From NCBI GenBank assembly GCA_947034885.2, contig OX344754.2, forward strand, positions 13,906,501 through 13,970,500: 64,000 nt of DNA, written 5' to 3'. The notes under the pieces are model-generated. The model was not told the origin of the DNA, ran no database searches, and saw only the letters and a program-made list of their open reading frames with translations. This DNA is from Thuidium tamariscinum. Lineage: Eukaryota > Streptophyta > Bryopsida > Hypnales > Thuidiaceae. Position 1 is the first letter of the stretch; every line of letters starts with the position of its first letter. The translations under genes and the position numbers were made by a program. Positions 1-64,000 of this stretch are shown here, one piece after another.

Positions 1-290
1 GACACACAAACCCACCCCACAAAAAAGAATTGAAGTATAATATAAGGTCTTTCACTTGCAGCACACACAAACCCGCCCAACAAAAAAAATTGAAATATAA
101 TATAAGCTCTTTCACCTGCACCACATACAAACCCACCCAACAAAAAAAATTTGAAGTATAATATGAGTTCTTCACCCTATAGCGTACACAAAGCCACCCA
201 ACCAAAAAAATTTGAAGTATAATATAAGTTACTTAACCTACCAACAACCAAACCCGCCCAACAAAGAAATATTGGAAGCATAAGATTAAA
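1..290. repeat. 60-bp tandem repeat in transposase intron
   Basis: About five head-to-tail copies of a unit close to 60 bp run from the window edge to about 290. Each unit contains an ACACAAACCCACCCAACAAA-like stretch, an A-run, GAAGTATAATATAAG and a TTCACCT-like tail. Copies differ by scattered substitutions and 1-bp indels and become less alike to the right. On the minus strand the block lies immediately downstream of a GTAAATTT splice-donor-like site that ends the transposase ORF, so it is probably intronic. The left end of the array is outside the window. Confidence 0.85.
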
Positions 291-2210
291 TTTACCTAAG
301 AATTGACGTTGCACGTTGTCCTGCACTCGATTGAAATCCTCCTGCGTCACAAACAGATGTGCATCAGTGTTTTTGTCGTGGCATTGAGCAAAGGCAGCTC
401 CATTGCCAAAGTCAAACAATAAATGGCAAAGGCCACTCTCTCCAGGAAGCGGCTTCCACAGTAACGGAATCTCACCATAAGAAAGCAAAGTGATGGCACT
501 GTAGCAGTGAAAATCTACCTTTTGGAAGGCAGTGGAGGAATCCATAAACATTCGGGCCAATTCTTCTTGGCACAATTTCACTGCTTGAAGAAAGTCACAA
601 ATGAAAATATCACAAGCCTGTGACAGCTTAATCAAGTAGTGCACGGCGTTATCAAGGGAAATAAAACATGCCAATGAAAGCAAGACCTCGATGTCACAAA
701 GTAGGTCAAAGTTATCCGCAGCACCAGCATGCGGTTTGTTACCAGGTGCCGCTGTCATGTCCATGCCCATTTTAATGAGCAAGGTGCGATACTCCTCCAA
801 GATTCTCGTGGTGGGTTCTCTCATGGAGATCCACCGCATTTCCACATTTTGAAGCATTTTGTTGCCCTTAGTTTCCATGAGATCAGCAAGCCTCTGTAAC
901 TCAACGCAGCGCTTATTGCTTCGGCAAAAATAAGCATAGATAGACTGAAAAAGGCCTTTGAGACAAGAAATGAGGGGAAATTTGGACGAGGTCTCGACCA
1001 CCAAATTCACATAGTGACTGACACAACTCGCCCTAATTAGGAATGGAGCCCACTTCTCCCTGATTTGGGTGGTGACATCCGATTTGGGGCCCTAGAATGT
1101 GTTGACTCCGTTAGCCCCAAAACTTACCACTTTAGAAGCGATTTCCTCATGGTTCAGGCCTCCTTCCCCCATGAGCGCATGCACTATTACCTTAGTCAAG
1201 TGATCAGCTGTACCACGATCTGAAATGCAAGACAAATGCAGAAGATGCGGCACTCTCTCCCAGTCGGACACAACATACACATGAACGCACAACCACAACG
1301 TCGTATCGACTGTTGTGACCTCATCAGCAGAAATCGAAATGATCCTAGCATCTCTAACAGCACGTCTCAACACTCCAAGGACAGACTCATGCAAATGCTC
1401 TGCCATTTCCCACATGGTTGTCTGTGACCAATGTTTCCTTGGGAGATTTCTTACCTTGAGTTGCTTCAGCAACTACTGTTGACGTTCAAAATCACAAAGC
1501 AGATGACCATGATTCAAAATGTGAAGAAGGGTAGAAAACTGGACTACCTTTCTCTTGTACTCACCCTCCAGACCCCCAACCAATTGATTCACAACCATGG
1601 CAGATTTCTTTCGCCTTGCCCATTGTTTCACAAGCTATTGGTGCTTGTAGTGAGGCTTGACAAAAGAATCGCCTTTCTTCAGATCGGGGTAGGGGATGCC
1701 ATCCTCCTTACAGACGCGCTTATCTTTATGTTTCTCTAAATTGTCCAACTTGGGGACCATCAACTTGCGCCTCCAGTTGATGCAGGTACAACTGCGGCAA
1801 GCAATGCCAACAAGGTCCCTAACATCATTGAACTCCCCTTCCGCCCATGGGAATTTTCACGCCCAGAACTCTTGCCAGTGCCTTGTAATTGTGGCCAGAT
1901 TTGTTTTCCTTCTCTTCAGCGCAGGGGTGGGTGCAGCAAGATCAGTGACCTCGGGTGATACAGGAGACACGACAGTGGCCTCCGAGATGGGAAAATCACC
2001 GGGTGCTCCAAGGAGCGAGTTTGTGAGTTGAGTTTGTGACACATGCGTAATGGAGTCACCCGCCATCGGAGGATGCGGGAGGTATTTGCCCACACCACTC
2101 GTGTTTTGACTCGATCCGAAAGTCTCTACCTGAAAATTATCGGGGAGTTTCAGATGTGGCGCCATCGAAGACCTGCAATCCAAGCCAACAAAAAACCCCA
2201 ACAGTACCAA
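291..2210 (-). pseudogene. hAT-type transposase remnant with four in-frame stops
   Basis: One continuous minus-strand reading frame runs from 2210 to about 291 and is broken by stop codons at 1857-1859 (TGA), 1635-1637 (TAG), 1473-1475 (TAG) and 1092-1094 (TAG). The pieces at 2210-1857, 1472-1092 and 1010-291 lie in the same frame, so the breaks are point mutations, not indels. The N-terminal part has a basic stretch and a C-x2-C...H pattern like a BED/TTF-type DNA-binding finger. The middle has ISISADEVTTVDTTLWLCVH, as in the catalytic RNaseH-like region of plant hAT relatives. The next part carries the FGANGVNTF/GPKSDVT segment and a helical region. The frame ends at a splice-donor-like GTAAATT near 291, and the rest of the element is off the left edge. 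Family assignment rests on recognised sequence style; no alignment was possible. Confidence 0.7.
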
Positions 2211-2877
2211 AGAGCGATCGGATGCACCCCAAGCAAACTGAAATCAAAGCAAAACCACAGAGCGATCGGGTGCACCACAGTCCCCTAAGCCAAATACAAT
2301 GATAGGATGAGCAATTGGATGCACACAAAAACCACAAGAAACCACAATACCATCGCCCGACATTAGAAGAAAAATGGGGCTAGAATAGGGCCCTTTGTTT
2401 AGTGAGAAAGAAGATTAAAAAGTGCTTGAGTGTATGCTTTGAAGCCCTATAATCACTGTTAAGCGAGCATCATGAGTCTTGATATGCTTCAAAAGAGATG
2501 ATGGCTGCAGAGGTGGCATTGTTAAAGTACTCATCACTACTGAGTTGGCGCTTCCCAGGTACTCATGACTTCGAAGGTGGCACCAAGATCCATGGATTCC
2601 CGCCTTGGAATTCATATGTGGCCCTCCAAACTGTCGCCAAAGTTGCCGCGTTGGCTTGCTGCCAATCCGTGTTGTCGAGTGGGAAGGTAATTGCGGCGTT
2701 CTGCATTTACCACAAGAGTAGCAAGCGAGGTGTGTGTTAGCATGGCGCTTAATCCTGTTGTCAACGGCGTTAGAGCCCAGAGGAAGTACGACTTGCATTT
2801 GGCGTTGGATCCAGAATTTGCCATACCAATTACAAGAGCTCCATCTTGAAGAAGACCTATCCTATGCACTTTGCCAT

Positions 2878-3699
2878 ATGTTTTTCGTAAGTAGAGCAGT
2901 CGTGTCATTTAGCTGTGGGTGCTTGTTTCACCTTCATTGTTTGTGGAGCACTGTCCTTACTGGAGGCAACAATTGTCCAGAGTGTAGTGATGAAGGAACT
3001 CCTCAATGGCTGAGTCAATGGAGATTTTCCATGTCCCCAGAGATGGCTCACCGTGTGAAAGAGACCATTATGAATATGGACAAGTTAGGGTGGAGGGAGC
3101 CAGATGAATTTGACACCAAACATTGGGGCCCAAAGAAAAGAGCGAGGGAGTTTGATGCAGATGAGGATTCATTTCAAATAAAGATGCAGAAGCAGGTTGA
3201 ATCAACAGAAGTCCATCAGAAGTTGTTGGAGCCAAAGTCTGGCAAAATCGACATAGAGCCAAAGATGTTATTGACCACAGAAGTGGAGGCTACAGGTGAA
3301 GCAAAGCTAGAGCATCAATCTAAAGAGCCTTTATTGGTTATACAAGAGTTGGATGAGGCAAAATCGATGGAGCACTCACTGGTTGCAGCGGACTCGACTC
3401 TCAAGGTGTAGGAGTTAGCAAACACATCACTGGATGTAGGGGAATTGGAGGTACCGGAGACAGAGAAGACCCTTGAAGAACTTGAAGTGGTGGAAGAGAA
3501 GGTGTTAGATGAGAAGAAAGTTGAAGAGCACCCGTTTGATGTAGGAGACTCAGATTCAAAGCTACAGCAGCCATTGGGTAGACCACTTCCGGCGACTTCA
3601 AGATTGTTGGATGCAGCTATAATAGATCGTAGTAAACTAAGAGATACCAAGCAGCAGGAGTTGAACACAGTGATAACCAATTTGTGTAGCTCTCCTTGA
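2878..3699 (+). pseudogene. RING-like ORF with acidic tail and one in-frame stop
   Basis: A plus-strand frame is open from 2878 to 3699 except for a TAG at 3409-3411. Near its start it has CGCLFHLHC and then CPEC, matching the second half of a RING finger (C-x-[H/C]-x2-H-x2-C ... C-P-x-C). The first cysteine pairs are missing. The remaining ~230 residues are Glu/Lys/Val-rich and hydrophilic, with repeated LEV/EV-type stretches, consistent with a disordered or coiled tail. A plausible ATG is at 2878, but the open frame extends upstream without one, so a missing 5' exon is possible. It lies inside the inverted-repeat-flanked segment, which suggests a captured or decayed host gene. The ancestral codon at the stop could have been CAG or GAG. 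The product's function is not recognised. Confidence 0.4.
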
Positions 3700-3972
3700 G
3701 GTCCTCTAGGTCATATAAGTCTTCCTAGCTATAGTTTTTGAAGTTCTTTTTGGTCATACGTAGCCATGCATAATCAACAGACTTTGTTTTTGAGTTTCAT
3801 TTGATTGTAATGGACTTGTAGCATTCAACATGCACTCTGTGTTACTGATTTTTCAAAAGTGTTTCACTGCTTTCAATTTTATTGTGTGTGAGTCATGTTG
3901 GATCCAGTTAATATATGTATGGCCTTGAATTCAGACCTCATCTGCTAGCTGTATTAGTGATCATTGAAAATC

Positions 3973-4254
3973 CAGTATAAGAAACTATAAGAAACTTGTG
4001 TTTTAGGTGACAAGCCCTAATTTTTTATGACAAATTTTAGGTGATGTCAATCTTAACAACCCAAAAAATTTATGTCAACAAAAATGTCCAAGGTAACATC
4101 AATGTTGATAGTTCAATGTTTTTATATTAACATTGATGTTACATTGGACATTTTTATTGATACAAAAATTTTGGGTGGTCAACATTGACATCACCTAAAA
4201 TCCGTCATAATAAATTAGGGCCCATCACCAAAAACGAAGGTTTCTTATAGTAGT
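3973..4254. mobile_element. CACTA-like foldback MITE, ~280 bp
   Basis: The two halves are inverted copies of each other over roughly 120 bp per arm. The right arm read on the minus strand begins ACTACTATAAGAAACC, which resembles the CACTACTATAAGAAA ends of plant CACTA (EnSpm) elements. The arms share a GGTGATGTCAA core and a TCAATGTTGA/TTAACATTGA centre. The left end is partly rearranged, with a doubled ATAAGAAAC. It has no coding capacity. The nested position inside the 2356-4505 segment implies later insertion. Confidence 0.75.
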
Positions 4255-4505
4255 AACTTGTAGGTCTCTATAGTGGTAAACTTTTTCTTGTCTAGTAGTG
4301 AGAGGATCGGGACAAGGAAGTATAGCTCGTACCCTCAGATTGGTTGGGACAGCGGGACCCCATGATGAATTGATGACCTCGTCCGCTAAGTACACAGTGG
4401 CACAACCCATGTGAGCGTCAAATCACGGGGTGCATGGCGCTTACTGTAAACAAATGTTTAAAAGATAGGGCCCTATTCTAGCCCCGTTTCTCTTCTAATG
4501 TCGGG

Positions 4506-7414
4506 TGCACAATAAAACACAGAATACTATAGGCCGATTGATTGGAAAACTACATACAAAATCAAGATTGATTTAGCACAACAAAGAGCAAAGTGAGTGA
4601 AGCAAGTGCAAGCAATGTGGAAAGTTGGCATCGGAGCGATGAAGCACCAGTTAAATTGCTAAAGACTCTTTGGGTAGCCGTTTGAAAATACAATCCACAT
4701 TTATTTTTCTTAGAACTATGAGCAAGTGAGCGCCACATTCAAGATAGCAGCCTCCAAATCCAAAATGCAGTGAATGCCAGAGATTTCTAGAGCACCTCCA
4801 GTATTTTCAATGCAACAGGAATTGGAGGAGAGTGAACGCCTTAGCACCAAGCTGAAGCTGTGATTTCCCAAAGTTCAGATTTCTGAGAACCATCGGAATC
4901 CAAGATACTGACGCACTAGCGATCTGGCGCGAGGGCAAGCTTGGCGCCTCCAAAGTTCAAAAAACAAAAATATCCTTCGTGTTTCAAATGCGCTGCTAAA
5001 TGCGCGCAATTAAGAGAGCAATTAATGCGAAAACATGGGATTTGGAGGAGATGGCTCTGCTAACATGCAGAGGGGGGAGGGCGCCCCAAACCCTATCCAC
5101 GCTAAACCCAGCCGCGGGATGCAGCCGCCATGGCCAGCATTGGACGGCCCAGGCAGTGCCACGGCGAACGGATGAATTCCTGCTCGTGTTCATCTGCTAC
5201 TCGCGCAGTGGATGAAAAGTTGATTCAGCCACCTCAGCATGTACAGGTGCTGTAATTCTGCTCAAAATGTTTTCCGTAGGAACATTTCTACAATGTACTT
5301 TTCGCGCTTGATTTTTTTTTGGTAGAATTTGCGCGATTTTTAGCCAAAATCAAGATCGCTGTTGAGTACTATGCCTTCCGCCTTCCTCTTTCTCCCGTCC
5401 ATCTCCATCTTCTGCCAACCGTAAGTCACTCCCCATCGTCCTCGCAAACCCGATCCTCACACAACAACTGCAGATCAATCGTCAAACAATTCCTCCGCGC
5501 TCTGCATTTTAATTAAATCATCTCTTCAAAATTGCAGGTGCGTCTTTCATTCAACTGGAAAGTAACCATCCTTTCCTTGTCGTTTTTGATATTGATTTGC
5601 GTCCAAAACATGGAACATCCTTCACTGATTCTAGTGATATGAAAATCCATTTGGCTTTCATCTGAATCAATCACACTGATCAGTCAAACTGAGCATGAAA
5701 CGAATCCTTTGTCCCTTTCGGAATAATATCATACGTCGAGATTGAGAAACCCGAAATCAGCGTTTCGTCAGCACCAACTTTCATGCCGTGAATCGAAGAC
5801 GAGGAGAACTTCGATTTCATAAACTCTGGACAATCATCCGTGAAATCAAGATGCAGTGCTAGGTAATCAGATTGGGAGTTCCTTGGACTGCGCCCAAATG
5901 ATCATTTTTGGCTAAATCTTGGAGGCTTTGGTGATGTTTCGAAAAGCACATTTAAACCCTGATTGTCTACTTCCGGGAGCTTGCCAAACTGGGTCCTCAT
6001 TACTGTTTGCAACACGTTGAAGTGTGACAGTGTGACTTTTCCTGGCGCATTTCTGTTTATTTTGAACGAACGAAGTCAGTGATAGAAAATTGGCCTCATC
6101 TAAATCAATTGTTCACAATAGACAATAGAATCGTTTTGGACATCATAAATACGAATCCCTGTTCGTTAGGAGTAGAGCTGAATTGGGAAGGGAATTATAG
6201 GCATACGATCAATTATGCCTTCAGTAGAGTGGAATCCTCGAAGCTCCAGAAGCTCCTATTTGAGCCCAATTCCTCACAACGTAGCTGAAATTGTTCACTA
6301 CTGTCCAGTTGGGTGGAATGGGCTCGGTAGGCGGAACAAGACGTGGAATTCAAACGGTGGTCAGGGACGACAAGAAGACATTTCTAAAAATAGATGCTAG
6401 AATTTCTGAGGTTATCATCTTTCAACTTAAAATTTAAATGAGAAAAAAAATTAAGACTTCTATTTTCCAGTCCTCTATTGAATCAGATTTTCCAACTATT
6501 AATTACTTATTTGGCAGAGAATGTAGAACCTGATCACAGGGTAAGGTACTGCAGTGACGATGCTACAGTTCGACTCAGGGAACGCTTCTAATTCTACACA
6601 AATTAGTGAAATTAGGTTGCCCATTAGCCATCACACTCAGAGCTACTTAAACGCGCGCTATAGAGCTTATCTAAGCCAGTAGAGTGATAAATTCGTCGCA
6701 AGTTGTCACTGAATGGTGCGTAACAGCTTTACAACAATTAAAAAACTGTAAAGGCAGGGTCTATAGTGATGACATTACAAGAGAAGACCAGCGGCATACT
6801 GAAGACGTTAGCTGCACTTGGAAGTACGCTCGAGATGGAGACCCTTACAATATTGTTTAAATCTCAATAAAATTTCTTTGTAGCAAGAAGATCTTACCTA
6901 CCCAGGGTTACCTACTCTGTGCCAGTGAATGGCCCTGATTCAAAAAGCAATCAGATGAGAATGATCACCATACACCCTGCAGTCTCATTTCCATTTTTAT
7001 TTTTGAACTCAGATTTTCCATGTTGCACTAAGTAACTTGCGGAAGTATGCATACACTCTAAGAAAACTCACTCAGGTACAGCATATTCATAGTGCGTTTG
7101 ATGGTATTTTCAAGCTAACAAGTGTTTGAAACAGGTCCGGAGGCCTCGCAGAATTTTCATCATCAAATCCTGAAGAACAGAGAGAGCCAGAGAGATAAGT
7201 AATATGCTCTCAATTGAAAATACTTTAGAAAGAGACGATCAGGAGTCTCTGCTGTGCATGCAGAGTATGAAAAAGGGTAAGGGCAGGAGTCAATAGCGAT
7301 TTCCACCTCAACGCCTCGATTTTAACGACATGTAAATTGAAAGAAGGACCGCGGTAACAGGAGAGGCGACTAATTGATCTCCTACCGACCCCGCTACCGA
7401 CTGTCCAACACTAC
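4506..7414. other. Unassigned spacer
   Basis: No complete gene is recognised. The piece 4900-5520 is richer in GC and CT than its surroundings. Around 5418-5537 a GTAAGT donor-like and a TTGCAG acceptor-like site could bound an intron in an untranslated leader. The piece 5680-5858 on the minus strand is a possible terminal exon, listed separately. The rest looks like ordinary non-coding sequence, including the 3' flank of the stress-protein gene. Confidence 0.4.
5680..5858 (-). CDS. Possible terminal exon of an unknown gene
   Basis: Read on the minus strand, a CCTAG acceptor-like site is followed by 59 codons open to a TGA at 5680-5682. The peptide begins LHLDFTDDCPEFMKSKF and has a mixed, globular-looking composition. 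Upstream exons (at higher coordinates) could not be found, and the peptide is not recognised. It may be a fragment of a dead gene. It is listed because codon composition and acceptor placement look non-random. Confidence 0.2.
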
Positions 7415-8351
7415 TTAGAGGCTGGGCGGCAACTTAACAATGGTGACAGGGCAGGGCACATTGTTGGTCACATAGTTGCTGACGCTCCCCAGGATGGTCC
7501 TGCCAAAAACAAAAGGGAAAAGATGAGCATGGAGATTGATTCATGGCATGTCAACAACCTCGCGAAGGAGTCTTGAAGAAAATTATGGAAATGCAGTGGA
7601 ATTTATTATACCTTTTCAGGGCGCTGAGGCCTCGGCATCCCATAACAAGGAAATCAAGAGGTGCATCCACAGCAGCGCTGCAAAGCTTCTCCTTGGGGTC
7701 TCCCCAATACACCTTGAACACCACGACAATCTGCACGGTCCAGAGATGGCCATGATAAATAATTTCTCTGCTTCTGCTTCTGCTTCTGATTAAACGCAGA
7801 AGGGAAAGTTCTATTCATTCTATCTCAATGGTATGTACAATCCAAATGAACGCTGCATAGGGCAGTGGATTTGCGGAGGGACTCTGACAAGTAAGAGGGG
7901 TTGTATAGTTACCTTCTTGGCTGTGGCCTCGTGAAGAGCGTTGGTCAATTCTTCATCAAGCTTTAGCTGGTACTTCTGCTGGTTCTGTGGGTCCATAGCA
8001 CCCGCCAACGGAATGAATGCTGCACAATTAGCACCCATCAAACACCCCGATAGCAAGCTTCAGCATCCTATAGCAATTCAAGAGTTTAGACTGTCTAGCT
8101 GTTTGATACGCAGGGCTATTGAAGAAGTAGGATTGTGCGAAGAGACGACACTTACGGGAGCCGGAAGCTTCCCACAGAGCTGCTTGACCTCCTTCGAGAA
8201 GAGGATCCTTGTTCACCACCAGCACTATGAGGTGATCATTTGGGCGGACGCAATTGTCAATTGCCCACTTCAACGCATATCTACTGCTTACTGAGTAGTC
8301 CAGCGCCACTCCGATATACCTCTCCCCATTCATCTTCAATCCGCCGGCCAC
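7415..8351 (-). CDS. Universal stress protein (UspA-type), 4 exons, 168 aa
   Basis: Exons on the minus strand are 8351-8156, 8019-7913, 7730-7612 and 7499-7415; all junctions are GT-AG and the phases close exactly. The product is a single-domain UspA protein of 168 residues, the usual size for this plant family. It opens with ERYIGVALDYS and contains WAIDNC, FKVYWGDPKEKL and DFLVMGCRGLSALKR. The nucleotide-binding signature G-x2-G-x9-G-S is complete (GCRG...LGS), and the conserved end VPCPVTIVK is present. These features predict an ATP-binding cytosolic/nuclear stress-responsive protein; the precise role of single-domain plant USPs is not settled. The start at 8351 is the first ATG in frame; a second Met lies six codons on. 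Gene family call is firm; paralogue identity is not. Confidence 0.93.
7769..7790. repeat. Hexanucleotide microsatellite in USP intron 2
   Basis: Three to four copies of GCTTCT lie in the second intron (7731-7912) of the universal stress protein gene. The sequence is a polypyrimidine tract only on the plus strand, so on the coding strand it is purine-rich. Confidence 0.7.
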
Positions 8352-9660
8352 CTGCAGCCCCTACGTACTTCCTTCAGTGCTCAGCCTGCGCATCAGACAA
8401 CGAGGAACTTCATCTCATATCCCGGACGACAGTCACGAAGGTATGGGACGCTAACCTCATTCACGAAAGAATGTATTACTACGTACTTGAAGCTACATAA
8501 TCCATCTTCAAAGTGGCACGTGCTCTTTCCACCAATCAGTGATTGATTCTCTTCCTCTCAATCATCCTACGAGACTCGATTGGTGAAATGAAGGCCACGA
8601 AGCTTTGAAAGAACGTTGAGATTTGTACCCGTACGTAGTTCAGACTTGCAAGCTGGTTTATTAAAAGATAAGATTTGCATTTCACAGGGTGAAAGAAAAC
8701 CCACTTCATTACACAGTTCAGAAATCCCTCAGAGTCATGCCCTCGCAAGAGATAAAGTGACGAATGCTCTTGAATTTCCGCCCGACATACGAGATACATA
8801 TGCGATAGAACCTATCGATGATGGACTACAAATTAACAAGCTGAAATGCAACCAAAGAGATCGAAGGAGTCGTACCCAATTTCTTCCACAACCGGGCGCG
8901 CACTCTGTACAGGGAGAGCCACAATGCAGTCCTGGGAATCGTCAACAAAGCACTTCTGGAACTCTATTTGCACCAGTGTAAGTAGAAACTAAGGCGTTCG
9001 CTGCACAAGGGGGCGGACTGCTGCAAGGAAGGGAAAGGAGGAAGTTCGGATGGCAGGGAACAAATCAGCCCCCACACGACGGCAGAAGAGTCGCCACATG
9101 TCCGCCTCATGTTGGAGTCATTAGTTTTCTGAGTCATCCGTCGAAATGTGTTTCCATAAGGGCTTGCAGGTAAGTCCCAATTCATAGCTTCATTTTCGGT
9201 AATCATGGCTGTCGTTGTCATCCGCGAATGCTGCAGTACTAAGGGAGTGCCAGTGGGGGTGTTCTTTGCGATCGGCTACATTCATCATGGTAATCTTGGC
9301 AAAATGTTCCGTCTCCGCTGCAGCAAAGATGGGCGATCATGTCGCAGTGATCATGGTGTACCTTGACAAAGAAGATGGTCATGGCCAACAATGCTGCTGC
9401 TGGCTAAACCCAGGAAGGACTGATCAGACTGCGTTGAAATACTGAGTGTCTGTAGTGTCCGTTCAGTGTTTACTTATTTGGTTTAGGGTAGCATGGGTAG
9501 GATTCAAACCATGGTGAACAGGTGATGGGCTTGTCTTTCTAGGCTAATTGTTGTATGAACTAGAGTGTTCATTTTCATATTATGTAAGCAAAATAGAAGT
9601 GATTTTTGAAAGGCTTCTTATAAAAGTGATCTGAATGTTCTTAGGAAGTGAAAAATGAAA
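8352..9660. other. USP upstream region and unassigned sequence
   Basis: The first few hundred bases are the promoter and leader of the minus-strand stress-protein gene. Short ORFs occur on both strands at 8616-9445, but none shows domain signatures, splice-site support or sustained codon bias. From about 9450 the sequence becomes AT-rich and grades into dispersed repeats. Confidence 0.4.
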
Positions 9661-9663
9661 TTT

Positions 9664-10640
9664 ATGTTAACCCCTCAGGGGAATCAAAAGTGTCCTCACA
9701 CAGTCTAAACTCTAAAAGTCTAATGCAAGGGGTTGAAACTTTTGCATCAGAGGTTGAATTCAATAAAACCTGTAGAAAAATTTGTACTCTCTTCTAATTT
9801 GTGTAATTAAATTTTCAAATCAATTCAAGATGTATCGGTTTTTTGGTCCAAGTCATTCAAAGTACATGGGTTCAATTTGAGTTCACCAAACTACATATTG
9901 ATGGCTGCAACTTTGGGGGCTTACATCTCCATCTAAGGACTATTTTCCATCAAATTTGTTGAGTTATGTTCCCCGTAAGAATAGTTATTGTGGTGAAATT
10001 TTCATGACAATCCAACTTGTTTTGAATGTTCAGGGGCAATTTCAAGTTTAAAATCTAAACATTTTTGGATTACAATGATCTCCAATAGCTTTTTTTCTTC
10101 TTCAATTAGTGTCCATTTCCAAAAATTGTTTTTGGAAAAGTTGTGCATACTTGTATAGTTTGAATGGTCAAAATTTCATATAAAAGCAAGAATTTATGAA
10201 TGAATGAGAAGCAATTTAATGGATGGAGATTTAATCATAGATGAGTTTTTTGCAACTTTTTTTATTTTTCAAGCACGATAAGTCAATTGAATGATATTTT
10301 CTTTTGCTAATGTCTTTGTCTATTGGTTTTGAAGCTCTTTAGTATTAAAAAATATTTCATTTGAGTAGGTTTAGAAATCAAACTTCACCTCCAAATGTGT
10401 TTTAAGGAAAATTTCAACATTTTTTTCAACACAAAAACAATTTATTCTTGCAATCTATGAGGCCAAATGACTCCAAATTTGATTCACATCATCTGCAACA
10501 TACACACTACAAAATTAATATATAGTTGAGATTTTCACAACTTCATGAAATTTAGACTTATAACACTTCAAAAGCAACAATGTTCTTAAATCTCCAAACT
10601 ATCCTTCAACCTAGAGGCATTAAATCATGTATGTCTCATT
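9664..10640. repeat. Dispersed repeat family D1, copy 1
   Basis: Roughly 980 bp aligns along its length with 46968-48240. Shared anchors in order include AAAAGTGTCCTCACA, GGTTCAATTTGAGTT, GCAACTTTGGGGGCTTA, CATTTTTGGATTACAATGA and TATGAGGCCAAATGACTC. The left end reads TTAACCCCTCAGGGG, and the distal edge carries a degenerate GAGGCATTAA. No ORF of note is present. It is probably an old DNA transposon derivative. Confidence 0.75.
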
Positions 10641-11974
10641 CCTTCAATAATTTTTTAATAATTTTTAAAGAAAGTAGGTAAGAACATTTGCCCTCACACT
10701 TCCAAAGAGTGCACAAAAGCTTTTGCAAGCGCAACTCATAATCTTGGTTCTCAATCCAATTTGGCTTTGCCACCTCTATTCACTAAAAAAAAAAACATTT
10801 ATGCCATGGCATGAAATTCTTTGAAAATTGGTAGGTTTACTCTAAGTTTACATTCTTTTTTTGCTCAATTCCAAAAAAACTGCATTGGGTAGAAGAAAAT
10901 TGAAGATTTGAAGATTGTTGATCACTTTTAGGTGAGTCATTTGGACAATTTTTAGCTACCTTTAATCATTATATGGTGGAGTTAATGACAAAAACTATTT
11001 TTATAATTTATATGGTTGGAATTGAATTTAATGTAGAAAGTTGCATAGGTTGTATAAACCAATGCTAGGGGCCAATTTTGGAGAATAGCCCCATAATAGT
11101 CTTCAAGGCTCTAGAAGATTATTATGGGGATATTCTTTTTGTTGAAAACCAACCATTGTTGGCCTAAATTTTTGCTTAAAATTTTTTTTAATTTAAATTT
11201 AAAAAAATTTATTAATTTAAATTTAAAAAAATTTAAAAGTTTAAAATAACTGAAAATTGATTTAAATCTTTTTTCAAAGAAGTATTCTTAAAATATTCAA
11301 TATTTATTTTAAAAATAATCAATGAATATTATCTAGTATGGCACTCTTTTAGCCACATCAAATTGCTTACATGGTAGCACTCTTAATGAATTCCTACAAT
11401 CTTGGAAGTCATAGTCTTCCAAACGGCCCAAAAAGCATCTAATGTTTGGATAAACATTATGCATCAATATTCAAAAAATATTATTTTCCAATAGAGAATT
11501 ATTTATAGAATTCCTTTTTTTTTTTTTTACAAATTTTTAAAAAACAAATAGGAAGCCGAAAATGATTTTAGCTCTACGATGTATCTTTTCTCTTCAAAAA
11601 TTTAGAACTATTTATCATCAAAGAATAAAAATATCAATAATTCAAAATCTAAATATTCAAAGTAGACAAACTATTCAAATTTCATGTCTTTTTTCTTCTA
11701 TTAAATTTTATGAAGTAATTAGGGGGTCTAATATCTTTGTTACATGTGGTTTGTATAAATGCATAGTGTAGTCTACTTGGAAATTCTGGTGTTGGTTGAA
11801 GATTGGATTTTAGAGATAGCAAATGAGTAACAATGTTCATTTTCAAAGGGTAACATTGAACTTGAGGTTAGTGGTTTTAGAATGTATTTTAACAAAGAAA
11901 TAAAGTTATCAATAAAATCAAAAATGCTTTGTGGACATCAATGTATTGTCATCAATGTGAACTTTTCAAACATT

Positions 11975-12320
11975 AGAAGAGATTTGAGGGCATTAGAAGC
12001 CCATGAGTTATTTTGAGTTTCCAAATTGTGAGAACGTGTTGTGAATGTAACACATCAATAGTCTGATGTGGCCGAGAGAGTGTCATGTCAAATAATGTTA
12101 TTTTTAAAATTTAATTTAAAATTAAAAAATGAGACATTTTAGATTTCTTAATAATTTTTAGAATCTTAGAATTTAAAAAAAATTCCTTCAAAAATCCAAA
12201 AATTCAACCAATAGGGTTGATTTGTAGTTTTTGGACAACATGGAGAATAAACTAAGGAACATCTTTAAAATGGTCTTTTGTTGCTCTCAAATCCCTTTGA
12301 TGATGTGCACAAGACTAGTA
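11975..12320. repeat. Dispersed repeat family D2, copy 1
   Basis: It shares a GATTTGAGGGCA block, a CACATCAATAGTCTGATGTGG-like block and a TTTTTGGACAACATGGAGAA-like block, in the same order, with 12785-13135 and 52310-52620. Confidence 0.7.
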
Positions 12321-12784
12321 ATCATGTTTAATGACTAAGTCGAAACAACCCAATAGTTGAATGATTGATGTATATTTTAATTCTTGCATACTAGCATTTA
12401 AGCTAGTACATGAACAAACTTTATAAATTTTGGTTGTTTTATATATAGCTCAAGAATTTGATAGAGTACTATTATAAAAAGAAACAACATTTTATGATGT
12501 ATTTTCTTAGAACTAAGAATGTTATAAAAACAAAATTTACTTATTGCAATTTTTCCACTTTGAATAGAATTCATTAAATTGTATTACCCCATGAAAAGGT
12601 CAAATTCAACAAAAATCAAGTCATTTTTGTGAAAAATTCCATACGTCATCGTCTAAGAATTTGACATTGAAATTCAAATTTGGCATCTAGGGGCCAAATG
12701 AAAGTTGAAGTAGAGTAGTTGTGTTCAAAACCACTATTATAGCTATTAGCAAATTCTAATTTTTTGAACTATGATAATGATATT

Positions 12785-13135
12785 TATATGCATCTCAATG
12801 GATTTGAGGGCACCAAAAAACCACAACTTATTTTGAATTCTTGAACAATGGAAATGCTCCACATCAATAGTGTGACTTGATCAAGACATTGCTACATCAA
12901 AAATATTGATTTTAAAATTTTAAAAAATATTTTATTTGAAAAAAATAGTTTTTAACATCACTTTTAGATTTCTTAACACATTTTGGAATATTTGAAAAAA
13001 ATTGAATTTTAAAAAGATATCAAAGTTCAAAAATTATGGATTAGTTTACAGTTCTTGAACAACATGTGGAGTAAGAGAGGAAATAACCCTAAAATAGCCT
13101 TTCCTTGCCTTCTAATCCCTTGTAATAATAGTTTA
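12785..13135. repeat. Dispersed repeat family D2, copy 2
   Basis: This second copy lies about 810 bp after the first and is in the same orientation. The markers are GATTTGAGGGCACC, CCACATCAATAGTGTGA and CTTGAACAACATGTGGAG. Spacing and orientation suggest a local tandem duplication of a larger unit. Confidence 0.7.
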
Positions 13136-13428
13136 AATTGCACTCATGGTAATAGTACAAAGTTAGACTTAAAGAAATTGAAACCTCAAAGGTCAAATTT
13201 ATAAATGTGATACTTTATTTGAATGTTATAGGTGCAATATTTGTATTGAAGGTAGTATGATAAATTTAAAACTAGCTTGTTGTTTTGGGTTGGAATAACA
13301 ATATTTCAGAACCAAAATGATATTCAAATTATAGTGACACCTACATTGAATACTAGGATATATAATTGACTTTTTAGTGTAATAAAGTTTTATCGCACTA
13401 GAGAAGATCATGGACAAATAGGGCTAGA

Positions 13429-13652
13429 AAGGGTTGAGTTCTTCATTCCCATTACAAAGGGTAAATGTATAAAATTGCTCACTCTTTTGTGCCTTGTTAA
13501 TTTTGTATTTCTTCACCTCTCTTTTGCAATTTAAGGCCTTCAATTCCGAGTATGAATTTAAATTTTCCAAATTTGATCAAAAGTGGTATATAAAAAATTC
13601 CAATGTTTTTGAAGGGCTAAAAAAGAAGGGGAATGAAGGGTCAATTCATCCT
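13429..13652. mobile_element. Inverted-repeat element, family M1, diverged copy
   Basis: Degenerate inverted termini (GGGTTGAGTTCTTCATTCCC at the left, GGGAATGAAGGGTCAATTC at the right) flank a core with GAATTTAAATTTTCCAAATTTG. The core and ends are related to the better-preserved copy at 14217-14418. A third core, without clear ends, is at about 29215-29295. Confidence 0.55.
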
Positions 13653-14216
13653 AATCAATTGCCAACCTTGGCAAACAAACATTTTTTGACTGTAGAAGAG
13701 TATTTTAAAGTAGATTCGAGCATGAGATTCATACTTTTCATCCGAAATTCATGATTATGTATCCATTATTTTGAAATATTGTACACACAATTCCGATTCA
13801 ATAGAACTCAAGTCATTTTTGGAAAAAAAGTGACACATGTCACCTTGAAAGTGGTCTGATGTAACATGGAGCCATGAAAATTTGACAGGGAGCTCAATTT
13901 TGGCATTTAAGGTGCGGAGTCAGTTCAGTACAAAGATGATCAATGAACATGGAGTACCGGCATTTAGTTACAAATTAGCCAGTTGAAATCCAGAATTTCT
14001 GAATGAAGTTCAAAATTTCAAGAAAAAACCCGATCATTTTAGTGGAAAAAAGAGAATATTCTTTATTTTCTTAAGGCCTAGCCGAGAGTGTTCTCCAAGC
14101 AACCGGTTGGTGCAAGGAAATGTAGGATTTTAGCCGGTTAAGCTTAAATTTCTTCCCGGACTGTGGAGGTGATGCTATGTAAAGGGTTTTTTAGAGCAGA
14201 CCCACGGCGCAACGGG

Positions 14217-14418
14217 CAGGGAGAATTGACCCCCTTATTGCCCCAGTCAACAACAGGTTGACTAAATTTCCCCCTATTTTGTGCCGTATATTTCGGATTT
14301 TCTTTCCGCATTGTAGCTAATTGAGGGCCTCTCATTCCATATACGAATTCAGAATTTGCAAAAAATAAAAAATTCCAGGGTTTGCCCCAGCGGGCAATAA
14401 GGGGGTCAGTTCACCCTG
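14217..14418. mobile_element. Inverted-repeat element (MITE-like), family M1, 202 bp
   Basis: Its 27-bp terminal inverted repeats at 14217-14243 and 14392-14418 match at 25 of 27 positions and contain TGACCCCCTTATTGCCC. The internal ~150 bp has no coding capacity. It includes GGGCCTCTCATTCCATATAC and GAATTC motifs shared with other copies in the window. No clear target-site duplication was identified. Confidence 0.7.
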
Positions 14419-14559
14419 GGCCACGGGGGGGCAACACGCTCAAGCAAATCAATGGAGAACACGCCTGTATTACCGTATGTCTGTGAGCCCTTGCTGAGTG
14501 CTGACTTGCTCCATTAACTTCGGAATGGGCGTCAAATCTGCCATGAACGACGGTGTTCC

Positions 14560-15165
14560 CGCGTGTTCTCTTATCCAGCATACATCCCTATGCAGATACG
14601 TTGTTTGTTTGTTTGAATGTTTGTTTGTTACGTTGAGATCTCCCGGACCGTGAGTGCCCCGGGTGCGTGTTTGGTACCGTCGGAAAGCCCTCAGCGAGGA
14701 GGGGTGCACCGGCTTTGATTCATGGTGTTCCAACCTACGGCATGAAAGTTATTGAATTTTGAAGTTTCTATATGTTACGTTGAGATCTCCCGGACTGTGA
14801 GTCCCCCGGGTGCGTGTTTGGTACCGTCGGAAAGCCCTCAGCGAGGAGGGGTGCATGGGCTTTGATTCATGGTGTTCCAACCTACAGCTTGAAAGTTATT
14901 GAATTTTGAAGTTTCTATACATTAAAAAAATTAGACTGTGGCAACGGCACGGGCCACCCTAGTCCCCTATGAAGATGCGTTGTTGGTTTGTTTGGATGTT
15001 TGTTTGGATGTTTGTTACGTTGAGATCTCCCGGACCGTGAGTCCCCCAGGTGCGTGTTTGGTACTGTCGGAAAGCCCTTGGCGAGGACGGGTGCACGGGC
15101 TTTGATTCATGGTGTTCCGACCTATGGCATGAAAGTTATTGAATTTTGAAGTTTCTATACATAAA
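14560..15165. repeat. 147-bp tandem repeat, three copies, GC-rich core
   Basis: Copies start at 14627, 14774 and 15014. Each contains GTTACGTTGAGATCTCCCGG, GGTGCGTGTTTGGTACYGTC and GGAAAGCCCT, then GTGTTCCRACCTA and an ATTGAATTTTGAAGTTTCTAT tail. Copies 2 and 3 are separated by an extra ~90 bp that repeats the TGTTTGTTTG leader found ahead of copy 1, so the full unit is about 240 bp with one deletion. The GC-rich core stands out against the AT-rich surroundings. Confidence 0.85.
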
Positions 15166-15244
15166 AAAAATTAGAAAATTATTCAAATTTCTTTTCTTTT
15201 AGACCGTGGTAACGGTATGAAATTAGGGTTTGACAATTTCGCTG

Positions 15245-15753
15245 TCAAGGGTTCTGGTCTTCTACTCTACGTGCTTCTCTTGGTAGCACGTGTCTGTCTC
15301 GATCAGTCCTTTTGTCTGAAACAACACCGCTTCCAGGGAGTTGCCCATTCCATTCGAAGAGGTTGATTTGTAGCTGGCTGCGGTCGTAGTACAGTATCCC
15401 GAATCTTGCTTTGCAGACTGGAATCATCCCCCTCGCTCCTGAAACTGGCAAAGTGGCACGAGATTTGAGCACGCAGCTCCGTAAATTGAGGTGAAGAATA
15501 TTAAAGTTCTCAATTGCCTCAACTCCATTCACGGAAGCTCAAGTGCAATTTCATTGAACGTGGCACTGCGTTCTCTGTCCTCAAAGTCAAGATGGAAGTG
15601 GGCCGTGCAATCTTCCTGAAGCTCTGACGGCATTGGTGCTCGACAACTGGTTGAAGCTCTCTGCAGCAAGGCCGCGTCGGAGGGATCACGGGATAAGAGT
15701 CTGAAGCCTGAACACACTTCTACTTGAATGCAATTAACCCTGTATGGTCGCAA
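15245..15753 (-). pseudogene. Two adjoining minus-strand ORFs, possible frameshifted gene
   Basis: The frame open at 15753-15529 ends with TFNEIALELP and a TGA. The next frame, 15532-15245, begins directly at that point with NGVEAIENFNILHLNLRS and continues through FGILYYDRSQLQINLFEWNG to a stop. The two make one plausible ~170-residue polypeptide if one base is missing at the junction near 15530. No domain is recognised. An intron at the junction is not supported by splice signals. It lies 400 bp upstream of the J-protein gene on the other strand and may simply overlap its promoter. Confidence 0.3.
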
Positions 15754-16136
15754 GAGCGAAAAAGTGGAACAGTTATCGAGATTCGCGTCATTGCTGAGGC
15801 TATTTCGATTGAATTTGAGTTATTGTGAGTCGTGCTTCGCCTTGCCAGCGTGATTGAGTAGTTTTTATTTGGCGGCGAGGATAGTTTGGGCTCATGCTGT
15901 CTCGTTCGAGGTTCTACTACTTGCTTAGATGCAATATTTCTTCGATTCAGTGTTAATCCAATGATGATTTTGGTCTGCTTTCAATCGCCGGCCTCTCGAA
16001 AAGCTCAATTCCCTAATTGTGGCGTAGGATACGTGCAGCTCCTTATCTGAAGGCGGAGACCAAATTAGGGTTAGACTAGTACGCGAATAGGTTTTCGCAT
16101 GCGGTGTCGCGCTGCGGGGACGGATCCTTTCCCGAA

Positions 16137-19100
16137 ATGGCAAGTAGATCGCAGTTGAACTTACGTTTTTTCGTTTATTACCTGGTTCTCGTTGTGGTGG
16201 TGGTGGATGCGAATGATCTCTACAAGGTTAGCAATCTCTTCCTTCCACGTTGTTTGAAATTCTTTGAATTGAGTACCCGTGAAGACTTTTAATCTCCAAA
16301 CAGGAAATTACGCACGGGAGATTTGAAATTTTTTATCGTATTTTACGTAGCTGAAGGTCTTATCTGCAAGGGTTAACTGTCGTAGCGCGACTCGTTAAAT
16401 AGTTGAGGAACCGTGCAATTCTGTGGATGATCTGGCCTTACTTTAGATTCTATATTGGTAAGAGCAAATCTTCTACGTATGGCATCGAAGACAGGTCTCT
16501 GACTTATGTCAATATCATGACAATTGGATGCTGGAAATATTCATGATTTGTTACCGTCTGAGTGGAATTTTGGTTATTGGATGTCAGGTTTTAGGAGTTG
16601 ATAAGAATGCCAGTGAACGAGATATCAAGAAAGCATTTCACAAGTGAGCTCCTCTTAATCCTGCTGATAGTGCGCTACGAAAACTCTCTTGCCGTATTAA
16701 TATGTTCTGTATCAATTAGGTGGAGAACCAATGGTGTGCTAACCGAATAAGGATCCTATTGACCGTATAGTTGACAGATTTTACACCTCATTATTATTTT
16801 AAGCATTATACCGTAGTAAGTATCATCAACGATTCTGATAATTATGCTCCTTTCTCCTTGATACAGGCAATCTTTGAAGTATCATCCTGACAAAAACAAA
16901 GCAAAAAACGCCCAATCAAAGTTTGAGAAAATTAGTCACGGTAGTTTTCTAACCCGCCTGCTTTGGACGAATGCATTCGTGTATGGACTTGGGTTTTAGG
17001 TTTTTTGATTACATTATGTCATTCATCTGTATCTCAAGAATGTGAGGCGAAATCCGTTTGTAAGTGTTATTCAGGTAAATCTGTACGCTTTTTCCAAAGA
17101 GTTATGCATGATAACTACACATACTTCTATAATTTTTATTCACTCGTGTTTTACATTTGGTGCAGCATATGAAGTGCTCTCAGACGCAGAGAAGAGAAAG
17201 CAGTATGATTTGACTGGTGATGAAAAGGGCCAAGGATTTGGAGGATCCCAGGGTGGTTATGGAAGCGGGAATGTCGGCGGGCAATATGCAGGTCATCAGT
17301 TTCAAAGCGGTAGTCCTTTTTTCCAAGCCGGCGGGCCAGGTGGTCGAACGTTTACCTTCACGTTTGGCGGTCCTAACCAACAGGCTGAAGAAGGTGGCCA
17401 CCAAAGATTTTCACAATTTTTCGGCAATTCTCAATCGCAGCGTCAATCACGGCCTAGGCAGAATTCAAAAAGGAAATCTGGAGAACAAATGGGTTGGGCT
17501 AGAAACATGTACAATAAGTTCACTGGGAATGAAGAAGGGAATCCTGACTCTGCTTTTGGGAACATAGGGAGTTTTGGAAGCTTTGGAAACTTTGGGGGGG
17601 GAATGTTTGATAATCTTTTTAGCTCCTTCACGGAGGGAAGTGGAGAGACGAGGGAGGGAGGAAGTCGAGAGCCTAAAGCGAAGAGCCGTGATGCTCGGGT
17701 GACAGTGGATTTACCCCCGGGGATTGAAAATATGAACCCCGCAAAATTCAAAACACAGGTGCTAGGGACAAGAAAAATTTCTTGGGCTGTCTTGTATTTT
17801 GTACCAGATTATCCCGGAATCAATGACCGCCTGAAGCTCCTGGCATCTTTTGCCGAAGAATTGAAGGGAATTCTCAAGGTGAGATCAATGCCAGTATTTG
17901 CCATGCCCTTCTATATCTGAGATGTCAAGTTTTTGTTATATTTTCCTTTTTAGCGGGTTTGTTTGCATTGTATACCGAGCAGATCTTCGGGTCTGCTATC
18001 TTGGTTTTTCATTATTCTATTATGAACATCTTATTCTGGATCTTAGTTGGTATATTGTTAAACGACTATGTCGTTCCAGGTTGGTGCAATCGACTGTGAA
18101 AGCCATGGTAAATTCTGTAAAGAGCAAGAAGTTCAATTATTTCCCAAGCTCCTGATCTATCCCCTAAGAGCGGAAGGAAGGTCTAAACCAGTGCCACACC
18201 TTGGAGATTGGACAATTAAAGCTTTGTTGAAGTTCTACAACCTGCAGTTTTCCCCTCTGATAACTTCACTCACTCACCAAAACTTTGTGGAAGCTATGTC
18301 GAAGAATTAGGAGCGACCTTGGGCTATTTTGGTCAGAAAGAACAAGGATTTACCAGTTGCATGGCTCGCCATGTGTGGAGAATTCGAGAGGCGGATTGAC
18401 TGTTATGAAATCCGGGTAAGAAATTTCAGTGCTATATCGTCTCGTTTGTTCTCTACCTTATGGATTGATCTCTGGGAATCCTCTAGTGGACTCTGTTACA
18501 TCCTTAAATTATTCTACGATTGCCAGCGCCATTGGTTTGAGCTTTATATCCTTTGCTTCCAAACGAAATTTCAGCGTCGAATTTTGAGTCTAGGTAACAT
18601 TTGGGTCTTCAGCTTTTTAAGCTTCACTATTGTTGATGCTTGCAAGTTTTAATTCTTGCAGGTCAATGACGAAGAGGATCCTATTGCTAAAAAACTTGGA
18701 GCAAGAGAATTTCCTACAGTCGTGGGACTACTATCTGCTGGAGAGCAGCTTCACTTTGACAATATCGTATCTGACAAGTCGCTTCCGAAATCTGTCGGAG
18801 CTTTGAGAACGTTCATGGAGAAGCTCGAAAAGAAGGACCGTGATTTGGAAAGAACCCAAAATGGTTCTGAGCCTGTTTCTTATTTGACCCAAAGGAATAT
18901 GAAGAAAGTGTGTGGACCAGAGGCATCGTTGTGTATTATTGCCACCTCAAAATCTAGCCAAGGAGAGGCGAAAGCCAAGCTGATTCTTCACGAGGTTCGC
19001 TTTCCTTGAACATGTTCCAGAGGTTCAGTACAGCAATATTTTCAGGCATCTCTTACAGAAGTGTGATTGAGGCAAGGCTCTCATTTACAAGTTGGGACTA

Positions 19101-19407
19101 ACAATCGGTTTAAATGTTTATGTTTTTGGTGCAGATCTCGCAAAAGTCGCTTGTTAGAAAATCTCATGGATCACAGCCTGTGTCATACAGCCTGGTTGAC
19201 GCAGCGAAGCGGGGAACCTTCATGAAATCATTTTCTGCAATTGATCTCTCCAGTATCGACACCGTTGTGGTGGCCTACAAGCCTCGCAGAGGCAAGTCGG
19301 CATTGTACAGGGGTTCATTGACATTGGAGGGGGTTGAGGATTTCGTCGCGAAAGCTCTGGTTGGTGATCTTACTTTCGAGCCAGTATATCAGGCACCAAC
19401 ATTGTGA
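16137..19407 (+). CDS. ER J-protein with thioredoxin-like region (ERdj3A/TMS1-like), interrupted by TAG
   Basis: Seven exons: 16137-16226, 16588-16643, 16867-16940, 17166-17878, 18080-18415, 18662-18994 and 19135-19407, all GT-AG with exact phases, 625 codons. Residues 1-26 form a signal peptide (hydrophobic FFVYYLVLVVVVVDA). A J domain with HPD at 55-57 and DAEKRKQYD follows, then a Gly/Phe/Ser-rich region of ~150 residues. Next is a thioredoxin-fold-like part containing CESHGKFCKEQEVQLFPKLL, without a CxxC active site, and further thioredoxin-like segments to the end. This layout matches plant ER J-proteins of the ERdj3A/TMS1 type, which recruit BiP in the lumen. Oddity: codon 388 is TAG (18308-18310) inside exon 5, and the conserved frame continues directly after it (ERPWAILVRKNKD). 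The stop would remove the C-terminal 40%. No plausible intron skips it. This is either a young pseudogene, a sequence error or a truncated allele. Confidence 0.8.
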
Positions 19408-22400
19408 CATAGTGTTCTCTCAAACAGCCCTGTGCATATTTGCATGAGATCAGTATAAGCGGCATTAATCGCATTTTTCCAAAATTGCCCAATTTGCAAG
19501 TGTCAGCATCCACTTTTGCCGTCCTGCAGCAGCTCAAATTGAAGATACGAAATTGTGGCCAAGATATCCATTGAATACGTTCAAAGCACATGCTGTGTAA
19601 GTCTTAGTATGGAGTAGTTCACACAACTAATAATAAATTAAAGACGCTGTAAACTGTTCAATAATTACCTGAGTCATGTGGCATCGTGATGCTTCTTAGA
19701 TACATGCCACTCAAGCGACTCGCTGCAAATACACTCTGAACGCATAGTAATCACACATTTGTGGTGGGGGTGAGGGACACATTGAAAAATTCTTTCCTAA
19801 TTCATCCTAGAGAATGGATCTATTCATTTAATAACTCCCTATGCATGATTGGTCTTTATTAAACTTTCAAATATCAGAGACCATTTGTATTAATGCAAAT
19901 GTTTATAACATACAATTTTGCAATTGTGAGGGGTTATTGTTACAATATATTACTAAACATTTTATAACATCAATATATCATTAAAATATTAATATGAGAT
20001 ACCATATGAACTATTGATGTTATTTTATTCAAATAATACTGTCTTCTTGATATACATAGCAAAAGAACAAATCACCACAAGTTAGATTTTGCAAAACCTA
20101 AATTCTATACATTCACTATCTTTTATTAACATCATTGTGTTGCACATCTATAATACTACTACATAAATCTCAACAATTTATATGGACATTATTTGCCTAA
20201 AGTGTAATTGTAAAGAATTCAAAATGTCATCCAATTGTATACCTCATCCATATTATCTAATTTTTTTAATACCACAATTAGAAACCTAGACCAAAAGAAC
20301 ACTTCAACATTAAAATTTTAGATGCATCTTACTAACAACTAGTCAGTTATATTTGAAATGAATAAAAAAAAGTTGCCTTTTCTTATACTCACCAATAGTA
20401 TACAATTTATTATTAACCTTTTTAAGACTCAAACATTCAAATATAAAATATAAAACAACGGTATTCCCAAGTAGATAAAATCTTTTTTTGTCTAAATGTT
20501 TGTAGATACTTTAGTTCTTTGATATTTAAGTTTTCATAACCTTTTATTTGCAAATGTTCATTGATCCAATGAATAAATGTATGTTTCACTTGGAAAATCT
20601 ACTTTTCCAATTCAATTTATGATCCTTAATAAATGACTTTAATAAGTTAAATAAAAATATTAAAAATTGTCATAAATAAAACTTAAAACTTCACACTCCA
20701 TGTAAAGTTTATACTCCACTAAATATTTTTGTCAAGTTACAAATTTTCAATCTAAAATTCCTTGTTTCCAAATTTATTTCCAAATTTATTAAAAAAGTAT
20801 TTGAAAATATTATTGAAACTTCGGACTACTCAGTATTAGGGAGTTAATTGTAGAACAAAAATATGACTGTACACAACTAGGGTTTTATTACACAAACAGT
20901 ATGTACAAAAATGAAAATTATTATTAGTCATTTTCTTCTAATGTTCCACCCCAGGCCATTCCAATGGCAAGTATAGTAAGCATTGTCAATAATTTGTGGT
21001 GTGGTTCAACCTTGGAAAGATTGTCGCCTTGGTGATAGTTACTCAATAATAAATGATTCAATTTTTAAACCCATAGGTGCATTATTTGTTTTTACAGAGT
21101 CATCCATCAAGACATTTGTAGTCCTCAGAGTCATTTCAGGGTTAATGTCTATCGCCACAGAGGACACGGTAGTAACTTAGAAGATCTACTGGTAAAAAAT
21201 TATTAAAAAGTAGAGGATTTCATTTTACGGAACACTTCAGGAGTAGCCATTTCAAACCATTTGAGCATGAAAACACCGCAGTACTTCAGGGGTTAACTAA
21301 GTACTCAGTACACCTGTGAATTAACCTCAAGTCTCCTTGACTTCAAGGTATCCAACTTCATGTTGCCTTGATTCTTATCAAACGCCAAGAGTTCACAGAG
21401 AGGACAGCCTTGATGTCTCCCTTACATTTATCTTGCAACGAAACAGCCTAATCAACAGATGAGTTCACTTGTGCCAAAATAACAATAATGGTACTAACAG
21501 TAATATTCCAACACACCAGGGGCGGAACAAAACTGGAATTTCATCATCAATAATGGTTCGTATTATATGATACGACTACTTCTTTACATCCATCCCACTC
21601 AAGGATTCTTAAAAAAATGTGGAACCTACCGGTTTGCCCCAACCCACTTGGAATCCCAATGGTTTACTGTTCCCTGCCTCCGAAGCTGCAACTTCGCAGC
21701 ATTACTGCCACTGTCCGCCCGCTCACAAATTTTCAACTCATACAAGCCGTTCTGACATTCAAAGGCTTCCGAAGCAAGCAGCGAGGATCAAAACTGCACA
21801 TCAAATATATACAGGAACAGAAGTGCACATATCAACTCCCTGTGTCAGCGGCAGTCAGAATTAACTTTAAACCCCGTCAGTCAAGCAACGACTTCGACGC
21901 CACCCACTTCGAACTTAACACTGCCATGAACAAGCCTCCTCGACACCCTCCATGCTTGTGGTCTGGGATTCTGACTGAAGCGAAGTACAGCCAGACACGG
22001 AATTCAAAACAGAGGTCTTCTCTTATTCATGAGCGCATGTGGGATCTCGCTTCTCTCCGCCGAGCAGCTTCTGCGAGCCTCGTGCGATGAAGTACTTGGC
22101 GATACTGTTGCGTAAGAGAATCATAAGAGGGATTAGAAGAGAGTATCACAAGAGAATACGAAAGGAATTCAGGGAGAGACTACATCAACCATACAGTCCA
22201 TTAGAAGAGGCTTCATTGACCATATAGGTGAGAGTTGTAATTTGTGCTAAATGCAAAATAGTCCGTCTATTGACATTTCGTTTCTTGCAATTGATTTTCA
22301 GCTTCCCTTAAAACAAATGTGCAAACTTTGAAATGCGCAAGTTGTAGGGAAAGGCTCCAGGTCCCAGGTTCCTGTGTGGAACCTGAACCTTCCTTTATGG

Positions 22401-22417
22401 TGAATGAAGACTTTACA
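19408..22417. other. AT-rich spacer
   Basis: No gene is supported. The piece 19800-20900 is very AT-rich and featureless. The piece 21560-22200 has higher GC content and a long plus-strand ORF (21617-22090), but no domain or splice evidence. It probably covers the downstream flank of the minus-strand gene that ends at 22418. Confidence 0.4.
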
Positions 22418-25400
22418 TTATAGGTTAGAATCTACCGAGCAGATGGAACAGAACCGTCGACCCAAGAAATCTTCACGACGGCACCTCACTTCAAGGTGAC
22501 CATCCACAACAATCGTGCTTACCGTAATCAGTTGTTCCTTCATAAGTTGCTCCTGGTAATTCTTCGCATCCTCGGCAACCTTGTCGCGCCGACGTTTCTC
22601 TTGGGCCCATTTGCCAAACAGTAGTTGGATCTGCGATGCATTGGGGCTTCCCCGGAATCCAACCGCAAGAGCCATGGCCTCGTCAACAGTGATCTCCCTG
22701 TAGCCCTTATCCTGGAACGCCTCTAGCAAAACCTCTCGAGCCAATATCAAAGCATTTTCCTCCGTGTCTGAGAGCTCGGACTCTGGTAGAAGTGAACTAT
22801 GATGATGGACGGAGGGCTTCTTCGTGGGAGGAGGTGCCTGTTGGGCATCCTGTGTCGGACTAGCAGACTCTGTACGGTTCGGAGATCGACCCCCCTAGAA
22901 AGTGAAAAAGTACGGAGAGGTCGAGTCAGAGTCTCCCAACGATGTCCATTGTCCAAACCATCATAAGACCACAAGGGTGTAATGGAAAGTCTACCATCAA
23001 CATACAATACAGGTGAACTTTGTACCATTTCCTACAACAATATAGAAACTTGCACCATCTTCCATTTTGCACATTTATTTTGTATGGTGAATAAAGCATC
23101 TAATGTACTGCATGGTCATGGAACCTCCACTTAATTCGCCTTGAAGATGGAAATGATAAGTGTACATACATACATACCGCGGTAGGATGAGCATGTGAAG
23201 AGGAGCTCCGGGCAGCCTTGTCACTTCGACGTCGTATGGGATTGGCCCAATTGCGAAACAGCTGCATGATCTGCATCGCATCTGGGTTGCCGTGGAATCG
23301 GGCCGCTAAAGCAACAGTCTCGTCAAGAGTAATTTGCCTACAACCCCACTCCACGAACACCCGTCTCAGAGTCGCTCGAGCGGATCTCCGAACCCAGCGT
23401 CTCGAACGTTTCTGATACAATCAATAGGTACCATGTACCATGAAAAAGATTAGGCCAAGTCCAAGGCAGGCCTAAATTCGGCGAAACCACATGCATACAG
23501 GACCTTCAGACTTCATACATCCCAGGTAGCTTACCCCCCGATTGTCGTTCGGCTGAGAAACACCAGGCGGTTGCTGGAGAGGCAGAGAGATGGACGCAGC
23601 CAACGGTTCGTCGTTGGCCAGCTGCTGAACAACAGATCGCTGCCCATCGGTGCCCTTGTCCACCACACCACCAGAAACAGAAACCCCCGCGCGCGCCGAA
23701 CGAAGTCTGTTCCGAATGGCTTTGCTGAAAAAGGTCTGGTAAAAGAGGATAAGCACACATGGTCCAGGAAACAAAAATTCCATATCTGCAAGATGACTAC
23801 AACTATGGTCATGGCGGCGAAGATAACATCATCACTATCCCATGTATCATACCTTCAAAAATTGGCAGATATCTCCACAGGTCACGTGCTTCAAGACTCC
23901 AAACTTGTCAATGTTCTTTAGAGAATTCAAGGCCTTGTAAGTGAGGCCTGAGTCTACCATCAAATGCATGAAGAGCTCCGAGGTGAACAATGAAGAAATC
24001 ACATGACTTGGCATAGTAATAGCCACAGAGACTGATTGACGCATGCCTAACCACCACTCCCTCCTCCTCCGAGCCAAGGCACATCCTTCACTACTCCATT
24101 CTGCAAGATGCAATCTATTGCGCCAACTAACCGGTAAAGCCACGCCCTCTCTACATTCGCCGCTGCAAAAAAGTCTGGAAAAATATTCGAAGGCGTTGGA
24201 CGGAGTCGCATCGTCACATGGCTTCCCTACCAGTGGACTCTGCAATAAAGCCCCATCCTGGACAACTGCAGGAGGTGCCTCCTCTACAGTCCGAGGCTGT
24301 GGCGAACACTCCGGCTCAACCCCAGGAATGGAATGTGGACTGGTTGGAGTGATATCAACATGAGAAGATTCCGCAATAACGGGAGACAGGACTAAATCAA
24401 CTGTCTTCCGCTGCCGACTACAAACAGAGGTGTCCGCTCCCGCAACCGGAGGTAAGACTAACTCAAAATACTTTCGAGGATTTCTACCATGAAAGGGTGT
24501 CGAGAATTTCAGGACGATCTCCTCTTTGGGAGGTGGCAGAGAAGGAAGAACTTGCGGCATGGACCGACGATGACGCTTTCGTGATGGGGTATCCAGATGT
24601 TCCATAGATAGAGGGCTACGGTTGCCAGCGCACATATCTGGCCGACTACTTGGACCAACCACTTGAACCTCTTTATCAAAGAAGGGAGCCTCCTGCACAT
24701 CCAAATGACAATGCCGACAACCCCACCAACTAAGGGTAAAGATCATCTTTAAAAAACATCATGGCTCGAAGACTGTAGACGCATTACCCAGAAACCACCA
24801 ATAAGAAAAGGAATACCCGACGCTTCATGCAGGTTCGATGGATATGAACAAACCATATCCTGACCAAGAACGTCGTGGCCGTGCCCGTCCCAGCACCAAA
24901 GCCGGAGCATTCGCCAAGGGCCAACATAAAGAAGATGATCACAAAGCTACCATTCACATTCCATTTCTAACATGCAAAACATGTATGAACCACCTTTACA
25001 CAAAAACAGACTGTTCTGACATACCACACGTCGTGCAAGCAATACATGTAATTCAAGATTTTATCTGATGCAACAAATATGTGTGAATGCCACCACCAAG
25101 CTCGAAGGCTCCTCCTACCTTGTTTATGGTCTCTTCTTGTGCACTTTTAATTTCTGTCTCCTTTTCCTTCTTCCGAATCGGATGGCAGGATGAAAAGTAT
25201 TTCAAAACGATCTCCTCATTGGGAGGTGGCAGAAAAGGAATGTTGTCTTGCGGCATGGACCGACGAAGACGTTTTCGTGACGGGGTATCCAGGTGCCGCA
25301 TGGGGTCCGGGGGAGGGCTGCCGTAAATCAAATCCGGCCGTCCAACAGGTACTTGGACACAAGCATCCTTTGTTTCGGTCTCCTTCTCCAGCTCTGGCTC

Positions 25401-25631
25401 AAGAGACCATTTCTTTGAACTCCAAGAACTCCAAGAACTGCCACCACCGAGAGCTCTTTGAACGCGGAGTTTTGTTCTTGGCTTCATGGTTAAAATGTTA
25501 GGGGAAGTCATTATCATTGTACCGATATTTAGAAGCTCAGCATCAATGAAATCTAATTCAACTGCAATCGCTTCTATGCAGAGAACTTCCTCGGTGGGAA
25601 CTCGGCTGCCATTCCTGCTCTCACGGATCAT
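22418..25631 (-). CDS. Unrecognised protein built from two duplicated modules, 5 exons, ~754 aa
   Basis: Exons on the minus strand are 25631-25119, 24692-23853, 23735-23535, 23411-23178 and 22894-22418. Every junction is GT-AG and every intron is phase 0. Exons 1 and 2 each carry a related ~60-residue block: RPDLIYG...HLDTPSRKRLRRSMPQ...LPPPNEEIVLKYF and RPDMCAG...HLDTPSRKRHRRSMPQ...LPPPKEEIVLKF. Exons 4 and 5 each carry a second ~55-residue block with the pattern R.ITLDE..ALA..F.GNP.A.QI..LF..WA...RRR.DK. The basic SRKR-RR cluster suggests nuclear localisation. The rest is Pro/Ser/Glu-rich, and exon 2 ends in a hydrophobic helical region that continues into exon 3. The last exon may instead be spliced at 22522 (GTAAGC). 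I do not recognise the family and infer no function. Regular exon phases and conserved residues between copies argue that it is a real gene. Confidence 0.65.
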
Positions 25632-25685
25632 GACGCAGAATTTTCTCTGAAACAGAATCTGCAGGGTGCTGAATCCTCGTTTCAG

Positions 25686-25931
25686 ATGCCGCTCGGAGCT
25701 GATACGGAGAAGCAGCAGTCTAAAAGGACTACCAAGTCTTCCAAGTCCGCTAAACGAACAAAACTGGCCACGATTTCTATGGAGGATTACATGAGAGTGT
25801 TCAACCGTCTCACCGATGGCAAAGGAAACGTCGTGCAACCGAATTGTGATCGCAAGTTGTTCACCCTAGCAGAGCTCAAATCGGTACGACGCCGTTACGA
25901 AAGTCCCTCTCAAACATATCCTCTGGCATGA
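25686..25931 (+). CDS. Short basic ORF opposite the duplicated-module gene, doubtful
   Basis: An 81-codon plus-strand ORF starts at an ATG right after a TTTCAG acceptor-like site. It encodes a Lys/Arg/Ser-rich start (SKRTTKSSKSAKRTK) followed by MEDYMRVFNRLTDGKGN and LFTLAELKSVRRRYE. It lies just upstream of the ATG of the minus-strand gene, so it may be chance sequence in that promoter. The composition is more protein-like than the opposite frame. No family is recognised. Confidence 0.2.
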   Translation: MPLGADTEKQQSKRTTKSSKSAKRTKLATISMEDYMRVFNRLTDGKGNVVQPNCDRKLFTLAELKSVRRRYESPSQTYPLA

Positions 25932-26577
25932 CCGTGTTAGAAATTTTTCTGACGAGCACAGACATGAACCAGTTGAGGCTATTAGTGTCGACAGTTTTCA
26001 ATTTATCAGGCCCTCTTGCTAACTTCATACCACCGATTCCGTTATCATCCGTTGTGACAGGTTTTACGACTTCATGGCTTAAAGACTTCGCCGGGGGCCA
26101 AGGTTCTTACGTCTGAACTTCATACCCCTCGATCTTCTTTGAAATTTTGCCAAGTTTCATGTAGAACATGGCTCCTGAAGTAGTTATGAAAATCAATGGT
26201 CAAGTATTAATGCGATCAACCCTGGGATCCCTTTCGATTTTTAAAATTCTATCGGAACGTCCTACGCTGACATAGCGGCCATATCACCATACTCGCCGTG
26301 ATTGATAACTTAGATCTCGTGCGTTTTAACGTTCACAAAGGCCTCCACCTTCACCAAGTGCAATTGACTCTAACTTCTTTCTAACGTCAGTAAGATGCTT
26401 GGAGAATTTGAGCAATAGAATTCGATTAATCTTGAAACGTTATCGTCCAGCAACTCTCACACAGCTTTCAGACTGTTTTATTGGTAAAAAAAAAGGGACA
26501 CACATTGGCAATCAGTTGTGCGGCCTAAAAAAACACCAAATTAAACAGCCCTAGGTAGCCATATTTCTAACACGAGT
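25932..26577. other. Short spacer
   Basis: No gene is seen. It probably holds the 3' flank of the small membrane-protein gene ending at 26578 and the promoter of the duplicated-module gene. Confidence 0.4.
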
Positions 26578-27074
26578 TCACTGGTCTAGACTGGTCTGGT
26601 CTTCCAGGACTGGAATTGCAATTTCAAGAACAGCATCGTGATCGCGTTCCATAGGAGATTCGTCAGTGCCGCTGGAAACTGGAAGAGTAAGAGGAGCAAT
26701 CTGAGCATCTTGAGGAGGAACAGTGCCGCTGGAATCTGGAAGAGTTAGAGAAATCTGAGCATCTTGAGCATCATGAGCATCTTGAGCATCTTGAGCATCT
26801 TGAGCATCTTGAGCGGGTGATCCAAAGCACAAGTTATAGCAACCTTTTAAGGCTGCAGTTACAAGCCCGGTTACAAGAAGGAATAGCGTGGAAGACACCA
26901 TCTGAAAAAAGAGCTCCACGGTCCAGTCTATTTGTGAGAGCCTGCTCAAAAATCCACCCCTGCAATTTTTTGTGACATTAGAATCGAAAGCTGCGCTGCA
27001 CGATAAAAAAACTGATAAAAAACATGATAAAAAAATGAAGGAAAGAATACTAACTGTTCATCGTCGTCAGCCAT
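26578..27074 (-). CDS. Small single-pass membrane protein with AQD repeats, 2 exons, 133 aa
   Basis: Exon 1 is 27074-27055 and exon 2 is 26959-26578; the GT-AG intron closes the frame (phase 2). The product starts MADDDEQGGFLSRLSQIDW and has one clear membrane segment, FFQMVSSTLFLLVTGLVTAAL, at about residues 25-45. Next comes a run of Ala-Gln-Asp tripeptides, then two copies of an LTLP(D/V)SSGT motif and an acidic end. The tripeptide run is encoded by a 9-bp minisatellite, so length may vary between individuals. The N-terminus has a good start context. No family is recognised. A tail-anchored-like or signal-anchor topology is inferred, with the repeat domain on one side of the membrane. Short length keeps confidence moderate. 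Confidence 0.5.
26756..26814. repeat. 9-bp coding minisatellite (AQD)n
   Basis: Six to seven copies of TGAGCATCT, with one variant carrying CATCATGAG, lie in frame in exon 2 of the small membrane-protein gene and encode Ala-Gln-Asp on the minus strand. A partial copy recurs at about 26700. Confidence 0.85.
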
Positions 27075-29334
27075 CTTGAAACGCAAGCAAAAGCTACAGA
27101 GCAAGCACCGTCCCGAGATGATATATGGTAGTATGCTCAAATCTTTGTAGCTTATAAAATCATTGAAAACACCTTGAAAGTCATTGAAAATTTTAAGAAT
27201 GAATTAAAGAGTACTTAGACTACCCTAAAACCAACAAAAAGTATATTTATAATGGTCTTCTTAATTCACCTAAAGGATTCAAAATATTTCTTGATATAGC
27301 TATAATACTAGTATACTTTGTATTGTTGCCACAACCATTTAGATGTCAAAAGTAATGGCTTATCCCTCTTTAAATTCCTCCAAATAAAAATAAAAGTAAC
27401 ATAATATATTTTTTAATTCTTAAAAATTAAAAATTCAATAACTTTTACATCATGAATTTGAATGCTATAGAATAAAGCCTTTATACTCATCTTTATAGAG
27501 AGATTTTCCATCATACTAAAAATGTGACTAGAAGGCACATGGTCTATAATATCTCATTGTAACAAACAAACATACAAAATAAACAATGTAACTTAAATTT
27601 TAAAATTTTTGATGACTTTCAAGGTGTTTTGGATCTTGATTTTGAGAGTTACAAAGAGTTCAAGCTCAAGGGGCAATGAGTCATTTTTAAACAAAATTAA
27701 CTATAGGATCTTGTAGAAAGTCGAGTCCTTATCATCTCAACAAAGTTTGGTTGCAATGCAACTTATAGATTTAAAGATTATATTATAAAAATTAAGGTTA
27801 CTTCAAGAAAATCCATGTTTTGGAGTAACTAAAATTGTGCTTTGACTTGCTCTAAAGGTCATGTAACTTTTAGAAAGTTGTCATCTTATGTTAATTCTCA
27901 AGTTTACTAAATTCATCAAGCATGGAAATAAGTCTTGTATTTTTAGGACCTAAAACAAGCAAAAAAAAATAGGCTTGTTGTAAAGGCCTTTTCATTGTTA
28001 AATATCAAAAACTATGAAATAAATGGAAGATTTGAGACAAATCTAGAGCTACAATTTAAGTCAAATATAGTAGAGTGAAAGAACATAAGAATAAAAAAAC
28101 TCGACAAGAAAAAAAAATGAAAAAACATTGAAATCTAATCACAAGATGTATATTCTAGTATTTTTTCCTAGCTACATAAAGAGGTAAGAAAATACACACC
28201 TCCACCTCATTGGCCAAACTTTCTTATTTGATGATTCTTTGATTCTCTATCCCAAGACCACCCACACTTTGTAAATTTTTGAAAATTCAAAAATGACTAT
28301 TCTTCTAAATTTGAATACATTACTTCATAGCTAACTTCATTTTCCTACGAGTGGGCCCCTAAATAAGTGGCTTTTCACATTCCTAAGTGTAGAAATGTTT
28401 GTTCTAAAAATAGATTTACTACATTATGGTTGATGAAAGATTTAAAGGTTAGAATATCAACGAAGCCCTATGATTATTGTCACCTATAAGATTGATAGTG
28501 GCCACTAATGTAGTCTAATGTAGCTCAAATTTCATTTATTGAAAAAAAAAGTGTGTCATAGGTTGATAGAAGATTTTGATGGGTCACTCCCTAGGTATCC
28601 AAGATGGGTCTTTTTACCCTTGATGGGTTGTTCTACCTTTAATTGCTAAAAAAAGTGATATGATATATGGACAAACCATTTGCATGAAGCACTCTCTTTA
28701 CCATTCTAAATCTACATAGACATCAAAATGCTTACAAGGGTCTACAATATATTTCTAAATTGTCTCCATGTTTTCCACTTATAAAATTTTGAAGCAATAA
28801 TTGTTGCACAACATTGAAATGGTCATAAAAAGTGGACCTTATAGCACAAGAGAATGATGTGTTTGTAAGGTAGTTGTAAAAGAACCCCCCCATCCCCCCT
28901 ACTTTGAACCCAATGACAATTCTTTGTATTCCACTCTTCCTAGTATACCTAGACCAATCTTTTGTTTGTTTGTGTTTTTGAAAAAGTGCCAAGATGGAAA
29001 TCACTGAAAATTCGGTGAAGCATTATATTTCTACACCCATCCATCTTTTGAACTAGTAAATACGTCCTAGTCATATTCATGCACTTTTTCATTCAAATTT
29101 GGTGATTTCATCTATATTTTGAGTTGAAATGAAAAATTTGTGGTAATAAAAGATTACTTTTATCCAACAAAAAGCATAATTTTTTTCTAAAATGGTGATG
29201 CCTAGATGACAAAGGGATGTTGGGGACCTCTGATTCAAATATGAATTCAAATTTTCCAAATTTTATCATGAGTGTCATAAAAAAAAATCCCCTTATTTTA
29301 CCTTGCACAAGCCACTTCGTATGTGGGAAAATGT

Positions 29335-29570
29335 TGAAAATGTTGAAATTTAGAAAATTATTTACAACTATATCTTAAACCTTGAAAAAATTGTTCTTGA
29401 AAATAAGTAGGAAAAGGAACACATTTGCGCATGGTTAGAAAGAATGAATTTAATATTAGGAGTATCCTCATGAAAAGCCAAAAATTTGGAAAATCCTACC
29501 TATATGCCAAACTGTCGAATTGCAAAACTAAACTATTTTAGCATGAATTATTGAAACTGACCTATATGTA
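29335..29570. repeat. Dispersed repeat family D3, copy 1
   Basis: About 235 bp aligns with 40575-40830 in the same orientation. Shared anchors are TTTAGAAAATTATTTACAAC, GGTTAGAAAGAAT-like, TAGGAGT and a GCATGAATT block near the end. Confidence 0.75.
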
Positions 29571-30167
29571 TGGTATTTTGACATATAATATATGAATATT
29601 TTTGTTGTCAGCTTCTTTGCAAATAATAGACCAATTAATTCAATTAGAATCATTTTTTAGGATGAATGGGCAATTAGTTCAAAGTTAGTTGGTGGATTTG
29701 AAGAAAAAAATTGGTTGCAATTTAGAAACATTAGCAAAAGAATCACTAAAAAAGTCTACAAATTTTTAATTTTGAGTATAGAATAGAAAACATAACCTGA
29801 CTCCAAAATTAAAAAATGGATTCAATTTGGAAATTAGAGGAAAATAGCTTATAGAACTCAAAAAATTCCCAAATGCTAATTAGATTACATTCCCATTTGG
29901 TAATAGATAGCACCAATCTCTTTTATTTAATCTTTAAAGGACAAGCTAGTGCTTAAGGAAATCATCCCTTTAATTATAGTGCAAAGACCTCCCCTTTTTA
30001 GTTTTTACAACAAAATTCTCAAGATGAGTAGTTGTGCCTCTGTTTTACTAAAAGACTATTAATAATCCAAAAGTATTGCCATTGACTTTAAGGATTTAGC
30101 ACACTCTAATAAATCTTTTGTAAATTATCTTTGTTTTACATTGAGGCATGATTTCGAACAAGACTTT

Positions 30168-30226
30168 TATATTTTATGGGTAGGATTATATTTTATGGGT
30201 AGGATTATATTTTATGGGTAGGATTA
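30168..30226. repeat. 19-bp tandem repeat, three copies
   Basis: Three identical copies of ATTTTATGGGTAGGATTAT follow one another with no spacer. Confidence 0.85.
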
Positions 30227-30952
30227 TGCAAATAATATTCATGCTCGTTGGGGTCTTATCAAAAGTGTTTATAACATTTGCATTTGATGTTGTAGTGTTG
30301 TGCTAGGATAATATTCACACCTACAATATTGACTATAGTAGTAGAAGGATTAGAGTTGTCTTCACAAGCTCACTTACAAATTATTGTTTTCCTCATAGCC
30401 TTCTTCTATATATTAGTTGAGATGAGTGAAAATCACTAAAACTTTCTTGTTACAATTGAGTTATTTGTAAAGTCCCCCCCCCCCACACACACACTTTGGA
30501 CATGACTCTTTTTCAAGGCAATTGTAGTTGAAGTGTCAAATTTTTTTGCAAGATGCTTATGTCACACAACTTCAAAAGTGGGGACCAAACTTTTTTACGC
30601 ACCATTTTGATGGAAAAATAAGTTTCATAACCACTTTTATTCTAACTTTTTTAACTCAACCGCCTTTTTTACAAAACTCATGGGTTTAAGCCCCGGTTTA
30701 GTGTACTTTATGAATAACTCAAATGTCTTCAAAAGTGGCAGAAACTGCCAAATGCAAAAAGGATTTATTTAAAAGAAGTCAAGCACTAGTTTGGATTAGT
30801 AAAATGTATTGTTCATGAAAGACTTCAATGAAGCATTTTTGTTCAGTGTTTAGATTTTTACAGTAGGCCTTGAAAGTGTCTCTTTTCTTGATCAACATGC
30901 TCTTGTACAATGCTATTTCAAATTCCAAGAAGTCTGACCAGATGAGCCACAG

Positions 30953-31511
30953 TTAACCCTTTAGGGCCTAAGGAGCCCCAAGCAACCTCTTGAATTCTTC
31001 TAGAATCAAATTTTCATATTAAAATTTTATAATTTAATTTAAATTATTATTTTTCTACAAATAAGAATTCATATCTTCTATCTAATGTGATTTTTAATTT
31101 ATTTTTGGGGAAAAAATGAAATTTATATGATTTTTTAAAGTTTATGCTTTTGAAAAATCGTAGTAATTACAAAAAAGCTCAATTTCCCATGAATTTTTTT
31201 ATTGAAAATAGAGTTTATTATATTAAACACTATAGTGTAGTTGACATGCTCTCTTTAGTTTTACACAAATAAATTCAATAGAGAAACATGTTCCACAATG
31301 CATTTTGAACTCTAAAATTCCCAACTTCAAATTGCAATAGACAAATCATCATTGCTCCAAATTTGATGGCCAATAGCTCATTGGAAGCGGAATATCCATG
31401 CCCTCACATCTTGTTCATACCCCAAGAGGAACTAAGGCCAAGAGAGTGTTCCAATTCCCAAAATTCAATTTAAAAGAACCAAAATTGGTTTGCTAGGCCC
31501 TAAAGGGTTAA
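30953..31511. mobile_element. 559-bp element with perfect 18-bp terminal inverted repeats
   Basis: The left end TTAACCCTTTAGGGCCTA (30953-30970) is the exact reverse complement of the right end at 31494-31511. The interior is AT-rich with no ORF. If the outer TTAA is the target site, the termini start CCCTTTAGGG, and the structure resembles TTAA-specific (piggyBac-type) elements. Alternatively TTAA belongs to the inverted repeat itself. Similar TTAACCCCT ends border copies of family D1, so the two families may be related. The element ends 418 bp before the cyclophilin start codon. Confidence 0.8.
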
Positions 31512-31928
31512 AACAAGTATGCGGTTGACTTCGGTTTTACAGTGACCTCTGAGCGGGAATGACTGGGGGTGTCTACCCAGTCGGGAGGTCTAGAGCCCCG
31601 GCCACCCATTCCCCGGGCATTGGAAGGGAATGGGTGGAGATGCTCTGAGAGCCTCGTAATGGACAAGTGCAAAAGCCTGAGCGGTTTATGAGCCCTCTCG
31701 TGTATCGGATGGTTGAAATGCCCGCTCGGTTTAAAGCCCTCTCGTATAGCCACGGCACTTTCATTTCAATTCGATCATCGAGGACATCCTTGCTTTGCTT
31801 TGGTTGTGGAAGGAAGGGTTTATCTTCATCGGCGTCGCCATGGCCGCCTGTACCGTCATCGTCGTACGCACCCATCCTGCGGTTCTAGTTCGAGCTTTGA
31901 TACTACTCTTGTGGTTGCCTTACGCGAA

Positions 31929-33742
<1,814 letters not shown>

Positions 33743-34680
33743 GTTCCCAAGAGGTACTCTTAGGAGCTTGTCTTAGTGTAATTGCAGTTACAGGGAGCCT
33801 GCTTCTGCGGATGTTCTTAGTTGACCTTGAGGGTGAAGTATCACCATTAGGCCCCATTGTTAGGACACTTTTTCTGTGCACTATTCAACATGGATTGGCT
33901 TTGCTACTTTCTTGAGACACCAGTCTACGGTTTGCAACGAAAATTTGTAAGATCAGTCATGCACAAATGTTTTGAGCCAAAGGAGATAATGAAAGCGTTT
34001 GTTCAAGGAGTTGCAGACTGAGTAAGAAGTAATCTCTCCGTGCAAGCAACATGCAGGTGCAGTGAGAGAATGCTTCTCAAGCACTGCTCGCATTCGTACA
34101 GAGCTCGGCATTATTGTGTGCATGCCCGACCTCACGCAATCACTCAGATCACAGAATCAGAAAAGAGTTCAAGATAGACTCAGTGCTTGTACTTCTACTC
34201 ACATGCAGGGTTGCTAAGCTTCACATTGTGGGTTCTTGAAGGCATTGCCCGTTGCAGCTACTCAGTGTTGGTTTTTATTATGGAGAAAGAACAAGTATAA
34301 TCTCGGGATACAGATGTTGATAAGTTCGACGGAGTCCTGATGTTGAGATTGTTTTTGTAGCGAGTAGCAGTCGATGGAGACTTTGAACGGGCATTGGTAG
34401 TTTCATGAGGATAAGTTTTTGTTAGGGTTTGAGTGCCATGGGGGAGAAGCGCAAGGGTTGGCCGCTTTCTTTCCAGGAGCTTGTTCACATGCGGCTTGAG
34501 TTCCATCCGAGAGTAGCATTTCTCCCGTCCGTCCGAGCACCTCCTATGGCGGTTTCTTTGCTCTTATCAAACCCAAGGACGTTTCCTAACTCGCTCAAGA
34601 TACTAACACGTTCAATGGCGCTGTGCCAATTGCTGTGGACGACAACGCCGTGAAACGAGGGTTGTAGGTTAGCCCGCTCT
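33743..34680. other. Cyclophilin 3' flank and CEP120 leader
   Basis: The first part is the 3' region of the cyclophilin gene. At 34437 an ATG in good context (GCCATGGG) opens a 72-codon ORF ending at a TGA at 34651-34653. This ORF is in the same frame as the CEP120 first exon, which continues after the stop. It could be an upstream ORF or the broken N-terminus of CEP120. Confidence 0.4.
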
Positions 34681-37600
34681 TTGAAGAGTGAGCTAGTGAG
34701 TGCTTCGTGCGGGTTTGTACTTTTGAAGATGAGGGGATGGGAATCCAACAACGGGAACTCGAGTGGCAGTGACGGGGAGGGAAAGGAAATAACGAGCGGG
34801 GAAGAAGAGGCACGATTGTTTTGCATCAGCATCAATGTTTGCAGCTTCAAAGCCACCCAACACTTGCCCATGCGTTCCGTCAATTTGTTTGTGCGAGTCG
34901 TGCTGCCGGAGATCGTGCGAGCTGCCGTGGAGGCGAGTGATCTGCCCTCAAAGATTACGGCGTCGCTGCGGACACACCCACCTGTGCTTGTCGAGCGCGG
35001 TACTGAAGTCAATATTTCCAATGGGTAAGCCCATTCTTGGAGACCTTGATCTGCTCTCCTGCATTATATCTCTCGCGTTTGTGTTACTTCTTTCCATTCT
35101 TCCTCGTGTATGATGGAATGAATAGGTACCGTGCAGGAAGAGGATTCTTCCGGTATTGAACTTGGTCTCTTGCTAAGCATTCCTTGCTCACCATCAGTAT
35201 GCAGGGGTTGTGTTGCTTAATCACAACAAATTTTTGAGATCGTTTCATGTAATCGAAGTGTTGGTTTGCCTCCCTTTATGTACTTCGCTAAAAATAGAGT
35301 TTATATCCTTTGTGTAAATGCGTCCCCTTAGTATTTAGTGACTTCTTTACTCTATGTATATGAGATATTTGATAGAATTTTATGCTCTTCAAAGCAGTTT
35401 TACTTCTTTGAAGTACCGAAAACATGTAGCAGTGTTGATTGTAAGGATGATCGTTCTTGGGTGGGACTGTCCAGACAGAGGTTTCTCCGCAAAAGCAAAG
35501 AAAGATGGGCTGATTGATGATGGTTGGGTGTGGGGGTTGCTGGATGATCACATTGTGGCTTCACAGTTACGTTACATTGAAACTTCCAGCTTCACCAATT
35601 GCCATGACTGCAATGCTGGCGTTAGGACCCGAGGTTAAAGCTTATATTCTTCATCGAGACAAGTAAGATATTATGCATGTTTCTTCTTCCCTTTCCGTTT
35701 GAGTCCTCGATATTAGTAGTGTTTGATTCTTAAAGATTGGAGGAATACTGTTTCATGGTTGCATTTGCAGATATGCTGCAGATTCTGTACTTGGTGTCGC
35801 CAATTTACCTATGAAGCTTCTCATGGAGCAACCAGTGATAGAAGGATATGCCTCCGTGCAGGGTCCTGGTACTGTTGGGGGAAAGGTTGAAGACGTGAGC
35901 ATGCTGATCTATCACCGTGAATCCTTTATTGCCGAGTCTTCAACCACGTTTGCTGAATCTTTAGTCACATTGCTAATCCCTTACAATGAATCCCTGACAG
36001 TTTTTTTCTTGCCAAAGTAATTTTTTTCCCGATGCTAGAGTAAAATTTCCGGTTCTCTTAAATCTGAGGTATATCTTAAATTGCAGGTGAAAATTGGATC
36101 ACTACGAGTTGTTCTCGCTATTGAAGACATTGGCGCTGTGGTTAGTACCGAGCCTGTAAAATTCAGGATAGGAGCATCTCCTGGCCCTGCACGGCAGCCA
36201 CGATCAGATGACATTGCTGCTGCAAAACGCAATGTCTTGTTTTCTGCTGATTGTAACCAGTTGAAAGGAGAGCCAGCCATTGTGCAGAATCTAGGTGAGG
36301 CAGAGCCAGGGGAAGTGCTGATGCAGCAGGCCTTGAATAGTAGTAGTGAGACTCCTTGTAATAAAAGAAGGAAGAGCGTATCCGCTAGTTGGAAAACTAC
36401 ATCTCCAAGGAAGGGTCCTTCGATGAGTTATTCTGATGGACATGTGAAGGCCAGAGATGGGGCGAGCGATGAAGATATTCGCAAACTACCGGAATACGAG
36501 ATGGCATGGGAGTTTGAGATGTGGCGAAGATCAGAGGAGACTAGATGGCTCGAGGAATTGAAACAGCGGGAAGTAGCTAGGATGATTGAACTTGAAGCAG
36601 ACTGGAGGAAAAAAGAGAACCAACGTGTTGCTGAAATGCGCAATTTCCAAGCAGTGCAAGCTGAGCTGGAGGCCAAGTTACGGTAGGGATCTATCTATCT
36701 CTTGTGCAAGTCTCTTATCGTGTATCTGATTCGAGGTAAAAAAACATGAACAACCAAATTTGTCGCTAAAAGCTTTGTTCCTTATAATAGACCAGGCTTA
36801 TTGTTGATGCCCTGGTTTTTGAACTTAACAGCAGCCTAGAATTTTTTTTTGACGCAACAGGGCAACGCTTTCTAAGTTGGAAAAGCGAGAGAGAAGTGTA
36901 AATGTTGCAGAAGAAGGTCTCGAAAGTCGTAAAGAAGCACTGGAACGAGCATATGCAAATCGCACTTCTGATGCTCAGGTTTCATGCTTGAAGAGCAGTA
37001 AATGCTGAATTATCGACTTCCTGCAAGACACTGAAGCTCAAGAACCAATTTTGTTCAATAAATTAAGAATGCCCACTCATATCATAATTAGGGGATGAAC
37101 CTATCCACCATGCTCAAAGACTATGTCTTTTTGCTCTGTGTCACAAATTAGGGCACATATCAATCAGAGTATTTTTATGGTGCTACTGCCAGGTTGCAGT
37201 TAAGAGACTGGAGGCTGAATGCGAGCATCGTCTGGAGCTTGAGCGGAGCAAACTCACTTCTTTGCAAGAGCAGTACGGAGTGCTTGAGCAGAGGTTGGCA
37301 ACCTCGAATGGCTCACTAGCAAATTTGGAGAAACAGTTTCAAGATTATAAATCTGCATTAAGAAACACCAAGGAGTCTGACCTTTTGGGGCAGATCTTTG
37401 GTCTGAAACAGCAGTGTTGCAATCTGGAGCGGAAATGTGAGCTAGCGATCCATTCTAGAGATGATTACAAATCCCAGGTACGTCATTTTGTCGAGTGTCA
37501 ATGACGAATTCTGTTCTGCTGAATCTAAAACATGGTTGTTTTTGGTACCGTGCCCAGGTGAACACCAATTGACAAACTTTCACTGGCTTTGTAAACCCTC

Positions 37601-38727
37601 AGGTGATGAAGATGGCGAAGGAACTGGCGAAGTTACATCGTGTAAGGGAGGTTCAGCGGCACCAGGCTACTGAAGACAAGCTTCGACTGGAGTCTCGAGC
37701 CGTTGCTGCCATTGTGAAATCCCAGTGCCAGAAGGCAAGAGAGGATCGGTTGGAGCTTCAAAGCCTTAAGAAGCAGCTAAGCATTCTTCAGCTCCGGGAA
37801 CGAAAATCATTGACTGCACCGCAAGAGTATGAAATCTCTCCGAGGAAACTGAATCCCACAAGTAACCAATCTTCATCTCCTGCAAGGAAGAGTGGTCTGC
37901 CCAATCTTGCTCTGCCTGGAGTTGCCGAGTGCAAGGATGGAGCACAACCTCCATCTGGTCTCGAAATATTTCAGGTGTGTTGAATTCTAGGTGGTATTTT
38001 TGTTCCGCCCACTGCAAACTGCTACCCTCGTCATTTTTAGAAGTAATGCACCCGCTCATAACCCGCAAGTGCTTAAATGGCCAAACATGACCACTAGGAG
38101 TGCTTCAAGACGGTAACCAAATAAACCAATACTAGCAAGAAATCATGTTCTACAGTTTGAATGGTAAAAATATGCCCAGATATTGCTGTAGTTAATTATA
38201 AGACGCCCTAGTGAATTTTATATTTGTAGTTCAGGCACTTAAGAAGATTAACATTTACATTGCAGAAATATTAATGTGATTATCTTCCAATTCATATCAC
38301 TTATGAATTTGAGGATAGGCTGCATTGACAACGAACAGGACTCACAAATTTGTTGGACGTGAAGGGTGGTTTTATGCATTACAGATGCTAATCCGTAATG
38401 ATAGTGACTGCTTGTTCTTCGCAGAATTCGTCAGATATATTAAAACCCGGAGAACCTGCTCCCATTACTCTCTGGTCCACGCAACAGATTCAATTCCCTA
38501 ATGAACAAAGTGGTGCAATCACAAAGCCCTGTCACGGTGATTTTGGACAGAAAGACTCTACTACTTCTCATGACTTTGAGCTGATTTCGAAAGCCAACAA
38601 AAGTAAGCTTGAGAAACTTCAGAAGCAGAGAGCTTATTTACTTGGAACAGGGGTTTATAATGCAGGTGATCGCGTCATCAAAGGATTAGACCAGGAGATC
38701 CAGATGCTAATGACTGGTGCTCCGTGA
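34681..38727 (+). CDS. CEP120-like centriole assembly protein, 8 exons, ~745 aa
   Basis: Exons: 34681-35024, 35567-35662, 35771-35894, 36087-36682, 36861-36978, 37193-37477, 37603-37974 (start +/-1) and 38425-38727. The N-terminal part is a C2 domain matching the central C2-B of CEP120: RTHPPVLVERGTEVNI, then YVTLKLPASP, LGVANLPMKLL and SLRVVLAIEDIG, split over four exons. From about residue 370 the protein is a long coiled coil (FEMWRRSEETRWLEELKQRE onward). The C-terminus has QRAYLLGTGVYNAGDRVIKG, which is the diagnostic CEP120 ending. CEP120 acts in centriole elongation and basal-body formation; in plants it is expected only where flagellated sperm form. The N-terminal C2-A domain of animal CEP120 is not seen. 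The start is uncertain because the same frame is open upstream to 34429 apart from one TGA. Confidence 0.85.
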
Positions 38728-40574
38728 TTAATTAAGTTTAAAACTTTACTCTACGGGTGCCTGGCATGTTTTCTTGATAGCAGAATTTGTCTGTGTTTCT
38801 ATTCCAATTATTTTGGAATTTGGGATCAATTTTGGGTGAGCTCTACATTCAACAGGAATTGAACTGTCAGCCTGGTATTCCTGTTGCTGTTGGTCACAGT
38901 AGGTAGATCTATTCAAAATTTTGCATAGCACGAAAGCATTGGAATGCCGTATCTGTAGATTTTGATTTCCATCCACATCAGCTTTTACACATGTTCACAG
39001 CAACAATTCTGTGACATGTGACTTTCACAGAAACATGGAATTTGAATTGCAACATGTGATATTGTAGTTTAGTATGATTAGTTACATGTGAATATAAATA
39101 AGCAGCCAGATTGTTCCTCCATCACTGACTCGCTTTTCAATGAAGCTACGCTCTACTCAAACTTTGTCATATTCATCATTTGTAGATTATCTTTTGTCAA
39201 TGCATTCTGTCTTCCCTTTTGGTTGAGAGCCAATAAAGATGTGAGCCAATAAAGGTGCAATAAAGATACGAGCCAATAAAGATGTGAGGTCTAGCTAGCC
39301 ATCAAAAAAGCCATGGTTGTGAAGGGCTCCATGGCTCCACCCAATCCAATTCCGTAATCTAGAATAATTGGAAGATATCTTCTTTACAAGAAATTGCAAT
39401 TGCATAGAATTTTTAAATGCAAATGCATGACATCTCATACCTAACATTATCTAACAATCGTAGTAGAGAGAATACCATTTTATTCAATAAGATGGATAAT
39501 CTAAATAGTGAAGAAGATCTTGACAATTGTTATATTTATATATCCATCATTTTTACGTCTATCTCAAAATGATTGACCACCCTAAATATCACGTCTTTTT
39601 ATTGTTGTTTGGAGTAGGTCATATTGAAGACATGCAATGTTCTCTATGATTGGACCTACTGATATAAAATTTGGAACCTCATTTTGGGACAAAAGGAGTA
39701 GATGCTTATCTCCATCACATGTTCTTTTGTTGCATTAAATCAATTATTCTTCTTCCATTACTTTTATTGTTGAATCTTCAACCTTCAACAATCCCAATAT
39801 ATTTTGTCATTTGGTTGTTTTTTACTACCTTTTATTAATCCCTGAACACTCTAGCATCCATATTTGGGATGATAAAGAAACTACCTCACAACAATGATTG
39901 TACATACACCTTCTCATTCATCCCAAATAGATTTTGACTCTTTAAGGGATAATATTTTTGTATGATCAATTTAATGAAATTGAGGTAAATAATATAATTC
40001 TACAAATAGATAAGCAAAATTTTGCAAAAATCCAATTAAGCATTCAAACATTAAAGAATTGAAGGAAAGCAAAAGACTTCTTGAATATGGAAATATCCAT
40101 TTGTTAAGTTAGGAGTTGATTGAATGTGTTGAAGAAGTCTATTGTCTATATGAAATCAAATCAAATGTCTTATGAAATTTTTAATTTTCTTTTGAAAATT
40201 TTGAGTTACTTGTATATTCTTTAATAATGTGAAAAAAGATATATCATATACAAATTCTAAATATTTTCTTCAATAGTTATATTGGTCCATACTATAGTGT
40301 CAAACATCTTAGTCTAAATCAAATTACCATGTTTTTCTAAAACTAGAAAAGCAATAGACTATGGTTTTAGGCCTAAAATTGAAATTAGAATTAAATATTG
40401 AGTTTTAGGAGTTTTGAAAATTTTCATATTGTTTAAAGTAAAAATTGAACTTATGAAGCTTTATTTCATTAATGAAATTAAAAATTAGAAAAGATCATTT
40501 AATGGCTAAATTAAGACCAAGAATACTATATGTGTAGGTCAATTTTGTAAATAAATCAAGAAAATTTGGAAGAT

Positions 40575-40830
40575 ATCACAATTTAGAAAATTATTTACAA
40601 CTATTTCTAAAAATTTGAAAGAATGGTTCTTGAAAAAAATAAAGAAAAAGGAATACATTTATGCATGAATAGAAAGAATCAATTCAAAATTAGGAGTGTC
40701 TTCATAAAGTGCAATTTTTTTTAAAAAAATCCCATATATCTGTCAAATTGTCAAATTGCAAAAAGTAAATTATTTTTGCATGAATTGTTGAGAACTTACC
40801 TACCCATATGATATACTACATGTTAATTTA
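40575..40830. repeat. Dispersed repeat family D3, copy 2
   Basis: It aligns with 29335-29570 through TTTAGAAAATTATTTACAAC, AGAAAGAAT, TTAGGAGT and TGCATGAATT in the same order. Confidence 0.75.
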
Positions 40831-41839
40831 CATAGTTGTTACATTGGGTAGGGTTTAGTTACTAGACTTGTTTGTGAGATACAACCAAAAGATAAGATAA
40901 ATAGATGATAATTATGAGTAAATAAAGAATTTAAGGTCATGCATTTGAGAATTTGGAATAGAAATTATTCATCATTCATAATAATAATAATATTAAATGG
41001 TAGAAGATTTTTGTTGTAAAATTTCATGTTGAAATATAGGCATGGGCAGATAGATTGTAGATACCATATATAGGATTTAGGAAATGGATACCAATAGAGA
41101 CAACATTAATGAGGGAATCTAGGGTAGGTGCCAATGGATGAATAGGAGGTGTCAACCAATAGCGAGGGTACCATAGATGTCCAATAGCTAGGAATGGGTG
41201 GAAATTGGTTAAATTAGGTGGATTCCAATTATTGGTGCCTAACATCTCCTATATATTGTTCCATTCTTCAAAATAGAATGAGGATACAATTGAAGGGATG
41301 CCAACTTCCCTAATGAAATACCTTAGTGATCTCACTAGGAACTTTTTTTGTTTTAGATATCGCAAAAAACTCTATCTCACAGATTCAACATTGTCATCAT
41401 ATAAGAATATGACTATGATTGTTTTAAGAGAGCATTGCAAAGAGGCTCATTATTATGGGGGATGCTCCATGGATGCATGCTAAGGTCGACAAGAGTCCTG
41501 GTTGGCGATGAGAATTATCAAACCTACAAAACTTCTTCAATGCATAGGGATAGACTCACCAATGGTAAATAGTACATGCTTTGCACACTTGGAAAACCCA
41601 TCGCACAGACAAACTCTTACGTTGAATTGGTGGGGACAGAAGATTCAGAGTCAGAACATTCTTCATAAGTTCTGAAATAATTCATAACAAATTCTTACTT
41701 CGTCAAAAGAATGTAATTTCTACTCAATTGCTATTAGTTCTTCCGGCCCCTTGCAAACTAGAAACCGAACGTGCAGTGCTTTTTCAATGACCCCAGGCGG
41801 ACCAAGCAACCAACCAAACTCTCCCTCGTGCTCACTTCC

Positions 41840-41880
41840 TTTGAATGTGGGCTTTGAATGTGGGCTTTGAATGTGGGCTT
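41840..41880. repeat. 13-bp tandem repeat, three copies
   Basis: CTTTGAATGTGGG is repeated three times head to tail in a GC-rich segment. Confidence 0.85.
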
Positions 41881-42853
41881 GCTTGCGAGGAGGCGGCGGG
41901 TCTCGTGGATGATGAAGCCGCCGCAGCAGGCGGGCATCATTTCAGGAGATGGCGCAGACTCGGCGCCGATGATGCTGCCATAGCTGCGCTGCTGCACCTG
42001 CAACGAGACTGCATTTCTCTTGCAGCAGGAGACTCTCAGAATCTTATTCCACAAGATTTTCCTGACTGGAGAAGTTCAGTTGCAGCAGGGCAAGCAAGCG
42101 CATCCCAACACGCCTTCCGTACGCAGTCGCCCCACTTACGCCCCACCCACCCTGCCTCTCGCAGTGACAGAAAGAAAGCGTGCTGCTCCTGCCCTCTCCA
42201 AGACCCATCATCACGCGCTCCGTCGTCGAACCCAAATTTGCATGCATGGACTCAACAAGACCTCATAACTGGGAATACTCAACGTGGTTTTATGTTTCTG
42301 CGGGCTAAGGGCCACTTGGGGAGATCACTCGCGTCTTTTTTTCATGGGGGGACGACGTGGGATTCGTCATTTGGGGTGTCGTCGGGAGGGATCTGATGCT
42401 GGACTCGCTGGGAGGACGCAATTGCAGCCATGTTAGGGAGGGAAGGTAGGGTCCTGGGGTAGAGACGAACAATTGAGGTGAAGCCGTGAGAGACAGCATG
42501 GGGGGAGTTACTTTTGTTGGACTGACTTTGGGAGGAGGGCGGTTCTTGATGAGACATTGTCCGTTGGGAGATGGATGTCGATAGTTTCGGCTGGTTGTGA
42601 TCTTGGCGGTGGAGATTTTGAATGAAAGCGCGTTGGTGAGGATCAGGGAGTTGTTAGGGTTGGGTGGCCGTAGAAGAGAAGCGCAAGGGGATGGTGGACG
42701 AGTACACGTAACTGAGAAGAAATTGCACTTCGAGAATGTTGTGAGCCCCCATCTCCATGAATTAAATAAGACTTGGAAACAGAGTCCGGTGGCAGCAAGC
42801 TTCAATTACCCTGTTGGAGAGCGAGTGTGGTCATAGTGAAGCGAAGGAGGACG

Positions 42854-45560
42854 ATGGGTCCTGCCGAGGAGAATCAGGTTTGGTTGCTGGGCTGCAACGT
42901 GAGCTCCAAGCCCAGGTGGATGCAGCTGCTCATCTGCGGAGGAGGATTCTTCTTCGGATACATGATCAACGGCGTCTGTGAGGTGAGTGTGCATCAGGAG
43001 CTTCAATTGGCGGAGGCGAGGGGAAGGCTCTTCATCTTTTGGGCCTCCCATGAATTATGCAGCTTCATTGGAGGGAATTGTAATAATTCTTGTGTTTGAC
43101 TGAGTGGTGTGGCAGCACCGCCAGATTGAGAGCTTGCTTGCTGTGTCTGTCACCATTTGCATATTAGCTTAGCATATACGTGTGCTTGAGTTCACTTTCT
43201 TGGCACACTGCTGTAAATGCCTTTCGAAGAAGAGCACCAATAGGCATCACTCATCTCTGATGACTTGGTGTAACAGAGGACCCCTTTTCTTGGCATGACC
43301 TTGTTTTCGCTGGGTGGTTGCCTTTGTACGAATTGATCTTTGTAATGGGTCTCGTGCCTTAGTCCTTTTATTCATTGGATGTTTTCTAGCTTGGGTATAA
43401 CTTCCATTGGAGATTCTGAAGTGGAATTCGCAATGTTAGTATCTTTAACGAATCCGCTATTTCTAATTCAGAATCTGGGTGCAGGAATATGTGTACAACA
43501 GGCTTCAATTCAGGTCAGTGGCACTTGTTGCTCCTACAGCATTTCTTCGTTTTTCATTCTTGTGATTCAATTTCTGTGAATCGGCAGATTGACGATATTC
43601 GTATTTGGTGTTCAGCTATGGATGGTATTTTACGTTTGTTCAAGGCTTCGTCTACTTGGGTCTCATTTCGTGGTACGGCTTTCGACCCAAGCACATCGTC
43701 AACCCCTGGAAGACCTACATCAAGCTATCAGCTGTCTTGATGGGTTCTCAAGGGCTCACCAAAGGTTCTCTAATGTTCCTCAATTATCCTGCGCAAATCA
43801 TGTTCAAATCCACGAAGGTACCTCACTAACTAAACATTTTCTTGACTTTCACTCTAGCCTTGTTCTGCTCATTGCTAACGATCTCAACAATGCGACATGT
43901 CTATTTAGTAAGCAAGCTATACACATTAGATCTGTGTAATCCACGCATCCTATTTCCTTAACCGTCCCTAATTTCTTGATCGTTCGAGTTTACAACGTGA
44001 ATGTCGTGTTGAATGTCTCTTTTTCAACGTCTCATTGGATGACTGAACAGGTCTTGCCAGTTATGATAATGGGTGCATTTGTACCTGGACTCAGACGGCG
44101 TTACTCCGTGGTGGAATATGTTTCTGCAATTATGTTGGTGTTGGGACTGGTGACTTTTACTCTTGCAGATGCTCAAACCTCACCTAACTTCAGCGTCATG
44201 GGTGTGGTGATGGTGGTGGGAGCACTCATTCTGGACGCCTTTGTTGGAAACCTACAGGAAGTTATCTTCACTGTTAATCCTGCGACCACTCAGGCAAGAC
44301 TTGTTAGACAATGCTTCTTGTTTATGCATGAAAATTTAATGTTAGCCTAGGGGCTATAATTGCAATCTTCTGAGCGGTGCAGAGAGTTGGCTGCTTCTTA
44401 CCTGCTAAATCGATCTCCCTAACGTTGTTTGTTTCGGAAAGAGATTGTGAAAAGCCAATGTTAGTATATAGAATGCTCCGAATTCACGACTGCGTATCGA
44501 AGAGTTTGTGTCTAAAGCTATTCTTGCGTGCTTCGTGTGCCACAGTTGGAAATGCTATTCTGTACAACAGCTGTGGGTCTACCATTCCTTATCCCGCCAA
44601 TGCTCATAACAGGCGAATTGTTCCGTGCTTGGTCCAAGTGCTTTCAGGCAAGATCATTATCCTATCTTACTGCCTATCATATACAATGGGATAGTTTTAG
44701 GATATTGTATCCTTTGTGTACAGGCGCCATGACATGCTTTCTATTTTTGCCACTAAGACTTCTGTGAACTAATTGATGAAATGGAAGTAAAAAAGGGTCT
44801 GGTTTGTGAAATTAAGTTTTTGGAAATCAGATTCCCTGGCATGAGTTACAGCATGCTGAACGTTACATTTGGTTTTATTGAAATTTTCTTTCGAGAATTT
44901 TGAGCCACATTAGATTGCATGCGACACGACAATTAGCCGGGGTTATTCCAGAAGAAGCTTCTGGGCTTGTATTTTAAAATTTAGGGCAGGACCTGCGTTA
45001 ACGAGGGCATGTTCATTGTTGCAGAATCCTTATATATACATTGTGCTTATATTTGAGGCTTGTGCGACATTCATTGGGCAATTATCCGTCCTTTGCCTCA
45101 TTGCCTTGTTTGGGGCTGCTACAACAGCTATGGTGAGTATTCCTTGTTTTCATCATTTCGGATATCCTCCTCCTTTTGAAAGGATCCATTGCATGACTTC
45201 TAAAGATCATGGCTTCTGTGAATGCAAGTTGATGTGATTAAGGGTCGTTGTATTCAGAACCTTCTATTCATGCTTAATTCTTTGTCATGGATGCAGGTCA
45301 CAACTGCCCGAAAGGCAGTCACCCTTCTTCTTTCTTACATCATTTTTACTAAGCCACTTTTAGGGCAGCATTGCTCGGGTCTGCTTCTCATTACAATGGG
45401 AATCGCCCTCAAGTCGATGCCAGACAATTGTCAACAGAGGATTATGGCTTCCCATGCATACGCCCCCATACAATCGGAAGCTTCGACGTCAAGGTCGGAT
45501 CCGGCAGATGTGACCTCCAAACTAGAGGAGGGTGAGATCAAGCGTCATCTTTCTCATTAG
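42854..45560 (+). CDS. UDP-galactose/UDP-glucose transporter (UTR2-type), 7 exons, 358 aa
   Basis: Exons: 42854-42982, 43485-43513, 43616-43817, 44051-44293, 44546-44647, 45025-45132 and 45297-45560, all in phase. The product is a nucleotide-sugar transporter of the SLC35B-like family with about ten membrane segments. Hallmarks are [75 protein letters not shown] and the conserved [20 protein letters not shown]. These match Arabidopsis UTR2-type proteins, which exchange UDP-galactose or UDP-glucose for UMP across Golgi or ER membranes. Substrate is inferred from family. Introns 4 and 5 start with GC (CAG|GCAAGA both times) and end in AG; the frame and conserved residues require these donors. 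Protein length and ends fit the family. Confidence 0.92.
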
Positions 45561-46884
45561 TCATAGGTTAGGGTACTTGAGATTTTCCTTTAGATACGTG
45601 AAACGCCTTCAGTGTTTGGAGCCCTGAACCTGAAGACGCTTCAATGCCAATGCTTACACAATCCCAATGAGATGATAAGTTTACGATTTTAAGCAGGTGA
45701 ATCTGAGGAGGCATGCATGAGGTGGAAAATTCTACCCTGAAATGGAGAAGTTTCTTTGAATTTTTATTTGAGGTTAATTTGACTAATCCTCTTTGACAAC
45801 TTTGAGCATCAGCATCCTTTGTGTTCGAATTGTCATGCCCAATTCTATACTTCATTTCTATGTTTGAAGAGCCCTCCAACTTGGAGCATCTGTGCCCTTG
45901 CACACCAAATATGTGCTTAAATAACTGATATGTGCTGAAAGCGACTTTCGGGAGTAGGATGACGCTGATTAACACTTAAGCCCGTTCAATGTGTTATGAA
46001 TTGATGGTACGAGGATGTAGTCAGCATTGGAATTATGAAGCAGGAGTATTCAAATTTTTTATTGAGTTGCAGAAGTGGGTTCACTTTGAAAGAATGGTTT
46101 TATAGACATAGGGCTATTCCAAAAAATTACAGGTAGAACATGTAGAACAAGGGAGGAGGTTCTAAAAGTGAGCAAGCCTTGGAATGGAGCACCTTCTTAA
46201 GTGTACACTATTTGTACATGTTGCTTTTTCATAGCCTTTAGCAATATACAAACAATGTACATTTTAGGAGGTGTTCCATTTTAGAGCCCTATACCATTTC
46301 AAATTGGGTTAGATGTCAATTCCACATGTCTTTTAAGGAAAATTTATTGAAAAATATTTTAAGATGTTTCACCTCCCTAAAATTGAGTTCTAGTACTTCA
46401 ATGCTCCATTTATGGACTTCCTCTTAGTGCAAACTAGTCAATAAAGGAGTTTATAGGCGGGGCCAATATAGAGAACATTCTCTGTAAAATAGTATTGGAA
46501 GTTGACATTTATAAATAGCCATTCATTGCACTTCTCTAACATGCAAAAATCTATCTTAACCCAACACCATGTACTAAGAAAAGTTTTACCTATACTATAA
46601 TGAGATTATTTCATTTTAAATCTTTTTCAACATAATTCACTCAAAAGGTCTTCTATTTTACCCTACAATTAAAATTTAATAAAGTTTTTAATCTTAGTTT
46701 TGTATTTTATTTTACAATATGAATGCTTGCAATAGAAAATATAGCTATTAGGATACGATCCAATATTCAAAGTCTACAGCTTTTATTTCCCATTTTGCAA
46801 CATCATTTCCAAAGATAATCCTCAATGTTGAGGTCAATTACTTATATTAGAGATTATTGTTCTTTTACATTCTTTTGGTACAAT

Positions 46885-46928
46885 AAAAATCTCTCAATCA
46901 ATGAATTATCAAGGATTGAGAGATTTTT
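46885..46928. repeat. 15-bp hairpin
   Basis: AAAAATCTCTCAATC (46885-46899) is followed after 14 bp by its exact inverse (46914-46928). It lies just outside the left end of the second D1 repeat copy. Its role is unknown. Confidence 0.7.
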
Positions 46929-46967
46929 TATCCACATCAAAAATGAGTCATTAGGCAAAATTTCACC

Positions 46968-48240
46968 TTCAACCCCTAAATTGGTCCCCTAAATGTCCCA
47001 AGGAACAAAAAGTGTCCTCACAATTAAGAAGTCTAATTTGAAGTGTTGTAACTTCTGAATCCAATGTTCAAATTCAATAAAACTTGGTGGAAATTTTACA
47101 TTCTTTCTTCTAGTCTATATAGTAAAACTTTTAGATGAATACAAGAAATAATGATTTTTTGACAACCAATTGAAGTTCAAAGGTTCAATTTGAGTTGACC
47201 AAACTACACTTGAAAGGTGCAACTTTGGGGGCTTATATCTCCTTCATCCAATGTTTGTTTTCAATAAAATATCTTATTAATCTTCCTCTAGAACTCTAGT
47301 TATTGTGGTCAAATTTTCATGGCAATCAAAGTTGTTTTGAATGTTTGGAAGCAATTTGAAGTTTAAAACTAGACATTTTTGGATTACAATGAATTTTATT
47401 GGCTTGTTTCTTCTTCATACAATGTCCATTTCTAATTTTAAAAGTTTGAAAAAATTGTGTATACTAGTCTAGTTTGTGTGGCTAAAATTTCATGTGAATC
47501 AAAGAAGTTATGAGTGACTGAGAAGCATTTTCATAGGAGGTTCAACTCTTTATGTGTTTTTTGCAACTATTTCTTAACATTTCAAAGTCATTTTGCAAAC
47601 ACTATGAATCAATTGAATAATATTTTCTTTCACCAATGTTTTTGTAAGGTAGCAACAGCCATAACCATCAATTTAAAGGTTTTGAACCTGATTTCTATCT
47701 GCAGACATCCAACAAATTATTGAACCCTATTAGCAAGAGAAAAGTGCACTTTCAACTGTATTATTCAGACACTATGAGTGTAAGATATGAATTTCTTTAG
47801 AGCCGACTATGAATGCATCTAATACCAATACCAAGGTCTCATATTCAAATGTAGTACATCCTTGTAATTACATCTATTCACTTCCCAAGATTTTCTGAGA
47901 TTTTCCAAAAATTTTAGAGGAGATGGTTATGGGTATAATGAGGGTTATGGGTGTTGCTACCATATGATCATTTTGAAGCACTTGATAGTTCAAATTTTTA
48001 GCATTTGAGGAAGTTTAGAAATTAAATTTGACCTCCAAATGTATTTTTAGGAAAATTTCAGCATCCTTTTTCAACACTAAAATTATATATTCTTGCAATC
48101 TATGAGGCCAAATGACTCTAAACTTGATTCATTTCATCTACTACACATACATTGTAAGATTGTACACTTGGGATTTCTATGACATTTACACTTATAACAC
48201 TTCCAAAAGAAATGATGTTTTTAACCCCAAAAAGGCCTTG
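46968..48240. repeat. Dispersed repeat family D1, copy 2
   Basis: It aligns with 9664-10640 through the anchors listed for that copy, with an extra ~250 bp inside. The left end has TTCAACCCCTAAA and the right end CCTTTAGGGGTTAA, giving partial inverted termini. Confidence 0.75.
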
Positions 48241-49422
48241 AGCCTTTAGGGGTTAATGTCCACTACATTTATTTGGGCATATGCTTTCAGGCATACCCCT
48301 TTTTTCAGTTTCAAAGATGCCTTAATTAAGATGAAAATCATAGAGATTATTTTGCACGGAAGAGTTTCAGTATTTGATCCTTTGCAAATCAACAATTCAC
48401 GAGTGTGCATAAGCAGATTAAGGAGCTAGAAAGTGGATGGATTAAGCAGCTTACAGAAAAGAGGATTGATTTTGAAACCAAATGGTGTTTTTACGTAACA
48501 GGAGTAGTCGGTATTTGTGCAACAGTATTTTCTTGGTTTAGGGTTACAGTAGTTGGCAGTATTTCCTTAGATGGAGCATCCTCCATGTGAAGCTTCCTTG
48601 TTCTGCTTTTGTGAGTGGTACGTCGTATGTAATGAATATTGCCTGATTTCTCCGCATTCTCCATACGTTTAGAGTCTTTCTCAAGTCTGGGAACAGTGCG
48701 CACACTCTGACCCAAATAACACACCCTAGTCGCAAGTCAGAGTTCACTGCACTCCAATCCGGGATTAATCAAGGAGTTTTGGAGAATTACTTGAAACTCA
48801 ATTACTAATAATCTGTTCTGTTCACAAAATAAACAGGTACAGAAATGGTACCTCGACCAAGAATAACAAACTACACAAACTTGACATCAACTCAAAGGTT
48901 AAATCCACAGTTAGGTCTAGCATGTGAAACGGGCACACGCACCTGACCTTGTATGGCCAAAGCTATTTGAAAGCTCACAAAAGAACGAAGAATTGGAAAT
49001 TGTCCTAGTTCATCGATCATCATTAATCGTCAATTTTATGTGATTTAGGGCATACAATTGCAGACAGTGCAGTTTGAAAGCCTTAGACGGTCATTAACCA
49101 ATAACACTCGTTTAAGTAATGACCACATCATTCTCACGGTTCTATGGTTCAACGTTCATAATTCACAAATGCATGACACTCTTTCAGAGCTGTAAAGCAT
49201 AAAACTGTCCAACAAATTACTTGAATACACATCCAGCCCCCAAGGAATGCCAGACGTCCATTCAAGCATCGTTTAAATATTCAAAGGGAGGATTCACAAA
49301 TCATATCCTTCTAACTTTCAAAAATCACTAGACTACAGGATGTGTAAAAAGGGTTGTACACGACGTTACTATTCCTACATACCTGTCTTTTCTAATGTCA
49401 CTACAGAGTTCTGGTTCTAAAA

Positions 49423-50645
49423 TTACTGAACCTTAGACTTAGACGGTTGCTTCCTCCTGATCTGTCGATACGTGGAGTTCCTCATTCCCAAGAAAAACAG
49501 AAGAGCACCAAAAAGAGCCAAGTTCTGCATTCCAGACACAAATGCCAAAAGGGAGTGGACCCCCTTTGATATGAGAATCATAAAAAATCATAAAACTATT
49601 TAGAACAAAATATGCAGTAGAAGCACGAAAAAGATACACTTTAACAAGGGGCTCGTAATCCGTCAAATACAAAGAAAAGCGTTTTCAAATGAATATAAAG
49701 TAAGACAGAATCCGATTACCTTCAGAAATTGGTTGAACTGGTGAACATACTCCGGGCTTGCGAGATCATAGTTGTAGAAGTCATGAACGATTGGGGTAAC
49801 AGCCGCCAAAAAGATGAGCTGGGACACCACGCACAACAGCATTAACAGTCATGCCCAAGTCTGAATTTTACTACCTAGGTTCAAATTTTCCATTCACCAC
49901 AACGGAAACATTCACAACAAGTGCGTCTACAATAGTGTCTACATTCACAACAACGAAACAACAAAATTTCAAGGGGAATAGCAGACCAGCAAGTACGCGC
50001 CAACACTGCTGCCTACTGTGAAGAGCAGGCCGCCAAAGCCCTCCAACGCAATCGCTCCCATCAACAAATGCTTAGTCTGCACCGAGAAGAAAATCTTGTC
50101 ACACCGAAAAGGAAAAACAGAACTTAAAGAGAAGAACTCTTTAAAAATGTAGACAATATTGTGAAAGACTGAGATGGGACTAAACTGAAAGATGCCAATT
50201 GGACAGGTGGGATGAACTAGAGTCGATACGCAAAGAAAAAGAAAAATACTTTAAAAAATAAAACAGAGAAAGTGCCTTAAAAAGTACCTCGACAGGAGGA
50301 ACCTTGAAATGAAGTGTCTCAAAAATGTGACTCTTGAATAGATCCAATTTAGGTTCCAGTGTCTTCAAGGTAGAGCCTCCATCATCTCCGAAGTCTTGGA
50401 TCCTATAAATGACCTCCAAAATTTAGCACCATTCACTAAACAGATTGCGACGATGGCCAAGTAATACTCTTTCAAGTTCCAGCTCGGACACAATAATTTC
50501 TCTAGATGTCCACACAAGATATTTCAAAAGACCGCAAGCAGCTGGAGAAAATCTGCTGACAAAATAAAGTTACTTACTTCTGCCAGGCAGCCAAAATGAA
50601 GATCGCAGAGAAAGTGACCCTTCCAATGAAAGATATAAACCCCAT
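49423..50645 (-). CDS. HR-like lesion-inducing membrane protein, 5 exons, 157 aa
   Basis: Exons on the minus strand are 50645-50578, 50402-50288, 50076-49987, 49818-49720 and 49524-49423, with GT-AG introns and exact phases. The product begins MGFISFIGRVTFSAIFILAA and contains TKHLLMGAIALEGFGGLLF, TPIVHDFYNYD and NLALFGALLFFLGMRNS, followed by a basic lysine-rich tail. Length, four membrane segments and these motifs match the plant HR-like lesion-inducing (DoxX-related) family. Members are ER membrane proteins whose overexpression was linked to hypersensitive-type lesions; their biochemical role is unclear. The basic C-terminus (QIRRKQPSKSKVQ) may act in ER retention, which is inference. The gene looks intact. 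Confidence 0.9.
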
Positions 50646-52309
50646 GGCTGTCTGCGCACACAGAGGATATAAAACACAACGTCAAGTTATCAAAACACTT
50701 GGCCAATCCAGAGTGGAGGAATTTTTTTAAAACAGCTCCGACCCACCGACAAGTGCAAAAAACCTCAACCAGGCAATCTAAACATCAGACAAGCTTATTA
50801 CCACACTACAAACGCATGTCGTCAACCACTCTAACCTGTAACACAGCGAAATACTCGTCGCAGCACAAAGGAAACATCAGATAAGCGATGAAAAATTTAA
50901 CACAGAAAAATGAAATGGAACTGCTCAAAACGGCGCATCGGAATGAGTTCGCTTTGCATGGACAGTCAAACAACAGGACACAGCCTTCTCCTGCAAAGAA
51001 GCAGGCAACTCCTGCAAAGACCCAGGGGAGAAAACAACGATACGGGACCAAATGAAACGAGCAGAGACTCAAAGAAAAAGTGGAGGCACAACTTACCAGA
51101 TACGGGAGACGCGGAGATGATGAGGTGGGCAGCAGCGCCGCGATCGAGGAGGTGGTGATCGCGGACACTCAGCTGTGCTCCGATGCGGCGGGAAAACAAA
51201 GGCAACCGCGGAGCTCGCCAGAACCACGACGACGACGAAGAAAGGAGAAGTGTCGGAGAAAGGAGTTTAGGGTGACCGGACCCGGTACACTTGATGCCCT
51301 CCTTGGTAATCAATGCCCTGGTGGGATCCGGAGAATGCAGGGGGGTCGCCGGTTATGCATAGTGCGCCTACATGAACTTTGGATCTACATTTTTGTGTGG
51401 CTCACCGACCATGGGGGCAAATTGCATCATTACAAAATAAATTTTTATGTATTGCCATACAAAATTAGTAATTTTCCAAATAAAATACTTCATTTTCTTT
51501 TATATTTGAAATATAGATGAAATCATCGATACTAGATGGAAAATGTATGAATATGAATGAAAAGTGTTTTTTGGTTCAAATGTTGGATGGTGTGAAAAGA
51601 AAGTGTTTATATGTGGTTGATATCTTGCCACATTCTCAACACAAATTAAAAAAGAATTTGCAAAGATCTCTTGTATTTTTTTTAAAACAAAAAATATAAT
51701 TATATATATTCAATTATAATTTCATAATGTATTTTGTAGCATAATTTTTGAATCTAGTATTTTCCCCTATAACCACAAATTATAAAATTTGCATTCATTT
51801 CATAAAATTTTAGAAATGCTTTATTAAAAAAATCTTGTTCAAGGGGCATTCTAAGACATCTAAATCTAGTTTTTAGTTTTCAACCTCTTAACAAAGTCAT
51901 TATTTCAAAAATAACCTCTTTGAAAGAATTTTCCTATGAACCACAAATAAGTACCTTGGAGTAACTAGCATTACAATGTGTACTTATCCCAAGTAATATT
52001 ATCTAGCCATTTATTTACAATTTGTCAAACAACAAAATTTACTTTTAAAATTCCTTGATTTAGAGCTCAACTACTCATTCTCACTTAGATGGTCAAATTT
52101 TCACCACTTTCTTCAAAAAATTGTTAGAGTTAATGGAAAATTGAGTTAAATGTGATTTTTGGATGTAATTTTAAAGGACTAGTGATTATAACATGAGTTC
52201 ATTTTTCATCACTTTTATAACTTTTAGCTCAAGATATAATATAGTGTAAGCCATCAATATATGGTTTACAAAGTCTCATTTTAGAATTAAATTTTAGTCT
52301 ATGGAAAAC
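50646..52309. other. Leader region of the lesion-inducing gene, then AT-rich spacer
   Basis: Up to about 51,330 the sequence is GC-richer and could contain a 5' leader or intron; ORFs at 50806-51520 lack domain support. From there the sequence is AT-rich and non-coding. Confidence 0.4.
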
Positions 52310-52620
52310 TTTGGCATTAAATGAAATTTGAGGGCATAAAGAGACTACAAGTTGCCAAATTGTGGGAACTCTGGAAAGAGTGCCACATTAGTAGTTTGAT
52401 GTGGCCAAGATGTGACACATTAAATATTAATTAATTAATTAATTTTAATTCACTATTTATCTACTTAATATTTTTATTAAATTTGAATTTTTTATTTAAA
52501 TTCAAGAGATCAAACTATCAGGGCTAGTTCACAATTTTTGGACAACATAGAGAACTAACAAGGGAACAATCTCCAAACAATCTCTTCTTGCCTTCAACTT
52601 TCATCTAATGAAAATTATTA
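52310..52620. repeat. Dispersed repeat family D2, copy 3
   Basis: It carries AATTTGAGGGCAT, GTAGTTTGATGTGGCCAAGA and TTTTTGGACAACATAGAGAA in the same order as the copies near 12 kb. Confidence 0.7.
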
Positions 52621-52651
52621 AAGAATACTAAGTTGAAAATTTATAGTATAT

Positions 52652-52699
52652 AGTGGTTGGTGCTGGCTATGCTATGCAATCATCATTAGAATTTAGAAG
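52652..52699. repeat. Solo left end of the M2 element
   Basis: GTGGTTGGTGCTGGCTATGC and the following ~28 bases duplicate the first 46 bp of the M2 element at 52888 with one or two changes. No matching right end is seen nearby. Confidence 0.7.
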
Positions 52700-52879
52700 A
52701 CCTGCAATGGCTTGAGCCGAAGGCCAACAAATTTACATCTATTTTTTTATTAATTTTTCTATGGCATTGAAAAATATCAATACTTTGAATATGATATTAA
52801 AAAATCTACATCCTTTAATTCCATTTTTTTTTCAAAAATACAAAAAATAGAATTGAATAAACAACTTCAAAATTTATTC

Positions 52880-53344
52880 TAATACTAACGGTTGGTGCTT
52901 GCTATGCTATGCAATCATCATTAGAATTTAGAAAATTGATATCATAAAAGCTCAAATTTCACAAAAGCACTAAATTATAGAAGCGCAAAGAAACGTTAAG
53001 CAAAGAAAACCAATGGATTTTCTACCTCTATTATATCTTCCTGTGGATCCTCTTTAATATCACCTTCATTGAAACAACTATATTATTTTTATAATATCAC
53101 TCTTTGTAAAAAGTGATATTACAAATGTGATTGCAAATTGCTACTCCTTTTTTGTAATATCACATTGTGTGACAATAAGATTTTCATATATTCATGATTG
53201 AAAACATTCTTATAAAATAATTTAAATAATTATTTTAAGGACTTATTGAAATCAATATCATGCATTCTATTCAAATATATAAATTTTTTATTAATATGTG
53301 ATACAGTGAATGCATAGCATATCAAGCACCAACCCCTAGTATTA
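52880..53344. mobile_element. 465-bp inverted-repeat element (MITE), family M2
   Basis: The left end carries TAATACTA and GGTTGGTGCTTGCTATGC; the right end is its inverse with three to four mismatches over about 34 bp. The interior is AT-rich without an ORF. A separate partial copy of the left end occurs 240 bp upstream. Confidence 0.7.
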
Positions 53345-56300
53345 ATGGTAGCATTTGTGACATTAGAGAAGGAGTTATGATTTTAGTAGTAGTATAGTAT
53401 GATTAAAAAAGACATGATGACAAATCTTATTTAAAGCCTTCAAGGCCTTAATTTGATTTTTTTAGAACCAAAAATATTGAATATGTGAATGAAATAGAAA
53501 TACTAATATATATTTGTATAATTCAAGCATGTCATAAATCTCATATTTTTTGTAAATCATATTTAATTTTAATTTTAAAATTTAATATATTTAATACGTA
53601 TTGATACACATGCATTGTTTTAGAACTAAGTAAGCCAAAATATCCAAATTTTTTATAATTGGATTAATATTGATTAATTAACTTTCTCATCTAGAACTTA
53701 AGAGCAAGGTCATTAATGTAGATATTAATCTAAATGTGGACTTACATATATGGTTGAAAACCAAAAATTATTAAATTATAGGTCATCTAAGTAATTTGCA
53801 TTTGGACTCAATCAAGAGCACAGTTGCTAGTATGTGAGGATAGAAGTGTGAACTTATGAGCTTCAAAAATGATGCACCTATAGTATAGGTGCTTATACTA
53901 TAGAAACCTTTTATGATAAAAGTATATTTATACAATAGGTACCTATATTATAGGTATTTTTACTATAAACATCTTCAAAGGTGGTAGTATATCTACTTAT
54001 ATACATATTAAAAGCTCACATGCTTGCCACATGTTCATGCTCACACACTAGCATTGTTGCAACCAAGAGTCCATCCATCCTACTCCAACTTGCATCTTTA
54101 TTGAGAATAACATCTATACCTCACTTTACATCCACATACCATATTACATTTGTGCCCCTACCTTTGCATTAGTTCTTAGCTAGTTGTGTCAAATACCATA
54201 GACAAGGTAATGCCAATTGTTTGGTAAAGTGTATTGACTTATTGTTGCTTCAATAAACATGGACTAAACAATGACATAATGCCACAAAATACCATTAAAA
54301 GAGTAAAGAATTCTTATGTTACTCAACCAAATATGAGTAACTGCTAATTCCATGGCTCTAAAATCTAGATACATGGAATTTACAAAATTAGACATTACAA
54401 ACTTGAAGTAACAATATACAAAACTAACAATAGTATGAGGTAGATACAATAATAGAAATAAAAAATGGAGATAAAAAATATCATCAACCAAAATTAGATT
54501 TAATAAATGAATTTTTTTCCCCCTTTTATAGAAGAACCACCAATAATCGACGTGCTAAACCATTCTAAGTATACAAATTCAAGAGTAGAATCTAGAAGGC
54601 AATGTAAATTTTTTACCTTATAGAAAGATAGAAATGAAGGGCATTGTTAAGTTTTTTTCATTTTTTTCATTTGATTTAAATTACTTTAAATTTTGGAAGT
54701 TGAAAGTTGGCTTGAACCAATTCTCAATGTATAAAGTCTTCTAATTCCAATCATTCAAGAACTACTTTCCCACTCACTACTTCAAAACATTTGTCATGAA
54801 TTTATCAATGGCCTACTCTTAAAAAAGAAAGAAAAAACACATTTTAAGCTTTGGTTGGAAATTTGTTCAAGCCTTGGTTGAAAATGGATGCAACTATAGG
54901 TTGGTGTAAATCCATAGTTGGAAAGGGGTGGTTCTATTGATGTGAAATAGTTTGTTTGCTAATGCACTACTATAACATCTTTAAGTCATTGATGTTTGTC
55001 TTTAACAACTTAATCCTAAAGTGCTTTGACACCCAATTTCTTAACCTCTAAATGTCTGAGGTACCAAAGTTTGGTGTTTGCAAAACTTTGAAGTTAAATA
55101 AAACCTAACCAAGTTGCTATTTGGTGTAGTTTATATTTTTGGAAAGTATTCTTGAAGTCTAGTTCTAGTGCAAAAATCTGATTTGGAAATTCAATGATAG
55201 TGAGATTTTGTGCAAGAGTAGCAATTGCAATCTTATTTCTTTCTATAGTGTTGAGAGCTCTTGAAATGAACTTCAAATACACTAGATATTAGAAGAAAAA
55301 ACACATTCAAAGTTCATTTACAAAAATTGTAGAGTCGATTTTGAGAATTCGTAAATTGATTGGGGTTATGTGTGTTAGGCCCTTTAACTTCATATGTCTA
55401 ATTTGAATTTGCATGGTTATAAATAAATAAAAATTGGTACAATTCATCAAAATGTTGGCATTTTGTTCAATTTAGAACAAATTCTAAGAAGCTCAAAATA
55501 GGCCTTGGGCATTTAGAGGAGAATGACTATCAAAATTAAACTCTAGTGTCATTTTCATAATTGATTGGATGAAAGTCATCCTAATTTGTAGAGATATTTT
55601 TTCAAATTGTTGTCCTTATTGTCTAATAGTTGGGTTTAGTATTATTAGATTAAATATTTTTTTGAAATTACAAATGTGGAAGTATGTCAAGTGATTGGCC
55701 AATTTTAAATTGCATTGACTCCAATTTAAAATTGAAATCACAAAACTAAAGTCATAGAATTAATGAATACAAAAAAATCAAAAAATCACCCTACCAAAAT
55801 AATCTCATTCCAAATCCATTTGAACAAGTTTTACTCATATATAGGAGAGGGTTCTAAAACTAAACAAGCATTTTCAACTATCTAATAGGGACTAATGAAC
55901 TGTGGATTACAATGGACCTTGATAACATTTGTTTTTACTTCTTCAAAAGATGGTTTAAGAGCCACACTAGGTTCATTTCTATCTAAGTCGCTAGGTGTTT
56001 TCTAATTTAATTCAAAATATGAATTCGTTATTCAACTACCTTCTTACAAATATTGAAAATCTAAAATAATGATTAATTCAAGCATTCATTTCAAACATAG
56101 AAAGGGATGCTTTTAGAAACCATTTCTATTGCTTTATACATTTTGCAATGCTAGTTTTTGAACAAGCCCTAGTTTTTTTCAAATTATGCACAAATGGGTT
56201 TCCAAGGGCCTATGATCACAAATAGGGACCTATACCAAATTGTATTTAAAAATTCATAACTAATTCAATAATGCTTTAAAAAATATGAAACAACTTATGT

Positions 56301-56901
56301 TAGATTCCTCATCTATTTCTCTTTGACTGAAAAATAAAGTAAAAATATTTCCATCTCAAGAGATTCATGATGATCACTTTTTGAGCCTCTTACTTTAATG
56401 ATAATATTTTGCTTGTAATTGAATTGAGAAGGAACTTTGAGAATTCCCTTTCAAAATTTATAAAAAATTATTGGTGACAGCATTGGTAAATTTAACCATA
56501 CGGATGGAATCTAAAACTCACTCTACAACCTTCGTTTGTAAATCAATTCCAAAATATTCTTGCAAATCCAACTTTAAGATGATTTTCTCAAATCGTCACT
56601 TCTAGAGAAGACTCTGGAGGCTTAGGGTTAAGCGTAAGAACGCTAAATTTTCTCAAATAAATTACACTTTACTACATAATGAACGCAGCATCTGCTATTC
56701 ACAAAATACATGCTACATACTCCTCCAGATATATTGACAGAAGAAATTGTCTACAAAGCTGTAGGTCCAGAAGGGAAACCAGCCACGACCATCACATCAC
56801 ATATGCACAGATTTTGAAAAGCACAAGACTTTGAAAGAATTAGTTTAATTCTTCAAAATCATGGCAGTATGAGAATCCTGATAGTCTGGAGCCCACCACT
56901 C
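53345..56901. other. AT-rich spacer
   Basis: No gene is seen. A cluster of short palindromes lies at 53870-53960, for example GCACCTATAGTATAGGTGC. The remainder is degenerate AT-rich DNA up to the 3' flank of the PLP-enzyme gene. Confidence 0.5.
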
Positions 56902-59163
56902 TCATGCACCTTCAGCCAAAATCGTATTCACAGCATCTCTGAAAGCATAATAATCCTCAAGTTTATTGTAGACTTGATGAGATATTCGAGCATAGGCCAC
57001 CACTTTGGAGCCGTCTGTCTGCGACATTGATTCTCCTGCGTAACATAAAGGTACTTCGACATGAAACTCCTCTCGAAGACGTGACCGCATCTTCAAAGCA
57101 TCGTCCTGAAAATGCACTCGAAGTGTCAAGAAATGCTACACTGATAAAGGCAAACACTGTGGACAACGGAAGGCTATGTACACCTAAATTGACAATCCAT
57201 GAGAATTAGTATCCACAGTATGACACCAATCAATCAATGCGGAACGGCAAACACGTAGATATGTCACAGTAATTTTCAATCCACCGAAATTCCCCATCCA
57301 CCTCGAAAACTCATCAATAACTGGCATTAACACATTCTAAAATGTTTAGGATAAGGTACAAGTTTGTAAATTAAACAAGAGCTCCTAACAATTACCAGTA
57401 ACAATAGCCTCTTTCAAGATCTTCTAAGCAGCATCATAAAGATAATCTTCGCCACTAATCATGATTATCTTTATGATGCTGTCTAAAACTTCTTGAAACA
57501 GTGTAATTTTTCAGAAAACAGTGTTCACTGGATGATACAGCATTGCTGATACGGCAGTTCTGAGAGACTTCAGAGGAGCACCTGAGAAAGAATGTTCAGT
57601 CCTGGAGGCAGACCAACCATAGCCATCGAAGCAAAGAGATCAGGGGGAGCCCCTAAACACGTTCCCCAAGACCGAGCGAGCATCTGGCCCATCTCCACCA
57701 CCCCCTCATGATTGCTCTTTCTATAGACCTCCAAATTTCCGAAAAACTCCTTCATGAACTGAATTGCCTTGGGTACGGACAGAAAAGCACTGTAATCGCG
57801 AGTGCCCACCCAGTACGATTCACTAAGGAATCCGGTGCCAAAGTTATGCGACACGACAGGGTGATGCAGACGAGCAAGGTGGTGAGGCTTGGCGTGGAAG
57901 AAGGCGACCACCGGAGGCGCGAACAACCATTTGTGAACATTCCCCATGTAGTAATCTGCGTCAATGTCGTGGACATTGATGTCCACGCTTCCAATTGCGT
58001 GCGCTCCGTCGACGAATACCTGCTCCACTCCATGAGTGCGACATAAACGAATGAGGTCACGAATTGGTAAAACGATGGATGGCATTGACGTAACGTGGTC
58101 CAGGACGGCGAGCCTAATGGTCCGAGCTGGATTCTCGGCCTTTTCCTTGCAAAGAAACTCCTCGAAGGTGCTTAGAATCTCTTCGTTTGACCCTACAGGA
58201 AACGGCATTTTGTATTCGAGGAGATGCGCACCAGCCCGAGCACAATAGCCCTGGAATCACAACAAGCCTGAATTAAGGATTTAAGATGCAAATCCTGAAC
58301 TCTAGGTTTTGTGACCACTATTGAAAACGACGCTGCATAATAGAACGGAATTCCTTTTTCAGACGAATTACCTGGAAGCATTTCCTCACGGCGCTGTAGG
58401 CTGAATCAAACATAACAATGGCGTCCCCTCGCGCATACCGACCCTCCAGGAACCCCCACATCCAATCCACCGCGATGACGGACGCGCCAGTGGTGGCATT
58501 CTCCAGCAACACGACCTCGTCCACATCAGGAGCGCCAATCAGCTCCGCCAATCCTTCGCGGGCTGCCAAAAACCCGTGGGACAGAGGCTCCCAGCAGAAA
58601 GCGTCGGGGTGGCGCAACCACTGCAAGTTCCATTGCACCTGCTCCTCCAGCACCCGCTTCGGCGCACTACCGAAGGAGCCGTTATTCAATCGCGCCACTC
58701 CTGGATGATGATGGGCAAATTCCCGCTGGAGGATCACTTCTCGCGACTCCCCGGGAACGTTCACCGCGCCAGGTGCCGCGGGGTCGTCAAGCTCCGCAAC
58801 AAGTGCACCTCGGGGAATCGTTGTGTCAGAGCTTTCTGTTGCGTCCGGGGCGGGCACTCCGAAGACAGGCGCAGGAGACGAAACAGGCTCACAAGCTTGT
58901 CCGCGCGTGGCGTGATCGACTGTGTTCTGGCCCTGCTCACATGAGGCTTGTGTCCCCACACCACAGGCGTCGTCAGTTCGCCCGGGCTCATCATGCGCTT
59001 GGGACGGAACCCTAATCCGCCCATTCTCGGACCCTGCAGCCTGAGAAACCTGGGCGGGGCCTTGCGCACGGCCATCATCACGCCCTCCATTCGCAGGAGA
59101 CGCCGGGGCGTACGCTTGCCGTGATCCGCCATGGCTGCCCTGTAAAGGCTCATCCGAGGACAT
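56902..59163 (-). CDS. L-cysteine desulfhydrase-like PLP enzyme, 3 exons, 554 aa
   Basis: Exons on the minus strand are 59163-58372, 58250-57582 and 57105-56902, GT-AG and phase 0. After a ~140-residue extension, the class V aminotransferase fold begins at REFAHHHPGVARLNNGSFGS. It continues with DVDEVVLLENATTGA, LDHVTSMPS, VFVDGAHAIG (PLP-contacting Asp and His) and NVHKWLF, whose Lys is the expected PLP Schiff-base residue. SYWVGTRDYS and ARISHQVYNKLEDY close the domain. This matches the plant LCD type (At3g62130-like), described as releasing sulfide from L-cysteine; substrate is inferred. The long Gly/Ser/Pro/Ala-rich, GC-rich N-terminal extension is not found in the Arabidopsis protein and has no clear targeting signal. 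An in-frame Met at 59226 could add 21 residues. The catalytic domain is intact. Confidence 0.88.
57429..57481. repeat. 19-bp hairpin in intron 2 of the PLP-enzyme gene
   Basis: CAGCATCATAAAGATAATC at 57429-57447 is followed by a 15-base loop and its exact inverse at 57463-57481. It lies within the intron between 57582 and 57105. It could be a processed hairpin or a tiny foldback element. Confidence 0.75.
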
Positions 59164-60507
59164 GGACAATCGACGAAGGACGTCGGTAAATTGCTGAAAC
59201 CGGTTCTGTGCAATCCAACGTTGCAATTCCCTGCACTTGCGCCTGAAATCCGATTGACTGCATTCGGCAATGCCGGAATCGAAGTTGAACCAAACAGATT
59301 TTCTTCGGAGTGAGGAATTTGTTGGGGCGTTTTTGGAAGTTAAAAGTTGGAAGTACCCTCAGAGAGAATTGGCATCTTTCAAAGAGCACATGAACGGCAA
59401 ATACCACGGCTTTGTCCGCCTGGGGAGGCCAAAATCAATTGTACAGTACGAGGGAACTACAGCGAGTGCCCCAAATCGTCAACTGTACGGAATTGTGACC
59501 CCTTTCTTGGACCCTTACCTAGACCCTTTCTAGATTCTCTAGTAAATATACCATCTCTACTGTTTAGAGTCTGTTTGGATACACTTATTTTCAGTACTCT
59601 GAATATTCATAATCTACTCATATTGGGTCCCAAAATTGCAAAAAAAGAGTATTTAGTAAACACTTTTGCCTTCCAACAACGTCCAATAATTTTTTGGGGA
59701 ATTTAATCATAGGAACAACACTCAATTGTTTATGCAGACTCATTTAGGTTCTTTAACCTTGTGTTTTATCTTGATTTATGAAACGAGCACCTTTAATAAT
59801 CCACTGAAGAGGATTCTACCCTTTTGGACTAGTTGTACTCAAAAATCTTCCATTTAATCATACAAGCATTGGAATCATAGAACAAGAGATAGAAGGGTTG
59901 AAAGCATGTGTAAAACTCAAAACTTGCACTAAAGTGGTTTTCCACCAAAAACCGCACCAATACAAACACTTGCCTCATACAAATCTTGGAACCCAAACTC
60001 AGACACTAATGGCGACATTATCAAAGACACGTAGAAAGTAAACACAATTTGGAAGAGATATAAGGAGAAATAGTGGAGGAGACCGAGGACCAAAGCCTTT
60101 CAGCGAGAAGACTGACACAACCTAGAACATTTGCATTAACAACAGGAGCGAGTTGAAAAGAAGACTAGCGCTTTGTAAGGATTGTTGCAAAGCATTACAA
60201 AAATCACAAGCAGTCATCAGTCATCAGTCATCACTCGCCAATTGCTCCGATAGAGTCCAAAAGTAGATGGCAACATCAGTCTGCTTAATCAATCATAAGC
60301 CATTTGGACGCCGTGAGGCTTGTTTACCTTGCTAAGTAAACATGATGCAGATGTCACGCTGTTTGGAACCAGATTGGTGTTCGATACTCGCTCAACACTC
60401 GTAGAAAAATCAATGCGAGCTCGTATCTTCAATTCCTCAGAGGGACTTTTGTGTTCCGACAACAGACCTGGATGAGAAGGTGCTCAAGTTCACGACATAA
60501 TCGCATT
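59164..60507. other. PLP-enzyme promoter and spacer
   Basis: No supported gene. Plus-strand ORFs at 59270-59706 overlap the promoter of the PLP-enzyme gene and have no recognised domain. A CAGTCAT microsatellite lies near 60,214-60,235. The right part is the 3' flank of the methyltransferase gene. Confidence 0.4.
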
Positions 60508-63500
60508 CTAGGCACCAGAATTTTCTGGTCCAGCTATCCGTCTGTAAATCGCTTTATATGTCGAACCTCCATTCCGTTCCACCTGCACAGCAGAAGAGAC
60601 ACGGTTATCAAATACTTCATGGAAACTTTAGAGCATGCATGAGATGGCCTTGAAATGATTCCACTGTTTAGATATTCACATTTATCGACTTATCTCACGT
60701 AACTCTGAGACTATAATTAATACATATTAGAAGACTGATTGGATATTTACGAACGTGAGGGTAGAAATACAAACGAAGGTGACGCATTGAAGGACCAGTT
60801 GATTTCTCTTGGTGATTGTCTATGGGATTGTAATATAGAATGAAACAGTTGCTGTACCTTTTGACCTTCTTCAGTTGCAGTCGTTAAAAGTGGGATACAG
60901 ACATCCTTTTCCTGCAACCACATTATACAATTAGATTGCCAATCATGTTCTGCCTGCAAGTCAAGTCTAATTCTATGTCAAACAGGTGACCTTGAACGTC
61001 GTGATTATTCTAACATGCATGTGTTCCACCGAAACAAAACCGCCCTAATTTCCTTCTACTCTAAAACCACTAGATCCATGTCAGGTAAGTAGTTCAGGAG
61101 ATACATTCAAAGCAATCAACCGCCAATAGCAAAAAAAGGAATGAGGAAGTTACCATCTCCTCATCAGTTAGTGGTTGAAAGAGGGGATGTGCATCTAAAC
61201 TTGTCTTCATCCACTCTCCTAATTCTTGAACGTCCGTTACTGTGTACAAAATGCCTGCCAAAGACAATCCACAATAATCCGCGCAACATAAGGCATGAGA
61301 AATCTCACAAAGCGAGCAATTCTACATTGACGATCGCAAAATTAAACTAAATCCTAGTCACTTCATTCAAGGGCTTATATTCTCCGAAAAGATGCACGTA
61401 TCCACAACAAGCTAATAGTCATAGACGTACCTCCAACAGCCATGATGTATGCATACTCAGCGAGCAAAGCGGTGCTGCACACAATTACAATTCGGGTGAA
61501 TTAAAAAGAGGGATAAGCTACCTGCCTCATACTTTGACGTTTACAATTAAAAATCAGTGAATGGCAGTAAACACCTTTGCCGATCGTAAGGAATGGCAAG
61601 TCGAAATACCTGATAATACGTCGTCGGTGGTTCTTTTCTTTAAAGTGCGGATCGGGAAATAAGAAAAACATCTTTTGAAGCTGCGAAATATACCAAACAT
61701 AATTTCAGCGCTAAAAACTCTTGTGCCATACAGTCAATGACCCAAAGAAGATAGAAGAAGATGCTTCACGTGTTCTAGACAAGCGAGTTTTGTAGCACAG
61801 CATACCTGGCCTTTCTCAAAGTAATTTGGCAAGTATTTCATAGCATTTGTTCTCAAAACTGATATGTTTTTATACTGCACAACAAAAATCCGACAATCCC
61901 TAAGATACGGAATCCTTAATTTCTTCCTCATGAAGAAAAATAATATCCACAACGGCTGCAAGTTATAACACAAGAATTTGCCATTATACATGACAAAAAT
62001 ATTCAACAATAATATGCATCTTCTAAGGAAATGACTACCATACACTAAGCATCATACTGTCAACACAAACCTACCTGCCCTGGATGTTGCTCACGTAATG
62101 CAATGATCCTTTCTTTCACGTACTCGCTCACCTGACAATTGGGATTTTATTATGGTTAATACGAAAAAAGTTCCCCTACACAAAGCAGCGGAAATCCTTA
62201 ACAATCCAAATTGTTTGTGTCCACAGGCACCATAACTCAGTAAGAAATATAGTCCCAGTTCAGTAATGAGAACCAATGCCTCAAGTATAGGTAGTGACAT
62301 ATTTAAATCTCAGGAATTTAGGAATTACACACAATACGGATTCAAGATATTTTGAACATAGAAGCAAACCTTGTCTCTCAACTCCATCCCCACCATCAAA
62401 GATTGAGGAAACAGTGGCGACATTTGGACTGCACGTTTGACGAAGCAATTGTCAGAAACTGTGTTCACAGCGCGTGACCATCAGGGCCAGGCCGGAGGAA
62501 AATGAAATGAATGTCTACTTATATCTCCTAAAGTACCACAAAATACGCGCACAGGAGGATGCTTAAGGAGCGTCAGGGAACAGGTAGAACTCGATATGAA
62601 GAGAAATAAAACAGAGACAAACTAGTCATCGTAGACACGTACCAATTAGACCACCAAAACCGCAACCAATATCAGCAAATCGGACCTTCAGATCTTTGCC
62701 CTCTGCACACGGCATGACATCGAAAACAGTATGTAATTTCATCTGAGAGGCCTGCTGAACTTGGAAAGCCCAACCAAGTATTGGCACATCTCCAGTCACA
62801 ACAAAAGCGAAATTGGATTAAGCCTCAACAATCTGAAAGACTGCAACGCTAATTCCTCCCAAATCACTAAAATCTTCACCTATTTAACTTCGTATGCAAT
62901 ATAATTTATCACATTGCAATTGAGCAATAATAGCACCCACTCCACATCTAATGCACTACCACATAAAGAATCAGGAGAACATTCCTCACCTGACACTTCT
63001 TCTTGGGCGAAAAACTCTGGAAAGCTCTCTGACCAGTCAAATTCACTGGGCATTGTAGGCCTGCCAGAAGAACGCCGCATCATAGAATCAACTTCCAATA
63101 GGAGCCGAAAAGAAAAAAGATTGAAAAAGGAAACATGAACCAGGTACAGCAGAGGATTTCTTCAACGAATGCAGTTCGGAATCCTTTTCAAACTACTACT
63201 TCAGACCAATACCCAATTGGCCAACGCATTAATAACCCCTGGCGAAGTATTGAGAAATTGATTGGATTTATAGCACAGAGTTGACGAGACATACACAGCG
63301 AATTGGCAATCACTAAGAGGATTACTGTGCGCCCGGGCCCTGAAAAACCTCTTTCTAGGTAACTGCCCTTTCTGCTTTCCTGCCTTGCCTTGCGCCTCTT
63401 GCTCCGACCTCCTCTTGCCTTTCAGAAAAGTCTTCGGTTCAGTTTCACCAGCGACATTCTTCTCATCGACTGCAGTTTCCTCCTGAGCGACGGCTGCATG

Positions 63501-63530
63501 CGCATTATCAGGCGCGTCTTCGCTGGCCAT
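60508..63530 (-). CDS. tRNA (guanine-N7-)-methyltransferase, 11 exons, ~302 aa
   Basis: Exons on the minus strand: 63530-63314 (end uncertain), 63091-62990, 62702-62643, 62428-62370, 62131-62075, 61874-61806, 61680-61610, 61474-61431, 61254-61154, 60911-60858 and 60582-60508. From exon 2 on, every junction is GT-AG with exact phase. The SAM-binding motif ADIGCGFGGL, then VGMELRDKVSEYVKERI, RTNAMKYLPNYFEKGQ and the catalytic FPDPHFKEKNHRRR are present. TDVQELGEWM and NGGSTYKAIYRRI close the protein. This is the TrmB/METTL1 catalytic subunit that makes m7G46 in tRNA, normally with a WD-repeat partner. The N-terminal part is basic (PRKRFFRARAHSNPL), as in plant homologues. Exon 1 must end in phase 1; the best donor gives NPL|ID. 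Confidence 0.93.
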
Positions 63531-63580
63531 GACGACAACTCCTCTGCACTTCTCCCGCAATAAAAAAAGTTAGAGTGCAT

Positions 63581-63605
63581 CTAAACCCTAAACCCTAAAC
63601 CCTAG
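63581..63605. promoter_or_regulatory. Telomere-type repeat / telo-box in methyltransferase leader
   Basis: Three and a half units of CTAAACCC lie 50-75 bp upstream of the methyltransferase ATG, and another TTTAGGGTTT is at about 63,671. Such telo-boxes are common near the starts of plant genes for ribosome and translation components, which fits a tRNA-modifying enzyme. A short interstitial telomere insertion is the alternative. Confidence 0.7.
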
Positions 63606-64000
63606 CATCACGATACTTTGCATTCTAATTGTGTTGGTGCGAGATGTGAACCAGATAAACGAATGAGGAATTTAGGGTTTCGGGAAGTAGGAGAGCGATG
63701 GACGTCACTCACCAGACACGAGAGCGAAAATGCAAGGTCAGGATGCACACAACTTCTACGCTACCTCACAGCTAGAATCCACCCAGCCTCACTCTGCAGA
63801 TCCAGGAGAACAGCAATCGTCAGGCAATCCACAATCAACAGACGTCAAGCCACCTTCAATCCACCGCCCGAACTTCAACACTCCCTCCCTCACGACGACG
63901 ACTGTCCACTCACCGTCACTCACCCAAATCAAAGAAGGAACCAAAACACCCACCCATTCCCAAATCTCTCACCTTCCAATCCTCGATCACCCGCACGGAC
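63606..64000. other. Upstream region of the methyltransferase gene
   Basis: GC- and CA-rich sequence without a supported ORF. It is likely promoter or leader, possibly shared with a gene beyond the window edge. Confidence 0.4.

Follow-up and report, generated by a model that had tools for sequence, protein, structure and literature searches.

The gene at positions 22418–25631 of the window, the 64,000-nucleotide stretch analysed here (contig 6, 13,906,501–13,970,500, of a 363-Mb genome in 19 contigs), on balance probably belongs to a small and changing family whose diagnostic part is a divergent WUSCHEL/WOX homeodomain, and the window copy, which carries two such domains, would be, or would formerly have been, a nuclear protein. 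In our best reading, it is a fast-evolving or decaying double-homeodomain gene.

The gene lies on the minus strand and consists of five open exons with GT..AG boundaries, which together hold 754 codons and a stop, and all four introns are in phase 0. The frames, boundaries and phases proposed in the first-pass annotation were reproduced, except for the start of exon 1. Exon 1 as read (25119–25631) has 171 codons and includes the first copy of module 1, HLDTPSRKRLRRSMPQ..LPPPNEEIVLKY, at 25196–25295, and exon 2 (23853–24692) has 280 codons and includes the second copy, HLDTPSRKRHRRSMPQ..LPPPKEEIVLKF, at 24503–24599, which aligns with the first. The C-terminal region of exon 2 (23853–24275) is also present in relatives on contigs 1 and 9. 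Exon 3 (23535–23735) has 67 codons. The first WOX-like homeodomain (23202–23408) occupies most of exon 4 (23178–23411, 78 codons), and the second (22526–22768), which is recognised by its sequence likeness to the exon 4 block, lies in exon 5 (22418–22894, 158 codons and the stop). Two splice sites agree with those of the diverged relatives. The exon-2 donor (..LK|gta) falls at the same codon in the window gene and in the contig 1 and contig 9 relatives, and at the exon-4 acceptor the window gene, these two relatives and a gene at 43.3 Mb on contig 1 all have an AG followed by a phase-0 exon start, at places differing by 1 to 3 codons; no donor was found at the exon-2 site in the 43.3-Mb gene.

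Elsewhere in the window, a 304-codon open frame on the minus strand (177–1091) gave no Pfam match, and by eye we take it to resemble a hAT-type transposase or a host derivative of one. A 147-bp unit is present in two tandem copies with 95% identity at 14626–14919, a gene fragment resembling the end of DnaJ lies at 17009–17920 (Pfam E 0.003, below the cut-off), and ordinary gene fragments of a cyclophilin and of a class-V aminotransferase are located at 32287–32841 and 57570–58256, respectively.

A second copy of the gene lies in inverted orientation on contig 6 at about 13.6933–13.6975 Mb, about 234 kb from the window gene, with 98.1% identity over window positions 21226–25404. Pieces of the window at 17885–21227 are 95–99% identical to contig 6 13.6976–13.7200 Mb, in inverted order and with different spacing; together with the second copy they belong to one rearranged segmental duplication. 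Two diverged relatives, on contig 1 (38.2037–38.2093 Mb) and contig 9 (6.0340–6.0397 Mb), share 92.5% identity in an alignment of 5.68 kb. Both hold the exon-2 C-terminal region (E 2.2e-10 and 1.5e-6 on contig 1; 5.7e-8 and 0.0195 on contig 9), a central region and one homeodomain block, and exon 3 matched them at chance level only. The two differ by about 21% close to the left end, and this divergence declines gradually to about 4% towards the middle, with no sharp edge there, which is the pattern that gene conversion would give. Stops occur in them at differing places, with one common stop that may be intronic, and among 1542 coding-like sites the differences number 31/24/27 at codon positions 1/2/3. 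With these stops and differences, the two relatives behave as dead duplicates (pseudogenes).

The third relative is the 43.3-Mb gene on contig 1 (near 43.3165 Mb), where the central region is found in a 448-codon open frame with E 8.7e-17; a weaker match follows in the next part (E 0.03), and the homeodomain block is matched with E 0.002 in a search of its own 20 kb only. A 1141-codon open frame follows the 448-codon one, in a stretch of 26% GC. This very AT-rich long open gene extends over about 43.3156–43.3233 Mb (L027, L028), and no Pfam row above the cut-off was obtained for the parts scanned. DUF7575 was rejected as a candidate for the 448-codon frame (Pfam E 0.33, below the cut-off). A fragment of a DDE_Tnp_1_7 transposase (PF13843, Pfam E 1.4e-11) lies about 6 kb downstream, at L028:9110–9586. 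In all three relatives a single block stands behind the central region, whereas the window gene lacks the central region and has two blocks. Since searches of the own genome score only the best candidates, further family members may exist; no relative of exon 2 was found in the viral contigs, and none of the central region in the plasmids.

Identity with the second copy ends within exon 1, at 25404, so that only 25119–25404 of this exon is shared. Upstream of this breakpoint, METTEEERDRDTQNNENREEEHQKEKD of the second copy runs in frame into LEPELEKETETK, giving an acidic and coherent N-terminal start. In the window, 25458–26469 matches contig 6 13.7343–13.7353 Mb at 94%, and 25577–26264 on the plus strand, opposite to exon 1, shows an intron-free match in five consecutive pieces with 81–91% identity to contig 6 14.4042–14.4089 Mb. 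The gaps between these pieces are absent from the window; since the pieces are joined without them, the structure is retrocopy-like, and this segment is probably a processed retrocopy (retro-pseudogene). As the shared sequence ends at 25404 and the antisense retro-pseudogene lies beyond it, the first 76 codons of exon 1 (25405–25631, minus strand), including the ATG at 25631 that had been taken as the start, are probably of foreign origin, unless it is the second copy that was altered or this place holds an assembly error. At 26664–26814, an open frame with the minus-strand reading QDAQDAQDA contains short tandem repeats of 57 and 9 bp.

The blocks had been regarded as domains under constraint, and the comparison with contig 9 bears this out for the past. 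The differences at codon positions 1/2/3 are 0.46/0.31/0.77 for exon 4 (61 codons, dS saturated), 0.42/0.33/0.71 for exon 5 (52 codons, dS 2.8) and 0.50/0.32/0.71 for exon 2 (28 codons); because position 3 differs most in all three exons, the past constraint is clear. For the time since the contig-6 duplication, no selection was detectable from the two copies compared. Across 679 codons they are separated by 11 nonsynonymous and 5 synonymous changes, where random changes in a neutral simulation give 11.5 amino-acid changes, and their divergence is alike in exons (16/2038), introns (11/942) and downstream sequence (9/1185). The only hint of recent constraint is that 0 indels are found in 2038 exon bases and several in the introns and downstream, although AT-rich non-coding sequence is also commonly richer in indels.

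The window locus could thus also be a pseudogene, that is, a rearranged copy that has lost its original start and promoter and remains open through its youth alone, to which we assign somewhat less than an even chance. The altered 5′ end at 25404, the neutral-looking substitutions and the two dead relatives on contigs 1 and 9 are in line with such a locus, and a stop-free outcome is expected in 57% of 4000 neutral trials. However, the exons are free of indels, their frames and splice sites are intact, and the other copy continues in frame into its coherent acidic start.

The central region, which is found in three loci and is absent from the window gene, raises another explanation, in which the family derives from a DNA transposase. 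The central region (ECH..WC, ERKH(K/R)xxKN) would then be a degenerate RNase H-like core, the homeodomain a former DNA-end-binding part, and the window gene a domesticated or decaying fragment. The residue pattern is one that we take to be reminiscent of transposase catalytic spacing, and two of the loci are dispersed dead copies of a unit of about 5.66 kb. However, the central region gave no Pfam row above the cut-off and no PDB row up to E 10, its structure model is too poor to judge (mean pLDDT 45.4), no inverted repeat links the two ends of the contig-1 unit in a self-comparison, and few copies were found, though the searches score the best candidates only. Nothing like an RNase H core was found in the window gene, and in the libraries searched the blocks matched no transposon protein. 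A transposase origin is considered unlikely.

The double-homeodomain reading depends on the identity of the exon 4/5 block, which is placed, from predicted structure and sequence comparison, as a divergent WUSCHEL/WOX-type homeodomain, exon 5 by its likeness to exon 4 and the WOX link by way of the contig-9 relative. In the predicted structure of exon 4, which has three helices, homeodomains rank above other folds, and the three-helix homeodomain fold is obtained. The block of the contig-9 relative forms a gapless alignment of 65 residues with the genome's own WOX homeodomain (L051), at a score reached by 0 of 1000 shuffles, and the background of this match is clean over 660,510 reading windows. 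Seven of the 22 PF00046 matches were compared, the other 15 being near-duplicates of those used, partial matches, or, in two cases, below the cut-off. Against the two WOX domains the contig-9 block gives z values of 11.8 and 5.2, compared with about 0 against five other homeodomains; the values against the WOX domains are 7.9 and 3.8 for the block of the first contig-1 relative and 2.9 and −1.4 for that of the second. The same WOX protein is singled out twice, by the fold of exon 4 and by the sequence of contig 9. The direct sequence similarity of exons 4 and 5 to WOX domains is below significance, so that they join WOX through the contig-9 relative only.

Pfam gave no row above the cut-off for the five exons or for the five pieces of the relatives, as the first-pass annotation had anticipated in finding no known family; the placement of the exon 4/5 block as a divergent WOX-type homeodomain departs from that claim. 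A Pfam Homeodomain row was obtained for none of exon 4, exon 5 and the blocks of the three relatives, with L051 as the positive control at 61.8 bits. The profile of the pooled block alignment scored 16.3 against all homeodomains, 14.0 against WOX and 13.5 against non-WOX domains, where the five highest of 100 column shuffles ranged over 11.6–17.7, 13.8–19.7 and 12.4–15.5, respectively. With a profile of four WOX sequences, the pooled alignment gave E 0.01 and the contig-9/contig-1 pair E 0.0014 at 17% probability. Matches of the blocks to SWIRM (0.047), DUF3045 (0.21), GemA (0.12) and DUF7740 (0.36) were all below the Pfam cut-off and were rejected, as were six aldehyde dehydrogenase rows in a PDB sequence search with exon 4 (E 0.5–1), and a proteasome subunit (0.79) and a TetR regulator (1.3) in a PDB search with the block alignment.

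Compared with the WOX proteins STENOFOLIA and WUSCHEL and this genome's own L051 and L054, the likeness lies in the predicted fold of exon 4 and in the contig-9 block, whose gapless alignment takes in RWxP at the start, HG ahead of helix 3 and F-x-N within it. The contig-9 block has the longer homeodomain of the WOX type, with its additional loop residues, as in the 65-residue L051 domain, and exons 4 and 5 lack two residues ahead of helix 3 by comparison. Helix 3 reads LFRNWA in exon 4, LFGKWA in exon 5 and FFRNWA in contig 9, and the recognition signature WFQN(R/H)KAR, which is present in all four WOX proteins, is found in none of the three. In homeodomain numbering, position 51 is presumably the Asn kept in exon 4 and replaced by Lys in exon 5, and position 53 the Ala. 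The window gene further differs from these proteins in having two domains and a different N-terminal region, and neither the WUS box TLxLFP, which not all WOX members possess, nor the strict EAR motif LxLxL occurs in its 754 residues. A relaxed alternating hydrophobic repressor pattern occurs 8 times against 3.4 expected, but 56 of 2000 shuffles have as many, which is too weak to use. Another three-helix domain that is merely homeodomain-like, such as Myb/SANT, SWIRM or a new one, would account for the fold of the block, but it is improbable in view of the WOX-specific gapless match of contig 9, the near-zero scores of non-WOX homeodomains, the clean background, and the agreement of fold and sequence on one WOX protein.

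Both internal duplications are far beyond chance, in agreement with the two duplicated modules reported at first. The local BLOSUM62 score is 165 for exon 1 against exon 2 (best of 1000 shuffles, 60) and 129 for exon 4 against exon 5 (best of 1000 shuffles, 50). Among the other eight exon pairs, exon 1 against exon 5 had the fewest shuffles scoring as high (24 of 1000), and the rest ranged from 345 to 931 of 1000. Module 1, a basic, nuclear-localisation-like stretch followed by LPPPxEEIVLK, has 87% DNA identity over 86 bp between its two copies, in an alignment of about 100 bp located within exon 1 and exon 2. The exon 4 and exon 5 blocks are 46% identical over 63 residues and 65% identical in DNA over 52 codons (dN 0.41, dS 0.73), and their DNA likeness extends over about 170 bp within the exons. 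It had been argued that the phase-0 introns allowed whole exons to be duplicated; all introns are indeed in phase 0, but since the likeness is sub-exonic rather than border to border and the two duplications are of different age, the argument is weakened and such an origin is very improbable.

Under the double-homeodomain reading, the simplest history would start from a one-domain form with the central region as the ancestral state. The homeodomain would have been doubled first and module 1 later, because the DNA identity is 65% for the former and 87% for the latter, and the 5′ end of the window copy would then have been joined to retro-pseudogene sequence. Five K[KR]x[KR] motifs are found in the window protein (shuffle mean 0.68; 0 of 2000 shuffles with as many), which suggests a nuclear product. 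Since helix 3 has a degraded recognition signature, the two homeodomain folds may bind nucleic acid with weak or changed specificity or have lost DNA binding, or may act mainly through protein partners, and the most likely role would be to assist or compete with ordinary homeodomain regulators. The window copy itself may be losing its function.

Among known systems, the DUX double homeobox genes of mammals, compared by description only, also have two homeodomains per protein, which are of a different class from the WOX-like domains of the window gene. Comparable in arrangement, according to the accessible part of the source, are the HOCHOB proteins of Caenorhabditis (ceh-91/92/93), in which divergent homeodomains that are hard to detect by sequence are paired and one helix 3 is changed, as in the window gene (PMC4448998). 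In HOCHOB the linker is conserved, about 17 residues long and contains cysteines, whereas about 60 residues and an intron separate the domains of the window gene, and there is no sign of a common origin. The accessible text of a classification of plant homeodomains recognises 11 classes and names no double-homeodomain class (PMC4901127). Double homeodomain types are mentioned in Dictyostelium and Caenorhabditis in the portions of the literature consulted, and no plant case of double homeobox genes was found in the open literature searched. The proposal of an undescribed protein architecture is thus supported in that two WOX-like homeodomains are unusual in a plant protein, and is weakened by the chimeric 5′ end and the undetectable recent selection.

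The bryophyte WOX genes are described, in the part of the source available, as restricted to the clade that includes WOX13 (PMC9434304). It can be proposed tentatively, as a plausible but less than even prospect, that the gene represents a homeodomain type beyond the 11 described plant classes, in which a large unrelated protein acquired a WOX-derived domain that was later duplicated in a shorter descendant. The outcome would be a regulator with two homeodomains in a lineage that, if the genome is that of a bryophyte, is said to retain WOX genes of the WOX13 clade only. Should orthologues in sister species prove intact and expressed, plants would own a double homeodomain in parallel to the nematode HOCHOB, and, on the same premise of a bryophyte genome, bryophytes would hold WOX-derived genes beyond that clade. 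Homeodomains as divergent as these can escape a standard domain library, and therefore the counts of plant homeobox genes may be low.
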